Shown here in pieces: positions 1-64,000 of a stretch of DNA of 64,000 bases (positions are counted from its first letter, which is position 1; the number at the start of each line of letters is the position of its first letter). Origin of the DNA: Tetraselmis striata (Eukaryota; Chlorophyta; Chlorodendrophyceae; Chlorodendrales; Chlorodendraceae). The DNA lies in the NCBI GenBank assembly GCA_006384855.1, contig VCJN01002774.1, forward strand, positions 1 through 64,000. The letters run 5' to 3'. The position numbers and the translations under genes are program-made. The notes under the pieces are model-generated. The model saw only the letters and a program-made list of their open reading frames with translations. It was not told the DNA's origin and did not search any database.

Positions 1-616
1 TCGCTGGCGCATACTACGCGGCCGGTGCTGCGGCCGGGCTGGCAGCAGGGCTGCAGCTGCTGCTGCACTTCGCGCTCCACCAGCTCTTCCTACCGGTGGG
101 TGCCCTCCAGCTGTCCGCGCTCTCGAGATATACCCTTCTTATTCATACTCATTTCCGGTTGTGAAGCGCATGGGGCTGCAGTCCGCCTGTCTAAGACGCC
201 CTTCCCACACCTGCCAATCTGCACAGCAGGGTTTGCTTGCCAGGACCCCGCCCAGCCCTGCAGTCCCCCAGGACTGCCAGTCAGGGCATCGGCTTACATG
301 TCACAAGCAACCTGCCGATGCCACGCTTGTGGATTCTCGGACGCATCCCAGTGACGCGGTGGACGCTCAAGACATTCATGTTGCAGCCCAATGTCCTGCA
401 GAGCAGCGAGGTGATTGCGCGCAGGTGCGCATGGACACTCCTGGTCTGGAGGGTGCATGCCAGGACCCTGAGTCCGCCCAGCCTCAACCCAGCAACGTCA
501 CCAAACCTGCGCCATTGAACTATCGGATGGCCAACTCACAGCGTGTTTTGCGTCCGATCAACACCAATGCTGACAATCCGGAAGAGCTATTTGACAGCCT
601 TTGGTTGGGGCGCTGA
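1..616 (+). CDS. Possible 3' end of a gene (partial, unrecognised)
   Basis: Reading from base 3, the first ~90 bases encode a strongly hydrophobic Ala/Leu-rich stretch (AYYAAGAAAGLAAGLQLLL) that looks like a membrane segment. It is followed by CTACCG|GTGGGT, a usable splice donor. A second plausible coding patch at about 524-616 reads MANSQRVLRPINTNADNPEE and ends in a TGA at 614-616. The two patches are in different frames, so an intron between them would be needed. I do not recognise a family. The gene would begin outside the window. This is a weak call based on residue composition only; it could equally be chance open frame in GC-rich DNA. Confidence 0.3.
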   Translation, partial: RWRILRGRCCGRAGSRAAAAAALRAPPALPTGGCPPAVRALEIYPSYSYSFPVVKRMGLQSACLRRPSHTCQSAQQGLLARTPPSPAVPQDCQSGHRLTCHKQPADATLVDSRTHPSDAVDAQDIHVAAQCPAEQRGDCAQVRMDTPGLEGACQDPESAQPQPSNVTKPAPLNYRMANSQRVLRPINTNADNPEELFDSLWLGR

Positions 617-1085
617 TGGGCGTGCTGCTTCTATGTAGATGTACTATAGGTGCTTCCCTGCCCCCGCGGTTGCAGATTAGGTAGAGTCAGTCAATTAGAT
701 TCGTATGTGTAGGTGCGCATGCAAGTGTAGGAGAGGAAAGGTACGGGGTGGCGGGCAGTTTGTATTTTAAACGCTGCCACACGCTTCATATCAAATCATT
801 CCGCTGCAGACTTACCTGCTTGCTCGAATTCCGCTGATAGGTAGTTGATAGGTGCCTCCTCGCAGCGCCTAATACAGTATCTGACATTTTCGCTTTTATG
901 ATGAGTTTGACACCTCTTAATATGCGAATTTGTTGGTGAAATACCAGTGGAGTTAGGAATGGAATATTATGATGACGAAGACGCCTACTTAAAAGAATCG
1001 GCAAATGTTTTCAATAGATAGAACAATTAATAGGAGAACGAAACTGCGAATAGCTGCCCTCGGCATAAAAGCTCAAACACTACAG

Positions 1086-1129
<44 letters not shown>

Positions 1130-1324
1130 CGCGGGGGGAAGGGTGTCAAATCACCCTTCATAGACGAAAGGGTGGAAATTCAGAAATCGGGATCCGGATG
1201 TATCATCAACACGAGTAGTGGCGTGGCGGGGGTGGGGGTGGGACGTGATCTCGGCGGATGCCCCGCCAAGCCCGCCCAGTGACGGGGTGGCCGTCGTGTA
1301 GTATAGAACGATTTTTCAGCATTG
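617..1324. other. Intergenic, no gene seen; contains a CA microsatellite
   Basis: No convincing coding frame. The stretch is more AT-rich than its surroundings between about 650 and 1060 and holds a (CA)20 microsatellite at about 1088-1127, followed by a short G-run and GT-rich sequence. Confidence 0.6.
1088..1127. repeat. (CA)20 microsatellite
   Basis: Uninterrupted CA dinucleotides, seen directly. Confidence 0.97.
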
Positions 1325-1600
1325 AAGGAAGTAGGTATTATTTACTACCAGTACTTGGGGTTTCCTTCCGCCTGGCGCGCGCTGTGTGCGTTCGCCTGCT
1401 ACACGTTACACAATGTGGCACGCGTGCAATGCACGGAACTACACATCGTACTAAAAACACGGTAGTACGAGTGTGCTTCAACACCTGAAATCTGGCTGAG
1501 AGAGAAACAACCGTACAAACGAGCACAGTCAACTCCAGCACGACGATGTGAGCCGACCCCACTCGAGGTGTAATTCTTATAAAACAAGCAAGCTATCTGC
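1325..1600 (+). repeat. Left terminal repeat of the DIRS-like element, 5' part
   Basis: From the shared block GGGGTTTCCTTCCGCCT (about 1358) to about 1600 the sequence matches 47381-47640 with scattered substitutions and small indels. Shared blocks include ACACATCGTACTAAAAA, GAAACAACCGTACAAACGAG and TCAACTCCAGCACGACGATG. The match resumes at 7213-7260 after the inserted LTR-like element. Because the right-hand copy lies just after a DIRS/Ngaro pol C-terminal module, I read the pair as terminal direct repeats of one old retroelement. That role is inference; the duplication is seen. Confidence 0.65.
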
Positions 1601-1853
1601 TGTGTTGGGATCTGACTGATACCCTAGCACTATCCTATACCCTAGCACCGCCCGGACACATGGTCACGCGCCTTTCCACGCGCGCACTGCCTGTCTCCCG
1701 GCCCGGCGCGTGCCTGTATCCCGGCCCGCCGGGCGCTCTGTTTCCACCCTCTTCCTCCCCACAGTCCCCGCAGCTCGAGCCCGGCTCGATGCTCCCACTG
1801 TAAGATGCTCCGAGCACTCCCACTCACCATCACCTTCGCGGTTGAGCCGTTTA
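1601..1853 (+). repeat. Left LTR-like direct repeat
   Basis: About 90% identical to 6951-7202 over its whole length, starting TGTTGGGATCTG and ending GAGCCGTTTA. Shared blocks include GGACACATGGTCACGCGCCT and CCACCCTCTTCCTCCCCACA. Divergence begins right after GTTTA in both copies, which fixes the 3' edge. Confidence 0.8.
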
Positions 1854-3197
1854 GCTTATGGGCCCTCACACGTCACGTGGGCGCGAGTGGGGTGCATGGA
1901 GAAGTCCGTGCGTTCGGCGCACGTCCGGAGTCGTTCGAAAGACGGCCGAGGCGGCTGCCACAAGGGCGCCAAAAACTAGCCCGCAAGGGACGAGGGATGC
2001 ACGCTAAGCCTCCGGCACCAGTACACAACTTTCCCGACACCGTATCGGGGTTCCGCCTACCGGCCCGAGAGAGCCAGCCTCCGGGGCTGCGCTCAACCTA
2101 CAGTATCGGGGTTCCGCATGCCGGCCCGAGAGAGTCAGCCTCCGGGGCTGCGCTCAACAGATAAGTCTCCGGGACAAGTCTTAGCTTTTACATTTAAATT
2201 TAGATCCCCGAACCCCGCGGACAGCGACAACACAGTGGAACGTCCCGCCTGCCACCTTCGCCGGAGTGGACGACCGCTGTGGTTCTGCCCGCCTGCCAAA
2301 TTGAAATTGATTACAACTGCTGGTCTGCTGCGTCCACTGGCCCAGACTGAGTTGTTCTTAGAATCTGCTATCTCTGACCATGGTAGGGAACAGTAGGTGT
2401 AATTACAGCTCAAGCTAACAAGCCTTCCTCCAGTGTGCCCAAGCCCCTCCTGCTCATCTGTGCGCCCCCCTGCTGTCCCTACCTAAGTCAGGCCTATCCC
2501 ATTCAGAGCTCAGCAGGCAAGCTTAGGCAACCGAAGCGTCCCGCCTGCAACTACCAAGGTGAGATGGGGGAAGAGGGCTGACCGGAATAACTAAGTGGTG
2601 CTCAGTATTTATGCACCGCTGAGCCGGCTAGTATGATTGTGGGGGATGCAACGCCCCCCGACATGTAATTGGTTGGGTGTTGCCTGTGGTGGTTGTGGGA
2701 ATCAACGGTGTGTGTTCAGTGTGTGTGGAGAGTGTCATGGTGTGTGCTGGTGTGTGAGCTGCACCGGGCACGGGGTTAGTGGTGGGCGGTGGTCTTGAGT
2801 CAGCTGGCTTGGTGGTTTCTGCATTGGCTTGCTCAACAGCTTACTGATGCGAGCTGGCAGACGGCTGGGTTGTATCCTTGTCCGTTTCCAACTCGCTGTC
2901 TGAGCCGCGGGCGCCAGAGAGGCGTGGCTTGCTCTTGCTGCGGGTGCAGGTGGCACCGTCCGAGCGGCTGCGGCCCCTGGGCTGCTTCTTCTTATGTGTA
3001 GCCTTTGTGGCTGCCTTGCTCTTGCTTGCTGGGGTGGGCTGGCTGGGGGGACGCTCCAGCTGGACGGAGAGGCGCTGTGGGTGGCGCTGCTGGTGTGACT
3101 CCGCTGCGAGGTTGGCCAGTTCGGCGGCTATTGCTGGTTTGCTGGCAGGAGATGACTGTGCCAGCCGCTCAGTGGCTGCGGTGGTGAGGTGGTTCAG
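1854..3197. other. Interior of LTR-like element, no gene recognised; 62-bp tandem duplication
   Basis: No supported ORF. At about 2040-2160 a ~62-bp segment beginning TATCGGGGTTCCGC and ending GGGGCTGCGCTCAAC is present twice in tandem. A block around CACCTTCGCCGGAG...GTGGACGACCGCT at 2255-2285 recurs near 5695-5725, so both sides of the internal ORF carry related sequence. Further on (2700-3200) the DNA is GT-rich and leads into the 3' end of the minus-strand ORF. Confidence 0.5.
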
Positions 3198-5577
3198 TTA
3201 TGCCAAGCGTTTTGTAGTGCCATTGGGTGACTGTGCCCTCCCGGAATTTGCGGAGCGTTGGGGGGAATCGAGGGAGATGTCAGCCAGACCTGGTGCCGAT
3301 GCTGCTGCACGTTGGGCGGTGTCCACCTCCATGGCGGTGTCGTTGTCCTCGTAGTTGAGCTCGAGTTCGTCCTCGTCGTGCGTCCGCCTGCGCTCCAAGC
3401 ATGGCAGTTGCCGCGGAGGCTGTGGCTGTAGGTGCAAGTAAGGGCCGGGGGGGGGGGGGGGGCTGTTCCGGGGGCGCGCTCCGGTGCTGCTCCGCGCATT
3501 CGATGGCTTCCACTTCGTCCGCAAACGCTCCTCTTCTCGGTGGTGGGTGCTCGAACGCTGGGGGTGGAGCGTCGCGGACTGGGGGTGCGGTCTGGGCTGC
3601 TGGGGTCGCTGGAGGTGGTTGTCGGATTGGACTTGCTGGTGGTGTGGTTGGCGATGCGCCGGTAGGGCGCCTCTCGGTTGGTGTCGGAGCTGGTGCGGCC
3701 TTGATCTTCCCGCACGTTGTTGACACTGTCTTGTGCCACTGCTCTGTTGTGTCGGTGCCGCGGGTGCCCCCGATGATGCTGTGGTGGTGGGCGGTCAGCT
3801 GCCTGGTGAGGGTGTAGACTGGGCGTCCGGGGGCTCGTAGGGCGAGGGACACTGGGGCGGTCTTTCGGGCCTTCTTACGCATGCCATTCGTTGCGCGTCG
3901 GATCTGGTTGTGGCCAGTGTTGCCTCCTAGTTCTCCCGCCTCCCGGACCGTCTGGCTGAAGGGGTGGATGAGCAGCTCCGATGGGTCGAACTCGGACTCC
4001 GTGATGTAGACGACGATGGTGCGGAGGCGTATCGCCCGCAGCACTGCGTCGGGGGAAGTGAGGCCTACTGCCACGCGCATGGTGTCCGCGAACTCCTCGT
4101 CTTCTTGGACGAGGGGGATGGCGCACAGGTTGTCGTCTCCCATACGAAGCAGTGTGGGCTCTGTGTGGTGATGTTGCATCTCGATGCCGGCGGATGTCAT
4201 GGTGTCTGTCAGCCATTGCGCGTGTTGCAGCTCTGGGGGTGTGTTGATGCGCTGGCTGATGGTAGCTGTGATGGCCTCCGCCAGCTGCTCCACCGTCGGC
4301 AGCTCCAGGTTGGCCAGGGGGCCGGTGCAGATCGCTTCGACCGTCGGTGCGCATCGGAAGAACTGTTTGGATAGTGTCGGGGGTAGCACTCTTGGGAGCG
4401 GGGTGGCTGGCTGGTCCTCTCTGTCCTCGCTGTGTTCTACTGTGACCTGGATCACTGCTCGGCCATGCGACTGGTCGCCAAACGGCAGCGCCAGTACTGC
4501 GTCACGGCACACGACCCGTAGTAGCCGCGCCGCATCAGGATCAAGGAGTTCGAGGCGCACCGAGTCGGCTGAGCGGCGAGCTTTCCATAACTCACGAACC
4601 TCCGGGAGGGCCAGCAGTGTGCGGGTCGGGGGGCAGATGACGGCGTCGTCTGCGTTTGTGTCGGCCTCGTACTTGGCCCATGCTCTCACTCCAACGAGTG
4701 CCAAGACGTCGGCTGGCGTTGCCGCCGGTTGGTATGTCGCCGCTTCGCGTGCGTGGTTGGGGTTGGTCGGATGCTGGGAGGAGGCCCTCCGCCAGGTGCA
4801 GCCACATATCGGCCTCAGTGAGGCCTCTGAACGGGGAGGAGCGAAGCCGCACCTGGTGTACCGGTCGCTCGATGTCGTCGAGGTGCGGTGCTCCAAGCAG
4901 GCGGGTGGAGCAGCGGCGGCGCTGGCGGTCGAGGATCGCTGTGCTTTCTCATGTCCACTGGGTAAGTAGAACGCTTGCGGCTGTGTCTCTGCGGGCCAGT
5001 CGTAGGATGACGGACCCGGTGGTGGTGGGGAGCCTAGTGCCAGTTGGTCCAGCGGGGTCGGCGGCGGCGGGCTTGGAGAGGCGGCGAGTCACCACTCTGG
5101 CGTATGCTGGTAGGATTCGAACGCCGATTTTGGGGTGAGGGTGCGGATCAGGTTCGTCACTGTCCGGCTGCGCGACTCCTCATCCATGGCTTGGTGCTTG
5201 GCCACCAGATCGCCGAACAGTAAGGCCACATGGGGGGCATCGTCCGTGCCGGCGGGGAGGCCGGTCAGAAGAGGGTGAGATGGGTGTTGCAGCACGCGTA
5301 TGTGGCGGCGGGTTGCTGGTGGGAGTTGGGTGCCTGCGAAGTTGTTTTTTGCAGTTACGACCGTGCGGATCGCTGGCTGCTGCACTCTGCCGCCTCGCTC
5401 GGCGTGCGGCCAGAAAGGTGCCGACCCCGGCGTCATTTTGCTCCTCAGGTATGTATGTATCCATGTTGGCTGGTGTGGTCTCCTCCTAGAAGGCCTGCTC
5501 TTCACGCCACTGTGGGCGCAAGCCGTTAGTTGGCATGGTGGTGGGTCGTCCGGTCGTCGGACGATCCGCCGTTTCAC
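3198..5577 (-). pseudogene. Disrupted ORF of the LTR-like element (unrecognised, gag-like position)
   Basis: A long minus-strand coding region with natural-looking composition but several breaks. The upstream part (from 5577) runs through HPLLTGLPAGTDDAPHVALL and then looks better in the next frame (SVILRLARRDTAASVLLTQWT) until an in-frame TGA near 4967. That frame resumes through TEADMWLHLAEGLLPAS. The main block (about 4740-3465) reads DVLALVGVRAWAKYEADTN...GMRKKARKTAPVSL. At the poly-G run around 3449-3464 (poly-C in this orientation) the natural frame switches again, to an acidic tail (HDEDELELNYEDNDTAMEVD) ending at 3198 in KRLA-stop. I recognise no domain. Size and position suggest a gag/ORF1-type protein, which is a guess. 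The codon at 5577 is GTG, so the true start is not seen. Confidence 0.5.
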
Positions 5578-6950
5578 AGGAGGATCACGCTACCAGTACC
5601 AGTAGCCGCGCTGGTTCGCCCGGGTTTTAGTACATACGTAGTACTTCGCCCGGTGTTAAGGGCCGGCTGGAAAGTGAGAAGTTTGCGCCTGCCACCTTCG
5701 CCGGAGCAGTGGACGACCGCTATGGTGCTGCTGGCCACTCGTCGACCGCGCGTAGAGGGGATAACACTAGCGTTACCAATATCGCAGCACTGATCTCCAG
5801 GCAGCCCGCAACTACGGCTACCCAGCCAGGCAACTACCTACCTAGATCCCGCCTATCACATCCCACTCATCGGACGCAACGTGGTGCTCTTGCCGCTGAC
5901 GCTGGACCGCGTAGCGGGCATCCACTTCGTTGTGCAGTACTTAGTGTTTCGTGCAGTGCTTCGTGCTTCATACAGCTGCAGCATATCGTCACATGTAGGG
6001 CGACTTCTCCGCCTGGCGAGAACGACGCGGATCTACGACACCGCGCTCGTGGATCCTATGGGCGACCGCTACGACGACCCTTGCGCCTGTTGCGCAGATC
6101 TTCGTGGCCAATCCGATGCACCGACGACGACGGCGACGAGGCCAGCCAGTGCGGTGGCTAGGCGCGCAAGAACACCAAGTTCCGCGCCGCGCCCGGCGGC
6201 TGCTACTGCCGTTGCATCATCGGCGAGCGCAGTGGCGACCGCAAGGAGGGCGAGTGCAGCATCCGGATCAGCAGCATGCCTACGGGCAGCCCAGCTACGG
6301 GCAGCCTGTGTATGAGCTACATGGGCTCCCCCAACTGCGTTGGTTATTTGCCTTTTGGCATGGAAGCGCGCGTGCGCGATGGGGCCAGCGTCGGCGAGGC
6401 AGCGCTACTACTGGGCGCCGGCAACTAAGCTACGTGCAGCCCGCCCCGTGCTCCCCCAGCTGCGTTGGCTATCCTACCATCAGCTTGTGCTCAGCGGCCC
6501 CGCCGCTCGCAGAGAGGGTGCCAGAGAGCATCTTGCGCAGCGTACTGCCCGGCATCGCCCATGGCACGAAGATGACGCGCTCGCGTCCTCATCACCAGTC
6601 AGCTACGAGCAGCCCGCGCCTATGAGCAGCGCAGCTATGAGCGGCCTGCGTATGAGCTGCCTGGGTTTCCCCGACTGCGTTGGCTATCTGCCCTTTGGCA
6701 TGGAGGCGTGCATGCGCTATGGGGCTAGCGTCGCCGGCGAGGCAGCAAATCTGACGGACTCCGCTACTACGACGGCGGCCAAGCAGCCAGTCATAGGTGG
6801 CACGAGGACGAGTCGCACAAGAGCAGATGTAGGGTGGTCGCTACAATACAAATGCCAGGGATTACTTTGTACCAAATTCCCACTGATGTTCCGATTGCAC
6901 GCCGCATGGGGGCATTGAACTGCATACCCCCGTGTATGATTGAGGGGGGC
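5578..6950. other. Interior of LTR-like element, no intact gene; internal duplications
   Basis: No supported full gene. A ~110-bp block is present twice (about 6305-6410 and 6615-6745); both copies can be read on the plus strand as CVGYLPFGMEA followed by GASV and GEAA, and a shorter third match (CAGCTGCGTTGGCTATCC) lies near 6458. The repeated peptide suggests an old repetitive protein, but neither copy sits in a long frame. Confidence 0.45.
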
Positions 6951-7202
6951 TGTTGGGATCTGGCTGATACCCTAGCACCGTCCGATACCCTAGCATAGCC
7001 CGGACACATGGTCACGCGCCTTTCCATGCGCGCACCTATCTCCCGGCCCAGCGTGTGCCTATATCCCGGCCCGCCGGGGCGGCGCTCTGTTTCCACCCTC
7101 TTCCTCCCCACAGTCCCCGCAACTCGAGCCCGGCTCCTTGCTCCCACTGTATGATGCTCCGAGCACTTCCACTCACCATCACCTCCGCGGTTGAGCCGTT
7201 TA
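6951..7202 (+). repeat. Right LTR-like direct repeat
   Basis: Partner of 1601-1853. The polypurine-like GAGGGGGGC lies directly upstream, as expected for a 3' LTR of a plus-oriented element. Confidence 0.8.
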
Positions 7203-7260
7203 ATATGCTGTTTTCATCTTCCATCTACTTCGCGCTCCATCTACCACGTGGCGGGCCTCG
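7203..7260 (+). repeat. Left terminal repeat of the DIRS-like element, 3' part
   Basis: CATCTTCCATCT..TCGCGC, CTACCA and TGGCGGGCC line up with 47652-47697, continuing the match interrupted at 1600 by the LTR-like insertion. Confidence 0.55.
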
Positions 7261-7399
7261 TCGATGCTCGTGGGTTCGTTCCGTGCAAGACGCCTTGGTT
7301 TTCCTGCACGCCCGCGACCCGTGTGTGAAGACCCGCCGTCCTACTCATACTCCGAGCGCCGGCGCCGACTTCTTGAGTGCGAATAGCCGACTTATGTGT

Positions 7400-7883
7400 G
7401 CCTGTTGGCAGATGTCAACTTTAAATAATCTCTTCGCAAGGCGAGCGCTAAGACAATGCGCCCCCTCTTCTCCTCGAGGCCTCCATCCCGAGCGCGCATG
7501 TTGCGCGGGTTGGTGGTACAAGTGGCCCCATCTATACTTGCCCTCGCCTTCACGGCACGCTCCATCTTGGCGCTGACTGCTCGGCGCCTAAACCTAGCTG
7601 GCCGATTGAAACTCCTACCCCGGAACTAGCAGCAATTCCATATCCGGCCGGCGGTGGCCGATTCGACTACCGTGACCCAACGAGCTACTCCGACTGGTCT
7701 GCTACTCCTGCCTCGACGCGCGACGGGTACGCGGCCTAGGCAGTTGATGTCGCCCCCGAGCGAGGAAGAACACCTACGCGCCAAGCGCACAGCCATACGA
7801 ACCCCGGCTCGCGTGCCGACTAGTAGTGCACTCCCGACTTTGACTACATGGGTGCGGGGTGCTGGCGCAACTGGCAGGCCTAG
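7400..7883 (+). pseudogene. N-terminal pol/gag region of the DIRS-like element with TAG stops
   Basis: The reading frame of the downstream reverse transcriptase extends upstream through coding-like sequence (SGPIYTCPRLHGTLHLGADC, then APKPSWPIETPTPELAAIPY, then GGGRFDYRDPTSYSDWS) and is broken only by TAG codons near 7737, 7829-7834 and 7881. Each lies in an NCTAGN context (CCTAGG, ACTAGT, CCTAGG). The N-terminal boundary is not clear. This looks like the leader of the same polyprotein, degraded by point mutation. Confidence 0.4.
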
Positions 7884-8640
7884 GTGGGCATCGGCGTCGA
7901 CATGCTCTGCAACGGCGTGCGCATCCCGTTCAATAAGAACGGGCCGCCCGCCCCCTTTCACAAAGGAGTCTCAATGGAGAAGCCAACCCCCGACCAGCTA
8001 CGCGTAATGTACGGCGAACTTGCTCGTTTCCTGGCTAGCATAGCGTGTGAGGAAGGCCACTGCTCGCGGGGGGTCTCTCGGCTGTTCGTCGTCCCTATGC
8101 CGGGTAACAACAAGTGGCCGCTCATCATCGACCTAAGACCCGCCCTCAACCGGTACTGCGAGGAGCAGGATTTTAGTTCCGAGACCCTCACTAGATTGCG
8201 CCATCTAACCCAATCGGGTGACTACATGCTCTCCATTGACCTACATGACAGCTCCTACGCCGTCGGCAATATTGCCCTTGAGGACCGCAATTATTTTACC
8301 GTCGACTACCGAGGCAAGCTCTACCGGCTGGCGGGGCTCCCCATGGGCTGGAGACTGAGTCCCAATTACTTTTGCTCTCTCACTGCGGCGTTCAACCGCC
8401 ATCTGTGGCGCCTCGATTTCGCAGTAACCTTACAAGGGGTACATCCCACCAAGCTCAGCATGGGGCGACGTAAGGCGATACCTGACGCTGCCACTTCCAT
8501 GGCTGCCGCATGCTCCCCTACATGGACAACTTCATGTTCTTTGCGCCCAGCCGGGCGCAAGCCTACACTGTGCGCGACCGTCTCCACAACATTTCCCGCG
8601 GTAACCCGTACGACATTTCGCGATCCGAATACGGTACGAA
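7884..8640 (+). pseudogene. Reverse transcriptase fragment, DIRS/Ngaro-like pol (most complete copy)
   Basis: Only this copy has the N-terminal RT segment. SRLFVVPMPGNNKWPLIIDL is the fingers motif, MLSIDLHDSSYAV carries the motif A aspartate, and LAGLPMGWRLSPNYF is motif B. The frame is lost after about 8420. Motif C reappears in another frame at 8510 as LPYMDNFMFFAPSR, so the catalytic YMDD reads YMDN and the second aspartate is gone. The enzyme would have copied element RNA into DNA for reintegration. The LPMGW..SPNYF and YMD-FMFFA style is typical of DIRS/Ngaro elements (family knowledge). Frameshift plus active-site change make this certainly non-functional. Sequence beyond about 8640 no longer looks like RT. 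Confidence 0.85.
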
Positions 8641-9656
8641 TAATCAGTCCGCGCGCTCCGTGCCCGAAGTACCGCGTCGCCGCCCGAAGTACCCGCCCGG
8701 CACGGCGGGCGGCGAATCATGCACCCACTAGCACATTCTCGTCAGTCCACCAGCTTCCGCTCACCTCTTGCCCCCTTCGAAGACACAAGGCGATCATGGC
8801 TGGCTCGGGGCGCGTGTCAGGGTATGTCCCGGGACGGCAGCCAAGAGGCCCACCCTCGCGACTGCCGCCCGATTGACCATCCCCATCAAAGGTTTGCGTT
8901 TTGCTGACACGACCATACATACGCCTTTAGGGCCAAGACTGCTCAGAGAGAAAGTTGAAATAGAAGCTAAAATAGAACACCTTCGTCAAAATAGAAGACC
9001 TAACCAGTGTACGTTATTCCCTAGCTTGTCCGCCCGAGAATGTGCCATCGGTAGGTTTGAAGTTTATGGTAGGTGCCGCGCTAAGATCAGTTGCGGCGGG
9101 GCCACAACGGAGATCCCGCAGCACGCCGCATGCGCGCCGTAGTCGTCGCGACCCGCCCACCATCACCGCATAACGAGGCACTGCTGGCGCTACGGGCAGT
9201 CGCGGTGTCGGTGGTTGACAGTCGTGGGCAAGAGGCTAGAGGCTAGAGCATGGGCAATGGGCCGCGCGATGTGAGCGTCGCGCTGTCGCAGGTGCACAGT
9301 GTACCAACGGCACGAACCGCATATCGGATCTTATATTCGGGCAATTTTGGCAATATCGTACGAGTTACCGCGCGCGGGGAGTGATGTGTCACCTCCATAT
9401 GCTTGGAAGGCTAAGTCTCAGTCGACACCCCGATTATGGTCAGCTGGTAAGCGACTGAAGCACCTCATTCCGGAGTTCGACTCACATAGCGGTACAATTC
9501 GCCCCCCCCCCCCTCACACACACACAAAAGCCTATTCATTCGTTGCTACAGCCCTCGGCCTCCTCCGTCGTGCTATGCGAGGCAAGCGATGGCTTTGCCG
9601 TCGCATGTTCGCATTCCCGCGTGGGGCGCTGTCACCAGCTCAATGGGCGGCCCATC

Positions 9657-9679
9657 CCCCCCCCCCCCCCCCCCCCCCC
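9657..9679 (+). repeat. Poly-C tract, length-variable between units
   Basis: A C-run of about 23 here is interrupted by CACTACCCG in unit 2 (about 13665-13692), longer in unit 3 (about 17680-17712), and 22-24 in units 4-6. A second, shorter C-run lies near 9489. These account for most of the length differences between units. Confidence 0.9.
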
Positions 9680-9729
9680 AGACGGTTGGTCGCCAAAAGG
9701 GTGAACGGCCGCTGGGCGCCAATTGACGC

Positions 9730-10620
9730 TCAGTGATGCTGGTCGCCAGCGCACGCCTCGGTGTGGAAGTGAATTGACGCCGCGGGGTGACGCCACTCAG
9801 CTCGCAGTTCTCGCTCTCGCAGCTCGTTGTCGCGGAAGACCGCTAGCCACAGAGTTGATCGGCGCGTAGTGCGGTTACGCTGCATGTCGCCGGCGATAAT
9901 GTGGAGCCGCCCACAGTCGCCTAGATGCCGTAGCCACTGGATGCGCGGAGAAGGTCCCTGCGCGATGTAGAAGATCGGTACTTGCACGAAAAGGATGTCC
10001 GCGCAAGACGCCATGATTGGCAGCGCCAGATCAAGTAGTTGGAACCACGGGGAGGTCACCACTACGAAAGGGGCCTCTAACCGCGGCTGTGTCGTCATCG
10101 TCGTCGTCGTCATCGTCGTCGTCGCCACGGTCGCCGTTACATCGCGAGCGCACTGGTACACAAAGGACTCCAGCGCGTCCTCGCACATCTCAGTTTGGTA
10201 CATCGGATTGAAGTCGTTGTTGATCACTGTCGTGCCGCACGGCCGCAAGGCCTCAGCGGTGCTGCCATGTCCTGCCCACGGATCGAAGACTACTCGGCCG
10301 CGCTAGCAGATCACGTTGGCTAGCGCAGCGTACTCGCTCACTTGGTTACTGATCGCCGGTAGATAGTCATTGATTGCTCGAAGGTTGTTCATCGTTCTTG
10401 TCACAATTGCTGGGTGCCAGGCGCCAGGCATGCCCCAGTTCAGTCTTGCTGCCACCGCCGCTCTTGTCGGCTGCAAAGGCGGGGCAGGGTCTTGAATCTC
10501 CTCGTCGTTGTCGTCGTTGTCACTGATTGTTGTGGCTGCTAAAGCCACCGATGTCCACTGTGCCGGCAACGCTGCGTCATCAGCGCTGCACTCCGCACAC
10601 CGCCATGAAGAGGTTGGCAC
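9730..10620 (-). pseudogene. DNA methyltransferase (DIRS-type MTase), unit 1
   Basis: One minus-strand frame spans this interval with a single internal TAG at about 10300-10302. Just after the stop the frame reads RGRVVFDPWAGHGSTAEAL, a clear SAM-binding motif I (FDPWAGxGxT). Downstream is VVVTSPWFQLLDLALP, the position of motif IV ((D/N/S)PP(Y/F)) with the second proline replaced by tryptophan. WLAVFRDNELRERELR lies near the C-terminus. Upstream of the TAG the frame is coding-like (AINDYLPAISNQVSEYAALANVIC) and carries an acidic SDNDDNDEEIQD patch. Some DIRS elements encode a MTase domain (family knowledge); here it is antisense to the RT. The upstream end is a TGA just before SSVPTSSWRC, so no ATG start is evident. 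Motif change plus stop argue for a dead copy. Confidence 0.75.
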
Positions 10621-11230
10621 CGAGCTGAGTCACGCACCCGCCAGCCGTCACCCTCGCCGGGGCCCTCAGGCGGCGATGCCGCTCCCTCCAAGTGCACTCT
10701 GGCACTGACACACGACTGTGAAGCCGGCGCCCTCCCACTCCCGGGCTCACGCCCTGCCTCCTTCCTACCACCTGTCGTCGTTGAACCGTTGAACTGGAGC
10801 AGGTCGTTGAACTGGAGCAGGCCAAAAGAACCGGAGCAGGCCAATTGGTACCCAAAGGAACACGCCGCTCTCTCACCTCCCGCGGGATGGTGAAAGAGCG
10901 TCGGCACGCCGTAACGTGGCTCTCACTCATTATCAGAGGCCGCGCCGGGTGAAAGAGCCACTCAGCAACACACTTAGCTTGGCGTTAGTGCCCTTCGCCC
11001 ACTCAATGCCCCGTTGTTCACGGCTCGCTCAGGCACAAACACAAAGTGTCCCCAGAGGTGGCAAACCCTTTGCCTCTCGCTCGTCACCAAACCCAAAAGG
11101 AAACTCGAATCACTCCACACCTCGTCACCTCACTAGTCCGAGGGCCTTCCTGGCCCACCCTCTAGTGGGTTTTGTCCCCTCACCCTTCGAGTCTTATGTA
11201 CTCTTACGTATAGGTTTGTCTCCAACACCC

Positions 11231-12010
11231 TTTAGGGTCGAAGGATAGAAGACGCTAGCGTAACGCGTTACGCAGCAAATACTGCGATATGATTGGCTCC
11301 GAAGTTTACGCTCTCAGCTAAATCGATCACCCAATATACCTGAGAGGATAGAAGACGCTCGTGCGACTCCCTGTCACGCGTCACGCGGGCCGGGGGTTCC
11401 GTGCTACCGCGACCCGGTCAACAGCGGCATTGCGAGCCGAATCCACCCCCGATTGGCCACTGCCCACTGCCACCTGACTCACCCCCGCCGCCGCTACCCG
11501 TTACCCGCTGATACAGGGTAGTCACTATGTCCTCTTGTGGCACAGGGGATGGTAGTTCCGCACGCGCGTAGCGGCACCAACGGCTGTCGGCCGAGAAGGG
11601 TGCCCGCGCCTCCGGTTCCCTAGACGCTGATCCTCGCCCCCTGTCCTCTCAGTTCACCGCCGCCTAGACGCAGCATACGACCCGGCAAACCCGGGGGCGC
11701 GCGGCGAGGGTACTACGGGTGGGGTCATACTGCCCGATCATGGCGGCGGTGGCTGTGGATCTTGCGCATTGTGCGACGCAAAGCCGCGCCGCGGGGTCAT
11801 ACATGCGTTACGCGTAACGTTTTTTTGGGGACTTTTTCCATTTCGAATTTTGCCCAAAAAAGTATCCGTTACGGTTTGTGACGAGTATTCCGGAATACTC
11901 GTCACGCCGGGAAGTGACGCTCCGGTGACGCCTCGATCGACGTGGCACGTTCTGGTGCGAGTATTTAGCGTTACGCGTTACGCAAGCGTCTTCTATCCTT
12001 CGACCCTTAG
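11231..12010. mobile_element. 780-bp cassette with ~42-bp inverted repeats, unit 1 (MITE-like)
   Basis: The left end (TTTAGGGTCGAAGGATAGAAG...) and the reverse complement of the right end (CTAAGGGTCGAAGGATAGAAG...) match over ~42 bp with a few differences in the GCGTAACGCGTTACGC part. A third copy of AGGATAGAAGACGCT lies inside at about 11344. The cassette has no ORF with a recognisable product and encloses the 28-bp palindrome. It could be a small DNA transposon or the inverted termini of a nested element. No target duplication is evident. Confidence 0.55.
11878..11905. repeat. 28-bp perfect palindrome, unit 1
   Basis: GTGACGAGTATTCC is followed immediately by its exact reverse complement. 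Identical copies lie at 15891-15918, 19911-19938, 23923-23950 and 27934-27961. Confidence 0.97.
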
Positions 12011-12107
12011 ACCTTTCCTCACCTCTAGCACTCACTCTCACCCACGAGTGCTCTTCCCCTTTGTCTGAACGCGAACCTACGTCACTACAGGCACCTCTCA
12101 GACGCCT

Positions 12108-12650
12108 ATGCCGGGTAACAACAAGTGGCCGCTCATCATCGACCTAAGACCCGCCCTCAACCGGTACTGCGAGGAGCAGGATTTTAGTTCCGAGACCCTC
12201 ACTAGATTGCGCCATCTAACCCAATCGGGTGACTACATGCTCTCCATTGACCTACATGACAGCTCCTACGCCGTCGGCAATATTGCCCTTGAGGACCGCA
12301 ATTATTTTACCGTCGACTACCGAGGCAAGCTCTACCGGCTGGCGGGGCTCCCCATGGGCTGGAGACTGAGTCCCAATTACTTTTGCTCTCTCACTGCGGC
12401 GTTCAACCGCCATCTGTGGCGCCTCGATTTCGCAGTAACCTTACAAGGGGTACATCCCACCAAGCTCAGCATGGGGCGACGTAAGGCGATACCTGACGCT
12501 GCCACTTCCATGGATGCCGCATGCTCCCCTACATGGACAACTTCATGTTCTTTGCGCCCAGCCGGGCGCAAGCCTACACTGTGCGCGACCGTCTCCACAA
12601 CATTTCCCGCGGTAACCCGTACGACATTTCGCGATCCGAATACGGTACGA
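12108..12650 (+). pseudogene. Reverse transcriptase fragment, unit 2
   Basis: Same truncated RT as unit 1 but lacking everything N-terminal of MPGNNKWPL; motif A, motif B, the frameshift and YMDN (12521 onward) are all present. Confidence 0.85.
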
Positions 12651-13742
12651 ATAATCAGTCCGCGCGCTCCGTGCCCGAAGTACCGCGTCGCCGCCCGAAG
12701 TACCCGCCCGGCACGGCGGGCGGCGAATCATGCACCCACTAGCACATTCTCGTCAGTCCACCAGCTTCCGCTCACCTCTTGCCCCCTTCGAAGACACAAG
12801 GCGATCATGGCTGGCTCGGGGCGCGTGTCAGGGTATGTCCCGGGACGGCAGCCAAGAGGCCCACCCTCGCGACTGCCGCCCGATTGACCATCCCCATCAA
12901 AGGTTTGCGTTTTGCTGACACGACCATACATACGCCTTTAGGGCCAAGACTGCTCAGAGAGAAAGTTGAAATAGAAGCTAAAATAGAACACCTTAGTCAA
13001 AATAGAAGACCTAACCAGTGTACGTTATTCCCTAGCTTGTCCGCCCGAGAATGTGCCATCGGTAGATTTGAAGTTTATGGTAGGTGCCGCGCTAAGATCA
13101 GTTGCGGCGGGGCCACAACGGAGATCCCGCAGCACGCCGCATGCGCGCCGTAGTCGTCGCGACCCGCCCACCATCACCGCATAACGAGGCACTGCTGGCG
13201 CTACGGGCAGTCGCGGTGTCGGTGGTTGACAGTCGTGGGCAAGAGGCTAGAGGCTAGAGCATGGGCAATGGGCCGCGCGATGTGAGCGTCGCGCTGTCGC
13301 AGGTGCACAGTGTACAACGGCACGAACCGCATATCGGATCTTATATTCGGGTAATTTTGGCAATATCGTACGAGTTACCGCGCGCGGGGAGTGATGTGTC
13401 ACCTCCATATGCTTGGAAGGCTAAGTCTCAGTCGACACCCCGATTATGGTCAGCTGGTAAGCGACTGAAGCACCTCATTCCGGAGTTCGACTCACATAGC
13501 GGTACAATTCGCCCCCCCCCCCTCACACACACACAAAAGCCTATTCATTCGTTGCTACAGCCCTCGGCCTCCTCCGTCGTGCTATGCGAGGCAAGCGATG
13601 GCTTTGCCGTCGCATGTTCGCATTCCCGCGTGGGGCGCTGTCACCAGCTCAATGGGCGGCCCATCCACTACCCGCCCCCCCCCCCCCCCCCCAGACGGTT
13701 GGTCGCCAAAAGGGTGAACGGCCGCTGGGCGCCAATTGACGC

Positions 13743-14633
13743 TCAGTGATGCTGGTCGCCAGCGCACGCCTCGGTGTGGAAGTGAATTGACGCCGCGGGG
13801 TGACGCCACTCAGCTCGCAGTTCTCGCTCTCGCAGCTCGTTGTCGCGGAAGACCGCTAGCCACAGAGTTGATCGGCGCGTAGTGCGGTTACGCTGCATGT
13901 CGCCGGCAATAATGTGGAGCCGCCCACAGTCGCCTAGATGCCGTAGCCACTGCATGCGCGGGGAAGGTCCCTGCGCGATGTAGAAGATCGGTACTTGCAC
14001 GAAAAGGATGTCCGCGCAAGACGCCATGATTGGCAGCGCCAGATCAAGTAGTTGGAACCACGGGGAGGTCACCACTACGAAAGGGGCCTCTAACCGCGGC
14101 TGTGTCGTCATCGTCGTCGTCGTCATCGTCGTCGTCGCCACGGTCGCCGTTACATCGCGAGCGCACTGGTACACAAAGGACTCCAGCGCGTCCTCGCACA
14201 TCTCAGTTTGGTACATCGGATTGAAGTCGTTGTTGATCACTGTCGTGCCGCACGGCCGCAAGGCCTCAGCGGTGCGGCCATGTCCTGCCCACGGATCGAA
14301 GACTACTCGGCCGCGCTAGCAGATCACGTTGGCTAGCGCAGCGTACTCGCTCACTTGGTTACTGATCGCCGGTAGATAGTCATTGATTGCTCGAAGGTTG
14401 TTCATCGTTCTTGTCACAATTGCTGGGTGCCAGGCGCCAGGCATGCCCCAGTTCAGTCTTGCTGCCACCGCCGCTCTTGTCGGCTGCAAAGGCGGGGCAG
14501 GGTCTTGAATCTCCTCGTCGTTGTCGTCGTTGTCACTGATTGTTGTGGCTGCTAAAGCCACCGATGTCCACTGTGCCGGCAACGCTGCGTCATCAGCGCT
14601 GCACTCCGCACACCGCCATGAAGAGGTTGGCAC
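13743..14633 (-). pseudogene. DNA methyltransferase, unit 2
   Basis: As in unit 1, with the same in-frame TAG (about 14313-14315), motif I and the SPWF variant. Differences are silent or single-residue (Met for Ile in SPRMQW). Confidence 0.75.
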
Positions 14634-15243
14634 CGAGCTGAGTCACGCACCCGCCAGCCGTCACCCTCGCCGGGGCCCTCAGGCGGCGATGCCGCTCCCT
14701 CCAAGTGCACTCTGGCACTGACACACGACTGTGAAGCCGGCGCCCTCCCACTCCCGGGCTCACGCCCTGCCTCCTTCCTACCACCTGTCGTCGTTGAACC
14801 GTTGAACTGGAGCAGGTCGTTGAACTGGAGCAGGCCAAAAGAACCGGAGCAGGCCAATTGGTACCCAAAGGAACACGCCGCTCTCTCACCTCCCGCGGGA
14901 TGGTGAAAGAGCGTCGGCACGCCGTAACGTGGCTCTCACTCATTATCAGAGGCCGCGCCGGGTGAAAGAGCCACTCAGCAACACACTTAGCTTGGCGTTA
15001 GTGCCCTTCGCCCACTCAATGCCCCGTTGTTCACGGCTCGCTCAGGCACAAACACAAAGTGTCCCCAGAGGTGGCAAACCCTTTGCCTCTCGCTCGTCAC
15101 CAAACCCAAAAGGAAACTCGAATCACTCCACACCTCGTCACCTCACTAGTCCGAGGGCCTTCCTGGCCCACCCTCTAGTGGGTTTTGTCCCCTCACCCTT
15201 CGAGTCTTATGTACTCTTACGTATAGGTTTGTCTCCAACACCC

Positions 15244-16023
15244 TTTAGGGTCGAAGGATAGAAGACGCTAGCGTAACGCGTTACGCAGCAAATACTGCGA
15301 TATGATTGGCTCCGAAGTTTACGCTCTCAGCTAAATCGATCACCCAATATACCTGAGAGGATAGAAGACGCTCGTGCGACTCCCTGTCACGCGTCACGCG
15401 GGCCGGGGGTTCCGTGCTACCGCGACCCGGTCAACAGCAGCATTGCGAGCCGAATCCACCCCCGATTGGCCACTGCCCACTGCCACCTGACTCACCCCCG
15501 CCGCCGCTACCCGTTACCCGCTGATACAGGGTAGTCACTATGTCCTCTTGTGGCACAGGGGATGGTAGTTCCGCACGCGCGTAGCGGCACCAACGGCTGT
15601 CGGCCGAGAAGGGTGCCCGCGCCTCCGGTTCCCTAGACGCTGATCCTCGCCCCCTGTCCTCTCAGTTCACCGCCGCCTAGACGCAGCATACGACCCGGCA
15701 AACCCGGGGGCGCGCGGCGAGGGTACTACGGGTGGGGTCATACTGCCCGATCATGGCGGCGGTGGCTGTGGATCTTGCGCATTGTGCGACGCAAAGCCGC
15801 GCCGCGGGGTCATACATGCGTTACGCGTAACGTTTTTTTGGGGACTTTTTCCATTTCGAATTTTGCCCAAAAAAGTATCCGTTACGGTTTGTGACGAGTA
15901 TTCCGGAATACTCGTCACGCCGGGAAGTGACGCTCCGGTGACGCCTCGATCGACGTGGCACGTTCTGGTGCGAGTATTTAGCGTTACGCGTTACGCAAGC
16001 GTCTTCTATCCTTCGACCCTTAG
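15244..16023. mobile_element. 780-bp inverted-repeat cassette, unit 2
   Basis: Same ends and the same length as in unit 1; includes the palindrome at 15891-15918. Confidence 0.55.
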
Positions 16024-16120
16024 ACCTTTCCTCACCTCTAGCACTCACTCTCACCCACGAGTGCTCTTCCCCTTTGTCTGAACGCGAACCTACGTCACTA
16101 CAGGCACCTCTCAGACGCCT

Positions 16121-16663
16121 ATGCCGGGTAACAACAAGTGGCCGCTCATCATCGACCTAAGACCCGCCCTCAACCGGTACTGCGAGGAGCAGGATTTTAG
16201 TTCCGAGACCCTCACTAGATTGCGCCATCTAACCCAATCGGGTGACTACATGCTCTCCATTGACCTACATGACAGCTCCTACGCCGTCGGCAATATTGCC
16301 CTTGAGGACCGCAATTATTTTACCGTCGACTACCGAGGCAAGCTCTACCGGCTGGCGGGGCTCCCCATGGGCTGGAGACTGAGTCCCAATTACTTTTGCT
16401 CTCTCACTGCGGCGTTCAACCGCCATCTGTGGCGCCTCGATTTCGCAGTAACCTTACAAGGGGTACATCCCACCAAGCTCAGCATGGGGCGACGTAAGGC
16501 GATACCTGACGCTGCCACTTCCATGGATGCCGCATGCTCCCCTACATGGACAACTTCATGTTCTTTGCGCCCAGCCGGGCGCAAGCCTACACTGTGCGCG
16601 ACCGTCTCCACAACATTTCCCGTGGTAACCCGTACGACATTTCGCGATCCGAATACGGTACGA
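16121..16663 (+). pseudogene. Reverse transcriptase fragment, unit 3
   Basis: Identical in layout to unit 2; motif C YMDN is at 16534 onward in the shifted frame. Confidence 0.85.
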
Positions 16664-17678
16664 ATAATCAGTCCGCGCGCTCCGTGCCCGAAGTACCGCG
16701 TCGCCGCCCGAAGTACCCGCCCGGCACGGCGGGCGGCGAATCATGCACCCACTAGCACATTCTCGTCAGTCCACCAGCTTCCGCTCACCTCTTGCCCCCT
16801 TCGAAGACACAAGGCGATCATGGCTGGCTCGGGGCGCGTGTCAGGGTATGTCCCGGGACGGCAGCCAAGAGGCCCACCCTCGCGACTGCCGCCCGATTGA
16901 CCATCCCCATCAAAGGTTTGCGTTTTGCTGACACGACCATACATACGCCTTTAGGGCCAAGACTGCTCAGAGAGAAAGTTGAAATAGAAGCTAAAATAGA
17001 ACACCTTAGTCAAAATAGAAGACCTAACCAGTGTACGTTATTCCCTAGCTTGTCCGCCCGAGAATGTGCCATCGGTAGGTTTGAAGTTTATGGTAGGTGC
17101 CGCGCTAAGATCAGTTGCGGCGGGGCCACAACGGAGATCCCGCAGCACGCCGCATGCGCGCCGTAGTCGTCGCGACCCGCCCACCATCACCGCATAACGA
17201 GGCACTGCTGGCGCTACGGGCAGTCGCGGTGTCGGTGGTTGACAGTCGTGGGCAAGAGGCTAGAGGCTAGAGCATGGGCAATGGGCCGCGCGATGTGAGC
17301 GTCGCGCTGTCGCAGGTGCACAGTGTACCAACGGCACGAACCGCATATCGGATCTTATATTCGGGCAATTTTGGCAATATCGTACGAGTTACCGCGCGCG
17401 GGGAGTGATGTGTCACCTCCATATGCTTGGAAGGCTAAGTCTCAGTCGACACCCCGATTATGGTCAGCTGGTAAGCGACTGAAGCACCTCATTCCGGAGT
17501 TCGACTCACATAGCGGTACAATTCGCCCCCCCCCCCCTCACACACACACAAAAGCCTATTCATTCGTTGCTACAGCCCTCGGCCTCCTCCGTCGTGCTAT
17601 GCGAGGCAAGCGATGGCTTTGCCGTCGCATGTTCGCATTCCCGCGTGGGGCGCTGTCACCAGCTCAATGGGCGGCCCA

Positions 17679-17712
<34 letters not shown>

Positions 17713-17762
17713 AGACGGTTGGTCGCCAAAAGGGTGAACGGCCGCTGGGCGCCAATTGACGC

Positions 17763-18653
17763 TCAGTGATGCTGGTCGCCAGCGCACGCCTCGGTGTGGA
17801 AGTGAATTGACGCCGCGGGGTGACGCCACTCAGCTCGCAGTTCTCGCTCTCGCAGCTCGTTGTCGCGGAAGACCGCTAGCCACAGAGTTGATCGGCGCGT
17901 AGTGCGGTTACGCTGCATGTCGCCGGCAATAATGTGGAGCCGCCCACAGTCGCCTAGATGCCGTAGCCACTGCATGCGCGGAGAAGGTCCCTGCGCGATG
18001 TAGAAGATCGGTACTTGCACGAAAAGGATGTCCGCGCAAGACGCCATGATTGGCAGCGCCAGATCAAGTAGTTGGAACCACGGGGAGGTCACCACTACGA
18101 AAGGGGCCTCTAACCGCGGCTGTGTCGTCATCGTCGTCGTCGTCATCGTCGTCGTCGCCACGGTCGCCGTTACATCGCGAGCGCACTGGTACACAAAGGA
18201 CTCCAGCGCGTCCTCGCACATCTCAGTTTGGTACATCGGATTGAAGTCGTTGTTGATCACTGTCGTGCCGCACGGCCGCAAGGCCTCAGCGGTGCTGCCA
18301 TGTCCTGCCCACGGATCGAAGACTACTCGGCCGCGCTAGCAGATCACGTTGGCTAGCGCAGCGTACTCGCTCACTTGGTTACTGATCGCCGGTAGATAGT
18401 CATTGATTGCTCGAAGGTTGTTCATCGTTCTTGTCACAATTGCTGGGTGCCAGGCGCCAGGCATGCCCCAGTTCAGTCTTGCTGCCACCGCCGCTCTTGT
18501 CGGCTGCAAAGGCGGGGCAGGGTCTTGAATCTCCTCGTCGTTGTCGTCGTTGTCACTGATTGTTGTGGCTGCTAAAGCCACCGATGTCCACTGTGCCGGC
18601 AACGCTGCGTCATCAGCGCTGCACTCCGCACACCGCCATGAAGAGGTTGGCAC
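17763..18653 (-). pseudogene. DNA methyltransferase, unit 3
   Basis: Same frame, same TAG, same motif I and SPWF. Confidence 0.75.
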
Positions 18654-19263
18654 CGAGCTGAGTCACGCACCCGCCAGCCGTCACCCTCGCCGGGGCCCTC
18701 AGGCGGCGATGCCGCTCCCTCCAAGTGCACTCTGGCACTGACACACGACTGTGAAGCCGGCGCCCTCCCACTCCCGGGCTCACGCCCTGCCTCCTTCCTA
18801 CCACCTGTCGTCGTTGAACCGTTGAACTGGAGCAGGTCGTTGAACTGGAGCAGGCCAAAAGAACCGGAGCAGGCCAATTGGTACCCAAAGGAACACGCCG
18901 CTCTCTCACCTCCCGCGGGATGGTGAAAGAGCGTCGGCACGCCGTAACGTGGCTCTCACTCATTATCAGAGGCCGCGCCGGGTGAAAGAGCCACTCAGCA
19001 ACACACTTAGCTTGGCGTTAGTGCCCTTCGCCCACTCAATGCCCCGTTGTTCACGGCTCGCTCAGGCACAAACACAAAGTGTCCCCAGAGGTGGCAAACC
19101 CTTTGCCTCTCGCTCGTCACCAAACCCAAAAGGAAACTCGAATCACTCCACACCTCGTCACCTCACTAGTCCGAGGGCCTTCCTGGCCCACCCTCTAGTG
19201 GGTTTTGTCCCCTCACCCTTCGAGTCTTATGTACTCTTACGTATAGGTTTGTCTCCAACACCC

Positions 19264-20043
19264 TTTAGGGTCGAAGGATAGAAGACGCTAGCGTAACGCG
19301 TTACGCAGCAAATACTGCGATATGATTGGCTCCGAAGTTTACGCTCTCAGCTAAATCGATCACCCAATATACCTGAGAGGATAGAAGACGCTCGTGCGAC
19401 TCCCTGTCACGCGTCACGCGGGCCGGGGGTTCCGTGCTACCGCGACCCGGTCAACAACAGCATTGCGAGCCGAATCCACCCCCGATTGGCCACTGCCCAC
19501 TGCCACCTGACTCACCCCCGCCGCCGCTACCCGTTACCCGCTGATACAGGGTAGTCACTATGTCCTCTTGTGGCACAGGGGATGGTAGTTCCGCACGCGC
19601 GTAGCGGCACCAACGGCTGTCGGCCGAGAAGGGTGCCCGCGCCTCCGGTTCCCTAGACGCTGATCCTCGCCCCCTGTCCTCTCAGTTCACCGCCGCCTAG
19701 ACGCAGCATACGACCCGGCAAACCCGGGGGCGCGCGGCGAGGGTACTACGGGTGGGGTCATACTGCCCGATCATGGCGGCGGTGGCTGTGGATCTTGCGC
19801 ATTGTGCGACGCAAAGCCGCGCCGCGGGGTCATACATGCGTTACGCGTAACGTTTTTTTGGGGACTTTTTCCATTTCGAATTTTGCCCAAAAAAGTATCC
19901 GTTACGGTTTGTGACGAGTATTCCGGAATACTCGTCACGCCGGGAAGTGACGCTCCGGTGACGCCTCGATCGACGTGGCACGTTCTGGTGCGAGTATTTA
20001 GCGTTACGCGTTACGCAAGCGTCTTCTATCCTTCGACCCTTAG
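19264..20043. mobile_element. 780-bp inverted-repeat cassette, unit 3
   Basis: Same ends as unit 1; palindrome at 19911-19938. Confidence 0.55.
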
Positions 20044-20140
20044 ACCTTTCCTCACCTCTAGCACTCACTCTCACCCACGAGTGCTCTTCCCCTTTGTCTG
20101 AACGCGAACCTACGTCACTACAGGCACCTCTCAGACGCCT

Positions 20141-20683
20141 ATGCCGGGTAACAACAAGTGGCCGCTCATCATCGACCTAAGACCCGCCCTCAACCGGTAC
20201 TGCGAGGAGCAGGATTTTAGTTCCGAGACCCTCACTAGATTGCGCCATCTAACCCAATCGGGTGACTACATGCTCTCCATTGACCTACATGACAGCTCCT
20301 ACGCCGTCGGCAATATTGCCCTTGAGGACCGCAATTATTTTACCGTCGACTACCGAGGCAAGCTCTACCGGCTGGCGGGGCTCCCCATGGGCTGGAGACT
20401 GAGTCCCAATTACTTTTGCTCTCTCACTGCGGCGTTCAACCGCCATCTGTGGCGCCTCGATTTCGCAGTAACCTTACAAGGGGTACATCCCACCAAGCTC
20501 AGCATGGGGCGACGTAAGGCGATACCTGACGCTGCCACTTCCATGGATGCCGCATGCTCCCCTACATGGACAACTTCATGTTCTTTGCGCCCAGCCGGGC
20601 GCAAGCCTACACTGTGCGCGACCGTCTCCACAACATTTCCCGTGGTAACCCGTACGACATTTCGCGATCCGAATACGGTACGA
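20141..20683 (+). pseudogene. Reverse transcriptase fragment, unit 4
   Basis: As unit 3; YMDN at 20554 onward. Confidence 0.85.
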
Positions 20684-21774
20684 ATAATCAGTCCGCGCGC
20701 TCCGTGCCCGAAGTACCGCGTCGCCGCCCGAAGTACCCGCCCGGCACGGCGGGCGGCGAATCATGCACCCACTAGCACATTCTCGTCAGTCCACCAGCTT
20801 CCGCTCACCTCTTGCCCCCTTCGAAGACACAAGGCGATCATGGCTGGCTCGGGGCGCGTGTCAGGGTATGTCCCGGGACGGCAGCCAAGAGGCCCACCCT
20901 CGCGACTGCCGCCCGATTGACCATCCCCATCAAAGGTTTGCGTTTTGCTGACACGACCATACATACGCCTTTAGGGCCAAGACTGCTCAGAGAGAAAGTT
21001 GAAATAGAAGCTAAAATAGAACACCTTAGTCAAAATAGAAGACCTAACCAGTGTACGTTATTCCCTAGCTTGTCCGCCCGAGAATGTGCCATCGGTAGGT
21101 TTGAAGTTTATGGTAGGTGCCGCGCTAAGATCAGTTGCGGCGGGGCCACAACGGAGATCCCGCAGCACGCCGCATGCGCGCCGTAGTCGTCGCGACCCGC
21201 CCACCATCACCGCATAACGAGGCACTGCTGGCGCTACGGGCAGTCGCGGTGTCGGTGGTTGACAGTCGTGGGCAAGAGGCTAGAGGCTAGAGCATGGGCA
21301 ATGGGCCGCGCGATGTGAGCGTCGCGCTGTCGCAGGTGCACAGTGTACCAACGGCACGAACCGCATATCGGATCTTATATTCGGGCAATTTTGGCAATAT
21401 CGTACGAGTTACCGCGCGCGGGGAGTGATGTGTCACCTCCATATGCTTGGAAGGCTAAGTCTCAGTCGACACCCCGATTATGGTCAGCTGGTAAGCGACT
21501 GAAGCACCTCATTCCGGAGTTCGACTCACATAGCGGTACAATTCGCCCCCCCCCCCCCTCACACACACACAAAAGCCTATTCATTCGTTGCTACAGCCCT
21601 CGGCCTCCTCCGTCGTGCTATGCGAGGCAAGCGATGGCTTTGCCGTCGCATGTTCGCATTCCCGCGTGGGGCGCTGTCACAAGCTCAATGGGCGGCCCAT
21701 CCCCCCCCCCCCCCCCCCCCCCCCAGACGGTTGGTCGCCAAAAGGGTGAACGGCCGCTGGGCGCCAATTGACGC

Positions 21775-22665
21775 TCAGTGATGCTGGTCGCCAGCGCACG
21801 CCTCGGTGTGGAAGTGAATTGACGCCGCGGGGTGACGCCACTCAGCTCGCAGTTCTCGCTCTCGCAGCTCGTTGTCGCGGAAGACCGCTAGCCACAGAGT
21901 TGATCGGCGCGTAGTGTGGTTACGCTGCATGTCGCCGGCAATAATGTGGAGCCGCCCACAGTCGCCTAGATGCCGTAGCCACTGCATGCGCGGGGAAGGT
22001 CCCTGCGCGATGTAGAAGATCGGTACTTGCACGAAAAGGATGTCCGCGCAAGACGCCATGATTGGCAGCGCCAGATCAAGTAGTTGGAACCACGGGGAGG
22101 TCACCACTACGAAAGGGGCCTCTAACCGCGGCTGTGTCGTCATCGTCGTCGTCGTCATCGTCGTCGTCGCCACGGTCGCCGTTACATCGCGAGCGCACTG
22201 GTACACAAAGGACTCCAGCGCGTCCTCGCACATCTCAGTTTGGTACATCGGATTGAAGTCGTTGTTGATCACTGTCGTGCCGCACGGCCGCAAGGCCTCA
22301 GCGGTGCTGCCATGTCCTGCCCACGGATCGAAGACTACTCGGCCGCGCTAGCAGATCACGTTGGCTAGCGCAGCGTACTCGCTCACTTGGTTACTGATCG
22401 CCGGTAGATAGTCATTGATTGCTCGAAGGTTGTTCATCGTTCTTGTCACAATTGCTGGGTGCCAGGCGCCAGGCATGCCCCAGTTCAGTCTTGCTGCCAC
22501 CGCCGCTCTTGTCGGCTGCAAAGGCGGGGCAGGGTCTTGAATCTCCTCGTCGTTGTCGTCGTCGTCACTGATTGTTGTGGCTGCTAAAGCCACCGATGTC
22601 CACTGTGTCGGCAACGCTGCGTCATCAGCGCTGCACTCCGCACACCGCCATGAAGAGGTTGGCAC
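21775..22665 (-). pseudogene. DNA methyltransferase, unit 4
   Basis: Same TAG. Has a His for Arg change (QRNHTT) and an Asp for Asn change in the acidic patch (SDDDDNDEE). Confidence 0.75.
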
Positions 22666-23275
22666 CGAGCTGAGTCACGCACCCGCCAGCCGTCACCCTC
22701 GCCGGGGCCCTCAGGCGGCGATGCCGCTCCCTCCAAGTGCACTCTGGCACTGACACACGACTGTGAAGCCGGCGCCCTCCCACTCCCGGGCTCACGCCCT
22801 GCCTCCTTCCTACCACCTGTCGTCGTTGAACCGTTGAACTGGAGCAGGTCGTTGAACTGGAGCAGGCCAAAAGAACCGGAGCAGGCCAATTGGTACCCAA
22901 AGGAACACGCCGCTCTCTCACCTCCCGCGGGATGGTGAAAGAGCGTCGGCACGCCGTAACGTGGCTCTCACTCATTATCAGAGGCCGCGCCGGGTGAAAG
23001 AGCCACTCAGCAACACACTTAGCTTGGCGTTAGTGCCCTTCGCCCACTCAATGCCCCGTTGTTCACGGCTCGCTCAGGCACAAACACAAAGTGTCCCCAG
23101 AGGTGGCAAACCCTTTGCCTCTCGCTCGTCACCAAACCCAAAAGGAAACTCGAATCACTCCACACCTCGTCACCTCACTAGTCCGAGGGCCTTCCTGGCC
23201 CACCCTCTAGTGGGTTTTGTCCCCTCACCCTTCGAGTCTTATGTACTCTTACGTATAGGTTTGTCTCCAACACCC

Positions 23276-24055
23276 TTTAGGGTCGAAGGATAGAAGACGC
23301 TAGCGTAACGCGTTACGCAGCAAATACTGCGATATGATTGGCTCCGAAGTTTACGCTCTCAGCTAAATCGATCACCCAATATACCTGAGAGGATAGAAGA
23401 CGCTCGTGCGACTCCCTGTCACGCGTCACGCGGGCCGGGGGTTCCGTGCTACCGCGACCCGGTCAACAACAGCATTGCGAGCCGAATCCACCCCCGATTG
23501 GCCACTGCCCACTGCCACCTGACTCACCCCCGCCGCCGCTACCCGTTACCCGCTGATACAGGGTAGTCACTATGTCCTCTTGTGGCACAGGGGATGGTAG
23601 TTCCGCACGCGCGTAGCGGCACCAACGGCTGTCGGCCGAGAAGGGTGCCCGCGCCTCCGGTTCCCTAGACGCTGATCCTCGCCCCCTGTCCTCTCAGTTC
23701 ACCGCCGCCTAGACGCAGCATACGACCCGGCAAACCCGGGGGCGCGCGGCGAGGGTACTACGGGTGGGGTCATACTGCCCGATCATGGCGGCGGTGGCTG
23801 TGGATCTTGCGCATTGTGCGACGCAAAGCCGCGCCGCGGGGTCATACATGCGTTACGCGTAACGTTTTTTTGGGGACTTTTTCCATTTCGAATTTTGCCC
23901 AAAAAAGTATCCGTTACGGTTTGTGACGAGTATTCCGGAATACTCGTCACGCCGGGAAGTGACGCTCCGGTGACGCCTCGATCGACGTGGCACGTTCTGG
24001 TGCGAGTATTTAGCGTTACGCGTTACGCAAGCGTCTTCTATCCTTCGACCCTTAG
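23276..24055. mobile_element. 780-bp inverted-repeat cassette, unit 4
   Basis: Same ends as unit 1; palindrome at 23923-23950. Confidence 0.55.
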
Positions 24056-24152
24056 ACCTTTCCTCACCTCTAGCACTCACTCTCACCCACGAGTGCTCTT
24101 CCCCTTTGTCTGAACGCGAACCTACGTCACTACAGGCACCTCTCAGACGCCT

Positions 24153-24695
24153 ATGCCGGGTAACAACAAGTGGCCGCTCATCATCGACCTAAGACCCGCC
24201 CTCAACCGGTACTGCGAGGAGCAGGATTTTAGTTCCGAGACCCTCACTAGATTGCGCCATCTAACCCAATCGGGTGACTACATGCTCTCCATTGACCTAC
24301 ATGACAGCTCCTACGCCGTCGGCAATATTGCCCTTGAGGACCGCAATTATTTTACCGTCGACTACCGAGGCAAGCTCTACCGGCTGGCGGGGCTCCCCAT
24401 GGGCTGGAGACTGAGTCCCAATTACTTTTGCTCTCTCACTGCGGCGTTCAACCGCCATCTGTGGCGCCTCGATTTCGCAGTAACCTTACAAGGGGTACAT
24501 CCCACCAAGCTCAGCATGGGGCGACGTAAGGCGATACCTGACGCTGCCACTTCCATGGATGCCGCATGCTCCCCTACATGGACAACTTCATGTTCTTTGC
24601 GCCCAGCCGGGCGCAAGCCTACACTGTGCGCGACCGTCTCCACAACATTTCCCGTGGTAACCCGTACGACATTTCGCGATCCGAATACGGTACGA
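24153..24695 (+). pseudogene. Reverse transcriptase fragment, unit 5
   Basis: As unit 4; YMDN at 24566 onward. Confidence 0.85.
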
Positions 24696-25785
24696 ATAAT
24701 CAGTCCGCGCGCTCCGTGCCCGAAGTACCGCGTCGCCGCCCGAAGTACCCGCCCGGCACGGCGGGCGGCGAATCATGCACCCACTAGCACATTCTCGTCA
24801 GTCCACCAGCTTCCGCTCACCTCTTGCCCCCTTCGAAGACACAAGGCGATCATGGCTGGCTCGGGGCGCGTGTCAGGGTATGTCCCGGGACGGCAGCCAA
24901 GAGGCCCACCCTCGCGACTGCCGCCCGATTGACCATCCCCATCAAAGGTTTGCGTTTTGCTGACACGACCATACATACGCCTTTAGGGCCAAGACTGCTC
25001 AGAGAGAAAGTTGAAATAGAAGCTAAAATAGAACACCTTAGTCAAAATAGAAGACCTAACCAGTGTACGTTATTCCCTAGCTTGTCCGCCCGAGAATGTG
25101 CCATCGGTAGGTTTGAAGTTTATGGTAGGTGCCGCGCTAAGATCAGTTGCGGCGGGGCCACAACGGAGATCCCGCAGCACGCCGCATGCGCGCCGTAGTC
25201 GTCGCGACCCGCCCACCATCACCGCATAACGAGGCACTGCTGGCGCTACGGGCAGTCGCGGTGTCGGTGGTTGACAGTCGTGGGCAAGAGGCTAGAGGCT
25301 AGAGCATGGGCAATGGGCCGCGCGATGTGAGCGTCGCGCTGTCGCAGGTGCACAGTGTACCAACGGCACGAACCGCATATCGGATCTTATATTCGGGCAA
25401 TTTTGGCAATATCGTACGAGTTACCGCGCGCGGGGAGTGATGTGTCACCTCCATATGCTTGGAAGGCTAAGTCTCAGTCGACACCCCGATTATGGTCAGC
25501 TGGTAAGCGACTGAAGCACCTCATTCCGGAGTTCGACTCACATAGCGGTACAATTCGCCCCCCCCCCCCCTCACACACACACAAAAGCCTATTCATTCGT
25601 TGCTACAGCCCTCGGCCTCCTCCGTCGTGCTATGCGAGGCAAGCGATGGCTTTGCCGTCGCATGTTCGCATTCCCGCGTGGGGCGCTGTCACAAGCTCAA
25701 TGGGCGGCCCATCCCCCCCCCCCCCCCCCCCCCCCAGACGGTTGGTCGCCAAAAGGGTGAACGGCCGCTGGGCGCCAATTGACGC

Positions 25786-26676
25786 TCAGTGATGCTGGTC
25801 GCCAGCGCACGCCTCGGTGTGGAAGTGAATTGACGCCGCGGGGTGACGCCACTCAGCTCGCAGTTCTCGCTCTCGCAGCTCGTTGTCGCGGAAGACCGCT
25901 AGCCACAGAGTTGATCGGCGCGTAGTGTGGTTACGCTGCATGTCGCCGGCAATAATGTGGAGCCGCCCACAGTCGCCTAGATGCCGTAGCCACTGCATGC
26001 GCGGGGAAGGTCCCTGCGCGATGTAGAAGATCGGTACTTGCACGAAAAGGATGTCCGCGCAAGACGCCATGATTGGCAGCGCCAGATCAAGTAGTTGGAA
26101 CCACGGGGAGGTCACCACTACGAAAGGGGCCTCTAACCGCGGCTGTGTCGTCATCGTCGTCGTCGTCATCGTCGTCGTCGCCACGGTCGCCGTTACATCG
26201 CGAGCGCACTGGTACACAAAGGACTCCAGCGCGTCCTCGCACATCTCAGTTTGGTACATCGGATTGAAGTCGTTGTTGATCACTGTCGTGCCGCACGGCC
26301 GCAAGGCCTCAGCGGTGCTGCCATGTCCTGCCCACGGATCGAAGACTACTCGGCCGCGCTAGCAGATCACGTTGGCTAGCGCAGCGTACTCGCTCACTTG
26401 GTTACTGATCGCCGGTAGATAGTCATTGATTGCTCGAAGGTTGTTCATCGTTCTTGTCACAATTGCTGGGTGCCAGGCGCCAGGCATGCCCCAGTTCAGT
26501 CTTGCTGCCACCGCCGCTCTTGTCGGCTGCAAAGGCGGGGCAGGGTCTTGAATCTCCTCGTCGTTGTCGTCGTCGTCACTGATTGTTGTGGCTGCTAAAG
26601 CCACCGATGTCCACTGTGTCGGCAACGCTGCGTCATCAGCGCTGCACTCCGCACACCGCCATGAAGAGGTTGGCAC
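25786..26676 (-). pseudogene. DNA methyltransferase, unit 5
   Basis: Shares the His and Asp variants of unit 4 and the common TAG. Confidence 0.75.
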
Positions 26677-27286
26677 CGAGCTGAGTCACGCACCCGCCAG
26701 CCGTCACCCTCGCCGGGGCCCTCAGGCGGCGATGCCGCTCCCTCCAAGTGCACTCTGGCACTGACACACGACTGTGAAGCCGGCGCCCTCCCACTCCCGG
26801 GCTCACGCCCTGCCTCCTTCCTACCACCTGTCGTCGTTGAACCGTTGAACTGGAGCAGGTCGTTGAACTGGAGCAGGCCAAAAGAACCGGAGCAGGCCAA
26901 TTGGTACCCAAAGGAACACGCCGCTCTCTCACCTCCCGCGGGATGGTGAAAGAGCGTCGGCACGCCGTAACGTGGCTCTCACTCATTATCAGAGGCCGCG
27001 CCGGGTGAAAGAGCCACTCAGCAACACACTTAGCTTGGCGTTAGTGCCCTTCGCCCACTCAATGCCCCGTTGTTCACGGCTCGCTCAGGCACAAACACAA
27101 AGTGTCCCCAGAGGTGGCAAACCCTTTGCCTCTCGCTCGTCACCAAACCCAAAAGGAAACTCGAATCACTCCACACCTCGTCACCTCACTAGTCCGAGGG
27201 CCTTCCTGGCCCACCCTCTAGTGGGTTTTGTCCCCTCACCCTTCGAGTCTTATGTACTCTTACGTATAGGTTTGTCTCCAACACCC

Positions 27287-28066
27287 TTTAGGGTCGAAGG
27301 ATAGAAGACGCTAGCGTAACGCGTTACGCAGCAAATACTGCGATATGATTGGCTCCGAAGTTTACGCTCTCAGCTAAATCGATCACCCAATATACCTGAG
27401 AGGATAGAAGACGCTCGTGCGACTCCCTGTCACGCGTCACGCGGGCCGGGGGTTCCGTGCTACCGCGACCCGGTCAACAGCAGCATTGCGAGCCGAATCC
27501 ACCCCCGATTGGCCACTGCCCACTGCCACCTGACTCACCCCCGCCGCCGCTACCCGTTACCCGCTGATACAGGGTAGTCACTATGTCCTCTTGTGGCACA
27601 GGGGATGGTAGTTCCGCACGCGCGTAGCGGCACCAACGGCTGTCGGCCGAGAAGGGTGCCCGCGCCTCCGGTTCCCTAGACGCTGATCCTCGCCCCCTGT
27701 CCTCTCAGTTCACCGCCGCCTAGACGCAGCATACGACCCGGCAAACCCGGGGGCGCGCGGCGAGGGTACTACGGGTGGGGTCATACTGCCCGATCATGGC
27801 GGCGGTGGCTGTGGATCTTGCGCATTGTGCGACGCAAAGCCGCGCCGCGGGGTCATACATGCGTTACGCGTAACGTTTTTTTGGGGACTTTTTCCATTTC
27901 GAATTTTGCCCAAAAAAGTATCCGTTACGGTTTGTGACGAGTATTCCGGAATACTCGTCACGCCGGGAAGTGACGCTCCGGTGACGCCTCGATCGACGTG
28001 GCACGTTCTGGTGCGAGTATTTAGCGTTACGCGTTACGCAAGCGTCTTCTATCCTTCGACCCTTAG
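27287..28066. mobile_element. 780-bp inverted-repeat cassette, unit 5
   Basis: Same ends as unit 1; palindrome at 27934-27961. This is the last cassette, because unit 6 ends before it. Confidence 0.55.
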
Positions 28067-28163
28067 ACCTTTCCTCACCTCTAGCACTCACTCTCACCCA
28101 CGAGTGCTCTTCCCCTTTGTCTGAACGCGAACCTACGTCACTACAGGCACCTCTCAGACGCCT

Positions 28164-28706
28164 ATGCCGGGTAACAACAAGTGGCCGCTCATCATCGACC
28201 TAAGACCCGCCCTCAACCGGTACTGCGAGGAGCAGGATTTTAGTTCCGAGACCCTCACTAGATTGCGCCATCTAACCCAATCGGGTGACTACATGCTCTC
28301 CATTGACCTACATGACAGCTCCTACGCCGTCGGCAATATTGCCCTTGAGGACCGCAATTATTTTACCGTCGACTACCGAGGCAAGCTCTACCGGCTGGCG
28401 GGGCTCCCCATGGGCTGGAGACTGAGTCCCAATTACTTTTGCTCTCTCACTGCGGCGTTCAACCGCCATCTGTGGCGCCTCGATTTCGCAGTAACCTTAC
28501 AAGGGGTACATCCCACCAAGCTCAGCATGGGGCGACGTAAGGCGATACCTGACGCTGCCACTTCCATGGATGCCGCATGCTCCCCTACATGGACAACTTC
28601 ATGTTCTTTGCGCCCAGCCGGGCGCAAGCCTACACTGTGCGCGACCGTCTCCACAACATTTCCCGCGGTAACCCGTACGACATTTCGCGATCCGAATACG
28701 GTACGA
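28164..28706 (+). pseudogene. Reverse transcriptase fragment, unit 6
   Basis: As unit 2, with the C-type variant; YMDN at 28577 onward. Confidence 0.85.
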
Positions 28707-29797
28707 ATAATCAGTCCGCGCGCTCCGTGCCCGAAGTACCGCGTCGCCGCCCGAAGTACCCGCCCGGCACGGCGGGCGGCGAATCATGCACCCACTAGCA
28801 CATTCTCGTCAGTCCACCAGCTTCCGCTCACCTCTTGCCCCCTTCGAAGACACAAGGCGATCATGGCTGGCTCGGGGCGCGTGTCAGGGTATGTCCCGGG
28901 ACGGCAGCCAAGAGGCCCACCCTCGCGACTGCCGCCCGATTGACCATCCCCATCAAAGGTTTGCGTTTTGCTGACACGACCATACATACGCCTTTAGGGC
29001 CAAGACTGCTCAGAGAGAAAGTTGAAATAGAAGCTAAAATAGAACACCTTAGTCAAAATAGAAGACCTAACCAGTGTACGTTATTCCCTAGCTTGTCCGC
29101 CCGAGAATGTGCCATCGGTAGGTTTGAAGTTTATGGTAGGTGCCGCGCTAAGATCAGTTGCGGCGGGGCCACAACGGAGATCCCGCAGCACGCCGCATGC
29201 GCGCCGTAGTCGTCGCGACCCGCCCACCATCACCGCATAACGAGGCACTGCTGGCGCTACGGGCAGTCGCGGTGTCGGTGGTTGACAGTCGTGGGCAAGA
29301 GGCTAGAGGCTAGAGCATGGGCAATGGGCCGCGCGATGTGAGCGTCGCGCTGTCGCAGGTGCACAGTGTACCAACGGCACGAACCGCATATCGGATCTTA
29401 TATTCGGGCAATTTTGGCAATATCGTACGAGTTACCGCGCGCGGGGAGTGATGTGTCACCTCCATATGCTTGGAAGGCTAAGTCTCAGTCGACACCCCGA
29501 TTATGGTCAGCTGGTAAGCGACTGAAGCACCTCATTCCGGAGTTCGACTCACATAGCGGTACAATTCGCCCCCCCCCCCCCTCACACACACACAAAAGCC
29601 TATTCATTCGTTGCTACAGCCCTCGGCCTCCTCCGTCGTGCTATGCGAGGCAAGCGATGGCTTTGCCGTCGCATGTTCGCATTCCCGCGTGGGGCGCTGT
29701 CACAAGCTCAATGGGCGGCCCATCCCCCCCCCCCCCCCCCCCCCCCCAGACGGTTGGTCGCCAAAAGGGTGAACGGCCGCTGGGCGCCAATTGACGC

Positions 29798-30688
29798 TCA
29801 GTGATGCTGGTCGCCAGCGCACGCCTCGGTGTGGAAGTGAATTGACGCCGCGGGGTGACGCCACTCAGCTCGCAGTTCTCGCTCTCGCAGCTCGTTGTCG
29901 CGGAAGACCGCTAGCCACAGAGTTGATCGGCGCGTAGTGTGGTTACGCTGCATGTCGCCGGCAATAATGTGGAGCCGCCCACAGTCGCCTAGATGCCGTA
30001 GCCACTGCATGCGCGGGGAAGGTCCCTGCGCGATGTAGAAGATCGGTACTTGCACGAAAAGGATGTCCGCGCAAGACGCCATGATTGGCAGCGCCAGATC
30101 AAGTAGTTGGAACCACGGGGAGGTCACCACTACGAAAGGGGCCTCTAACCGCGGCTGTGTCGTCATCGTCGTCGTCGTCATCGTCGTCGTCGCCACGGTC
30201 GCCGTTACATCGCGAGCGCACTGGTACACAAAGGACTCCAGCGCGTCCTCGCACATCTCAGTTTGGTACATCGGATTGAAGTCGTTGTTGATCACTGTCG
30301 TGCCGCACGGCCGCAAGGCCTCAGCGGTGCTGCCATGTCCTGCCCACGGATCGAAGACTACTCGGCCGCGCTAGCAGATCACGTTGGCTAGCGCAGCGTA
30401 CTCGCTCACTTGGTTACTGATCGCCGGTAGATAGTCATTGATTGCTCGAAGGTTGTTCATCGTTCTTGTCACAATTGCTGGGTGCCAGGCGCCAGGCATG
30501 CCCCAGTTCAGTCTTGCTGCCACCGCCGCTCTTGTCGGCTGCAAAGGCGGGGCAGGGTCTTGAATCTCCTCGTCGCTGTCGTCGTTGTCACTGATTGTTG
30601 TGGCGGCTAAAGCCACCGATGTCCACTGTGCCGGCAACGCTGCGTCATCAGCGCTGCACTCCGCACACCGCCATGAAGAGGTTGGCAC
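29798..30688 (-). pseudogene. DNA methyltransferase, unit 6
   Basis: Complete relative to the other units, with the same TAG and a private Ser for Asn in the acidic patch (SDNDDSDEE). Confidence 0.75.
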
Positions 30689-30744
30689 CGAGCTGAGCCA
30701 CGCACCCGCCAGCCGTCACCCTCGCCGGGGCCCTCAGGCGGCGG

Positions 30745-31208
30745 CCCTCTATAAGCACGCGATCGCGGCCATGGCAAGGCGGCCGCACGTCACGCTAAGT
30801 GCTAATAGCACGCGCGCCGTGCGCGCACCGCGCGCCACACGCATTACGCACTGCCCTTGTCTAATTGTACTCATTTAGTCCTAATTGTACTACTCGGCCG
30901 CGGCTACATTGAGTCTTGCGCCTTGTACCAGCAGCAGTGCAGTACTTCGTCTTCTGCAGGTAGTCTACCTTAGGGGTCCCCGTTAGAGGTCCCGATTTGC
31001 GGTACTATCTGAGTTCCCTTAGAAGTCCCGCCGAGGTGTGCTTGGGCGGGTCTCTGATCTACGGTATGTATGTCTCGTTGCGCCTCGCCCAGGGCTATGG
31101 CCAGGGTATGGAACCCTAACCAATCAGGTACCCTGCCTGTGGTCTCAACCGGGTATGGAACCCTAGCTGTAACCCTAGCCGACCCGGAAGGGCTTGGCTG
31201 TCCCGTTC
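30745..31208. other. Array/pol junction, no gene seen
   Basis: Unique sequence between the array edge and the next pol fragment. Nothing recognisable apart from short duplicated phrases (TATGGAACCCTA twice near 31107 and 31156). Confidence 0.5.
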
Positions 31209-31437
31209 TTCATGCGCACGCGGATATGACAGATGCTGCGGCAACTTCCTTTGCGGGAGCTCGCGTTCGGTCCATGGCATGTCGTGCCCATTTCATGTTC
31301 CTCACCGTCAAGCCGGCGCGGTTCTACTTGCGCGAGCTGCACGACATACTTCGCACTAATAATGACTCTGCAGCGGGCGCGTCACGATGGCGCACCAGCT
31401 CCGACGCGACCTCAAATGCTGCTAGGTAGCGGTCCGC
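31209..31437 (+). pseudogene. DIRS/Ngaro-like pol: RT thumb / RNase H connection
   Basis: Reads AGARVRSMACRAHFMFLTVK then PARFYLRELHDIL, the conserved segment after the RT palm in DIRS/Ngaro pol proteins, where a SLAG-type helix precedes ARFYLREL (family knowledge). The frame then slips near 31365. In the next frame SGRVTMAHQLRRDLK follows, matching the expected QALRDLxWW block, with a stop where the WW would be. In family order this piece belongs directly downstream of the RT at 7.9-8.6 kb, so the array appears to sit inside the original pol. Confidence 0.75.
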
Positions 31438-32074
31438 CAGCCTCGGCCGCGGCCGCATCCGCCAATGCTGCCTCCATCTCGCCCGCATGAGCTCTTGCGG
31501 TAGATAGGATCCCCAAGGGGGTCTGGAGGGGGAAAGTCGGGTACCATACCCCCCCCCCCCCCCCCCCCCCCGTCCGCGTATCGTCGCTCTGTGGTCGGCA
31601 GACCGTAGTCGTGCTCGCCGGCGCGACGCTAGCCTCCGCACCGCGCCTCGTCGCTGTAGCCGCCCGTCCAGGGTCAGACCGAGCTGACCGCCAGCTAACT
31701 CCTCCCGTTGCGCATGGCTGCGACTCCCTCAGGGCACTCCGGCTCCTGTATTTTGGCCCCTCAGTCGTTGCCATGCCCGTCCTCTCCGCCACCGAACGCC
31801 CGCCCCGCCCTTATGCTGGGCTCCTATCTCCTCGCCCTCGCCCCCATCGCCCGTTCTCACGGGTCGGCCGCAGGGCGCCGCGGAACACTCCACTGTACTA
31901 GGCCGGGATTCGAGTGATTCACAATTGGAACACATGTGGGTGGGAGGGGGGGGGGTACGCAAGATCTTCTGCAAATCGTTCGCGGGTCGTACCGAGGTAC
32001 GAGAACACGAATGTATTTCCGAACAGCCTCACGAGTAGGCTGCCCCCGTCCGAGTCGTACAGATCCCCCTCCAC
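31438..32074. other. Non-coding flank of the CACTA insertion; poly-C run
   Basis: No gene supported. A C-run of about 22 lies at 31551-31572. The AT/GC mix and partial frames suggest decayed pol-element DNA. Confidence 0.5.
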
Positions 32075-32077
32075 ACA
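32075..32077. repeat. Target site duplication ACA, left
   Basis: ACA lies directly before the CACTGTGAG terminus; the partner ACA is at 46539-46541. Confidence 0.8.
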
Positions 32078-32778
32078 CACTGTGAGATTCAGATGTGACA
32101 TACGGGTGACGAAGCACTACTACTAGCGACTATTATTTATCCGTGAAGGCTGCTGCTGGTGGCGGCACGTCCATCCAGTTACGTGCGAGTACATCCGGCG
32201 TTATTGCCGGCGGGCGATAAATCCTTTTTGTCATCATTCTGGTAGTCGTACTAGCCCGGTGAATTGTTACATGGCACTGACGTATAAGGTACAAGGTTGT
32301 CCGTGTAGTACCGGGTAGTACGCGATATATTTATTAAGCCGGTACCGGGTATCTAGTACGAACCCGGGCGCGATGACGAGTCGTCATGTGGATAACTACG
32401 ACTATTAGTACATGGGAGCGCAAATCGCAGCCGTACGTATTTGGTAACACTGGGAAATTTTGTGTACATTATAGCTAGTATTGCTGAACGGGCCTGCCAG
32501 CCGTCCGATCAAAGGTCATCAGATGGGCGGTTTGGCTGCCATGTTTTGCCAAAGAGTGCTCACGTTACATAAATATTCGCGAGGGGGAGGGCGGGGGCAG
32601 GCAGCGGTTTGCCGAAGAATGTTTGAATTACAATATTCGCGACAGCTGCCGTCGGGGCATGTGGCGGGGGGGGGGGGGGGGGGGGGCGGGCGGGCGTGGT
32701 CCCCCCCCCCCCCCCCCCCCCCTCGCCGCCCGCCGCTCCCGCCGGGGGAGTGAGGGGAGGGGGGTAAGGGGGCGGGGG

Positions 32779-32991
32779 CTACTGCTTGTTCTTGTTCTTG
32801 CGTGCCCGGGGGACCCTCCGCTTCGACGATCTCGCTGCCTCCGCCTCCGCCGCCTCCGCCTCCGACTCCGCCTCCGAATCCGCGACCGTCAGTTTCTTAC
32901 CTCGGCGCTTCTTCACTGGCCTCTTCCGCTTCTTGTCATCCGTCAGTGTCTTCACCACCCCGGGAGGCTGTGCCGTCGACGACGCCGCCAT
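32779..32991 (-). CDS. Basic/acidic C-terminal ORF of outer CACTA element
   Basis: ATG at 32991 (MAASSTAQPPGVVKTLTDDK) followed by KKRKRPVKKRRGKK, an acidic SEAESEAEAAEAEA stretch and a KNKNKQ-stop tail (TAG). It is conserved with the inner element (38418-38645), where only the acidic repeat length and a few residues differ, so it is under coding-like conservation. In both copies the frame is also open upstream of the ATG (RPDAKVR-LMAASS), so this may be the last exon of a longer minus-strand gene, possibly the transposase gene. The KKRKRP and KKRRGKK clusters look like nuclear localisation signals. Confidence 0.5.
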   Translation of the reverse strand: MAASSTAQPPGVVKTLTDDKKRKRPVKKRRGKKLTVADSEAESEAEAAEAEAARSSKRRVPRARKNKNKQ

Positions 32992-32999
32992 GAGCTGCC

Positions 33000-34159
33000 T
33001 TACCTTGGCGTCGGGACGCCCCCTGCCTGTGCCGAGACGCCCACAACAAGCCACAATCGTTTCGCCTTTAAGCGGCTGAGGATGCGGCCTCCTCGGCCAC
33101 CACGAGTTGCGCCGCTGGCACTGTGGAAGCCTTGGCGTTGAGGTGGGCCTTAACGGCGCTCCCGGACGAACCTGCGCGCGGCACAAGTTAGCCACGAGTG
33201 GGTGCGTGCTAATGTGGAGGGTGGAGTGTTTTGTTGCGCGCCGTTCTTGTCACGCGTTTCCTCATGTCTTTCTCGTCCTCCTCGATGCCGGCGGCGCGGA
33301 CACGCGAGACAACAAGGCTCGCCGCCCACTTTTGCCCGGGGGGCGAGGTCTGCCATGGCGCTGTGAGCGGTGAAGGGGCCGAGGGGGGGGGGGGGGGGGC
33401 GGCCGAGGTGGAGAAACTAACACCCAGTCGACGACCGCCTTCCGCAGCAGTCAACGACACATCGGAGGCGAGGAGCAGCGCGCCACTACTATTTATATGC
33501 ACGTATTGTCAAGAGCTAGTCGGTGCGGCATTGTGTCGGTGTAATTTCGCAACGTTTATTGTTGAAGTAGCACGGCGTAATGAATACGCGGTTTCACCGA
33601 GTGAATCCGGGATAATATGTGCGGTAGGGCGCGCGTATATGTGCGCGACGAAAGTGCGCGCGCAGCGTTGTGCGGCGGTGTGCGGCGGTGTGCGGCGGTG
33701 TGCACCGATGTTAATATAGTGTGAATATTATATCGGCCGTAGACGATCGGGTCTGGCAACACCGCCCGTGCTTGTAAATAAGCGACAATGGATCACGTCA
33801 TGCTCCGCCGGTTGTACTCCTACACTTCCTCCACTTTGGCGGGTGGGGGGGGGGGCGGGGGGGGGGGGGGGGGGTCCTGTCCTTATTACTTGCATCGGTG
33901 GACGTGTTGGATATGGAGGTCACCGGGCACATCGCGTGGTTTCGGAGCAGTTCATTCGCGCCTCCTCGTCTTGTTTGCGATCGTCGCCCTAATCCAATGC
34001 AGGGTGAGTAGCGGGACACTGTGCCCCCCCCGGGTTTATGTAAACAAATATCTAGCCGTGCATGCGCCGCAATCGGTACCCAATGAGAGGGGTATGTGAC
34101 AGTGGTTTCGGAGCAGTGCAAGCATTCCGTGCGTGTGCACAAGCACGTATGACTGGGAA
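33000..34159. other. Outer CACTA interior, no gene; G-runs
   Basis: No supported ORF. Poly-G tracts lie near 33385-33400 and 33845-33873, and a GTGTGCGGCG tandem lies near 33670-33705. The corresponding inner-element region is 38700-39440. Confidence 0.5.
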
Positions 34160-34860
34160 TGAGGCGGGGGTTGCGGATGGAGTGCATTGGCGGTGCATAG
34201 AATAGCGTGTTCCTGGGGTTTTGGCTGCATCAGACGCCGTATTCCCACCCATCCGGCACGGAATGTCCGGTTTTCACACATTTGTGTGTTAATAAAGTGT
34301 GAATATTACGCGTCTTTTACGCCGGGTGGATGGGCATCCGGCGTCCGATGCACCCCAAGTATTTACAGCACGCTACTCTACGCACCGCCAATGCACTCCG
34401 CAAGCCCCGCCTCCATCCGCGTCGGAACCGGTAGTAAGTGTTGTTGTGTGCGCACATCGTGACAACATTACACGGTGGCAATTGCAATTAGCGGTGGATA
34501 ATGTGAAGGCGTTTTCGAAATCGACAGAGAATGAGGCGGTGCTGGCGGAGTGCATTGGCGGTGCATAGAATAGCGTGTTGCTGGGGTTTTGGCTGCATCG
34601 GACGCCGTATTCCCACCCATCCGGCACGGAATGTCCGGTTTTCACACATTTGTGTGTTAATATAGTGTGAATATTACGTACGCGCCGTTTACGCTGGGTG
34701 GATGGGCATCCGGCGTCCGATGCACCCCGAATCTCACCAACACGCTACTCTACGCACCCCCAACGCACTCCGCCAGCCCCGCCTCTTTCCGCGCAGGTCC
34801 TACGTTCCATTGTATGCATATACATACGTACATGTACTGCTCCGAAACCAGCCCAAACTT
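34160..34860. repeat. Tandem ~370-bp palindromic repeats, outer element (two copies)
   Basis: Starts at GAATGAGGCGG and repeats at about 34529. Within a unit, GGAGTGCATTGGCGGTGCATAG and TTTTGGCTGCATCGGACGCC recur as inverted copies (CTACGCACCCCCAACGCACTCC and GGCGTCCGATGCACCCC), so each unit folds back on itself. Confidence 0.8.
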
Positions 34861-35020
34861 AATGAGTGCACAAGTGTAAATGGGGGGGGGGGGGGGGGGT
34901 GGGGGGGGGTGGGGGGGGGGGGGGGGATGTGGCGGCGGGGCATCCACTCACACATACCCCGGCGATGCATGACAGATATTACATGCCGTGGCGGGTCGGC
35001 GGGCCGACCCGGCGGGGGGT

Positions 35021-35058
<38 letters not shown>
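35021..35058 (+). repeat. Poly-G run of 38
   Basis: The longest pure homopolymer in the window. Nearby are G-runs at 34881-34925 and the complementary C-run at 35510-35537. Confidence 0.9.
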
Positions 35059-35059
<1 letters not shown>

Positions 35060-35616
35060 CTATTCAACTACACGTAAGTGCCACAGTGTCGTTTCGTGGA
35101 GCAGTATATGTGCCCGGCCTCATTTATTCCGCCCCCTACCTGCGATGCATGGTCCACCCCTACGAATTACTTAGCACAAACCACCATTACTTAATAGGAA
35201 CCTAGCACAGCCAGGCTTATATGCCCGCTTTGCCGATCAAATTCTACGCACTTTCCGTCCCTCAACCGCCGGACATGGGGGTTAAGCCGCCAGCCTCGGC
35301 AGTTGCTTAGCCAGACTTGGCATCCCGTACCGTGTCCATGGCTTCGCAGCTCTGCCGCCGGCACACGCCGAGTCCGGGGCTTGCTGCCGCGGGGTTGCGC
35401 ACGCATGCACGCACGGTAATATGCCGCCGACGCCGCCACGCTTACTTCCACCACCTTCACCAGCCGCAGCTTCGCACGCCGTTCCGCCGACATACGAAAC
35501 GCACGAATCCCCCCCCCCCCCCCCCCCCCCCCCCCCCGTCCCCGCGTCATGTATTATGCGGGGCGCAGCACACGCCGCGGCGTGGGTCGGCGGAGCGGCA
35601 GGCGGCGGGAGCCCTA

Positions 35617-36397
35617 ATGGCCGGGCAGTATCGACACCCACACAGGCACCGCCGCTCACCTCCGACGCGGATGAACCGCCTCCCAAAGGAAACATGCCGG
35701 TTGGTGGTAAGCCCAGCAGGCGTGGGGTGCCGGCGCCGGTACTGGTGCGACGGAGCTGTCGCGTCAGGAACCGCACCGCATGTGGAGCAACACATGGCGG
35801 TGCCGGCCCCACCTATGCCTAGGGCCACCTCCTCACAACACCCCGCCACGACGGCGTCGGCCACCGCCGACGGCGCCGTTGCGGGGGGGGACGCCCTGCC
35901 AGGCGACGATGATGCGCCTGATGCGCCGCGTCAGGAGGCGGAGGAGGCCGTGGTCGAGGCGACTGATCGGGCTGAGGGGGTTGTTGAGGAAAGCGAGGCT
36001 GCGTTCGCGCCACCCGCCCCGCAGCCACCTGCGGGACATGCCGACTTGCTCGTCGCCATGTTGACCGGAGCACTACGAGCAGTGGCGGGAGGCGGCCACA
36101 TGCACTATCATGTGCGTGGACTGCGGCCAACGGACGGACTGGGAGTGTTGCTTCGACGGCACCCTGGCTTTGTGCGGCCCCAAGTACCCATGCATGGCGA
36201 CCCATCAGCGGGCAGTCCCCTGCCCGACCACGGCCACGGTGAGGGCGGAGTTCCGCCATGTCAGGGACGCGATCCACGACGCGACTCGCGCCGCCGTGTG
36301 TGAGGCTTCCGAGAAGGCACGCGCGGCTGGTGGGGTGCGCAGGGTGAGGCGGCGGACGGCCCAGGAGATGAAGGAGAGCGAGACATGCCGTCAGTGA
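35617..36397 (+). pseudogene. Zinc-cluster ORF of outer CACTA element (frameshifted)
   Basis: Homologous to the intact ORF at 41409-42215. The frame is open from ATG 35617 but a 26-bp deletion at about 36117, between two copies of CATG(T)GCGTG, shifts it; the original frame resumes as CVDCGQRTDWECC and ends at TGA 36397. The shifted frame runs on to 36303. The deletion looks like slippage between short direct repeats. Confidence 0.7.
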
Positions 36398-36438
36398 GGT
36401 CGGGCGCAATGTCATTGGGTGGGGCACACGGACGTGTA

Positions 36439-36735
36439 ACACTTGCACTTTGCGCGTACTGCTGGGTTACATCCAGGCGGTGTCACACTATGCAACCGGA
36501 AAGGCTGCGTTGCTACTGCAAACGATGCGACGCCTCACTCTGTAGCAACCGCTGCCCCGCCTATCCCACAGCCGCTGCCCCCCCCCCCCCCCCGCGGGAT
36601 CCCCGCCATCAGCAGCTTGCACTTGCACTTTGCGCGTACTGCTGGGTTACATCCAGGCGGCGTCACACCGGAAAGGCTGCGTTGCTACTGCAAACGATGC
36701 TACGCCTCACTCGGTAGCAACCGCTGCCCCGCTCA
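36439..36735 (+). repeat. Duplicated Cys-rich segment, outer element
   Basis: Two copies (about 36447-36565 and 36619-36735) of a block reading LCAYCWVTSRRCHT...RLRCYCKRCDAS on the plus strand. An 8-bp deletion in the second copy breaks its frame. See 42257-42571 for the inner version. Confidence 0.65.
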
Positions 36736-36745
36736 TCCCACTCGC

Positions 36746-36862
36746 GTTGGCGCCGCGCTGCCCCGGCCGCCGCGCCTTGCCGCCGCGCTGCCCCGGCCGC
36801 CGCGCCTTGGCGCCGCGCTGCCCCGGCCGCCGCGCCTTGGCGCCGCGCTGCCCCGGCCGCTG
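36746..36862 (+). repeat. 30-bp GC minisatellite, outer element (~4 units)
   Basis: Unit GGCGCCGCGCTGCCCCGGCC plus GCCGCGCCTT. The inner element has about 22 units of the same repeat at 43165-43819. Confidence 0.93.
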
Positions 36863-37155
36863 ACATAGCCCAGGACCACATGCACATGGCACACGCCATG
36901 GCAGCCAGTGTTGTGCTTGGCCTCCGCCAGCCGGGTTGTGTTGAACGCACGCCGGGCAAGGTGCGTGATTCACTGGACAAGTCATCGCCTTCATGGACGG
37001 TTACCAAGCGAGCATCCCCGTCCGCATCCACAGGGGGGTGCTCCTGGGCAGCCGCCATAGCCTCCACAACCTGCCACGCCGACCGGGCGGGTGCGTGTGA
37101 TTCCATACAACCGCAGTTGAATGGTGCCACCCGCACGCAGGCCGGGCCCACTCAC
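36863..37155 (-). other. Outer element transposase intron/exon remnant
   Basis: Matches 44428-44720 of the inner element, then jumps directly into the minisatellite at the point (GGGCTATGTCAG) where the inner copy continues into the transposase core. This marks the left edge of an internal deletion in the outer copy. Confidence 0.6.
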
Positions 37156-37686
37156 CTCTGAACGCAGAAGGTCCACAATGTCACCGTCCTCGAAAACAGC
37201 GCGCCACTGGGTCGCCCCGCCGTAGTCCTCCAACACCCACTCGGTAACGACGCCGGTTATCACGCCGTAGTGCCATACTCCCCGGAACTTCTTGGCGATG
37301 ACCTTCATGTAGAAGTCACCGGGATCGCCTTTCCGTATCACGCCCTCATCGGCAGCTTCCACGTCCGCCGGCGGCCACGCAGGCGCGTCGATGTCCATAC
37401 CGTCTTCGCCAACGGGGTCCTCCCCCACACCCATCACATCGTCCTCCGAGACTGGCGCCGGCGGGCCGTTTCCGACGGCTGCAGCTACTCCCGCTGCCGC
37501 CCCTGCCGCTGCTGCTGCTGCTGCTGCCGCCCTGCTGTTGCTGCTTGTAATAAGGCGGCCTTGCGGCGCAACTTAGCCGCACGCTTCAACGAGTGGCTAC
37601 AGTTCGGGTATTTCTGGAAGTGCCGCTCTCGCGCCGTCCTTTCACTACTGCCCGTCACGATGCCGTGGCAGTGCTTGCATGTGTAC
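37156..37686 (-). pseudogene. Outer CACTA transposase, first exon, part 2 (BED-like zinc finger and Tudor-like region)
   Basis: Begins at the insertion point with VYTCKHCHGIVTG and continues through RHFQKYPNCSHSLKRAAKLR (BED-like C-x2-C...H...C finger), a Gln/Ala-rich linker, and FYMKVIAKKFRGVWHYGVIT...VFEDGDIVDLL, a pattern resembling Tudor/Agenet-like beta-barrels. It ends at a perfect donor (GAG|GTGAGT, exon end 37156), phase 0. The frame is uninterrupted here, whereas the inner copy has a 1-bp deletion in the linker. Its first 15 codons lie 8.2 kb away at 45912-45955 because the inner element split the exon. The gene cannot make a full protein. Confidence 0.7.
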
Positions 37687-37689
37687 ACG
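37687..37689. repeat. Target site duplication ACG, left
   Basis: Precedes CACTGTGAG of the inner element; the partner ACG is at 45912-45914. The uninterrupted site is readable at about 45262-45284 in the inner element's own copy of the gene. Confidence 0.9.
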
Positions 37690-38417
37690 CACTGTGAGAT
37701 TCAGATGTGACATACAGGTGACGAAGCACTACTACTAGCGACTATTATTTATCCGTGAAGGCTGCTGCTGGTGGCGGCACGTCCATCCAGTTACGTGCGA
37801 GTACATCCGGCGTTATTGCCGGCGGGCGATAAATCCTTTTTGTCATCATTGAGGAAGTCGTACCAGCCCGGTGGAGCGTTACATGGCACTGACGTACAAG
37901 GTACAAGGTTGTCCGTGTAGTACCGGGTAGTACGCGATATATTTATTACGCCGGTACCGGGTATCGAGTACCCGGTACCCGGTACCCGGGCACGATGGAG
38001 AGTGGTCCTGTGGATAACTACGACTATTAGTACATGGGAGCGCAAATCTCAGCCGTACTATTCGGCCAAAGTGGGGATTTTTGTGTACATTATAGCTAGT
38101 ACTGCTGAACGGGCCTGCCAGCCGTCCGATCAAAGGTCATCAGATGGGCGGTTTGGCTGCCATGTTTTGCCAAAGAGTGCTCACGTTACATAAATATTCG
38201 CGAGGGGGAGGGCGGGGGCAGGCAGCGGTTTGCCGAAGAATGTTTGAATTACAATATTCGCGACAGCTGCCATCGGGGGATGTGGCCCGGGGGGGGGGGG
38301 GGGGGGGGGGGGTGTGGGGGCGGGGGGACCACGCCCGCCCCGCCCCCCCCGCCCCCCCTCGCCGCCAGCCGCTCCCGCCTGGGGGGGGGGGGGGGGGGGG
38401 GGGTAAGGGGGCGGGGG

Positions 38418-38645
38418 CTACTGCTTGTTCTTGTTCTTGCGTGCCCGCGGGACCCTCCGCTTCGACGATCTCGCTGCCTCCGCCTCCGCCTCCGCCTCCG
38501 CCTCCGCCTGCGCCTCCGACTCCGCCTCCGACTCCGCGACCGTCAGTTTCTTACCTCGGCGTTTCTTCACTGGCCTCTTCCGCTTCTTGTCATCCGTCAG
38601 TGTCTTCACCACCCCGGGAGGCTGTGCCGTCGACGACGCCGCCAT
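38418..38645 (-). CDS. Basic/acidic C-terminal ORF of inner CACTA element
   Basis: ATG at 38645. Same protein as 32779-32991 with a longer acidic repeat (SEAESEAQAEAEAEAEAEA) and the same NLS-like KKRKRPVKKRRGKK and KNKNKQ end. Conservation between two elements that differ freely in non-coding parts supports translation. The function is not recognised; CACTA elements usually make a second DNA-binding protein (TNPA-like), which would fit a small basic product, but that is inference. Confidence 0.5.
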   Translation of the reverse strand: MAASSTAQPPGVVKTLTDDKKRKRPVKKRRGKKLTVAESEAESEAQAEAEAEAEAEAARSSKRRVPRARKNKNKQ

Positions 38646-39439
38646 GAGCTTCCTTACCTTCGCGTCGGGACGCCCCCTGTGCCCAGACACCCACAACAAG
38701 CCACAATCGTTTCGCCTTTAAGCGGCTGAGGATGCGGCCTCCTCGGCCACCACGAGTTGCGCCGCTGGCACTGTGGAAGCCTTGGCGTTGAGGTGGGCCT
38801 TAACGGCGCTCCCGGACGAACCTGCGCGCGGCACAAGTTAGCCACGAGTGGGTGCGTGCTAATGTGGAGGATGGAGTGTTTTGTTGCGCGCCCACCTTGT
38901 CACGCGTTTCCTCATGTCTTTCTCGTCCTCCTCGATGCCGGCGGCGCGGACACGCGAGACAACAAGGCTCGCCGCCCACGTTTGCCCGGGGGGGCGAGGT
39001 CGGCCATGGCGCTGTGAGCGGTGAAGGGGGGGGGGGGCGGGGGGGGGGGGGGGGGGGGGCGGCCGAGGTGGAGAAACTAACACCCAGTCGACGACCGCCT
39101 TCCGCAGCAGTCAACGACACATCGGAGGCGAGGAGCAGCGCGCCACTACTATTTATATGCACGTATTGTCAAGAGCTAGTCGGTGCGGCATTGTGTCGGT
39201 GTAATTTCGCAATGTTTATTGTTGAAGTAGCACGGCGTAATGGATACGGCGAGTGAATCCGGGATAATGTGTGCGACGAATGTGCGCGCGCAGCGGTGTG
39301 CGGCGGTGTGCGGCGGTGTGCGGCGGTGTGCACCGATGTTAATTTAGTGTGAATATTACATCGGCCGTAGACGATCAGGTCTGGCAGCACCGCCCGTGCT
39401 TGTAAATAAGCGACAATGGATCTAGTCTCCCGCTAGTCT

Positions 39440-40640
39440 GTGCACCGCCAGTGCACTCCGCAAGCCTCGCCTCCATCCGCGTCGGAACCGGTAGTAAGTG
39501 TTGTTGTGTGCGCACATCGTGACAACATTACACGGTGGCAATTGCAATTATTAGCGGTGGATAATGTGAAGGCGTTTTCGAAATCGACAAAGAATGAGGC
39601 GGTGCTGGCGGAGTGCATTGGCGGTGCATAGAATAGCGTGTCCCTGGGGTTTTGGCTGCATCGGACGCCGTATTCCCACCCATCCGGCACGGAATGTCCG
39701 GTTTTTACACATTTGTGTGTTAATAAAGTGTGAATATTACGCGTCTTTTACGCCGGGTGGATGGGCATCCGGCGTCCGATGCACCCCAATTATTTGCAGC
39801 ACGCTACTCTACGCACCCCCAACGCACTCCGCAAGCCTCGCCTCCATCCGCGTCGGAACCGGTAGTAAGTGTTGTTGTGTGCGCACATCGTGACAACATA
39901 TTACACGGTGGCAATTGCAATTAGCGGTGGATAATGTGAAGGCGTTTTCGAAATCGACAGAGAATGAGGCGGTGCTGGCGGAGTGCATTGGCGGTGCATA
40001 GAATAGCGTGGTGCTGGGGTTTTGGCTGCATCGGACGCCGTATACCCACCCATCCGGCACGGAATGTCCGGTTTTCACACATTTGTGTGTTAATAAAGTG
40101 TGAATATTACGCGTCTTTTACGCCGGGTGGATGGGCATCCGGCGTCCGATGCACCCCAATTATTTGCAGCACGCTACTCTACGCACCCCCAACGCACTCC
40201 GCAAGCCTCGCCTCCATCCGCGTCGGAACCGGTAGTAAGTGTTGTTGTGTGCGCACATCGTGACAACATTACACGGTGGCAATTGCAATTAGCGGTGGAT
40301 AATGTGAAGGCGTTTTCGAAATCGACAGAGAATGAGGCGGTGCTGGCGGAGTGCATTGGCGGTGCATAGAATAGCGTGTCTCTGGGGTTTTGGCTGCATC
40401 GGACGCCGTATTCCCACCCATCCGGCACGGTATGTCCGGTTTTCACACATTTGCGTGTGAATATATATAGTGTGAATATTACGTACGCGTCTTTTACGCT
40501 GGGTGGATGGGCATCCGGCGTCCGATGCACCCCGAATCTCACCAACACGCTACTCTACGCACCCCCAACGCACTCCGCCAGCCCCGCCTCTTTCCGCGCA
40601 GGTCCTACGTTCCATTGTATGTATATACATACGTACATGT
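39440..40640. repeat. Tandem ~370-bp palindromic repeats, inner element (three-plus copies)
   Basis: GAATGAGGCGGTGCTGGCGG occurs at about 39594, 39964 and 40333, giving a ~370-bp period, preceded by a half unit at 39440 and followed by a diverged half ending near 40640. Units share inverted arms as in the outer element. Subterminal repeats of this kind are where CACTA accessory proteins bind in plants (family knowledge). Confidence 0.8.
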
Positions 40641-40830
40641 ACTGCTCCGAAACCAGCCCAAACTTAATGAGTGCACAAGTGTAAATGGGGGGGGGGGGGG
40701 GGGGGGGTGGGGGGGGGGTGTGTGGCGGCGGGGCATCCACTCACACATACCCCGGCGATGCATGACAGATATTACATGCCGTGGCGGGTCGGCGGGCCGA
40801 CCCGGCGGGCCGACCCGGCGGGGGGGGGGG

Positions 40831-40852
40831 GGGGGGGGGGGGCGTCTATTCA
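40831..40852 (+). repeat. Poly-G run, inner element
   Basis: Lies at the position equivalent to the 38-base G-run of the outer element (35021-35058), but shorter and preceded by a duplicated GGGCCGACCCGGC. Confidence 0.8.
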
Positions 40853-41408
40853 ACTACACGTGCGACAGTGTCGTTTCGTGGAGCAGTATATGTGCCCGGC
40901 CTCATTTATACCGCCCCCTACCTGCGCTGCATGGTCCACCCCTACGAATTACTTAGCACAAACCGCCATTACTTAATAGGAACCTAGCACAGCCAGGCTT
41001 ATATGCCCGCTTTGCCGATCAACTTCTACGCACTTTCCGTCCCTTAACCGCCGGACATGGGGGTTAAGCCGCCAGCCTCGGCAGTTGCTTAGCCAAACTT
41101 GGCATCCCGTACCGTGTCCATGGCTTCGCAGCTCTGCCGCCGGCACACGCCGAGTCCGGCGCTTGCTGCCGCGGGGTTGCGCACGCATGCACGCACGGTA
41201 ATACGCCGCCGACGCCGCCACGCTTATTTCCACCACCTTCGCCAGCCGCAGCTTCGCACGCCTTTCCGCCGACATACGAAACGCACGAATCCCCCCCCCC
41301 CCCCCCCCCCCCGTCCCCGCGTCATGTATATTATATTCGAGGCGACTATGCGGGGCGCAGCACACGCCGCGGCTTGGGTCGGCGGAGCGGCAGGCGGCGG
41401 GAGCCCTA

Positions 41409-42215
41409 ATGGCCGGGCAGTATTCACACCCACACAGGCACCGCCGCTCACCTCCGACGCGGATGAACCGCCTCCCAAAGGAAACATGCCGGTTGGTGGT
41501 AATCCCAGCAGGCGTGGGGTGCCGGCGCCGGTACTGGTGCGACGGAGCTGTCGCGTCAGGAACCGCACCGCATGTGGAGCAACACATGGCGGTGCCGGCC
41601 CCACCTATGTCTAGGGCCACCTCCTCACAACACCCCGCCACGACGGCGTCGGCCACCGCCGACGGCGCCGTTGCGGGGGGGGACGCCCTGCCAGGCGACG
41701 ATGATGCGCCTGGTGCGCCGCGTCAGGAGGCGGAGGAGGTCGTGGTCGAGGCGACTGATCGGGCTGAGGGGGTTGTCGAGGCGAGCGAGGCTGCGCTCGC
41801 GCCACCCGCCCCGCAGCCACCTGCGGGACATGCCGACTTGCTCGTCGCCATGTTGACCGGAGCACTACGAGCAGTGGCGGGAGGCGGCCACATGCACTAT
41901 CATGTGCGTGTCCTGGCCGGACGCCCGTCATGCGTGGACTGCGGCCAACGGACGGACTGGGAGTGTTGCTGCGACGGCACCCCGGCTTTGTGCGGCCCCA
42001 AGTACCCATGCATGGCGACCCATCAGCGGGCAGTCCTCTGCCCGACCACGGCCACGGTGAGGGCGGAGTTCCGCCATGTCAGGGACGCGTTCCACGACGC
42101 GACTCGCGCCGCCGTGTGTGAGGCTTCCGAGAAGGCACGCGCGGCTGGTAGGGTGCGCAGGGTGAGGCGGCGGACGGCCCAGGAGCTGAAGGAGAGCGAG
42201 ACATGCCGTCAGTGA
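41409..42215 (+). CDS. Zinc-cluster protein of inner CACTA element (268 aa, intact)
   Basis: ATG at 41409, TGA at 42213-42215. The N-terminal ~110 residues are Arg/Pro-rich. From about residue 112 an acidic, Ala-rich region (GDALPGDDDAPGAPRQEAEE) leads to AGHADLLVAMLTGALRAVAG and then a Cys/His cluster: HYHVRVLAGRPSCVDCGQRT followed by DWECCCDGTPALCGPKYPCM and ATHQ (C-x2-C ... C ... LC ... C ... H). This spacing resembles the C-terminal zinc-binding domain of PiggyBac-type transposases and RING/PHD-like clusters. It ends in an Arg/Lys-rich tail. It lies on the strand opposite the transposase exons. A DNA-binding accessory role is inference. The outer copy is frameshifted. Confidence 0.55.
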   Translation: MAGQYSHPHRHRRSPPTRMNRLPKETCRLVVIPAGVGCRRRYWCDGAVASGTAPHVEQHMAVPAPPMSRATSSQHPATTASATADGAVAGGDALPGDDDAPGAPRQEAEEVVVEATDRAEGVVEASEAALAPPAPQPPAGHADLLVAMLTGALRAVAGGGHMHYHVRVLAGRPSCVDCGQRTDWECCCDGTPALCGPKYPCMATHQRAVLCPTTATVRAEFRHVRDAFHDATRAAVCEASEKARAAGRVRRVRRRTAQELKESETCRQ

Positions 42216-42256
42216 GGTCGGGCGCAATGTCATTGGGTGGGGCACACGGACGTGTA

Positions 42257-42571
42257 ACACTTGCACTTTGCGCGTACTGCTGGGTTACATCCAAGCGGTG
42301 TCACACTATGCAACCGGAAAGGCTGCGTTGCTACTGCAAACGATGCTACGCCTCACTCGGTAGCAACCGCTGCCCCGCCTATCCCACAGCCGCTGCCCCC
42401 CCCCCCCCCCCCCCCCCCGCGCGCGGGATCCCCGCCATCAGCAGCTTGCACTTGCACTTTGCGCGTACTGCTGGGTTACATCCAGGCGGCGTCACACCGG
42501 AAAGGCTGCGTTGCTACTGCAAACGATGCTACGCCTCACTCGGTAGCAACCGCTGCCCCGCCCATCCCACT
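42257..42571 (+). repeat. Duplicated Cys-rich segment, inner element
   Basis: Two ~120-bp copies separated by a C-run of about 21. The first reads CAYCWVTSKRCHTMQPERLR then CYCKRCYASLGSNRCPAYPT (C-x2-C, H, C-x-C-x2-C). The second has lost 8 bp between CACAC and CGGAAAGG and is out of frame. This could be a zinc-finger exon with a decayed duplicate. No start or splice sites are assigned. Confidence 0.55.
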
Positions 42572-42579
42572 CGGGATGC

Positions 42580-43160
42580 TGAGAGCAGCTAAAGGGCACC
42601 GGGGGCGGGGCAAGAGGGAGCAGGGCCAATGATTGTGGAAGAGCGGGGACCCGCTTGCATGCCATCGTATTATATCTTGCACAATATCTGTTGCTGCACT
42701 CATATCTCACATCACTAGCTTAGCTATAGTGATTCCCCCCCCCCCCCCCCCCCCCGCACCGCGGACGCACAAGCCTGGGTATACGCATCAACTGCCCGCC
42801 GGGATGAGAAACTGGTATTGGTAGTGTGTCTGTGGGGTGGAGGGGGGGCAAAAGAGCTGCCAATTGCTGCCAAGCTGGTGCGTTACATTGGGGCAGGCGC
42901 TGGGCAGACAATTGGGGCTCGCTTCAGAGCATTGTCTAGTGCCTATGCGGCTCTGCCGCCTCCGCCGCATGCAGACTCTCCGGGCTCACCAGCACCGCCA
43001 CCTCAGTCATGCGGCCCTGCATCCCGCAGCCCGCCGCCGCCAGCCAGATCAGAGGTATCCAGAAGCCAGTGCTGGGGTTGTTGCGGCATGACCGCATAGT
43101 TTTCAGCGCCTGCCGTCCACAACTTGTAATGCATCCCTTTCCGCCGATTCCGCTGTATGC
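42580..43160. other. Inner-element segment absent from the outer copy, no gene
   Basis: Contains a C-run near 42737-42755. In minus orientation a short coding-like patch (GMHYKLWTAGAENYAVMPQQ) lies next to the minisatellite and may be transposase C-terminus. Nothing else recognised. Confidence 0.4.
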
Positions 43161-43164
43161 GTTG

Positions 43165-43819
43165 CCTTGGCGCCGCGCTGCCCCGGCCGCCGCGCCTTGG
43201 CGCCGTGCTGCCCCGGCCGCCGCGCCTTGGCGCCGCGCTGCCCCGGCCGCCGCGCCTTGGCGCCGCGCTGCCCCGGCCGCCGCGCCTTGGCGCCGCGCTG
43301 CCCCGGCCGCCGCGCCTTGGCGCCGCGCTGCCCCGGCCGCCGCGCCTTGGCGCCGCGCTGCCCCGGCCGCCGCGCCTTGGCGCCCGGCCGCGCTTGCCCC
43401 GGCCGCCGCCGCGCCTTGGCGCCGCGCTGCCCCGGCCGCCGCGCCTTGGCGCCGCGCTGCCCCGGCCGCCGCGCCTTGGCGCCGCGCTGCCCCGGCCGCC
43501 GCGCCTTGGCGCCGCGCTGCCCCGGCCGCCGCGCCTTGGCGCCGCGCTGCCCCGGCCGCCGCGCCTTGGCGCCGCGCTGCCCCGGCCGCCGCGCCTTGGC
43601 GCCGCGCTGCCCCGGCCGCCGCGCCTTGGCGCCGCGCTGCCCCGGCCGCCGCGCCTTGGCGCCGCGCTGCCCCGGCCGCCGCGCCTTGGCGCCGCGCTGC
43701 CCCGGCCGCCGCGCCTTGGCGCCGCGCTGCCCCGGCCGCCGCGCCTTGGCGCCGCGCTGCCCCGGCCGCCGCGCCTTGGCGCCGCGCTGCCCCGGCCGCC
43801 GCGCCTTGGCGCCGCGCTG
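43165..43819 (+). repeat. 30-bp GC minisatellite, inner element (~22 units)
   Basis: Near-identical 30-bp units with one rearranged unit at about 43381-43411. On the minus strand it stays in frame with the transposase exon and would encode ~22 repeats of a ten-residue Ala/Arg/Gln/Gly unit (ARRQGAAAGA). Both strands are open over hundreds of codons simply because the unit has no stop in any frame. Confidence 0.97.
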
Positions 43820-44129
43820 GGTATCGAGTCCTCCCCTCCCTAGTGAGCGCGTCCACCTGCGCCTTGCGCTCGGGGCCGTCCTCCTCCGTCACCACATTCT
43901 GCAACCCCCACCGCGTGACGAACCACGCAGCTCCTTGCAGGCGCTTGTACATGTGCCCAAGCACCGCCAGTCGTGACACCGAACGCACCACCGCTGGGGA
44001 CGCGAGCTCCTTCTCGGGCATGATCGCCTTCACCCGGGCCTCCTCGAGGAGCGGACCGGCGTTAAGAATGGAAAACGTTTCCATGTGGTGCAAGCAGTCC
44101 TCCATGACCCAGCCGGGCTGCACCGTCAC
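43820..44129 (-). CDS. Inner CACTA transposase, C-terminal exon before the minisatellite
   Basis: After an intron of about 91 bp (44220-44130, acceptor ...GGCAAG|GTGACG, phase 0) the frame reads VTVQPGWVMEDCLHHMETFS, then EEARVKAIMPEKELASPAVV, KRLQGAAWFVTRWGLQNVVT and EEDGPERKAQVDALTREG, continuing without a stop into the minisatellite. Composition is convincingly coding (Trp, Met, His, no low complexity). It is absent from the outer element. Confidence 0.6.
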
Positions 44130-44220
44130 CTTGCCTGACCCTGCAGTCATGGAGGGGAATGCCGTCACGCCCACGCCCACGCCCACGCCCGGGGGGGGGG
44201 GGCGGGGGGGAGGGGTTTAC

Positions 44221-44535
44221 CTTTCGATTCTTGGACACTGCAAACGAAGGGCGCAACCCGCGTTCAAAGTTGCTGGGTATCGGGACTAAAGCCTGGCGCC
44301 GGTCTTCCTGCTTCATAGCTCGGAATCCAATGTGGCCCTGCACGGTGACAATTTTCCTCCAGAAGTCCCTTCCCAAGCCAAAAAAAAACAGGTGGAACGG
44401 CGCGAGGGGGAAGAGGTTGACCATGCTGACATAGCCCCGGACCACATGCACATGGCACACGCCATGGCAGCCAGTGTTCTGCTTGGCCTCCGCCAGCCGG
44501 GTTGTGTTGACCGCACGCCGGGCAAGGTGCGTGAT
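44221..44535 (-). CDS. Inner CACTA transposase, TNP2-like core exon
   Basis: The frame is open below the TGA at 44536-44538 and ends at donor AAAG|GTAAAC (44221), phase 0. It reads NTGCHGVCHVHVVRGYVSMV then NLFPLAPFHLFFFGLGRDFW, followed by VTVQGHIGFRAMKQEDRRQA and PIPSNFERGLRPSFAVSKNR. The HGxCxL...F...P..P.H...LGL.RDFW layout matches the region of CACTA (TNP2/Transposase_21-type) transposases where G-x-x-G is followed by a P..xMH..xLG+ segment (family knowledge). This agrees with the CACTG ends and 3-bp TSD. The 5' edge of the exon is uncertain; AAGCAG|AACACT near 44488 is one possible acceptor. Confidence 0.6.
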
Positions 44536-44721
44536 TCACTGGACAAGTCATCGCCTTCATGGACGGTTACCAAGCGAGCCTCCCCGTCCGCATCCACAGG
44601 GGGGTGCTCCTGGGCAGCCGCCATAGCCTCCACAACCTGCCACGCCGACCGGGCGGGTGCGTGTGATTCCATACAACCGCAGTTGAGTGGTGCCACCAGC
44701 ACGCAGGCCGGGCCCACTCAC

Positions 44722-45314
44722 CTCTGAACGCAGAAGGCCCACAATGCCCCCGTCCTCGAAAACAGCGCGCCACTGGGTCGCTCCGCCGTAGTCCTCCAAC
44801 ACCCACTCGGTAACGACGCCGGTTATCACGCCGTAGTGCCATACCCCCCGGAACTTCTTGGCGATGACCTTCATGTAGAAGTCGCCGGAATCGCCTTTCC
44901 ATATCACGCCCTCATCGCGGGTTCCACGCCCGCCGGCGGCCACGCAGGCGCGTCGATGTCCATACCGTCTTCGCCAACGGGGTCCTCCCCCACGCCCATC
45001 ACATCGTCCACCTTCGAGCCGCCGTCGTCCGAGACCGGCGCAGGCGGGCCGTTTCCGACGGCTGCAGCTACTCCTGCTGCCGCCCCTGTTGTTGTTGCTG
45101 CTGCTGCTGCCGCCCCTGCTGCTGCTGCTTGTGATAAGGCGGCCTTGCGGCGCAACTTAGCCGCACGCTTCAACGAGTGGCTACAGTTCGGGAATTTTAG
45201 GAAGTGCCGCTCTCGCGCCATCTTATCACAAGTGCCCGTCACGTTGCCCCGGCAGTGCTTGCATGAGTACACGCCATCCTTCGACACACTCGCTATCCAT
45301 CCCTTTCCCGGCAT
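44722..45314 (-). pseudogene. Inner CACTA transposase, first exon (BED-like finger, Tudor-like region, 1-bp frameshift)
   Basis: ATG at 45314: MPGKGWIASVSKDGVYSCKH, then CRGNVTG and RERHFLKFPNCSHSLKRAAK form a BED-like zinc finger (about residues 14-47), the usual N-terminal DNA-binding module of many transposases. A Gln/Ala/Thr-rich linker follows, then GVGEDPVGEDGMDIDAPAWP. Near 44922 one base is missing relative to the outer copy, so the frame is lost just before FYMKVIAKKFRGVWHYGVIT...VFEDG. The exon would end at GAG|GTGAGT (44722). ATG choice is supported by the identical start in the outer copy (45955). Confidence 0.7.
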
Positions 45315-45911
45315 GCCTGCTGCCGCGCGCGAGGGGCGGGGGGGGTTGAGAGTTGGGGTGGATGTAACCCACCACCGGCAGGCAACACAGATGCGAGTGC
45401 GCGGCTGTCCGCGCTTGATTCAACGGTGAGCGGCGGTGACCGTGAGGCGACCCCATACTTCATGCGCGTGCTGGGGCGTTACACAATCATCAGCAATTAG
45501 GGCGGCTGCATTAAAACGCGCACCTACGAACACCACCTACCGCCTACCACCTACCGTACCACCTACATCCGCCCACACCTCCGCCCGTCGTGCCGCACAT
45601 CGCGGCACACCGCGGGGTCAGCGGTCAGCGATGTGCGGTCAGCGATGTGCGGCGATGTGCAATGAGTGCGTACATCCGCCTGTACTTAGCCCGGGTGCTC
45701 CGCGTCGGCGGGCGACACGCGAGCCCGCGTGCGCATATCAATTTGATGAAATTATGGAAACGAGAAATTCATATAGTACTTTACAGGTCGCGCGCGATAG
45801 TCGTCGCTACTGGGTATGAAATCCACGTCCCTCGTCCGTCCCGTATCGTCCCCGTATGTCGTCGTTCGTCACCAGTAGGGCACATTTACGTCACATCTGA
45901 ATCTCACAGTG

Positions 45912-45914
45912 ACG
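45912..45914. repeat. Target site duplication ACG, right
   Basis: Follows ...CTCACAGTG of the inner element. Confidence 0.9.
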
Positions 45915-45955
45915 CCATTCTTCGACACACTCGACATCCATCCCTCTCCCGGCAT
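45912..45955 (-). pseudogene. Outer CACTA transposase, first exon, part 1 (start codon side)
   Basis: ATG at 45955 begins MPGEGWMSSVSKNGV, homologous to the inner copy's MPGKGWIASVSKDGV. The inner transposon was inserted right after the Gly-Val codons; the rest of the exon is at 37686. Confidence 0.85.
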
Positions 45956-45959
45956 GCCT

Positions 45960-46538
45960 GCTGCCGCGCGCGCGCGGGGGGGGGGGGGGGGGGTTGAGAG
46001 TTGGGGTGGATGTAGCCCACCACCGGCAGGGAGCACAAATGCGAGTGCGCGGCTGTCCGCGCTTGGTTCAGCGGTGAGCGGCGGTGACCGCCAGGCGACC
46101 CTGTACTTCATGCGCCTGCTGGGGCGTTACACAATCATCAGCAGTTAGGGCGGCTGCATTAAAACGCGCACCTACGAACACCACCTACCGCCTACCACCT
46201 ACCGTACCACCTACATCCGCCCACACCTCCGCCCGTCGTGCCGCACATCGCCGCACACCGCGGGGTCAGCGATGTGCAGCGATGTGCAGCGAGTACGTGC
46301 AGCCGCCTGTACTTAGCCCGGGTACTCCGCGTCGGCGGGCGACACGCGAGCCCGCGTGCGCATATCAATTTGATGAAATTATGGAAACGAGAAATTCATA
46401 TAGTACTTTACAGGTCGCGCGCGATAGTCGTCGCTACTCGGTATGAAATCCACGTCCCTCGTCCGTCCCGTATCGTCCCCGTATGTCGTCGTTCGTCACC
46501 AGTAGGGCACACTTGCGTCACATCTGAATCTCACAGTG
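45960..46538 (-). promoter_or_regulatory. Outer transposase upstream region and right terminus
   Basis: Non-coding sequence between the transposase ATG and the element end, about 90% like 45320-45911 of the inner copy. It contains runs of ACCTACCGCCTACCACC and CGATGTGC(A/G)GCGATGTGC direct repeats that probably hold the promoter. No specific TATA element is assigned. Confidence 0.4.
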
Positions 46539-46541
46539 ACA
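46539..46541. repeat. Target site duplication ACA, right
   Basis: Follows ...CTCACAGTG of the outer element. Confidence 0.8.
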
Positions 46542-46850
46542 CGTAGTCAGATCTCGGAGAGGCCGACGCAAGGCCGAGGTCGTACAATAATTATTTTTAG
46601 CGCCCCCCCGTACATGGCTGCTTCCCGGCGGCGCCAACATGCGCTCACTACGAGTATTATTTGCAAAGCCCCCGTAGGGCTTCCCGGCCGTCACATGATC
46701 CAAGCGACCCGTGAGAACCGGCCACCCCGCTCAGCCCCCTGCCGCACCCAGCCGGGCACGGGTCTTATGGGTTACCAGCGCCCACCACGTGGAGGTGGGC
46801 GGGTGGTGCCGCCGGGCCTGCCGCACCCAGGATCCTCCGCTCATGGTGTG

Positions 46851-47261
46851 CCGCTGACTGGCGGCGGGTGCCTCTTCGCTACCATGGAAAACGCGCGGCT
46901 CCCATGCTATGACTCCCCCCGGCGTGATCGTTGCAGCGAGGCTACCGACAGCCTGCGCCTCTCCGATGTCGCCCGGCGTCGTGAGCACAACTGGTGCAAC
47001 ACTGCATGTGGCCTCATGGACAACCTCGTCATCAAACACCTCCGGGCGGGCGCGGCGGCCACCGTCATCGTGCCCTACTGGCCCGACCGCAGCGGGTACC
47101 ATGGTCTGTCGGAACGCGACCGAAGTGGTGTCTTCCCACCCTCCCTGGACCTCTTCTCGCCCGGGCGCCTCGGCGTGCGCATTGGTGTCGGTCCTCCCAA
47201 GTGGCCGGCGGACGCCTTACAACTCCCGCTCCGAGCCCGGTGCCCGGCCCCGGCCTTTTGA
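46851..47261 (+). pseudogene. DIRS/Ngaro-like pol C-terminal module
   Basis: An uninterrupted frame reads LFATMENARLPCYDSPRRDR then CSEATDSLRL, HNWCNTACGLMDNLVIKHLR, AGAAATVIVPYWPDRSGYHG and LDLFSPGRLGVRIGVGPPKW. This is the FAT..N..LP.Y.S / ENNW.NPPW.LL / ATVV.P.WP...WF..L order found at the C-terminal side of DIRS/Ngaro pol after RNase H (family knowledge). It ends at TGA 47259-47261. The usual NPPW reads NTACG here. The fragment sits immediately right of the CACTA insertion, continuing the pol pieces at 8 kb and 31 kb. Confidence 0.75.
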
Positions 47262-47365
47262 CCGCCCCTCGTCTGCGCCTTGGGCCGGCCGGCGCCCTCC
47301 TGCGTCGTGCCCCAAGATAGAGCTCGGCAAACCACATAGTAGCCCCCTCTCTGCTTTGAAATGTC

Positions 47366-47697
47366 TATTACTACTAGCTGGGGTTTCCTTCCGCCTAGCT
47401 AGAGCGCGCTGCACGCGTTCACCTGCGTACACGTTACACCATGCATGTGGCACGCATGCAACGCACGTAGCTAGCTACACATCGTACTAAAAATACGGTA
47501 GTAGTCGCTACGAGTGTGCGTCAACACCTAAAATTTGGCAGAGTGAGAAACAACCGTACAAACGAGCACGGTCAACTCCAGCACGACGATGTGAGTCGAC
47601 CCCACTTGAGGTAGAATTCTCATAAAAACTAGCGGGATATGTGATGTCCTCATCTTCCATCTTCGCGCCCCGCCTACCATATGGCGGGCCGCGTCCG
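47366..47697 (+). repeat. Right terminal repeat of the DIRS-like element
   Basis: Homologous to 1345-1600 joined to 7213-7260, and uninterrupted, so it also serves as the empty site of the LTR-like insertion. It starts around CTAGCTGGGGTTTCCTTCCG and fades after ATGGCGGGCC. Confidence 0.65.
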
Positions 47698-49075
47698 TCC
47701 CCCGCCCCTCCCTCGTTGCGTGTTTTCTTCACCGCGTGCCTTCTTGCGGGCTGCCAACAGGGTCCTGCCTCGAGCGACTAACCCACGCCAAATTGCCCCT
47801 TCGTCGGTATACCACATCCCCCTCGATCTGAAATTCACGTACTATGTTCACCTACCGCCGATGGCGATGACGACGGTACCGCGTGCCCTGTACAATATGA
47901 CCCTTACTCGACGCGATGTTATAATTGCGTACGCTGGTTTGAAGTTCGTTACAAGCGTTTCCTCAGGATACCGTTGAAAAATCAACCCGCTCCAGTAACG
48001 AACTTTTACACGCAGTGCTGGCGCGGATGATGGTGGACAACGAGGCGCTGGCGCGGCGAAAATGCAATAATAACGACGAATAGTCGCTAGATCCACCAGC
48101 AGTACGCACCACTACTCGTACTAATATCTACAAGACGTAATACTTTCGTGATGACTATCAACACAGGTCGCACTAACCACTCCCGATACTTGAGTGGTAG
48201 TACAGCAGTACACGCGCCGGCGCTGCTTGACGCTTCGCCGCCGCGACCGATGGCGACTGGTCACGGCGGAATCCAGTAATCCTTACCCGTACTCGCACAG
48301 AGGATTTATACCTGATTGTCCTTTTTTATTTGGTGATTTCCTGATATCGCCTTCTGCTCCTATAGCTCATGTATTAAATAGATTTATGCCTGGCATTGCT
48401 AATGGTACCTGTACCTGGGCGGGTCATGTAATGATAAGCTGCTGCTACTGTCTGATGGCGGTAATAAAGTGGCGAAAATAACGAAGTGGCGAATTGCTGA
48501 CTTGGACGACCATCGCCGGACCGTTGCACCGGCCAAGCTTTACAATTCTTAGTACTTCCAGACAGTGCTGTGCACCGGTAGCCAGTCGTTGCGCGACCGT
48601 TGACGCCGCGGTGAGGACGTGAGGACCCCGCCGCGCTTCATCCAGTTGCACACACCACACCCCGCGGTGAGTGTGCTGAGGTCCGACGACCCGCTGAGCC
48701 CGACCAGCAAAATCACCGTACCGCTAGTCGCTGCCGAAGCGCGGCGTTGGGAGTCACACAGCCAGTTAGCTGCATTCAGAGCATCCCACCCGGTCTTCTC
48801 ATTGCGCTGCTGTCCGCCAGCACTCACACCCTAATCCCTGACCGAACTCTGACCTACCTGCTCCAGCAGGACGCGCCTTTACACCTGGGCTCAATACATA
48901 GTGCAGAACACGTCCGCACCTGCCGCCGAGTCGTCTCTCGTCCCCCCCCCACCTCCCTCCCACTCTCGCTCCTACCTGCCGACCGACAACCCCCCGCCGC
49001 GCGTTTCACACCGAGGTGCGGGCTGAAGCCGGGCAAGCGCGGTCCTGCCATTTTCCACGAGGGTCTGTGAGCGCG
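47698..49075. other. Intergenic/upstream of the Q-rich gene, no gene seen
   Basis: No convincing ORF. A ~55-bp dispersed repeat lies at 48318-48371 (see 60476-60526). C-rich sequence at 48930-49010 directly precedes the gene and may include its 5' UTR. Confidence 0.5.
48318..48371 (+). repeat. Short dispersed repeat (copy 1)
   Basis: TTTTATTTGGTGATTTCC and GATATCGCCTTCTGCT...TAGCTCATGTA match 60476-60526. Confidence 0.75.
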
Positions 49076-51299
49076 ATGGACAACGCCGCGGCTGCTCTAG
49101 CCGCCGCTGTGGCCAGCGTCCAGCAGCAGCAGCAGCCGGCCGCGAGTCAGCCCGGTACGGGTCATCAGCAGCTCCCCAGCGGCATCACCGCCAAGCCCGC
49201 CTCCTCCGGCCGCTTCTACGTCATCAGCGCGGCAGAGGAGCAGCCCGCCGCGTCCATGGGCCATTTTGTTCGGATTGAGAGCGGGCCCCACGACGGGTAC
49301 GACGCCGCCGTGGCTAGCGTGCAAGCGGCGGCCAAGGGCGACCCGGCGGCGGCCAGCAACGGCGAGCAGCAGGCGTGCGCGGACGCAGCAGGTAAATATC
49401 CAGTGCTCCCCGAGTACTCGCAGATAAGATTGGACACACCTACAGTATACCTGTAGCGACAAAATACATCTGAACAACGACCAGGTTCATCCGGCCCTCC
49501 CTTTAGGGGCCTGCACCGACCGACCGGCGTGTACACGTGTGCTAGTCGGCTCTCGAGTTCTCTGGTAGCAGCGTGTGGCCTGCCCCTGTATTACCGCAAC
49601 TTTGCCGGTTGAAGTAGCACCCTGGGTGTTCTGGCCTTATCGCCGCTGCTCTAGAACGAATGGTATGCCCGCTGCCGTTGCAGATTCCGAGATGTATTAT
49701 TAAACAACCTCTTGCTAAGCCTCGCGAGACATTTTTACGACAATGCGACGTCTTTGCAACCTATCTTACTCCTCCGCGTGCCGTTGCCGTCTCAATTCCC
49801 GCCACTCACTCTCCGCGCAGTCTCGGGAGCTGGAGGACAACCGGCAAAGCAACGCGCCCTCTGTCAGACGCTCGTCTCGTCCCTGAATAGACCCGCTCAC
49901 TACCGTGTTCGCGGGTATATTTATCAACGCCGTACTTGATGCTACTCGTAGGATTTTACCAGACGCACGCACTCGACGGTGGAGGGGACACGCAGATGAC
50001 CGTCCCTTGACAGCTCTGTCGACCCTCCTCTCGTTCGGTGTTAATGTCAGGCACCGCGAGGTGTCCATTCCAGTGGAGTCGTCAGACACCCTTTTGAACT
50101 GCCTCCAATTTAATGATGATTGAATGAATGGCGCACGTGCAGTATTACTATATAGCGCGGCTGCGCATTTCTGGTCCCCCTGTCTGACGAAATCCTGCCA
50201 CCGCTCTGTACCAATCAGGCAAACACAAGGGCGGGGAGCTGGCGAAGCTCCTGCGTGAGTCCGGGACCTCTGGCCTGCCAGTGCAGCTGGAGCAGCTGCT
50301 CAGCCAGGGCGGCTCCTCCCTGGATGCCAACGCCCTGCAGCGCCTGCTGCAGGGCGGCGACCTCCGGGCAGCGGAGTCCACGAAACCGCCGCCCTCGCCT
50401 CAGCCCCAGAAGCGGACACCGTCTCCGAGCCCCGCGGACGGGTCGATCGCCACCAAGGGCGAGCTCGTCTTCCTGCCGCTGGATACGCCCGTCTGGCACC
50501 TGCCAAACACCAAGGGTGAGGACGCAGCGCGCCTTGTGACACGCGCCGAGAACGTGGAGTGGATGCGCACGATCTGGGGCAAGATGACGGACACCAAGAG
50601 CGTCATGGAGGCCATCAGGCGGCAGGCATTGGCGGCAGAGGAGAAGCAGCGCCATGACGAACAGGTGATCTGGTGATGCCCGGCGCCCCGGCGGATGATG
50701 CCTACCCGCTGCACCCCCTTGCTATTGCACACCGTTGTATGCGAAGGTACTACAGGGTGGCAAAATAAATGCCGGCTTGATCTCAGTATTCTTGTCCTTA
50801 AATGGATGCCAACACATTCATAATGGAAGCATGAAGTTGTCTGTGCATGCAACCTAAGGAAGAAAACACTACGAGTATATAGACCCTCGATCATTTGGTC
50901 TATTTTACCTATGACAGATTTGTCTTGCAGTGTATGTATTACTGCTTTGCCACTTTCCATGCCCAAGCATACTACCTACCCCTCGCTCCGTGGATGACAG
51001 CCTGTTTTTGTCTACCACGCCGCAGCAGGCGCAGCAGACACAGCAAAACGCGATGCTGAGCCAGCTGGCGGCGCTGCTGGGCGGCGGCCGTCAGGAGGCG
51101 CCCAGCCCAGCGCCCTCGGGGCCCATGCTCTCAGGCAGCAACAGCAGCAACAACCTCAACGCGCTGCTGTCTCAGTTTCTCGCCAGCGGCGGTGCGCAGC
51201 AGCAGCAGCAGCCGCAACACCAGCCTCCGCCTCCCCAACAGCATCACAGCAACAACATGCTGCAGTCGCTGCAGTGGGAGCTCGAGGCGGCCATGGCCA

Positions 51300-51336
<37 letters not shown>

Positions 51337-52534
51337 CGTGTCTCGCCCGATGCCCTGCCAAACCACCTCCTCCATGGGCGGAGGGGGTGGCGGCAAGCAC
51401 CGCCGCAACGCGTCCACCTCGGAGATAACAAGCATGTTTGACGGCTCCTCGGGCGCGCCAAACTTTTTCCAGGGGTTCCAGCCCCCGGCGCCGCGCCACC
51501 AACGCGCCTCCAGCACCGGAGGCCACATTCCATTCTCGTCCCCTGGCAGCATGCCCGTCCGCGCGGACCTTATGCCCGGTGCCGTCGCGCCCGGGGCTGG
51601 GCAGTTTTACGTGGTCTCGGCCGACGCGCGCATCCAGCTCACCGAAAGCGGCTTCTACCTCGCCGTTATCAGCGGCCCACACGACGGCTTTGACGCCGCC
51701 ATGACCTCGCTGTCGTTCTGGACCCACAAGCGCCCCTCCATGCGCGACGACGTCGACATGGTGCACATTCGCAGCGACACGCCCATCTGGCACTCGGCGG
51801 ACCTCGTGCACGGGGCGCCCCTGATGGTGGTGCGCGCGGCCAGCCTGCTCGAGCCGCCGCGCCGGATGCGCGAGCCGAGCGCGCCTCCGACGCCACCCCC
51901 TCCGCAGAATGCGCCCAACCATCTGGCCGCCAGCCTGGCTGCGCTCGCCCAGCAGCTCGCATCTGGAGACGTGCAGGCCGGGCCCGGCGGCCTGAGCGCT
52001 GCGCAGCTGCAGCAGCTGCTCCTGCTTCAGGGAATGGCCGGCCAGCCGACCGCTAAGCCCGAAGCCCCCACGGCCAGCAGACCGCCGAGGTCGGGGCGCA
52101 GCCCGGAGCCCCGCGCTGTCAACCCCACGGGTCCTGTGGCCGCCCAGGAGCCAAACAAGGCCGCACGAGCCCAGCCGGCCTCCTCCGGCGGCGAGGGCAG
52201 CCTGCAGGGCCGCAAGCGCGACGCGCCCAGCCCGCCTTCATCTGCGCTGCCCAACAAGAAGGCGCACATGCTGCGCTGGCAGGCGGCGCACCCCGACGGC
52301 GAGGCCTCGCAGCCCGGCAGCTCCGCGCAGGACGGCGGCAACGGCGGCGGTGAGGAGGACGACTCTGCAACAGACAGCGGCGAGCTGGAAGTTGCCTGCG
52401 GTAGCAAGGGCGCGGCTCAGCACGAGATCAGCTCGCCCAACACGTCGAAGGCAGCCGCGCCGAGTGTGCCCGCCAAGAGGCCGCCGCGCCCCTCGCCCCT
52501 CAAGGTCCCCGGCAGCGGCACGCAGGAGCTGTGA
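49076..52534 (+). CDS. Q-rich protein with an internally duplicated domain (3 exons, 756 aa)
   Basis: Exons 49076-49391, 50219-50664 and 51026-52534; introns 827 and 361 bp with GCAG|GTAAAT...CAATCAG|GC and ACAG|GTGATC...CCGCAG|CAG, and phases agree at both joints (1 and 0). An alternative acceptor 3 bp downstream (51029) would drop one Gln. Start MDNAAAALAAAVASVQQQQQ. Residues ~46-79 read GRFYVIS...GHFVRIESGPHDGYDAA, and ~190-215 LPLDTPVWHLPNTKGEDAAR; the same order recurs at ~446-475 (GQFYVVS...LAVISGPHDGFDAA) and ~492-515 (RSDTPIWHSADLVHGAPLMV), so the module is duplicated. Between and after lie polyQ runs, Leu/Gln helices (LEQLLSQGG...LQRLLQGGD; LQQLLLLQG), Ser-rich RRNASTS patches and an acidic tail (GGEEDDSATDSGELEV). 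No family recognised. Polyglutamine and low complexity suggest a nuclear regulatory or RNA-associated protein, which is inference. Confidence 0.82.
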
Positions 52535-54906
52535 GCCAAGGAATCCAGCCCCCCACCGGAACCCAACCCCCACCCCCCATTTACCCTTTCCCTCTCAAGC
52601 TCTTCTGGGTGATGGCACAGCTGACAGTGGCTCAGCCAGCAATCACGGCTAGAAAGAACTGCTGGGGAATGTGGCAGCTACTACATAAGTATTCGTCTGG
52701 GACCGCCCGTGTTCCCGCTAGACTAGAGCAGATTTGGTGGCACAGTGTACAGAGACCAAATCCCTTCGTCCACATATATTACATGCGTCGTAGTCGTCAG
52801 CAGCATGCATCGCGCGTCGTCGCGCGCGCTCCACCACATCAACTTCGACTACGGGTACCAGCAGTAGTAGTAGCTACAAGCGCAACTGTACTGGTTCCAT
52901 TTTTTAATTTACTGTCAGGAAAGCAGTGACGAAGCGGAAGACGCATCGGGTACGGGTAGCGACAAAGATATCTCTCGCCAATGGGCAGCAAGTTGTCCGC
53001 GCCTTCAGGAGTAAACAAGTTTGGAATAATAAAGGGGAACACAATTTTTTCCTTACATCTGTGCTTCAACGTATGCGCACTAAAAGTAATCGTGAAAATT
53101 TGCCAGCAAAAGAGAGATGATAAAAGCCTGAAACCACGGGTAAAGCAGGAGGCCACGGAGCCAAGAACCAAGGAAGAGCCACGGGAACAAGGAAGCCACC
53201 AAGGAACCAAAGGGTCCAGGGGAGCACTGAAAGCCAAGGAACGACCAGAAAAAGGGGAACCCTGGTACTGCATATGTCAAGTGTGCCGCCTTTTGCTACT
53301 ACCGCCTTGATATATCTATCGTCCCGCTAACACCTTCGTACTGCACAGTGGAGCATTAACAAGCGACACTTCGTCGATTGGCCATCTCTGCACCCGTACG
53401 TAATCAAATTTCGTCGTGCTTCAAAAAAGGCAACGACAACAAACGCCTTTAGGTCTGGTACCAGGGTGTGTGTTCTATAATAAGATTTCCACGCTGCGCT
53501 CCATAGACCCTAATAGGGCACAATCGGCCGGCGGATATTGGCTAAAGCAGCTCGACCTCCAGAATTAAACTGCTACGAAGAGAGGCGGATACCGAAGCCG
53601 AAATACAATGCACCGACCGGACCGCCCTGATTCCCCACCTGAGACGTAAGGATTTTACAATACCACCTGAGGCATAAGGACCTTACATACTCGGGGCCAC
53701 ACGGAGCGACACAGTGACGCTCTGACATACAGGATACGGCTCGCCAAGGGGCAGTCATGGACCACACGGCCGATATTAATTCGACGAAAATCCCGCTTAT
53801 TATTAACTACCGTCGTGACTCGTCGCCGGGCGCCTGCAAAAGCCGCCTGTTCTATTCCTCGGCAGCTAGGAGGCCTGAGTCATCCCCCCGGAGGGCTCCG
53901 GGTGGGTAGGCGGGGGTGCGGTTGCGGTGAGAACGCCGGCCTTCACGCTGATCCTGTTGGGTATCGCAGGCCCGATCTCGCGTGAACGACATGCGCACTT
54001 GAGTCCAGAGGCGCGAATGGCCAGCGACCACTCCGCGAAGCACAGCCGCCTCTATATGCTGCCTTTGGCTAGCAGAAACCGATATACGCCGAGATTCGGC
54101 TGTAAATCTGTCACATGGACCACGACGGCCGTTCCCACGGGGAGGGGCATAGCGCAAGGGTGGCGGGCTAGGGGAGCTGTACGGATCACCAAGCGGCTGG
54201 ATTCACCGCCGTTGCAATGTGACCAGCCGGCCAACACGTGCCGCCAAAACTAAAACTTCTAGCCTGCCAGAACCTTTATCGCTGTAGGTTTTGTCTGGGG
54301 TGTCCTCAAATTTTAATATGGTGGTTACTGCACCACGGTTGAGTTGAAGTGCACCGCGGTACACTCGCGTTAGATATGCACTTTTCTGATTTATTACTCC
54401 ACCATTCAGCTCGGATTGCAGGTCCAGGAAATTCCATGATGTTTTGCAGCTTGGCGCCGTGATTGCAGCGACTTAAATCATCGTGCGCCGTGGTCACGTA
54501 CCTCGATAGAATGGGTTACATTAAGAGGGGCTAAGAATGAGGCCGCCATCATGTCGAGGAAATGCTGCGGCAGTCTTTTTTTTTCCCGCCCCCGGGACAG
54601 TCATACATCAGTCAGTACGGCGGGTTGGGTAAATGGCCGCCATCTTACATACAGGTGCATGCCTTACTGATGGCTGTGGCCGCAATGCTATGAATAAATG
54701 CTGAAGGAAATGGTAGAGCTCCTAGGATGTGCCCCAGGAAAGCGGGTAGACGGTATTCATAAACTAAAGCATGTGGGCGTATCAGCGTAGCCACTGCTCG
54801 GCATTAGTGTAGTAGTATAGCCACAGCTATTTGTGTTAAGGCCGGAAAATGAAGCTAGTCTAAAAGCTGGCTGGACCTGAGGTTAGGGAGGGCGCCCTTT
54901 GCTGGT
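52535..54906. other. Intergenic between the Q-rich and HET-like genes, no gene seen
   Basis: No supported coding region. A ~24-bp phrase (CACCTGAGACGTAAGGATTT / CACCTGAGGCATAAGGACCT) is duplicated at about 53636 and 53664; 53130-53280 is purine-rich with recurrent AAGGAACCA-like words. Both flanking genes are transcribed toward this interval, so it should hold both 3' UTRs. Confidence 0.5.
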
Positions 54907-57769
54907 TTAAAAACCATGATACCCCTGCCTGAAGCTGCTGCGCTCGGAATCGTCCCCCACGGTCGTCGCCGCATGCTTTTGCATGAGTTGCGACAGCCGC
55001 TGGGCTTGTTTCTTCGTCAGCGTCATGGACGCGGTGACGTCGTTCCCGTCCAGTGCACTGGCGAGGATGCTCTCGTCGTCAGCCATTTCCTTTGCGAGGT
55101 CGGAGCAGGAGCGCCGCATAGAGCCGATATTCACCTCACCCAGCACGGACGCCACGTCGCGCACCAGCTGCTGTAGCTCTACGTGGTTGTCGCACGGGAT
55201 GTTGAAGAGTAGCGGGTAGAGCGCCCGGATCTTGTCCGCCGGGATCTTGCACACCAGCCGCACCGACAGCGACTGGAAGCGCTCCAGCCCACTCCGGATG
55301 TTCTCCTTCGCCTGCTCCCCCGCCACGCCGCCGTGCAGCCAGTACGGCGAGCACAGATCGGCGCGCGCCTTGTGCCAGGCGCGCATCTCGGCGGAGAAGA
55401 CCTCCTCGTCCCCGGTGACAGCCAGGTAGCCCATCTCCGCGCTGGCCTCGGTGGCTGGCTGCGTCACCACCGTCAGTGATCGCGCATTGCAGTACTCCTG
55501 CAAGGTCCTTGGGGGGGGGGGGGGGGGGCGGGGGGGGGGGGGGCTTGAGAGCAGTGCTACCGAGGAAAGGAACGGTGCAGTAGGAAGGCGGTGTGGCAGA
55601 TGAATAGCGGCTCGGAGCAGTGAGGAGGAGGGGGATGTTGGTGCCGCAACGCACCAGGCGCGCTGGTGGTATCGGTTGCCGTCGGTCTCCAGCGCCCGCA
55701 GCGCCAGCGTCTTGCGACTAGTGGCGTAGGTGGCCATCATCCTGCAGGGCAAACCGCATACGTGTCATGCGCACTGCCGCGAGCCGATGTTGACAGAGTA
55801 CAAAATATGTGGGCGTGTGAATGGAGGCATGTCTGTTGACAGGTGATGAAAAACGGCAACAAGCAGGGGGGGCACCGCCTTTACATATCTTACAGACTTC
55901 ATACACATAAAATATATTGTATACATATGGGTGCCTATGCACCTTTAATACAAGCCTTGCATTTTGGTGGCATGCTACCTGCGGGAACATTCGCCATATG
56001 CCGGTCTGCCTGACCTCCCCGAGCGATACTCTACGCCGATCCAGGCAGATAGATGTAGATATTTATGTATCCTTCTACACAAGCAGGGAGATATGCTCTG
56101 ATGGATTTTGCACGTCAATGTAAAAGCAACATGTCAACATGCGCGAGGACAGTATGACATACACACATATAGGTTATGTGAAGCAAGTCGGCGGCCTCCA
56201 CTGACCTGGCCAGCAGCGCCACCTGCAGCCCCGATGTGTACTGCGGCAGCGCGATGCGGTCTATCCACACATACAGGCAGCCCGCGTCCGCCACGCCGCG
56301 ATGCAGCGCCTCCAGCTGCCACCTGGACATGTTCAGCCGCAGCCCGGGGCACACCAGCGTCTTGTCCTCTTGCCACCTGCGTGTGGCCCAGGCATGCTGT
56401 GAGCACCCACGCGTCACATCGAGCATACTGCAGCCGCTCGCCATTTCCTACGGGACGGTTGACCGCCAGTGTAGTTTTGTGGATAATACTACAGATAGAG
56501 GACAGAGCTGGTCGCAGCAATTACTTTGTGGCAGCATTATGGTAAGTATGTCTCAACAGATCCTACTGGCAGGTATCATGTCATCAGGTAAGCTGACGTT
56601 GCCAGGTAGCCCAGTGAATCGCGGTGGTCAGGGATGCAGGATTTTGCATTTTAGGGTTTGTGATAAGAAGCATGATATAAATCTAAAGCGAATTTAGGGC
56701 CTTTGCTCCTACATCATGCGTGTCCCGATGGCAGTGCGCAGTGCCCCTGAGCCCGGCCGCACCTGTAGCTGACCGCCAGCGTGTCGTCCATGCGGTAGTA
56801 CGATGCCTTGGTCATGACCAGCGGCCCGCGGTACACCTGCCCCTTGAGGTACGCCTGGAGGGCGGCGGACAGCTGGCTCGCGTCCACGAGCAGCCCAAAG
56901 CTGGCGTCAGCGGCACTGAGGTCCGTAAAGCGGCACGGCGGGTCGTCCGCGCTGAGCAGCAGCAGGATGGCCACCAGCCGGACCGCCCACACCACGCCCA
57001 TGCTCCACGGCGAGCCGAACGGCTGCACCAGCATCAGCAGGATGAGGTTGACCAGCAGCTGCAGCTGCCGGTGCTTGAAGCCGCCGCCGGGATCGCGCAC
57101 GCTGGCCCAGACGCCGCGGTTGCTGACCGAGGCCTCCTCCCCAAACTGCGTCTGCGGCGGCGACTGCTCGTAAAGGTAGTCAGTTGGGAGCGGGCGCCTC
57201 GCGCTCCTCCACGCGCTACGCTCGGGCAGGTCTTGGCGCCACAGGCGTGCCAAGCGGGCAAACAGCGCGCCGTCGAGGTCAAGCGACCACGCGAGAAAGA
57301 GCCAGCAGACGGCGACATGCAGTGCGGAGACGGCCGTGAAGGCCGTCATCTCCGGCCCCGTGGCCTTCATGAGTTTCACCCTCTCGTTCACGACGAAGAT
57401 GAAAAGTGAGGTCGGCGTGAGCGGCAGCAGCACCCAGTGAAGCCGCAGGCAGCGGATGAGCCAGCGCGTGCCGGTCTGCCGCAGCGCCTGCTCAAACAGC
57501 GGGGAGAACATCTCGGTGCGCAGGCTGTACAGCATCCCGCACATGTAGGTGTTGGAGGAGACGGTGAGGAGGGCCAACGTGTCCCGGAACTTCCAGGCCA
57601 GCACGCAGGGCGACCACCACGCGGCGCCGTCGCCGCAGGTGGCGGAGCGGAAGGCCAGGTACTCTGGGCTGTGCCAGACCGCCGTGTCGCCGACAGCACA
57701 GGAGGCGGTCATCGCCACCGTGAACACCACGCCAAACACCAGCAGCCGCTGCTGGCTCTGCCGCGTCAC
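54907..57769 (-). CDS. Multi-pass membrane protein with HET-like domain (4 exons here, 621 aa)
   Basis: Exons 57769-56763, 56376-56206, 55741-55655 and 55507-54907 (stop TAA); introns 386, 464 and 147 bp, all GT-AG and phase-consistent (2, 2, 2). Splicing joins the HET (PF06985-type) motif series in order: LAVSYRWQ at residues 331-338, YVWIDRIALPQ at 371-381, RRMMATYATSRKTL at about 393-406, and RAWTLQEYC at 420-428. Motifs 1 and 4 exist only after splicing. Before the domain come hydrophobic segments at about 9-27, 107-127, 145-164, 236-250 and 256-273; after it a ~190-residue soluble tail. Codon 57769 is GTG, directly after a usable acceptor (CACGCAG|GTG), so the exon probably continues from an upstream one (see 60630-61271); otherwise the first Met is residue 20. 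HET domains mediate cell death on non-self recognition in fungi; the role here is unknown. Confidence 0.8.
55508..55654 (-). other. Intron 3 of the HET-like gene with homopolymer pyrimidine tract
   Basis: 147-bp intron whose 3' end, in gene orientation, is two C-runs (plus-strand G-runs at 55511-55528 and 55530-55542) ending ...CCCCAAG|GACC. The acceptor is AAG, not the more usual CAG/TAG. The next AG downstream (TTGCAG|GAG) would break the frame and lose the WTLQE motif. Confidence 0.75.
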
Positions 57770-57984
57770 CTGCGTGGCAGCACCGCAGCGCGTCGCGGCC
57801 CTCTTCTGGTGTTAAAACAATTTGATGGTTTCGGAGCAGCCCGCGAATATTTTTAAATAAATTCCCCTACCTCTTGGGTTGAGCGGAGGAAAAGGAGAGC
57901 CGCGTCCGAAATCGCCTGGAATACGCGAGAATTGATACCGGTTGCAAAACGGTTTTATCACGGATTTTTAGGCGTCCGTCCTCC

Positions 57985-58065
57985 GTCCGTCCTCCGTCCT
58001 CGTGTGCTGCGTCTTCGTGAATGAACCGTCATACGTTCGATCTGTGCTCGTTTGATTTCTAGGCA
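57985..58065 (+). repeat. 81-bp direct repeat, copy 1
   Basis: GTCCGTCCTCCGTCCTC through CGTTTGATTTCTAGGCA; copy 2 at 58150-58230 differs at a few positions. Confidence 0.92.
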
Positions 58066-58149
58066 CTCCTACCACAGTCCGTAAAAATCCTGCGACTAGG
58101 ACGGATCTATCGTGAATTATACCGGAAACATACTGCAAAAATCACGAAT

Positions 58150-58230
58150 GTCCGTCCTCCGTCCTCCTGTGCTGCGTCTTCGCGTATGAACCGTCATACG
58201 TTCGATCTGTGCTCGTTTGATTTCTAGGCA
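58150..58230 (+). repeat. 81-bp direct repeat, copy 2
   Basis: See 57985-58065. The 84 bp between the copies is unrelated. Confidence 0.92.
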
Positions 58231-58607
58231 CACCTCCGAAGACGGCAAGATTCTGAATGGATGCGCGTGTATTCTAGCCCAGGCACGTCATGTACTCGTC
58301 TGAAACGCCAAAATAACGCGGTACCGCAGCGCGTTTTTACTGCTGAATAATCGGCAAGCGAGACTCGCCCTCTATATTTATACAGCGACTATATACACGG
58401 TGGTCCGAGGATATGCTGCAACATGATGGTGTAAAAAGGGATCGCCGCGGTGCGGGGGCAGTCCGCCGACCCGGGGCCCGGCGTCCGTCGACGGACGGGC
58501 GACGGTCGAACGACGGCATCCGGCGTCCGGTGCCGGTATAGGCGGCGGGCGTGGCGATTCGCGCCGTGCCCGCCCCGTAGACCTGACGACCGGCCCGACC
58601 TGCGCGG

Positions 58608-58770
58608 CCTCGTGCGGGATGCGGGCCGCCTGTAGGCGGCTTGTACTGTGCTGCTGATCTTGCAGTGCTGCTTTTTTTTTTGGGGGGGGGGGGTAGTACA
58701 ACTTTTAGCGGTGGGTTGGGTACCGGCCTTTTTGTAATGCACACCAGTAGTCAGCGGCCCGCTTTTACGC
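58608..58770 (+). repeat. Transposon 3'-end repeat, plus copy
   Basis: GTGCGGGATGCGGGCCGC..GTAGGCGGCTTG followed by GCCTTTTTGTAATGCACACC. The same two blocks in the same order are at 63588-63672. The frame ending ...LVRDAGRL-stop here parallels ...LMRDAGRF-stop there. Confidence 0.75.
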
Positions 58771-58904
58771 GGCTTGCAGATTTAATCTGTGTTACAAAAT
58801 AATACGTCTCTTTTGAAAAACAATAAATTACTGACAAATCTAACGCTAAAAGCATTATTACCCGGAAACAACAGTATTTTTACAAGATCCACACTGCAAG
58901 CCGG

Positions 58905-58942
58905 CTAAAAGCGGCCCGCATCCCGCACGGCCGCACCACGCT
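58905..58942 (-). repeat. Transposon 3'-end repeat, inverted copy
   Basis: GCAAGCCGGCTAAAAGCGGC then CCGCATCCCGCAC is the reverse complement of the block at 58611-58643, so the two face each other across about 260 bp. AGCGGCCCGCTTTTACGCGG near 58755 is a third, partial version. Confidence 0.75.
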
Positions 58943-59377
58943 CAACCCAAGAGGTAGGGGCACCTCCACAAATCCCCGGCGCGAAGCGCCGCTTAGTTGT
59001 TATTAATACTCAAAATAAACGAAGTGTTATTTGGAGTGGGGGGGCGCTAATACATTCGGAAAGAACCGCTAGTACCCGTACGCCTGGTATGCGCGTGACG
59101 TGTACTGCGCAAAGTATGTAGGACAACCGACCCATAGCCAGGCCGGGACGCCCCGCCGCAAGGCATTATTCTACTGCTGCGACATCGGCTCACGGAAAGG
59201 TGCGTCTTCATGCATCCGGCAACCAGCGTGCTCAGCGTGGTCGAATTAGCCGGCGCCCATACCGTTCCGGCCACCTGCCGCGCGCGCAAGGAATCTACTC
59301 ACCCCACTCCCCCACTCAACGCTGCGATCTAGGCGCTGCGCCCCCGTGCAGCCCGTTTGCCGCGTAATAACCCCCCG

Positions 59378-59411
<34 letters not shown>

Positions 59412-60009
59412 TCCGCCCCCGCGCGCGCGCACAAAAATCTCTCTGGCGAGGCTGAGTCTAGGCAGGCGTACCCTGACCACGGTGCACTTGGAACTGTATA
59501 TCCCTGAGGAGGCACACTCTGCCAGATACGCGAGGAGGCGGGCTGGAGGATGGGGGATGCGCGGAGAGGCTGCTCCACGGGGGAACAGGCGGGAGCATTG
59601 GGGCTGCACGGAGCGGCCACTAAGCGGTGCAGTTGGGGGTGGGTTGGGTCCGGGTTCTGCGGAGCGGCCGCTGCTGCGGGCAAGACGATAGGGGGGTGGC
59701 GGGGCTGAAGATCGTCATAGACAGTGCTAGCGGGAGGAGAGGGGATATAGGACGATGGGCAGAGGGCATCACGGACCCGCCGCTGCACAAGCGGGTGGAT
59801 TGGTGGATGTCGGCATGCGTGGAGCGGCCGCTGTGAGAGGGTAAGACAAAGGGTGTCAGGGTGCTAGCGGGGAATACATTAAGGGGGCACAAGAGGATCG
59901 GTAGATGGCTTTGCGGAGCGATCTCCGCGCGAGGCTGTAAAGGTGTCTTTAGAGAGTGTGAAGAGAATATAAGAGGATGGGTAGAGTTCTGGCCTTAATC
60001 AAAACGGTA

Positions 60010-60292
60010 GATGTGGTATGGTATGGTATGGTACGGAGACGGTACGGGTATGGTACAGGGACGGTACGGGTACGCGGTATTCGGGTATTCAGTGTTCTGG
60101 GGAACGGGGTACCCGATATTCGTCGGGTACCCTACATTCAGGATACATGATGTTCTGGGTTTACATTGATGCTGATGAAATCTGATATGCCACAACATTT
60201 CCTCCAGGAACCAAAAATGTGATCCACGGTACCGGTACCGGGGCGGTACGATGACAAGGTACCGGAAACAGTACGGTATTCGGGTATTCAGC
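60010..60292 (+). repeat. GGTACGG/GGTATTCGGG simple-repeat region
   Basis: Imperfect tandem GGTATG/GGTACGG words; CGGTATTCGGGTATTCAG occurs at 60075-60092 and 60273-60290. Confidence 0.75.
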
Positions 60293-60475
60293 ATATGGTC
60301 TTTGTATGCATCCGGTGTATCTATTCCCATATTAGTACATATTGTACATAATAGTACATATTGTAAATAAAACACACTTTCAAATGCAGTACATTCAGGG
60401 TAAATTCCTTTACCATACAATATGGCAGATACATTCAATTCAAAATATTAAGAACCTTGAGGACCTTTCTGATTG

Positions 60476-60526
60476 CCTTTTATTTTGGTGATTTCCGATA
60501 TCGCCTTCTGCTGCTAGCTCATGTAA
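60476..60526 (+). repeat. Short dispersed repeat (copy 2)
   Basis: Matches 48318-48371. Confidence 0.75.
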
Positions 60527-60629
60527 TTAATTATTATTCAAAATATTAACGAATATGAAAACAAAGATTAAACAAAGATTAACGAGGGGCACCGCGAACG
60601 TAGCACGCTCCCCGAGGCAAGCGGCGCAC

Positions 60630-61271
60630 CTTCACGATTTCGAGGTAGGCGCTCTTGGATGCCGCCGGCGCCCAGCCGCTGACCTCCTGCCGCGCGGCGC
60701 TCCCCGGCCCTTGCCGGCGCAGGCCCAACTGTTCGCGCTGCGCCACCAGTAGCTTAGGCGCGAGGAATCCCAGCACAGTCCCGATCGCCAGCGTCACGGT
60801 CGCTATCTGCAGGCTCACCACCACCACCAGCGGCGTGCGGCTTGCGGGGCCGTGCATGTGGGCGCTGATTAGGCCCGGGTGGAGCAGCGTGATCGCGCCG
60901 CCCACCAGCTGCACCGCCGCGAGGACGGCCACGCACAGCAGCAGACGGCGGGTTTCCGGCAGCAGCCACATTTTGCGGACGCATACCGCCGCGGCCGCCG
61001 CCGTGGAGAACAGTCCGCCCGCCCGCCGCCCCGCTCGCACAGGCACCCGCCCACCACCGCTACCCGGCGCCTCTTCCCCGGCCCTCACCCAGGCGACGCG
61101 GGCGTGGCGCGTTGGCTCGTCGGCCGGGTGTGCCGAGTGGACCTGGTATGATGCCGTAAACTGGTTGCGTTGGGGCACGAGGGCGCCCGGAGTGTCGGGT
61201 GTCGAAGCGGGGGGAATTTCGTCTATGCGGGGGAAGCCTGCCTCCTCGCCGCTGGCAGGGCACGGCGGCAT
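60630..61271 (-). CDS. Two-TM exon, probable 5' exon of the HET-like gene
   Basis: ATG at 61271 (MPPCPASGEEAGFPRIDEIP); a Gly/Arg-rich middle; then RLLLCVAVLAAVQLVGGAIT and PLVVVVSLQIATVTLAIGTV, two clear membrane segments; then GWAPAASKSAYLEIVK ending at donor GTGAAG|GTGCGC (60630), phase 0. The HET-like gene's first visible exon begins phase 0 at an acceptor (57769) and has no ATG, so joining the two would give an 835-aa protein with about seven membrane segments. The link is inference; the exon itself is well supported by hydrophobicity and donor. The (GT)n tract at 61375-61414 lies about 100 bp upstream, where a promoter would be. Confidence 0.5.
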
Positions 61272-61372
61272 GTTATCTGGCAGAAAACAGACCAGAGCCT
61301 ATCGGGACTGGGTTCCGCGATCGCGATCGCGCCTCTGGCGACAGGTACGGGTAGCTGTAGCAGCAGCGAAAG

Positions 61373-61419
<47 letters not shown>

Positions 61420-61570
61420 GGGAAAGGGGGGCGGGGGGGGGGGGGGGGGGGGGGGGGGGGTGGTTTGAGTTTGGCGGAAATAAAGGTTGCGCGAGCAGCG
61501 GTCGGTGTGGCTGGAATCTGTAGGTACCAGTACCAGTACTTTCCGCCAGTACTTTTCTCGCTCGCAGCAG
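61272..61570. other. Upstream region with GT microsatellite and G-run
   Basis: (GT)n at 61375-61414 and a 28-base G-run at 61433-61460, with no ORF. It lies between divergent coding regions and could act as a shared promoter. Confidence 0.5.
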
Positions 61571-61957
61571 TTCGTTACGACTACTGCGTGGCTTGCCTGC
61601 GGCGCCTGGCCCGTGCCCCCGGTGTTCCCGTCGGCCACCGAGCCCGCACCGGCGCCCGCCGCGCCCCCGCCTCCGCCCGCTGCGGTTCTCGAGTACTATG
61701 GCCGCGCGGTAGAGGAGCTCCGCAATGGCTTGCTCACCCTGGAGCGCACCGAGGCGGCGGACTACAACGCGGTGTGGCGGACAGTGCGGCGCACCCTAGG
61801 TGGCTTGCGTCATGTCGGCGCTGACTTCCACCGAGACATGGGGCTGCTGGGGCTCCACATCGAGGCGAAGGAGAAGCAAGAGCACCAGCGGGCGGCTGCC
61901 GCGACTCAACATGACGGGAAGCATAAGAAGCGGGCGAAGCGACACCGTCCATCATGA
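61571..61957 (+). CDS. Coiled-coil-like C-terminal exon, unrecognised (transposon-associated?)
   Basis: The frame from about 61626 reads VFPSATEPAPAPAAPPPPPA then AVLEYYGRAVEELRNGLLTL, ERTEAADYNAVWRTVRRTLG, HRDMGLLGLHIEAKEKQEHQ and a basic GKHKKRAKRHRPS tail, ending at TGA 61955-61957. The Pro-rich linker, charged helix and NLS-like tail are coding-like. No start is visible; CTCGCTCGCAG near 61567 is a possible acceptor. Position next to the nuclease-like ORF suggests the same mobile element, but that is a guess. Confidence 0.4.
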   Translation, partial: FVTTTAWLACGAWPVPPVFPSATEPAPAPAAPPPPPAAVLEYYGRAVEELRNGLLTLERTEAADYNAVWRTVRRTLGGLRHVGADFHRDMGLLGLHIEAKEKQEHQRAAAATQHDGKHKKRAKRHRPS

Positions 61958-62883
61958 CCTCTCCTTGCATGTTCTCTGCGTGTTTGTCTTATTATGTGTA
62001 TGGCGTGAGGCTTGTGTAAGTGTGTGTTTTCTGATTATGCTTTGCCCCTCGCCCTCTACTCAGGCCTAGGTTCATTCTCTTCCCTCGAGACCTCGGGGAT
62101 CCGCGTGCGGTGCTGGGGGCCGCACCGGGTCCTGGCCAGTGGAATTGCACGCCCCCCTCCCCACGCAGGGAGTAGGGTTGCGTGCCCGTTATGGCCCGAG
62201 CTGGTTTACATCCCCCAGCTTGCAACCGAGGGTGCACCCCTCCCATCGCGGCAGGCGGCTTGCCCGGCGTGCGGCAGTGGGTGCGGCCGTGCGTTGGGGT
62301 CAAACCTTGCCGTCAAGTCCACTCAGCTCGAATCCCTGATGGAGCTGTTTTTCCAGGGCCAGGCTCTCAAATTGCGAGGAAGCCCCTTGAGCCCCCGCTC
62401 CCACCCTCCAGCACAACACTGGGGGTTCCGAGAGGTTGAGCAGCTCGGGTATGGGCACAACGCGGGAGAGGGGCACGGAGATACACTTCCGTGCAGCGCC
62501 TGGTTCCCCAAATACCAGTGCCACCCCAGGATCGGGCCACACGCAGCCAAGCCCCTCCACCTAAGGCCGGGTGTAGAGCCGTGCCTGGCTATGACACGCA
62601 ATATGCTCGGAGGGGAAGGTTCAGAGACTAGACGGGAGCCGGTGCGGCGGGGCACCGCTGTGCTCAAGATATAGTCCCTCACCACCCGAGAGGGTGCCTG
62701 TAGTGAGCTCCCCAGGGAGGGGTGAGCTACAGGGGCTGGGCCGTTCCCAGCTATGTGAGATCGTATAATATGGAGCTAGTATGGGAGTGAGCTCCGCGGC
62801 TCGGGGGTTGGTGGAACGGCATGCCGCCCTCGTGACTGCCCATGTTTGTAAATATATGATCTCGAGGCGATCACTGTGTTCAC
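61958..62883. other. No assigned gene
   Basis: Both strands stay open over roughly 220 codons around 62012-62674 but neither reading is convincing. A Cys-bearing patch (AACPACGSGCGRALGSN) occurs on the plus strand near 62255. It may be decayed coding sequence of the element continuing at 62884. Confidence 0.35.
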
Positions 62884-63611
62884 GACCTAGGTATCGCGGT
62901 ACGGCGGGAGGTGGATGACTTGTTCCAGCAGGCAGTGCCTCTCGGCAACACCGTACCCCGGGATGAACTCAAGGACCTAGTGCCGGACGCAGAGCTCTCC
63001 CTTCCGGCGTTCAACGTCGTGACCGGGAGCTATGATCCCCGGAGCTTGAAGTCCACGCTGTTGGAGTTCAAGACTACGCGGTACGGGGTCAAGTACACTC
63101 AGTGCCCCGGGCCACAGCTGTGGATCGGTTTGAGCGCTCCCTGTTGGGCGACATACAACGGGGGTTGGCTGCGCGGGACGCGGCGTGGCACAACACAGAG
63201 CCCGGACAGAAGGGTCCTCTTCGAGACATCCTGGATATGTCGGAGTACACGGGCATGGTCTTCGGGACAGTGGGTGAGGTGAGCAAGGGGGTGCACCGCA
63301 CAGTGCGTGGTATCGCATGCTTGGCTGCGGACCGGGGTGCCCTCTCATCGCGGGGCACTCGGTGCATCACCCGGGCTCACCAGGAGGCCTTGCTCGCAAG
63401 AGATTTCCTCGGGGTCCTGAGCTTGGTGGCCGCTCGAGAGCGTGCTCGCTGCCTCATCAGACGGCGCAGATTCGTCTCCCATCCCGTTGCTGAAGCTGCA
63501 CAGCACGTCCGAGGATCACCTACACGCACACGTGCTCGCGTGGCCCGGACTCTGAACCGTGTGCGCATCACTCATCCATCCCGCCTTATGCGGGATGCGG
63601 GCCGCTTTTAG
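62884..63611 (+). pseudogene. Putative PD-(D/E)XK-like nuclease ORF of a mobile element (frameshifted)
   Basis: Open from about 62884: DLGIAVRREVDDLFQQAVPL, DELKDLVPDAELSLPAFNVV, then TGSYDPRSLKSTLLEFKTTR. The D...E-x-K spacing (E-F-K) fits a PD-(D/E)XK nuclease core. A one-base shift at the CCCCGGG near 63101 moves the frame, which continues PRATAVDRFERSLLGDIQRG, GPLRDILDMSEYTGMVFGTV, GEVSKGVHRTVRGIACLAAD and ends LMRDAGRF-stop (63611). The R/Y-x-GxVFGxxGEVS segment resembles retroelement-encoded proteins of algae and protists that I recall only loosely. The 3' end merges into the repeat shared with 58.6 kb, which marks it as transposon-borne. The nuclease assignment is inference. Confidence 0.45.
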
Positions 63612-63672
63612 GCGGCTTGCTGTGTTGATTTTCTAATTCTGGGGAACTGCCCTTTTTGTAATTCACACCAGT
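63588..63672 (+). repeat. Transposon 3'-end repeat (copy at 63.6 kb)
   Basis: ATGCGGGATGCGGGCCGC..TTAGGCGGCTTG then CCTTTTTGTAATTCACACCA, as at 58608-58770. Confidence 0.75.
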
Positions 63673-64000
63673 ACTTTCCGTGCATTCTCTTGACGCTCTC
63701 CCTGCTGTAACCAAAAATTTCAAAGTTGAGTCTGGTTTTGCCGAAAAGGTCGCGCAGGCTGTTTTACACGGTCAAGAGCCGAGATTGGCAGGATGGTTTA
63801 GCGAAAGCGTGGAGGGAAAACGGAGTCAGGGGGGGCGCTGCGTGGAACGCAGCGAAAACTGGAAGATGGCAGGCTCAGCTGTTCTGGCTGCTTTTATGTC
63901 TACTCGTGCTGCACCCAAAAAGGGCGCAACAACAGATGCCTAGTTCCCGTACCACTGAGCAGCACTTGTAGCTAAAAAGCGGTTAGGTCAAGGAGGGAAA
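63673..64000. other. Window end, no gene seen
   Basis: Overlapping short frames only; none has recognisable features. Confidence 0.4.

Follow-up and report, generated by a model that had tools for sequence, protein, structure and literature searches.

The window, i.e., the whole analysed stretch of 64,000 nucleotides at the start of contig VCJN01002774.1 of the green alga Tetraselmis striata, contains two elements with the same terminus, one of which is nested within the other in the assembly. The outer element (32078-46538) is split by the inner element (37690-45911; 8,222 bp), and the two have the same orientation, with the gene whose exon is interrupted lying on the minus strand. The plus-strand termini start at 32078 and 37690 and the minus-strand termini end at 45911 and 46538, exactly where the first-pass annotation had placed them. 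That annotation had also given the common terminus as 20 bp; it is indeed shared, and the perfect terminal inverted repeat, which begins with CACTG, measures 22 bp (outer element, 32078-32099 on the plus and 46517-46538 on the minus strand; inner element, 37690-37711 and 45890-45911, respectively). Reading of the flanks revealed an exact 3-bp target duplication around each element, as had been proposed: ACA for the outer (32075-32077 and 46539-46541) and ACG for the inner (37687-37689 and 45912-45914). In addition, subterminal words of 8-10 bases occur 3-4 times near the element ends, as counted without a shuffled control.

The outer and inner elements align with each other throughout, except for the number of tandem repeats and two stretches that are missing from the outer copy. 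The inner element contains a 337-codon open frame on the plus strand (41202-42212), a 30-bp tandem repeat of approximately 22 copies (43164-43819), and a tandem repeat with a period of 370 and approximately three copies (39431-40598). The 30-bp repeat of the outer element has approximately four copies (36743-36860), and the copy number of the period-370 repeat also differs between the two elements. On the minus strand, an exon that starts with MPGKGWIASVSKDG and holds a Cys/His pattern is present in both. Its first 61 codons are uninterrupted in the inner element (45132-45314), while in the outer element the exon is broken into an upstream part (45912-45955) and a downstream part reaching to approximately codon 61 (37548-37689), each of which includes one copy of the ACG duplication.

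The empty sites of both insertions can be read directly. For the inner element, the joined flanks (37660-37689 and 45915-45960) were aligned to the inner element's own copy of the exon, a comparison that the first-pass annotation had suggested, and 68 of the 76 positions matched without a gap at the joint; this copy thus serves as the uninterrupted target, as had been anticipated. The same exon was uninterrupted in all of the 28 other copies fetched from the genome. The sequence of the coding strand here is GGC-GT | CGT-GTAC, which puts the break within the Gly14-Val15 pair, where the duplicated CGT comprises the last base of Gly and two bases of Val; the break is thus slightly upstream of the junction between the Gly-Val and Tyr codons at which it had been placed earlier. 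For the outer element, the flanking sequence on the right belongs to a dispersed repeat. When this flank was searched in the genome (40 matches scored among 1,035 first-look candidates), 39 matches with 85-88% identity and one short match with 70% identity were found besides the window itself. Three of these relatives were taken as loci (L038-L040), and all three are continuous through the insertion point, showing a single ACC at the position where the window has ACA twice. The order of events is also plain: nesting makes the outer element older than the inner one, and the divergence among copies gives the same order, which upholds the earlier statement that the age order is fixed.

The two elements belong to a large family. 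A search of the genome (224,097,584 bases in 2,903 contigs) with the 20-bp terminus, allowing up to two mismatches, detected 2,337 occurrences (1,224 and 1,113 on the two strands), whereas the reversed terminus used as a control had no occurrence in the same genome. Half of the total corresponds to approximately 1,170 elements, which at approximately 8 kb each would amount by arithmetic to approximately 4% of the genome. For comparison, 28 copies (L009-L036) were fetched from among the first 100 places listed; each is bounded by two exact termini that face each other at a distance of 6 to 9 kb, with unpaired or more distant termini set aside. All of them align to the inner element, spanning 5,878-8,222 of its 8,222 bases. 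An exact 3-bp duplication was found in 17 of the 28 copies and a longer one in none. Together with the window pair, exact duplications flank 19 of 30 copies, compared with 0.47 expected by chance (p ~2e-27). The first-pass annotation had asked for such a tabulation and held that its reading would fall if most copies lacked a duplication; the majority of these 30 copies has one. The duplicated triplets are varied and have no fixed motif. The remaining 11 fetched copies (L012, L014, L016, L020, L021, L022, L024, L026, L027, L028, and L036) have perfect ends without a 3-bp duplication, possibly as a result of recombination between copies or of misjoined repeats; in L022 and L028, two of the three flanking bases match.

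At the positions alignable to the inner element, the median pairwise identity among the 30 copies is 98.18% (range 96.24-99.5%). The nearest relative of the inner element among the fetched copies is L015 (99.5% over 6,443 positions), and the outer element and L022 are the two most isolated of the 30 copies, with 98.04% identity to each other. Because approximately 1,170 young copies occupy approximately 4% of the genome, nesting of one family member within another is expected without any insertion preference. The nesting is thus well preserved yet ordinary for an abundant young family.

The first-pass annotation had further stated that the inner element knocked out the outer one, which appears doubtful since the outer copy has also lost two stretches of the same gene region. 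One is equivalent to inner positions 43800-44424 (625 bp), present in 27 of the 28 other copies, and the other to 42574-43163 (590 bp), present in 23 of the 28; they flank the 30-bp tandem repeat, one on each side. Internal losses of this type are usual in CACTA families. The outer copy may therefore have been defective before the inner insertion.

Taken together, the observations are very probably explained by a CACTA/EnSpm-type class II family of approximately 1,170 copies that has spread recently, an older copy of which hit a repeat and later received a younger copy. The older copy went into a different dispersed repeat, with duplication of ACA. It was itself entered afterwards, in the first exon of its minus-strand gene and in the same orientation, by a copy from a younger subgroup, with duplication of ACG. 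The termini, the two duplications, the two empty sites, and the sequence of these events are read directly from the DNA. A putative DDE transposase, supplied by the same family or a relative, would have acted on the 22-bp ends and inserted them at a target site opened by cuts staggered by 3 bp.

The struck exon had been described as the first exon of the outer element's transposase gene. Its interruption is clear, but its identity as transposase is unproven because none of the 20 frames chosen from the inner element showed such a domain: taken as unspliced frames, they matched no Pfam family at E-values up to 1. The Cys-rich exon had no significant match in Pfam or PDB (best E-values 0.067 and 0.27, respectively), and the 337-codon frame had none in Pfam and none of significance in PDB (best E-value 0.42). 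Genome scans for Transposase_21 and Plavaka also gave no match, which does not prove their absence because the control genomes were equally silent. Three resemblances proposed by eye, namely the Cys-rich exon as a BED finger, the Cys cluster of the plus-strand frame as piggyBac-like, and one minus-strand frame as a CACTA-like core, were supported by no tool.

These results leave some room for a second explanation, in which the 8-kb copies are non-autonomous passengers of a transposase made elsewhere and the struck exon lies outside any transposase gene. Besides the lack of a known domain in the 20 frames, this explanation is favored by the coding constraint among the 30 copies, which is not clear: across 98 open windows no convincing sign was found, the best signal (p = 0.00055) lying inside the 30-bp repeat array and failing correction, and the next gene-like signal (p = 0.017) lying at 44712-44951. 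However, the family may be too young for such a test. In addition, the plus-strand frame has an internal stop in only six of 119 scored genomic copies (open in 113, the scoring being biased towards intact ones), and the minus-strand exon is common to all 28 fetched copies. Passenger status seems possible but less likely than not; it concerns the cargo of the elements and is compatible with the nesting.

Regarding the superfamily, it is the termini and the duplication length that would place the family in CACTA/EnSpm, since no transposase was identified in the frames tested. The usual target of PIF/Harbinger elements is TTA or TAA, and the duplications of hAT elements are 5-8 bp in length. The family has CAC..GTG ends in inverted repeats and 3-bp duplications of no fixed motif; TTA or TAA accounts for none of the 19 duplicated triplets, and no duplication longer than 3 bp was found in the 28 copies or in the window pair. 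Termini of the CAC..GTG type together with 3-bp duplications have been accepted as EnSpm for some fungal families, according to PMC12730594. The same paper notes that Harbinger elements likewise make 3-bp duplications, which, along with the missing CACTA-type transposase (20 frames, and genome scans with silent controls), would suit another superfamily with such duplications, either PIF/Harbinger or an undescribed lineage, that is CACTA-like only at its ends. Given the CAC..GTG ends and, for PIF/Harbinger, the lack of TTA or TAA triplets, this assignment is considered unlikely. As for an assembly artefact, in which repeat copies approximately 98% alike were misjoined into apparent nesting and which might also account for the 11 of 28 copies without matching flanks, it is hardly credible, because a misjoin would not restore continuous relatives with exact duplications, as the joined flanks of both window elements do each time.

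With a CACTA/EnSpm-type family as the preferred reading, several known systems provide a basis for comparison. Jordan of Volvox is a small element. According to PMC5093975, Jordan of Volvox carteri is a green-algal element likened to En/Spm and CACTA; it shares with the present family the character of an abundant green-algal DNA transposon, a likeness at the level of description. The plant CACTA/EnSpm elements presented in PMC8978399 resemble the algal family in their inverted repeats starting with CACT, 3-bp duplications, size near 8 kb, interior open frames, and possibly short repeats near the ends, but differ from it in that the algal frames tested include no recognisable DDE transposase. 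Plavaka and fungal EnSpm elements, as treated in PMC12730594, also have CA..TG ends and 2-3 bp duplications; the transposases they encode bear C(2)C and H(3-4)H motifs, whereas the scan of the algal host for Plavaka gave no match, with controls silent too. A literature search with the letters of the terminus returned no paper, a result that extends to that search and not to the printed record at large. Base-exact ends, duplications, and empty sites are now provided for a large and young CACTA-type transposon family of a green alga.

The interrupted exon is also a site of unusual variation. Its 100-bp window has a diversity of 6.3%, approximately four times the usual level (most windows 0.3 to 3%); diversity also peaks in the subterminal part of the left end and in a stretch rich in G. 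Two main alleles of the Cys-rich segment could be distinguished, as exemplified by L016 and L009, which differ in 11 codons of the stretch 15-42; in 10 of these the encoded amino acid is different. The inner and outer elements carry opposite alleles. Genome-wide, with up to one mismatch, the core of one type occurred 592 times and that of the second type 401 times. Among the first 100 listed of 976 exact cassettes, 52 were GSSERT, 35 were GTCDKM, and 13 were others, which include possible intermediates such as GTSDKT. Among the fetched copies (L009-L036), the alleles of the segment (45132-45314 in the inner element) sit on otherwise similar backgrounds.

Positive selection on this finger segment was considered and is not supported, because the ratio of changing to silent variable sites is statistically indistinguishable from that in the rest of the exon (codons 15-42, 10:4; codons 43-140, 11:6; Fisher p = 1, with codons 1-14, at 5:0, excluded). 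Coevolution of the segment with the variable left end was likewise rejected, the linkage being low (mean r2 0.16-0.17, with one site up to 0.59). A more elaborate model, in which a transposase of an undescribed lineage drives this CACTA-ended family and two strains, differing most in a transferred Cys-rich finger segment, compete in binding specificity, is very unlikely. If the Cys-rich segment does bind DNA, its two alleles would allow a test of how a transposon family shifts its binding specificity.

Elsewhere in the window, a tandem array with units of approximately 4.01 kb extends from approximately 7884 to 31000, stopping a short distance ahead of the outer element. Copies of a 272-codon frame lie at 12069, 16082, 20102, 24114, and 28125, with a related frame at 7884. 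By eye, one frame of the array resembles a DIRS-type reverse transcriptase, and a frame on the other strand appears methyltransferase-like. Two of the array frames were searched against Pfam without a match. Separately, the Rubisco small subunit has one match in the genome, and its best PDB match is 7jfo, an entry from Chlamydomonas, which points to a green alga as the probable host. This Rubisco small-subunit frame, on the minus strand of L041 (1315-2031), continues beyond the Rubisco match into a repeat tail rich in Pro, Gly, and Tyr, which reflects either a genuine fusion or an intron that escaped recognition.
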